DNA of 10,581 nt from contig CAITSH010000119.1 of NCBI GenBank assembly GCA_903895005.1, forward strand, positions 1 through 10,581, read 5' to 3'. A program made the translations under genes and the position numbers. Positions 1 to 10,581 of this stretch are shown piece after piece (position 1 is the first letter of the stretch; every line of letters starts with the position of its first letter). Source of the DNA: an uncultured Pseudomonadota bacterium. Its GTDB lineage: Bacteria; Pseudomonadota; Gammaproteobacteria; Burkholderiales; SG8-39. The notes below the pieces were generated by a model that made no database searches, was not told the origin of the DNA, and saw only the letters and a list, made by a program, of their open reading frames with translations.

Positions 1-65
1 ACGCTCCGCCGCCCTGGCTGAGTGGAAGTTGCTCATGGCGTGGAGCCAGAAGCGCCCTGCCCTTG

Positions 66-80
66 CTCCGCAAAGCGGAG
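66..80. other. Short GC-rich hairpin downstream of the tetR-like gene
   Basis: A perfect inverted repeat, CTCCGC-AAA-GCGGAG (6-bp stem, 3-base loop), lies about 60 bases beyond the stop of the minus-strand regulator. It could slow or end transcription leaving that gene, but no T-run follows it in either direction, so it is not a standard intrinsic terminator. Nothing else in positions 1-138 is recognisable; the open frames there match no family I know. Confidence 0.25.
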
Positions 81-138
81 ACACTTTCGCATTGGTCCGA
101 CAGCACCGATCGAGGAGAAAACCGGGGGGACGTCATTG

Positions 139-768
139 TCAGATCTCGGGCCCAAGCAGTGCCAAGCGCAGAATTCTTGAGGCATCGGCGAAGATTACAT
201 CGCGCGGCACATCCGTTTCGGAATGTAGTAATTCCTCGGTTACATAGCCGAGCTCAACGGTCATGCGCACACGCCGCCACACTTGCTCGCGGCCTAGATG
301 CGGCACCAGCGGCGCAAAAGCATCCGTCAGCTTGTCTGTGACGTAACGGTGCGATTTAATCCGGATGTGCTCGAGCTTGGGGGTGGCGTGGAGCGCACGT
401 TCTATCCAGACACCGCCAGGTTCCTCGTCGGTGATCCGGGCGGTCTCGCGCATCAGATGCTCGATACCGTTGGCGAAACCTTCAAGGCTACCGCCTGCGT
501 TGTTCGCGATCCATTCAGTCAGCACCAAATTTTGTCGATCCATCAGGCGCGTCCCCAGCGCTTCAAGCACGGCGTATTTATCCGCGAAGTAGTGATAAAG
601 CGTGGGGGGCGTAACGCCCGCACGCTCGCAGATCATGTTGGTCGAAATCCTCTCGATCCCGACTTCCGCCAGCAGTTCGCCGGCCACATCAAGGAGCATT
701 CCACGCGTCGGCTTGTTCGGCCGTTTCGTCTGCGCTGTGGGCGCCGTTCTCAGTCTTTTCACAGCCAC
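139..768 (-). CDS. TetR/AcrR-family transcriptional regulator
   Basis: A 209-residue one-component regulator, the usual TetR-family length. The N-terminal DNA-binding domain spans about residues 22-70: a helix around LLDVAGELLAEVGIERIS, then the helix-turn-helix with ICERAGVTPPTLYHYFADK (residues 46-64), the family signature. Residues 75-209 are the variable, mostly helical ligand-binding and dimerisation part, which gives no clue to the ligand. The first 20 residues are basic (KRLR, TKRPNK), a common extra DNA-contacting arm. The start is GTG at 768; a GAGG Shine-Dalgarno (774-777 on the plus strand) lies 5 bases upstream, and no in-frame ATG occurs before the upstream stop. The gene is divergent from the eight-gene operon that begins at 983, the classic arrangement for a local repressor that binds the shared intergenic region, where a strong inverted repeat is present (914-933). 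Family call is certain; the target is inferred from position. Confidence 0.93.
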   Translation of the reverse strand: MAVKRLRTAPTAQTKRPNKPTRGMLLDVAGELLAEVGIERISTNMICERAGVTPPTLYHYFADKYAVLEALGTRLMDRQNLVLTEWIANNAGGSLEGFANGIEHLMRETARITDEEPGGVWIERALHATPKLEHIRIKSHRYVTDKLTDAFAPLVPHLGREQVWRRVRMTVELGYVTEELLHSETDVPRDVIFADASRILRLALLGPEI

Positions 769-907
769 TTCAACCTCATCGACGCTTCGAACACGGTACC
801 TCCGTCTGCTGTTGGTTTTTCACAGATAGCACATTCGATTCAGAAAACTCTCGCTTGTAGCCCTGTCCATCGGGAACGGCACTGATGGCCTATGCAAATC
901 ACCGCGC

Positions 908-933
908 TTGACAATTATAGCGATGACTATAAT
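908..933 (+). promoter_or_regulatory. Candidate operon promoter with consensus -35 and -10 hexamers
   Basis: TTGACA (908-913) and TATAAT (928-933) are both perfect sigma-70-type hexamers, upstream of the TonB receptor gene and on its strand. The spacer is 14 bases, shorter than the usual 16-18. Either this promoter is weak or activator-dependent despite perfect boxes, or the real -10 lies a few bases downstream in the AT-rich repeat. A start near 940 would give a 5' leader of about 40 bases. The hexamers are seen; promoter activity is inferred. Confidence 0.55.
914..933. promoter_or_regulatory. Candidate TetR operator (perfect 7+7 inverted repeat)
   Basis: ATTATAG (914-920) and CTATAAT (927-933) are exact reverse complements around a 6-base spacer. 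The repeat fills the gap between the -35 hexamer and the end of the -10 hexamer, so a bound dimer would block RNA polymerase. Its 20-bp span and dyad symmetry suit a TetR-family dimer, and the only regulator gene nearby is the divergent TetR. Half-site-like CTATA/TATAG sequences recur just downstream (936-960), which may give extra binding sites. Binding itself is inferred. Confidence 0.6.
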
Positions 934-935
934 AC

Positions 936-959
936 AGCTATAGCTATAGCTATAACTAT
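936..959. repeat. Tandem AGCTAT hexamers between promoter and start codon
   Basis: Three exact AGCTAT copies (936-953) are followed by one with a single change, AACTAT (954-959). Because AGCTATAGCT is its own reverse complement, the run also forms overlapping palindromes and repeats the CTATA half-site of the neighbouring inverted repeat in both orientations. It falls in the predicted 5' leader or at the start of transcription of the operon. It may be a cluster of low-affinity operator half-sites or a slippage-prone microsatellite whose copy number affects expression. Confidence 0.7.
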
Positions 960-982
960 ATAACGATCAAGGGAGCGGCGTA

Positions 983-3400
983 ATGACGGTGAAGAAGGCA
1001 TTCTGGCTGGCAGGCTTTTCGATCTTCGCGTCGTCTCTTGCGATGTCGAGTATGGCTTTTGCGCAGGAGCAGACACCCGCACCAGAAACGGACAAGCCGC
1101 CGACTGCGACCATCGACGAGATTGTTGTATCCGCGCAAAAGCGCGAGCAAAGTCTCCAAAACGTGCCGATCAGCATCAACGCTTTCACTGGCAAATCGAT
1201 CGATGCATTAGGCGCGCAGAGCGCAGGAGACCTGGACACTTTCACACCGGGTCTGTCGATCAATGACACTTCGGTTACGCAGCCCAGCTTTTCCATCCGG
1301 GGTGTCCAGACCGACGATTTCGGGATCGGGACCGAGCCTGCCGTGGGCATTTTCATCGACGGCGTTTATTCGGGACGTTCAGGTGGCTCGCTGATCTTTT
1401 TCAACGATATTGAACGTGTTGAAGTGCTCAAAGGGCCGCAGGGCACGTTGTTTGGGCGTAACACATCGGCCGGGGCCCTTTCGATTATCACCAGGAAGCC
1501 AAGCGACAGGCTTGAGGCCTCGGCAACTGTTCGATTTGGCAATTACAACAAGCGCAGAGTTGATGTGATGGGCAATGTGCCTATCGCTGACGGGCTGTTC
1601 CTGCGGGTCAACGGGGTTGATAACAGTCGCCGGGGCTATCTGACCGACGCGGTCACTGGCGCTAATTATCAAAATGAAAAAAATTGGTCCGGGCGTGCCG
1701 CATTGCGTTTCGAGCCGTCTGATCAGACTGATTTCACGCTCAGCTTCGACCATGACGACACCGACCAGGGCGGGCCGACTGCTGTTGGCATCAGTCCGTT
1801 TGCGCTAAGCCAGGATCCCTTCGGGCCATTTGCCAACGATACAACCGGATCGCGCGAGTCGCGCATCCTGAACGCGGGCACGCTTACCGCCAATCATGAT
1901 TTTGGGCCGGTGACGCTGACCAGCCTGACCTCATTCAAGAAGTTTGAGACACACAACCGCCAGGATGAGGACGGCACAAACCTGCGTGCACGTTATCTCG
2001 ATTCCGAAAACATCGAGCAGAACCGTGGATTCTATCAGGAATTGCGGCTGGCGCACTCGGGCGATCGTTTGAACTGGGTGGCGGGCATCAGTTATTTCGA
2101 GGAGCGCGGACAGCAGACCCTCGCCGTTACTGGATTTACCGATTCGATCGACACGACCCTAAACACAGTTGCAGGCTTTCCGATCTTCACGATCCTAGAC
2201 AGCGTCGGCCTTCCTGTGTTCGACCTTTCGTGGCGCGAAGACATGATCAATTTCAATCACAACAAATCCTATGCCGCATTTAGCGATGTGACCTGGGCGG
2301 CGACGGACAAGCTCAACCTGACCGTGGGTTTGCGCTACACTAAAGACAGAAAACAGTTTTCCTGGTTCAATGAACGTCACATTTCGCCCGGCCTCAGTTT
2401 GGTAACCGCACCCGGTGCGCTGTATAATGCCATCATCGGCAATACCGTTTTCCCGGATGCTGCTATAATTGACGTCAACACGTTCTTCGATGCCGTCGTC
2501 GGCACCGACATCGTTTTTGATAGTGGCGCGCTCGAGGGAGTTGAGTTCTCCCGGAGCGAAAGCTTTTCGGATGTGAGCCCACGCTTCGTGATCGATTACA
2601 AACCAAGCGAGCATGTGATGGTCTTCGCCTCGGCCTCGCGCGGGTACAAGGCGGGCGGGTTCAACAGCGTTGAGATCAACTCCTTCTTCCGCCCTGAATC
2701 GGTGTGGAATTTTGAGGGCGGGGTTAAATCCGAGTTGTTCGACCGGCGATTGCGCCTCAACATCTCAGGCTATTACTTTAAGTACAAGGATCGCCAATCG
2801 ATCAGCCTTGAAGGTGTTTCAGGCTCAGGCATTCCGCAATACGTGACACTTTCGGGCGATTCCGAGGCAAAGGGTATCGATTTCGAGGCGCAATTTGCGG
2901 CTACCCCCAGCCTGACTTTTAGTACGTCTGCAGGTTATATTGATTCAACCTGGGTCAAGCGAACCGAACGCGGCATCGACATTTCTGGTCAGCCGACCGG
3001 CGAGCCGAAGCTTCGCCTGATCCTTGGCGCGCACTATGATCATGAGTTTGCCGGAGACGGCTCGCTCTTCGCTGATTCCAGCTATAGCTATACCTCGCCC
3101 ACCCGGATCAACGACGCCGTGCGTGACAGCGACAACAGCCTTGAAAACAATCCGACCTTCGGTGACCTGGTTGATTTTTCAAAGCTGGAAAGGCTTCGGT
3201 CGAGGCGCACAATCGTAAACGCTAGGATTGGCTGGCGCTCGCCGGGCGATCATTTCTCTGTCTCGTTATTTGCCGAAAACCTGTTCGATGTCCGCACACC
3301 GCGCACACTCAACACTGTCACTGCTGACGTGTTTGGAACACCCTATGTCCGGATTGATGAGCCTCGCTTCTGGGGCGTCGAACTGCGTTCGAAGTTCTGA
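983..3400 (+). CDS. TonB-dependent outer-membrane receptor
   Basis: An 805-residue beta-barrel receptor for TonB/ExbBD-driven uptake of a scarce or bulky substrate across the outer membrane. A Sec signal peptide ends at AFA|QEQ (after residue 27). A TonB box, IDEIVVSAQK, lies at residues 44-53, followed by the plug domain (about 57-170) with the conserved VEVLKGPQGTLFGRNTSAGAL segment around residues 148-168. The remainder is the 22-strand barrel, with the late motifs ASRGYKAGGFN and FAENLFDVRTPR and a C-terminal phenylalanine (ELRSKF) for Bam-dependent insertion. There is no N-terminal STN signalling domain, so sigma/anti-sigma surface signalling is unlikely. A GGGAG Shine-Dalgarno (971-975) sits 7 bases before the ATG. 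This is the first gene of the operon; only 2 bases separate its stop from the next start. Receptors of this sphingomonad type are often misannotated as iron receptors. Here the downstream sugar-oxidation genes argue for a carbohydrate or glycoside-like substrate, which is inference. Confidence 0.95.
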   Translation: MTVKKAFWLAGFSIFASSLAMSSMAFAQEQTPAPETDKPPTATIDEIVVSAQKREQSLQNVPISINAFTGKSIDALGAQSAGDLDTFTPGLSINDTSVTQPSFSIRGVQTDDFGIGTEPAVGIFIDGVYSGRSGGSLIFFNDIERVEVLKGPQGTLFGRNTSAGALSIITRKPSDRLEASATVRFGNYNKRRVDVMGNVPIADGLFLRVNGVDNSRRGYLTDAVTGANYQNEKNWSGRAALRFEPSDQTDFTLSFDHDDTDQGGPTAVGISPFALSQDPFGPFANDTTGSRESRILNAGTLTANHDFGPVTLTSLTSFKKFETHNRQDEDGTNLRARYLDSENIEQNRGFYQELRLAHSGDRLNWVAGISYFEERGQQTLAVTGFTDSIDTTLNTVAGFPIFTILDSVGLPVFDLSWREDMINFNHNKSYAAFSDVTWAATDKLNLTVGLRYTKDRKQFSWFNERHISPGLSLVTAPGALYNAIIGNTVFPDAAIIDVNTFFDAVVGTDIVFDSGALEGVEFSRSESFSDVSPRFVIDYKPSEHVMVFASASRGYKAGGFNSVEINSFFRPESVWNFEGGVKSELFDRRLRLNISGYYFKYKDRQSISLEGVSGSGIPQYVTLSGDSEAKGIDFEAQFAATPSLTFSTSAGYIDSTWVKRTERGIDISGQPTGEPKLRLILGAHYDHEFAGDGSLFADSSYSYTSPTRINDAVRDSDNSLENNPTFGDLVDFSKLERLRSRRTIVNARIGWRSPGDHFSVSLFAENLFDVRTPRTLNTVTADVFGTPYVRIDEPRFWGVELRSKF

Positions 3401-3402
3401 AG

Positions 3403-3747
3403 TTGCGTAGTCTGCTCCTTGCGGCGCTAATGACGCTAACCGCATGCCAGTCCGAACCTGCGCCCAGACCGCTGACGCCAGAACAGAGCGCCGCACTTAG
3501 GCCCCAGGACGCAAGGCTTGCCAGGCTCTATGAGCAATCGTGCAAGTCGTGCCACACGGCAAAAGATACTGGCGCGCCGATGACCGGGGACCCCACCCAG
3601 TGGAACCCGCGTTGGGAAAAGGGTGAAGCTGAATTGCTGAAGTCTGCGGTTGGCGGCTTACGCGGCATGCCGGCGGGCGGGCAGTGTTTCTCTTGCACGG
3701 CTAAGGACCATAAAGAGTTGATCCGATTCATGGCGGGAAGAGAATAA
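3403..3747 (+). CDS. Cytochrome c5-type lipoprotein, monohaem
   Basis: A 114-residue c-type cytochrome. A lipoprotein signal occupies residues 1-15, with lipobox LTAC (Cys15), so the mature protein is probably anchored in a membrane facing the periplasm. The haem site is CKSCH (Cys47, Cys50, His51). GMPAGGQCFSC (residues 88-98) supplies the likely axial methionine (Met89) and the extra CxxC typical of cytochrome c5. The start is TTG at 3403: the first in-frame ATG is codon 10 and would destroy the signal sequence. The Shine-Dalgarno is weak, which suggests translation coupled to the receptor gene two bases upstream. The stop overlaps the next gene by one base (TAATG). Its direct coupling to the flavoprotein gene that follows suggests that it accepts electrons from that enzyme (inference). 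Confidence 0.88.
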   Translation: MRSLLLAALMTLTACQSEPAPRPLTPEQSAALRPQDARLARLYEQSCKSCHTAKDTGAPMTGDPTQWNPRWEKGEAELLKSAVGGLRGMPAGGQCFSCTAKDHKELIRFMAGRE

Positions 3748-5162
3748 TGGCGAATCTGTCGCGGCGATCAATGCTGATCGGCGGGGGTGTTATGGGGGCG
3801 GGCCTGGCTTGCGCCGGCGGGCTTGCCGGGCGGCGGCTTTGGCTTGATCGGGAACCGGTTATGCCTGCCCTGCAGGACGCGCAAGGGCGCCTCATTTGGA
3901 GCAACTGGTCGGGAATTGCGCACGCCTATCCTGCTGAACGGGCCGCGCCCGCGAGCGAGGACGAACTCGTTCATATCCTCAAGACGGCACCCGGCCCGGT
4001 CCGCCCCGTGGGTTCGGGGCATTCATTCACGGCGCTTGTGCCGACTCAGGGCACTTTGCTCACGCTCGATAACATGGCTGGAATCGTTTCGCATGATCCG
4101 GCAAGCAATCGGGTGGTTGTGCGCGGCGGCACGCGCTTGGTTGATCTTGGTCCGGCACTGGCTGCGATCGGCCAGGAGATGATCAACCTCCCCGATATCG
4201 ACAAGCAATCGATCGCCGGTGCGATCGGCACCGGAACGCATGGCACGGGTCGCGGAATCCAGGCGATCCATGGCTCGGTTGTCGGGCTGCGTCTGGCGAC
4301 TCCGTCGGGAGAACTGATCGATTGTGATGCGACGGCGAATTCAGAAATCTTCAACGCGGCACGCGTTGGGTTGGGAGCGTTCGGCGTCGTGACGCAGGTA
4401 ACCTTGCAAAACCAACCGCTGTGCCGCGTGCTCAAGCGGGTCGAGGTCCGGCCCACCAGCGAAGTGTTCGATGATTGGTCCGCACTCAGGCAGCAACATC
4501 GCAACGTCGAATTCTATGTCCTGCCCTTTACAGGGCATTCGGTTACCATTTCCCATGATGTGACCGACCGTCCGATCAAGCCTCGTGGTCCCGACCGGGA
4601 CGTGGAAACGTTGATGGCGCTCAAGCAATTGCGCGACTTTTTTGAATTCATGCCTGCACTCCGCCGCCGCCTTGCCGCGCAAGAACTGGCGAATATCCCG
4701 CCTGAGGAGGTAGTTGACGAAGGCTGGAAGCTGCTCTCCAACGAACGTCCGGTGCGTTTCAATGAGATTGAATACCACCTGCCAATCGAAGCGCAAATTC
4801 CTGCGCTGCGAGAGATACTGGCTGCGATTGAGAGCCAACACGTTGACGTATTCTTCCCCATTGAAGCGCGCGTGATTGCCCCCGACGATGCCTGGCTTTC
4901 GCCCTTCTATGGCCGCGAATGTGGGTCGATCGCGGTCCACGCTTATTACAAGGAAGATCATGAATTCTTTTTCAGCCTAATTGAGCCGATTTTCCGGCGT
5001 CATGGCGGCCGCCCGCATTGGGGCAAGCTTCATTCCCTGAAGGCACGAGATCTGGCTGCGCTCTATCCGCGCTGGCGCGAGGCAGGTGACGTACGCCGGG
5101 CGCTCGATCCGCAAGGGCGGATGCTCAACGACTATCTGAAGGGAATCTTCCTCGATGGCTGA
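3747..5162 (+). CDS. Tat-exported FAD-linked oxidoreductase, D-arabinono-1,4-lactone oxidase family
   Basis: A 471-residue flavoprotein of the vanillyl-alcohol-oxidase fold, in the branch with L-gulonolactone oxidase, arabinonolactone oxidase, galactonolactone dehydrogenase and alditol oxidase. The N-terminus carries a twin-arginine signal (SRRSMLIGG at 5-13, then a hydrophobic, glycine-rich stretch to about 28), as expected for an enzyme folded with its cofactor before export. The FAD-binding PP-loop region contains PVGSGHSF (about 87-94); His92 lies where this family attaches FAD covalently. A second FAD motif, GTGTHGTG, lies at 161-168. The C-terminal domain ends with the family's RPHWGK motif (422-427), which shapes the active site. 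Substrates in the family are aldonolactones, alditols or sterols; the sequence does not decide which. The upstream cytochrome gene overlaps by one base, so the enzyme may pass electrons to cytochrome c rather than oxygen, as galactonolactone dehydrogenase does. The next gene starts 8 bases inside the 3' end of this one. Confidence 0.9.
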   Translation: MANLSRRSMLIGGGVMGAGLACAGGLAGRRLWLDREPVMPALQDAQGRLIWSNWSGIAHAYPAERAAPASEDELVHILKTAPGPVRPVGSGHSFTALVPTQGTLLTLDNMAGIVSHDPASNRVVVRGGTRLVDLGPALAAIGQEMINLPDIDKQSIAGAIGTGTHGTGRGIQAIHGSVVGLRLATPSGELIDCDATANSEIFNAARVGLGAFGVVTQVTLQNQPLCRVLKRVEVRPTSEVFDDWSALRQQHRNVEFYVLPFTGHSVTISHDVTDRPIKPRGPDRDVETLMALKQLRDFFEFMPALRRRLAAQELANIPPEEVVDEGWKLLSNERPVRFNEIEYHLPIEAQIPALREILAAIESQHVDVFFPIEARVIAPDDAWLSPFYGRECGSIAVHAYYKEDHEFFFSLIEPIFRRHGGRPHWGKLHSLKARDLAALYPRWREAGDVRRALDPQGRMLNDYLKGIFLDG

Positions 5163-6435
5163 AGCTGCAAAACCGCGCCATTGGACGCGCAGGTTGGCAA
5201 TTGCTGGCGGCGGGGCGACCGTGCTTGGCGCGGCCGCTGTGCTCGCGTCGCGCAAGGGCGATAAGGGCGGGGCTCATGACGCATACTTTTTGAAACTGTC
5301 TGAGGCGCTCCAGCAAGCCAGCATCGCTCATCCACTGTTGGTGATCGACCAGCGCCGCCTCGATCATAATATAACCGCAGTGCATGCGGCGCTTACCCCC
5401 AAAAAACTGCCCCTCCGGATAGTGGTGAAGTCGCTTCCCGCGCGCGGCATTATCGATCATATCGCGGCCGGTATGGGCACCAATCGATTCATGGTGTTCA
5501 ACGGTGAGATGCTCGCCGAAATGGCTGCGCTTCCCGGTGCCGACCTGCTGCTTGGTAAACCGCTTCCCGCGCTCCAGCTTGCACAGTTTCTCGATAGGGT
5601 CGGACCTGACGCCGCTCAGAAGGTGCAATGGCTGATCGACACGCCCGAGCGCCTCAAGCAGTATATGGAGGTCGCTGGCGCGCAGGATGCCAGCCTCAGG
5701 CTGAACTTCGAGATCGATGTTGGGCTCCATCGCGGCGGCTTCACTGAGGACCAGGCACTCGCCGCCGCCATTCAGACAGCTAAGCAGTCGGCCGCGATCA
5801 GCGTCTCAGGCTTGATGGGTTACGATCCGCACGTACCGAAAATGAGCGATCCGGACGCGGCCTATGCGCAATCGCAGCGGAAATACCGCGCGGCAATTGC
5901 GGTGCTACGCGACACGCTCGGCGTGGATCCCGCGACACTCACACTCAACGGTGCGGGCAGTCCGACTTATTCCCGTCACGCCCAGGGGACCGTCGCCAAT
6001 GAAGTCTCCGTCGGTTCGGCTTTCGTCAAGCCGGCCGATTTCGACCTGCCGGGGCTTGCCCGCCACGTGCCCGCCACTTTCATTGCAACCCCGGTGATCA
6101 AGGCGCTCGATCGCATGCACTTGCCCGGCAACGAATGGCTGTCAGGGCCGCTAAATTTCATGGACCCCAACACCAAGCGAGCCTTCTTTATCTATGGCGG
6201 GCATTGGATGGCGACCCCCGTGTCACCGCCGGGACTCGAGTTCAGCAGTTTGTTCGGCAGGTCGAGCAATCAGGAAATGTTGACGGGTTCCACCCATGTT
6301 GCACTCAAGCCCGACGACTATGTCTTCTTGCGCCCGAACCAGAGCGAGGCGGTCTTCCTCCAGTTCGGAGACATCGCGGTGTTCGACGGCGAGAAGATAT
6401 CCGGCCTCTGGCCGACTTTCCCGGTTTCGGCATAG
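5155..6435 (+). CDS. Exported fold-type III PLP enzyme, D-threonine aldolase / D-serine dehydratase-like
   Basis: A 426-residue protein with an alanine-racemase-type TIM barrel and a DSD1-like C-terminal domain. It starts with basic TRRLAIAGGG and a hydrophobic stretch (about 13-32), a Tat-like signal or membrane anchor, which is unusual for this family and implies a periplasmic location. LLVIDQRRLDHN (61-72) opens the barrel, and Lys92 in IVVKS is the likely PLP Schiff-base lysine. FEIDVGLHRGGF (185-196) and the G-A-GSPTY segment (266-272) match the family's substrate- and phosphate-binding regions. The C-terminal domain runs to the final GLWPTF. Where D-threonine aldolases and D-serine dehydratases have PNHxC or a His-x-Asp metal pair, this protein reads PNQSE (Gln396, Glu398), so the metal site is changed or lost. 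It may therefore be a racemase or something else rather than an aldolase or dehydratase. ATG 5155 overlaps the previous gene by 8 bases and has AAGGGA about 10 bases upstream. The substrate is unknown. Confidence 0.85.
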   Translation: MAEAAKPRHWTRRLAIAGGGATVLGAAAVLASRKGDKGGAHDAYFLKLSEALQQASIAHPLLVIDQRRLDHNITAVHAALTPKKLPLRIVVKSLPARGIIDHIAAGMGTNRFMVFNGEMLAEMAALPGADLLLGKPLPALQLAQFLDRVGPDAAQKVQWLIDTPERLKQYMEVAGAQDASLRLNFEIDVGLHRGGFTEDQALAAAIQTAKQSAAISVSGLMGYDPHVPKMSDPDAAYAQSQRKYRAAIAVLRDTLGVDPATLTLNGAGSPTYSRHAQGTVANEVSVGSAFVKPADFDLPGLARHVPATFIATPVIKALDRMHLPGNEWLSGPLNFMDPNTKRAFFIYGGHWMATPVSPPGLEFSSLFGRSSNQEMLTGSTHVALKPDDYVFLRPNQSEAVFLQFGDIAVFDGEKISGLWPTFPVSA

Positions 6436-6483
6436 CGGTGCACTGTAGAACTGAAGTTGCGTCATAATCGGAAGTTTTGTCTT

Positions 6484-6921
6484 ATGAACCCAAATTACTT
6501 GCTGCAGTATTCTGTCGATCAAAGAGGCCGAAAATTGAAGCTCGTGGCTGCGATGTTTGCCGCTTCGGTTTTGGTCGTTGCCCCTCGCGCTGCTGCCGAC
6601 CCCACTGTGGAATTAGTCACTCCGCAACCGAATGGCGAAGAGTTATTCGCCCAGCGGTGCAGCGCCTGTCATTCAACGGTAACCGCCAAGGCAAACCCGC
6701 TTGGGCCGAATCTGGTAGGTGTGTTTGGTCGCAAGGCTGCGGCAACGACATTTAGACATTCGCCCGCGCTCAGCAATTCAAAGCTGATTTGGACCCGGGC
6801 TAACCTTGATCGCTACCTAGCCGCGCCAGCGCGAGCGGTTCCGGGCACAAGAATGGTCATGGCACTGCTGGATGCCAAGCAACGGGCGGCCGTTGTCACT
6901 TTTCTCGAAGAAGCAAAATAG
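6484..6921 (+). CDS. Class I cytochrome c, periplasmic, monohaem
   Basis: A small soluble cytochrome c of the mitochondrial-like class I type. Numbered from ATG 6484 (145 residues): a hydrophobic signal segment at about 20-34 with probable cleavage after RAAA, haem site CSACH (Cys59, Cys62, His63), the GPNLVGVFGRKAA loop (74-86), SPALSNSKLIW (93-103) and PGTRM (120-124) with Met124 as sixth haem ligand. The start is uncertain. ATG 6484 has GGAAG 9 bases upstream. TTG 6535 has AGAGG about 8 bases upstream and gives a textbook signal peptide beginning MKLVAAMFAASVL (128 residues). A still earlier TTG (6457) looks least likely. The gap from the previous gene (48-99 bases) is the widest in the operon. 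It precedes the ThuA and GMC genes and is the natural electron acceptor for the GMC dehydrogenase. Confidence 0.88.
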   Translation: MNPNYLLQYSVDQRGRKLKLVAAMFAASVLVVAPRAAADPTVELVTPQPNGEELFAQRCSACHSTVTAKANPLGPNLVGVFGRKAAATTFRHSPALSNSKLIWTRANLDRYLAAPARAVPGTRMVMALLDAKQRAAVVTFLEEAK

Positions 6922-6947
6922 AAAATCTACGATTGGGAGCAATGCAT

Positions 6948-7874
6948 ATGTGGAAGCAGGTCAGGCGGGTAGCGCTATGGATCCTTGTGATCTTGCTTGC
7001 GATTATCGCTTTCGGTGTGGTTAGCAACTGGAGCTTGGTTCAGCGCGTTTTTCTCGGCGGGGTGAAGGTCTATGAAACCGCGCCGCCATCGGTGCCGAGG
7101 GATCTGAACCGGCCGGCCATCCTCGTCTTCTCCAAAACCAACGGCTTCCGCCATGAAGAAGCTATTCCCGCAGCAAATGCCCTTTTCGCCCAAATGGCAA
7201 AGGGCGAAGGCTGGGGGTATTTCCAGACCGAAAATGCTGCGACATTCACGCCGACCATTCTTGCGCAATTTGACGTGGTGGTGTTCAACAATGTCAGCGG
7301 CGATGTCTTCCTGCCTCAGCAGCGCGCGGCTCTCAAAAGCTATGTCGCAAATGGCGGCGGCTTTGTCGGTGTGCACGGCGCGGGCGGCGATCCGTCCTAT
7401 GACTGGCGCTGGTATGTCGAAACGCTGATCGGCGCGCAGTTCACGGATCACCCCATGAACCCGCAATTCCAGAGGGCGACAGTGCGGATCGAGGACAAGG
7501 CGCACCCTGCCACCCGCAGCCTTCCCGACACACTGGAGCGAATAGATGAATGGTATTCGTTCGAGAAATCCGCGCGCAAGCCGGGTGTGACGGTGCTCGC
7601 GACGCTCGATGAATCGACATATTCGCCCAAGAGTTTGTTTGGCGGGGATTTGGCAATGGGCCGGGATCATCCGATTGCATGGTGGCACTGCACAGGAAAA
7701 GGCCGCATCTTCTATTCGGCAATGGGCCACCAGGCCGCTGCCTATGCCGAGCCACATTATCGAACGATGCTGCAGGGCGCGATGCGCTGGGCACTGCGGC
7801 TAGAGGGAGAAGGGTGCAGCCCCAATCATGTAAATGCCGTCGTAAGTACGGCTGTGAAGGCTGAGAGGAGATGA
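6948..7874 (+). CDS. Membrane-anchored ThuA-domain protein
   Basis: A 308-residue protein. An N-terminal transmembrane helix preceded by a basic segment (about 8-25) should place the rest in the periplasm. Residues 55-285 form a ThuA-like domain (glutamine-amidotransferase-like fold): ILVFSKTNGFRH near the start, FVGVHGAGGD (139-148), the conserved DEWYSF (200-205), and MGRDHPIAWWHCTGKGR (237-253) followed by FYSAMGH. Rhizobial ThuA works with ThuB in trehalose and maltitol use through 3-keto sugars, so a role in handling a 3-keto glycoside made by the neighbouring GMC enzyme is plausible but unproven. The start ATG 6948 is chosen because GGGAG (6935-6939) lies 8 bases upstream; an ATG 6 bases earlier is too close to it, and TTG 6933 precedes it. 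The ATG that overlaps this gene's stop codon and the adjacent GAGGAG imply tight coupling to the next gene. Confidence 0.87.
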   Translation: MWKQVRRVALWILVILLAIIAFGVVSNWSLVQRVFLGGVKVYETAPPSVPRDLNRPAILVFSKTNGFRHEEAIPAANALFAQMAKGEGWGYFQTENAATFTPTILAQFDVVVFNNVSGDVFLPQQRAALKSYVANGGGFVGVHGAGGDPSYDWRWYVETLIGAQFTDHPMNPQFQRATVRIEDKAHPATRSLPDTLERIDEWYSFEKSARKPGVTVLATLDESTYSPKSLFGGDLAMGRDHPIAWWHCTGKGRIFYSAMGHQAAAYAEPHYRTMLQGAMRWALRLEGEGCSPNHVNAVVSTAVKAERR

Positions 7875-7876
7875 CC

Positions 7877-8500
7877 ATGCAATTCGACGCACGAGGCGAC
7901 ATGAACCGGCGGATGATGATGCAGCGTGCCTTGCTGCTGCTAGGTGCTGCGGCCGTGCCGCTGGATGCTGCGTTTGCTGCGCGGGCCAATGGCGGACCGT
8001 TTCTCAAGCCAACTCAATTCCAGCTGCTTAACGCGGTCGCCGATACCATCATGCCGAACACCGATACGCCTGGCGCAGTAGTTGCAGGTGTCCCTAAATG
8101 GCTGGACCGTATGCTTGGCAGCTGGGCTTCGGCAGAGACCAAGGCCCAGATAACAGGTGCGCTGGCCCGGATTGATGCGGCAGCCAAAGCCGGCAAATCG
8201 AAAAGCTTCGTCGCGCTATCGATCGCTGATCGCGCAGCGTTTCTGAGTCTGCATGATGCGACCGCGCTCAAGACTGTTCCGGCCCCGCCCAATGCACCCC
8301 AAGGCAATCTTCTCGCCCCCATCTATTGGGTTGCCGACAATGGCTATCTCAAGCTCAAAGACCTGGTGGTTGCGCTTTATTACAGCACCGAAATCGCGAT
8401 GACCCAGGAGCTGATCTACGAGCACGTGCCCGGAGAGTGGCAGCCTTCGATCAAAGCCACCGCACAGACGAGGCCTTGGGCCAGCGTTGACCTAATCTGA
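7877..8500 (+). CDS. Small (chaperone-like) subunit of a GMC dehydrogenase, gluconate 2-dehydrogenase subunit 3 family
   Basis: A 207-residue protein of the family that partners membrane-bound or periplasmic FAD dehydrogenases for gluconate, sorbitol, glucose and glucosides. An N-terminal twin-arginine signal (NRRMMMQR followed by ALLLLGAAAVPL and AAFAA, about residues 10-36) is present. The large catalytic subunit next door has no signal, so this subunit probably carries it through the Tat system by the known hitchhiker mechanism. The mature part opens with the family-typical QFQLLNAVADTIMPNTDTPGA segment. ATG 7877 is preferred: GAGGAG (7865-7870) lies 6 bases upstream, whereas ATG 7871 abuts it. 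ATG 7901, just before the arginine pair, is a further possibility. The gap to the previous gene is 2 bases, and the GMC gene follows after 13 bases. Confidence 0.88.
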   Translation: MQFDARGDMNRRMMMQRALLLLGAAAVPLDAAFAARANGGPFLKPTQFQLLNAVADTIMPNTDTPGAVVAGVPKWLDRMLGSWASAETKAQITGALARIDAAAKAGKSKSFVALSIADRAAFLSLHDATALKTVPAPPNAPQGNLLAPIYWVADNGYLKLKDLVVALYYSTEIAMTQELIYEHVPGEWQPSIKATAQTRPWASVDLI

Positions 8501-8513
8501 ACGGGATATTCGA

Positions 8514-10202
8514 ATGTATGATGCAATTGTAATCGGCTCGGGGATGTCGGGCGGGATTGCCGCCAAGGAATTGTGCGAGCGCGGGCTTAAGGTGCTGGTG
8601 CTTGAACGCGGCCGCAAGATTGAACACGGTGTGGACTATATGGACACGAAAATGCCGTGGGAGCTGCCGAATAACAATAATATCCCAGAGGAAGAGCTGG
8701 CCAAGGATTATGCGATCCAGCGCCAATGCTATGCGGTCAACGAAGCGACCAAGCAGTTCTGGGTCAAGGACAGCGAGCATCCCTATACCACACCGCCTGA
8801 AAAGCCATTCGCTTGGATCAGGGGCTACCATCTTGGTGGCCGCTCCATCATGTGGGGACGGCAAAGCTACCGCCTGTCTGACATGGATTTCGCCGCCAAT
8901 GCCAAAGATGGTCATGGTTGCGACTGGCCGATCCGCTATGATGACCTCGCGCCCTGGTATGACCATGTTGAAAAATTTGTCGGTGTCGCCGGGTCGAAAG
9001 AAGGCCTGCCGCAATTGCCAGATGGCGAATTCCTTCCGGAATTTGCGCTGAATGACGGTGAAAAACTGTTCAAGGCTGAAGTTGAGGCAAAATTCCCTGG
9101 GCGAAAGGTGATCTCGGGCCGGACTGCCAATCTGTCCGTGGCCCTACCGCATCATGAAGAACTGGGCCGCTCCACCTGCCAGAATCGTTCGATCTGCGAG
9201 CGTGGCTGCAGCTTTGGTGCGAACTATACCAGTCTGAGCGCGGCGCTCCCCGCGGCAGAGCGGACCGGAAACTTGACAATCATCACCGATGCGATTGTTC
9301 ACAGTCTGGTCCAAGATCCAAAGACCGGCAAGATCACGCAGGTTCGGGTGATCGATGCCAAAACCAAGCAGGGCAAGACCTTTGAGGCAAAAGTCTTTTT
9401 CCTCTGCGCCTCGACAATTGCGTCTGCACAGATCTTGTTGAATTCTAAGTCTGAAGCCAACCCGCGTGGCCTGGCCAACAAGTCGGACCAGGTCGGGCGC
9501 AATTTGATGGACCATATATACGATATGGTGACGGTGGGCGTGCTGCCGCAAGGACCGGACGACAGCTATTTCAAGGGCCGCCGGCCGACCGGCATCTACA
9601 TTCCGCGGTTCCGAAACGTAAGCGAAGAGGCGGACGGCTATGTTCGCGGCTTTGGCTACCAAGGCGCCGTAACGCGACTCGGCGAGGGCCCCCAGGCCCA
9701 TTTGCCGGGCTTAGGAGCCGAGATAAAAGAACGCGCGCGGAAGCTTGGGCCTTGGCTTATCTATGTCTCAGGTTTTGGCGAAATGTTGCCAAACCCTCAG
9801 AACCGCGTGACGCTCCACGAAACCAGCAAGGACAAATGGGGCTTGCCAATTCTCCATATTGATTGCGCCCAAGGGCCAAACGAGGCCCAAATGGGCAAGC
9901 AGATCATGGCCGATGGCAAGGCGATGGTCGAAGCAGCAGGCGGTTTTGTTATGATGCAGCTGGGTGAACCGGGCACGCCGGGATTGGGTATCCACGAAAT
10001 GGGCACGGCACGCATGGGCAAGGACCCGATGACTTCGGTCTTGAACAAATACAATCAGGCCCATGAAGCGCCGAACCTGTTCTGTACCGATGGTGCGGCG
10101 ATGTCCTCCAGCGGCTGCCAGAACCCCTCACTCACCTATATGGCGCTCACCGCGCGTGCCGCACATCACGCGGTAGAATTCCTGAAGGAAGGCAATCTCT
10201 AG
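8514..10202 (+). CDS. GMC-family FAD dehydrogenase, catalytic subunit (glucoside 3-dehydrogenase-like)
   Basis: A 562-residue glucose-methanol-choline oxidoreductase that oxidises an alcohol group, probably on a sugar, using FAD. The N-terminal dinucleotide fold is AIVIGSGMSGG (4-14) with acidic Glu31 closing the motif (VLERG). GYHLGGRSIMWGRQSYR (104-120) is the FAD-contacting GMC segment. Cysteines 222, 228 and 232 form C-x5-C-x3-C, the spacing used for the [3Fe-4S] cluster in direct-electron-transfer FAD glucose dehydrogenases. The catalytic pair is His494 in HEMGTARMG and Asn537 in GCQNPSLT. There is no signal peptide; export should depend on the small subunit upstream. ATG 8514 has a GGGA-type Shine-Dalgarno 7 bases before it. 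The ThuA neighbour and the overall type favour C3 oxidation of glucosides, but glucose 1-, gluconate 2- or polyol dehydrogenases are related. Electrons would go through the Fe-S cluster to the operon's cytochrome c. Confidence 0.9.
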   Translation: MYDAIVIGSGMSGGIAAKELCERGLKVLVLERGRKIEHGVDYMDTKMPWELPNNNNIPEEELAKDYAIQRQCYAVNEATKQFWVKDSEHPYTTPPEKPFAWIRGYHLGGRSIMWGRQSYRLSDMDFAANAKDGHGCDWPIRYDDLAPWYDHVEKFVGVAGSKEGLPQLPDGEFLPEFALNDGEKLFKAEVEAKFPGRKVISGRTANLSVALPHHEELGRSTCQNRSICERGCSFGANYTSLSAALPAAERTGNLTIITDAIVHSLVQDPKTGKITQVRVIDAKTKQGKTFEAKVFFLCASTIASAQILLNSKSEANPRGLANKSDQVGRNLMDHIYDMVTVGVLPQGPDDSYFKGRRPTGIYIPRFRNVSEEADGYVRGFGYQGAVTRLGEGPQAHLPGLGAEIKERARKLGPWLIYVSGFGEMLPNPQNRVTLHETSKDKWGLPILHIDCAQGPNEAQMGKQIMADGKAMVEAAGGFVMMQLGEPGTPGLGIHEMGTARMGKDPMTSVLNKYNQAHEAPNLFCTDGAAMSSSGCQNPSLTYMALTARAAHHAVEFLKEGNL

Positions 10203-10204
10203 TC

Positions 10205-10417
10205 AAACCGGAAATCTCGCCCGGCTACCTTGGGTTCGATATCGGCACCTCAGGCGTAAAGGCCGTGCTGGTCGAAGCGGACGGCACGATCTGCAACAAG
10301 CAAGTGGCTGCGTTAAACGTTTGGCTGCCGCACGCGCTGTGGTCCGAGCACGTTCTGAAGCATTGCGTATGGTGTGCACTGTCAAGAGACAGTTATTTGA
10401 GAGCCCCCTTGGGGTGA
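10205..10417 (+). pseudogene. N-terminal remnant of an FGGY-family sugar kinase (xylulokinase-like)
   Basis: The frame from 10226 reads YLGFDIGTSGVKAVLVEADG, the ATP-binding N-terminus of FGGY carbohydrate kinases. Family-like LPHALWSEH (matching the PHP-WSEQDP region of xylulokinases) ends near 10351. After that the resemblance stops abruptly and the frame closes at TGA 10415-10417. About 42 recognisable residues remain of a normal length near 500. No in-frame ATG, GTG or TTG was found between the kinase motif and well inside the GMC gene, so the start appears lost too. Its position immediately after the GMC stop suggests that it was the next gene of the operon before truncation. It is very unlikely to make a working kinase. 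Confidence 0.75.
10378..10393. repeat. Perfect inverted repeat near the kinase truncation point
   Basis: ACTGTC-AAGA-GACAGT has 6-bp perfect arms around a 4-base loop. It lies about 27 bases after the kinase homology ends and touches the stop codon of the minus-strand partial gene. It lacks a following T-run, so it is not a clear terminator. It may be the scar or end of a mobile element or a recombination site, but I recognise no insertion-sequence family. Confidence 0.45.
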
Positions 10418-10581
10418 TCGCGCCTCATCCTAAAGCCTCGAAAATCCAGATTGTTCAATTCAATCAGATCCTTTGAAGCCCAGACGGCGAATGAGGCAAA
10501 CCCCACCGAGTTTGGGACATTGAGTGCCAAAGGCCCAATGTTCCACCCATGTTCCGCTCTGGGTACAAAATAGCCATCAGG
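10393..10581 (-). CDS. Unidentified gene, 3' end only (runs off the window)
   Basis: An open minus-strand frame enters at the last base of the window and ends at TAA (10393-10395), giving 62 C-terminal residues. It begins PDGYFVPRAEHGWNIG, continues through GFASFAVWASKDLIELNN and ends FRGFRMRRDHPKGALK. It looks like real protein: mixed aromatic and charged residues, plausible strand and helix pattern, no low complexity. I cannot name the family. The ending, with a short helix followed by a G-F-x-M strand, faintly recalls some immunity proteins of polymorphic toxin systems, but that is only an impression. By eye the stretch has a lower GC content than the operon. It converges on the truncated kinase, so it probably belongs to a different DNA segment brought next to the operon. 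Confidence 0.5.
   Translation of the reverse strand, partial: PDGYFVPRAEHGWNIGPLALNVPNSVGFASFAVWASKDLIELNNLDFRGFRMRRDHPKGALK

What the first reader, a model, noticed from the sequence alone, without database searches (positions are those of the whole stretch)
983..10202. Eight-gene, wholly extracytoplasmic oxidation operon with two flavoenzymes and two cytochromes
Every product has an export signal, an anchor or an exported partner: receptor, lipoprotein cytochrome, Tat aldonolactone-oxidase-type enzyme, anchored PLP enzyme, soluble cytochrome, anchored ThuA protein, Tat small subunit, GMC subunit. Tight overlaps indicate one transcript. Combining an arabinonolactone-oxidase-type enzyme, a D-threonine-aldolase-like PLP enzyme, a ThuA domain and a [3Fe-4S] GMC dehydrogenase in one TonB-linked operon is not a pathway I recognise. 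A working hypothesis is periplasmic oxidation of a sugar or glycoside (C3 oxidation plus a second oxidation) feeding the respiratory chain.
Basis: partly seen in the sequence, partly recalled or inferred. Interest (0 to 1): 0.7.

Follow-up and report, generated by a model that had tools for sequence, protein, structure and literature searches.

The report
Sphingosine-oxidation operon joined to 3-keto-sugar genes
The first half of this gene cluster is a relative of the Pseudomonas sphingosine-detoxifying sphBCD genes, here with an outer-membrane receptor and its own regulator, and it is joined to sugar-oxidising genes whose relatives were seen elsewhere, which suggests, but does not prove, a pathway for sugar-bearing sphingolipids.

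Summary
The eight ORFs are real, at the stated places, tightly packed and export-marked or exported with a partner. Their relatives show not one conserved pathway but two known modules.

Module 1 (983-6435: TonB receptor, lipoprotein cytochrome, Tat flavoenzyme, PLP enzyme of D-threonine-aldolase fold), with a divergent TetR gene (139-768), is of the sphBCD type: in Pseudomonas aeruginosa the same cytochrome, flavoenzyme and PLP genes sit beside sphR, and sphBC are needed to remove sphingosine (PMC11893366). The flavoenzyme lies directly upstream of the PLP gene in 66 of 68 testable relatives. A palindrome, TATAG-N6-CTATA, lies between TetR gene and operon in 19 of 25 regions.

Module 2 (6457-10202: cytochrome, anchored ThuA, GMC complex) is of the LacABC / 3-keto-glycoside kind. 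Its three closest plasmid relatives keep ThuA with both GMC subunits, with no module 1 on those plasmids. None of 80 module-1 relatives shows module 2 in the flank held.

Most likely: periplasmic oxidation of a sphingoid base (C1 oxidation, then retro-aldol cleavage), with a glycoside-oxidation block recruited behind it. Whether the blocks share a glycosylated sphingoid substrate or only a promoter is open. Against the lipid reading: 2 of 41 relatives' genomes had a neutral ceramidase. New variant of a known kind.

The parts
139..768 (-). TetR-family regulator, divergent from the operon; probable repressor (inferred from family)
   Evidence: PF00440 E 5e-14; a member of the same TetR cluster in 33 of 80 loci of module 1 relatives
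916..960 (.). Probable TetR operators: TATAGCGATGACTATA (916-931) and two overlapping TATAG-N6-CTATA sites (939-960)
   Evidence: sequence; pattern within 2 mismatches in 19 of 25 TetR-to-next-gene regions, window included; 200 shuffled sets mean 0.08, max 1
983..3400 (+). TonB-dependent receptor
   Evidence: PF00593, PF07715; 72% and 64% relatives near the module in L021 and (opposite strand) L055; receptors only 26-28% identical upstream in seven other loci
3403..3747 (+). SphB-like lipoprotein mono-haem cytochrome c
   Evidence: PF13442; lipobox by eye, CKSCH
3747..5162 (+). SphC-like Tat-exported FAD enzyme (ALO / alditol-oxidase family)
   Evidence: PF04030, TIGR01679; 44% to the P. aeruginosa protein in SphC's position; E-x-R and WGK stretches shared with 2vfr
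5155..6435 (+). SphD-like PLP enzyme, D-threonine-aldolase fold, exported
   Evidence: PF01168; model pLDDT 88.4, best PDB match D-threonine aldolase 4v15; 43% to the P. aeruginosa protein in SphD's position
6457..6921 (+). Soluble exported cytochrome c, presumed electron acceptor of the GMC complex
   Evidence: PF00034, CSACH; no plasmid match at or above 60% identity (376 records below 60%)
6933..7874 (+). ThuA-domain protein with N-terminal membrane anchor, domain presumed periplasmic
   Evidence: PF06283; hydrophobic N-terminal stretch in all 14 aligned sequences, by eye
7871..8500 (+). Gluconate 2-dehydrogenase subunit 3-like Tat small subunit
   Evidence: PF13618
8514..10202 (+). GMC large subunit with a [3Fe-4S]-type cysteine motif
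   Evidence: fructose dehydrogenase and FAD-glucose dehydrogenase large subunits are the best PDB matches; motif
10205..10402 (+). Remnant of an FGGY sugar-kinase N-terminus
   Evidence: PF00370 E 6e-7; a 98.7% identical contig (L001) matches only up to 10421

Best explanation
The operon is a composite. Its first half is an sphBCD-type module with its own TonB receptor, under a divergent TetR regulator. The receptor brings a sphingoid-base-like amino alcohol into the periplasm; the Tat flavoenzyme (SphC-like) oxidises the C1 CH2OH next to the amino carbon; electrons pass to the lipoprotein cytochrome (SphB-like); the PLP enzyme (SphD-like, D-threonine-aldolase fold) cleaves the resulting beta-hydroxy-alpha-amino aldehyde or acid into glycine (or its aldehyde) and a long-chain aldehyde. 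A D-erythro sphingoid base oxidised at C1 has the D configuration, which fits a D-threonine-aldolase fold (chemical inference). Its second half is a LacABC-like GMC dehydrogenase complex with a cytochrome and an anchored ThuA protein, of the kind linked to C3 oxidation of glycosides, placed behind module 1. Shown by sequence: homology of the two modules, shared strand and spacing, recurrent operator. Inferred: substrate, direction, aldol cleavage, repression by TetR, co-expression of module 2.
For: P. aeruginosa keeps cytochrome c5 - ALO - PLP beside a transporter gene and sphR; the window proteins align with those in SphC's and SphD's positions at 44% and 43%, with K92 (presumed PLP lysine) and Q396-S397-E398 invariant. 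Literature: sphBCD is in the sphingosine-SphR regulon and the same C1-oxidation and aldol scheme was proposed there (PMC3900636, passages); without sphBCD sphingosine accumulates, and growth with sphinganine and phytosphingosine suffers too (PMC11893366, abstract, part of the methods, results to the distribution section, discussion). Order: ALO directly upstream of PLP in 66 of 68 loci with at least 2 kb upstream; a cytA relative upstream in 60 of the 68. Fold search: D-threonine aldolase first. On a Yoonia plasmid the PLP, ALO and cytochrome genes lie near AMP-binding, enoyl-CoA hydratase and 2,4-dienoyl-CoA reductase genes, as a long-chain product would call for. Module 2: ThuA, isomerase, G2dh3 and GMC together on ES2-1, THN1 and RL4 plasmids, RL4 with a second GMC set beside a 3-keto-disaccharide hydrolase.
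Against: Neutral ceramidase was found in 2 of 41 relatives' genomes, both Moraxellaceae, and in 0 of 4 plasmid records (none of its 14 control genomes rang either), so a sphingolipid diet is not evident in the alphaproteobacteria. SphD was dispensable in P. aeruginosa; sphBC deletion had no phenotype in P. fluorescens WCS365; the C. crescentus sphC deletion mattered only in a narrow range and its sphBC did not significantly complement. The authors leave open whether SphBC act on sphingosine directly. The PLP family appears to have Gln-x-Glu where D-threonine aldolase / D-serine dehydratase relatives bind a metal (motif reading by eye), so aldolase chemistry is unproven. Identity to the Pseudomonas proteins is only 43-44%, and their names rest on gene position.
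Confidence: 0.62

Rival explanations
1. The two modules are parts of one pathway for a glycosylated sphingoid base (for example a lyso-glycosphingolipid): the GMC complex oxidises the sugar at C3, ThuA helps cleave the 3-keto-glycoside, and the SphBCD-like enzymes oxidise and cleave the freed base, all in the periplasm. (A stronger form of the best explanation, not exclusive of it.)
For: Same strand, 21 nt (48 nt to the likelier start) between the modules; terminator-like sites not above chance; both halves export-marked with one cytochrome each; module 2 relatives sit with 3-keto-glycoside-type genes.
Against: The pairing was seen only in the window: 0 of 80 module-1 loci. Among the 120 listed relatives each, PLP and ThuA hits share no contig length; PLP and GMC hits share the window's own 10581 and 2044, the latter too short for both genes. 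No ceramidase or glycosyl hydrolase among the nine proteins scanned.
Confidence: 0.22
2. Module 2 is a recent arrival behind module 1 with no functional link; it oxidises ordinary glycosides and borrows the promoter. (Also compatible with the best explanation of module 1.)
For: The three plasmids with the closest module 2 relatives gave no PLP match; the plasmid search found four other records only. Truncated FGGY kinase at the 3' edge and loss of match after 10421. G001 carries module 2 from inside cytB onward at 98.7%, and no ALO or PLP match was found in it.
Against: G001 is a fragmented bin (650 contigs, 86% complete, 7% contamination) whose contig begins in cytB, so absence of module 1 there proves little; the tool warns that such an empty answer shows nothing. 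Tight spacing would be lucky for an insertion.
Confidence: 0.4
3. One reading: one pathway oxidising a sugar, aldonolactone or amino sugar, with the PLP enzyme acting on a sugar-derived beta-hydroxy amino acid such as glucosaminate.
For: The ALO enzyme is related to xylitol (alditol) oxidase, which acts on polyols (recalled); a sugar-derived amino acid could also be a D beta-hydroxy amino acid.
Against: Gene-for-gene match with sphBCD and its sphingosine phenotype; no sugar gene recurs beside module 1: the families of 20 or more members in the 80 loci were PLP, ALO, TetR, cytA and TonB receptor only.
Confidence: 0.12
4. The contig is a metagenomic mis-join of two genomes between PLP and cytB.
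For: No independent sequence spanning the junction was found; the listed PLP cluster counts one contig, the ThuA cluster four.
Against: No sharp step in base composition there (about 0.60 to 0.57 G+C); the junction is clean between two genes on one strand.
Confidence: 0.1

Closest known systems
sphBCD operon of Pseudomonas aeruginosa (PA5328-PA5326; PMC3900636, PMC11893366)
   Same: Cytochrome - Tat FAD oxidoreductase - PLP threonine-aldolase-like enzyme in the same order; Q-S-E motif kept in the PLP protein; periplasmic
   Different: Here a TonB receptor and a TetR regulator stand in place of the sphA channel and the AraC regulator sphR; no ceramidase match in 39 of 41 relatives' genomes; module 2 added; 43-44% identity
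LacABC lactose 3-dehydrogenase with putative 3-keto-lactose hydrolase of Caulobacter crescentus (PMC9007349, passages)
   Same: Membrane-bound periplasmic three-component dehydrogenase (that it is a GMC flavoprotein plus partners is recalled) near a 3-keto-glycoside-processing protein
   Different: Here a ThuA protein stands where the DUF1080 hydrolase is; no transporter, isomerase or reductase in the window; LacA itself was not compared here
ThuA - isomerase - G2dh3 - GMC clusters on Novosphingobium plasmids ES2-1, THN1, RL4
   Same: GMC 72-77% identical, ThuA 59-67% with the same kind of N-terminal anchor
   Different: No PLP match on those plasmids; an isomerase there (annotated in ES2-1, Pfam in RL4, by likeness in THN1), and in ES2-1 an MFS transporter (a like-sized ORF in THN1), absent here; no cytB relative found beside them
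Fructose dehydrogenase and FAD-glucose dehydrogenase complexes
   Same: GMC large subunit (best E 2e-46) with [3Fe-4S]-type cysteines; Tat small subunit and cytochrome subunit recalled
   Different: Distant sequence; one haem motif in cytB rather than the three recalled for their cytochrome subunit
D-threonine aldolase / D-serine dehydratase fold-type III PLP enzymes
   Same: Fold (TM 0.70 to 4v15)
   Different: Exported, 18% identity, metal-site motif apparently replaced by Gln-Ser-Glu

Membership tests
sphBCD-type operon | Gene order cytochrome - ALO-type FAD enzyme - PLP enzyme on one strand | tested here: met
   same order
sphBCD-type operon | Near full-length homology of SphC and SphD | tested here: met
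   44% and 43%; the P. aeruginosa proteins were taken as SphC/SphD from their place beside sphR, not by locus tag
sphBCD-type operon | Periplasmic export (Tat SphC, lipoprotein SphB) | tested here: met
   signal motifs read by eye from the sequences; no signal-peptide predictor was run
sphBCD-type operon | SphR-type AraC regulator and SphA channel alongside | tested here: not met
   TetR and TonB receptor instead; so it is a relative, not the P. aeruginosa regulon
sphBCD-type operon | Needed for sphingosine removal | not testable with these tools
   needs mutants or enzyme
sphBCD-type operon | Neutral ceramidase in the genome (as cerN in P. aeruginosa) | tested here: inconclusive
   2 of 41 relatives' genomes and 0 of 4 plasmid records; the window's own genome is not held
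LacABC-type GMC dehydrogenase complex | GMC large subunit + Gluconate_2-dh3 subunit + cytochrome c | tested here: met
   the composition of LacABC itself is recalled
3-keto-glycoside pathway | 3-keto-glycoside hydrolase (PF06439) or sugar isomerase in the cluster | tested here: not met
   neither among the nine window proteins; only ThuA, whose role is inferred
D-threonine aldolase | Fold | tested here: met
D-threonine aldolase | Metal ligands (His-x-Cys/Asp, recalled) near the C-terminus | tested here: inconclusive
   Q396-S397-E398 invariant in 29 aligned sequences and in P. aeruginosa, but the printed HMMER alignments stop before this stretch

The most novel reading that the evidence does not exclude
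A dedicated periplasmic pathway for glycosylated sphingoid bases: TonB capture, C3 oxidation and ThuA-assisted loss of the sugar, C1 oxidation of the freed base, and retro-aldol cleavage by a PLP enzyme with an altered metal site, all before anything crosses the inner membrane.
Probability: 0.2. Interest if true: 0.78.

Novelty: new variant of a known kind. Interest (0 to 1): 0.52.

Why it matters
The direct product of sphBC in Pseudomonas is unknown and SphD has no shown role (PMC11893366). The alphaproteobacterial version, with its own receptor, regulator and a recurrent operator, is a cleaner system in which to find the substrate and test the proposed C1-oxidation and aldol route. It also shows an aldolase-fold PLP enzyme exported beside a flavoenzyme in many Alphaproteobacteria, some of which make sphingolipids themselves (recalled for sphingomonads and Caulobacter), and raises the testable question whether glycosphingolipids are dismantled in the periplasm.

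Tried and rejected
One conserved eight-gene pathway: rejected by neighbourhoods. Regulon search with the operator in eight genomes: 15 places within one mismatch, 10 of them at this operon by coordinate; the reversed control pattern also gave 15, so the genome-wide count is not enriched; four of the five other places were looked at and none was accepted as a further target. Neutral ceramidase co-occurrence: negative for nearly all. Window's own genome: not held. Viral contigs: no relative. G001 as kin: rejected, since PLP relatives at E 1e-30 occur in 2 of 298 genomes of its family, and GMC and ThuA relatives at the strict cut-offs 1e-80 and 1e-50, with few candidates scored per genome, only in G001. 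Immediate downstream neighbours on the same strand (31 ORFs from the 80 loci) read by eye for a recurring partner: only TonB receptors stood out. Plasmid match for the window's 3' tail: none. Literature: searches (no paper; listings) showed no paper describing a TonB-linked alphaproteobacterial sphBCD or glycosphingolipid 3-keto route; in PMC7142613 (TonB transporters of sphingomonads) the words sphingosine, sphingolipid, racemase and lactone oxidase do not occur; in PMC13318209 (Novosphingobium glycosphingolipids) sphC, ceramidase and TonB do not occur. Subscription papers and preprints are not held.
Full report
Observation. The eight ORFs and their families are as described, with gaps of -8 to 21 nt by their coordinates. 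Promoter-like and terminator-like sites between 700 and 10581 are not above the shuffled expectation. A ninth gene matters: a divergent TetR regulator at 139-768.

Module 1 is sphBCD-like. A protein search with the PLP enzyme found 4262 relatives at E 0.001 or better among 7997 scored. In these, an ALO gene lies directly upstream in 66 of the 68 loci with at least 2 kb upstream (not in L062 and L065), and a relative of cytA was found upstream in 60 of the 68. Clustering of neighbouring ORFs gave five families with 20 or more members: PLP, ALO, TetR, cytA and TonB receptors; the next largest, of 16 and 13 members, were not identified. Plasmid records gave the name: on a P. aeruginosa plasmid record, among what look like chromosomal genes, cytochrome c5 - D-arabinono-1,4-lactone oxidase - DSD1-family PLP enzyme lie beside a transporter gene and sphR. 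[quoted passage not shown] PMC11893366 (abstract, part of the methods, results up to the distribution section, and discussion read) showed that sphB and sphC are needed for growth with sphingosine, sphinganine and phytosphingosine, that sphingosine accumulates without the operon, that sphD was dispensable under their conditions, and that direct action is unproven. The window's ALO and PLP proteins are 44% and 43% identical to those in the SphC and SphD positions.

Chemistry. The ALO enzyme's best PDB matches are an FAD-binding protein (8ot8) and 2vfr (listed as xylitol oxidase; recalled as alditol oxidase AldO), with E-x-R and WGK stretches shared in the printed alignments; that these are active-site residues is recalled. 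Oxidation of a terminal CH2OH is what the C1 step needs. The PLP enzyme models as a D-threonine-aldolase fold (pLDDT 88.4; best hit 4v15, TM 0.70). Its C-terminal motif P-x-Q-S-E is kept, with Q396, S397 and E398 invariant in 29 aligned sequences and in a seven-member set with P. aeruginosa, Ruegeria, Eleftheria, Yoonia, Sphingopyxis and Agitococcus. For D-threo-3-hydroxyaspartate dehydratase, of the same fold family, H351A and C353A mutants are in the PDB, the latter titled metal-free; that the window's Q and E stand at these places is my motif reading, not a tool alignment. On a Yoonia plasmid the ALO, cytochrome and PLP genes lie near AMP-binding, enoyl-CoA hydratase and 2,4-dienoyl-CoA reductase genes, as a fatty aldehyde product would call for. 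In Ruegeria pomeroyi the three genes follow a TetR gene directly.

Receptor and regulator. By the rule used, a TonB receptor lies within about 3 kb in 17 of 80 loci, nine upstream (one on the other strand) and eight downstream, and in 14 of 52 loci with full flanks; the rule missed at least L069, whose receptor ORF overlaps the PLP end. The window's receptor is 72% and 64% identical to those of L021 and L055, while seven loci nearer by PLP sequence have a receptor only 26-28% identical. The PLP tree groups the window with those seven and two others (99/97) apart from L021 and L055; the ALO tree does not resolve this. A receptor exchange is therefore suggested, not shown. Between TetR gene and operon, TATAGNNATNNCTATA occurs within two mismatches in 19 of 25 regions (window included), against a mean of 0.08 and a maximum of 1 region in 200 sets of dinucleotide shuffles; five of the 25 served to derive the pattern, and of the other 20 it is found in 14. 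Six of 25 lack it. In eight whole genomes 10 of 15 sites within one mismatch lie at this operon; the reversed control pattern also gave 15, so only the place, not the count, is telling.

Module 2 is a LacABC-like glycoside-oxidation set. The GMC subunit is related to fructose and glucose dehydrogenase large subunits and carries C-x5-C-x3-C. Its three closest plasmid relatives (72-77%) are on Novosphingobium ES2-1, THN1 and RL4, which also hold the three closest ThuA relatives (59-67%). In all three ThuA, a TIM-barrel isomerase (annotated in ES2-1, by Pfam in RL4, by likeness in THN1), G2dh3 and GMC lie together. RL4 has a second GMC set beside a PF06439 3-keto-disaccharide hydrolase. In Caulobacter, LacABC with a PF06439 protein is tied to lactose use through 3-keto-lactose (PMC9007349, passages read). 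Among the 120 listed relatives each, ThuA and GMC hits share three contig lengths (12432, 11524, 49651), consistent with linkage. That ThuA itself cleaves 3-keto-glycosides is inference.

The junction. No locus of the 80 shows a module 2 gene in the flank held, 69 of them with at least 4 kb and 58 with at least 8 kb downstream. A PLP search of the plasmids found four records, none of them the three with module 2 relatives. Listed PLP and ThuA relatives share no contig length; PLP and GMC share the window's own and 2044, too short for both. The nearest held genome, G001, carries window 6758-10421 at 98.7% and no longer matches afterwards; no ALO or PLP match was found in it, but it is a fragmented bin and its contig starts inside cytB. 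The window continues into a truncated FGGY kinase. So the eight-gene order is so far known only from this window; recent joining, a rare lineage-specific pathway and a mis-assembly all remain possible. Base composition shows no sharp step.

Counter-evidence to the lipid reading. Neutral ceramidase (PF04734) was found in 2 of 41 genomes, both Moraxellaceae, and in none of 4 plasmid records; free sphingoid bases would not need it, and the window's own genome could not be searched. The C. crescentus and P. fluorescens WCS365 results were weak or null, so function in Alphaproteobacteria is extrapolated.

Verdict. Known modules in an unusual union. Module identity is well supported; the shared substrate is a hypothesis. 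Novelty: new variant of a known kind.

Noticed in passing
window 10205-10421: Truncated FGGY sugar-kinase start right after the GMC gene; a near-identical contig (L001) stops matching after 10421, so a rearrangement edge may lie here.
   Followed up: partly
window 908-933: TTGACA (908-913) and TATAAT (928-933) overlap the first operator, but only 14 nt apart, shorter than the promoter scan allows.
   Followed up: no
L082 (Novosphingobium ES2-1 plasmid) 11231-31698: ThuA/GMC set in a large catabolic cluster with several TIM-barrel genes and a gene annotated DUF6379, which I recall as the small subunit of C-glycoside deglycosidases; the cut piece of it gave no Pfam hit.
   Followed up: partly
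L089 (Novosphingobium RL4 plasmid) 11899-21712: Two GMC dehydrogenase sets side by side, one with ThuA and one with a 3-keto-disaccharide hydrolase, as if ThuA filled the hydrolase place.
   Followed up: partly
window 6340-6348 (PLP residues 396-398): Gln-Ser-Glu invariant in the SphD-like family where D-threonine aldolase relatives are expected to hold a metal.
   Followed up: partly
L088 (Yoonia plasmid) 1576-14671: PLP gene separated from ALO and cytochrome by AMP-binding, SGNH hydrolase and DUF819 genes, with beta-oxidation genes nearby; DUF819 also follows the PLP gene in Ruegeria pomeroyi (L085).
   Followed up: partly
window 983-3400: The TonB receptor may have been exchanged between lineages that keep the same cytochrome-ALO-PLP genes.
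   Followed up: partly
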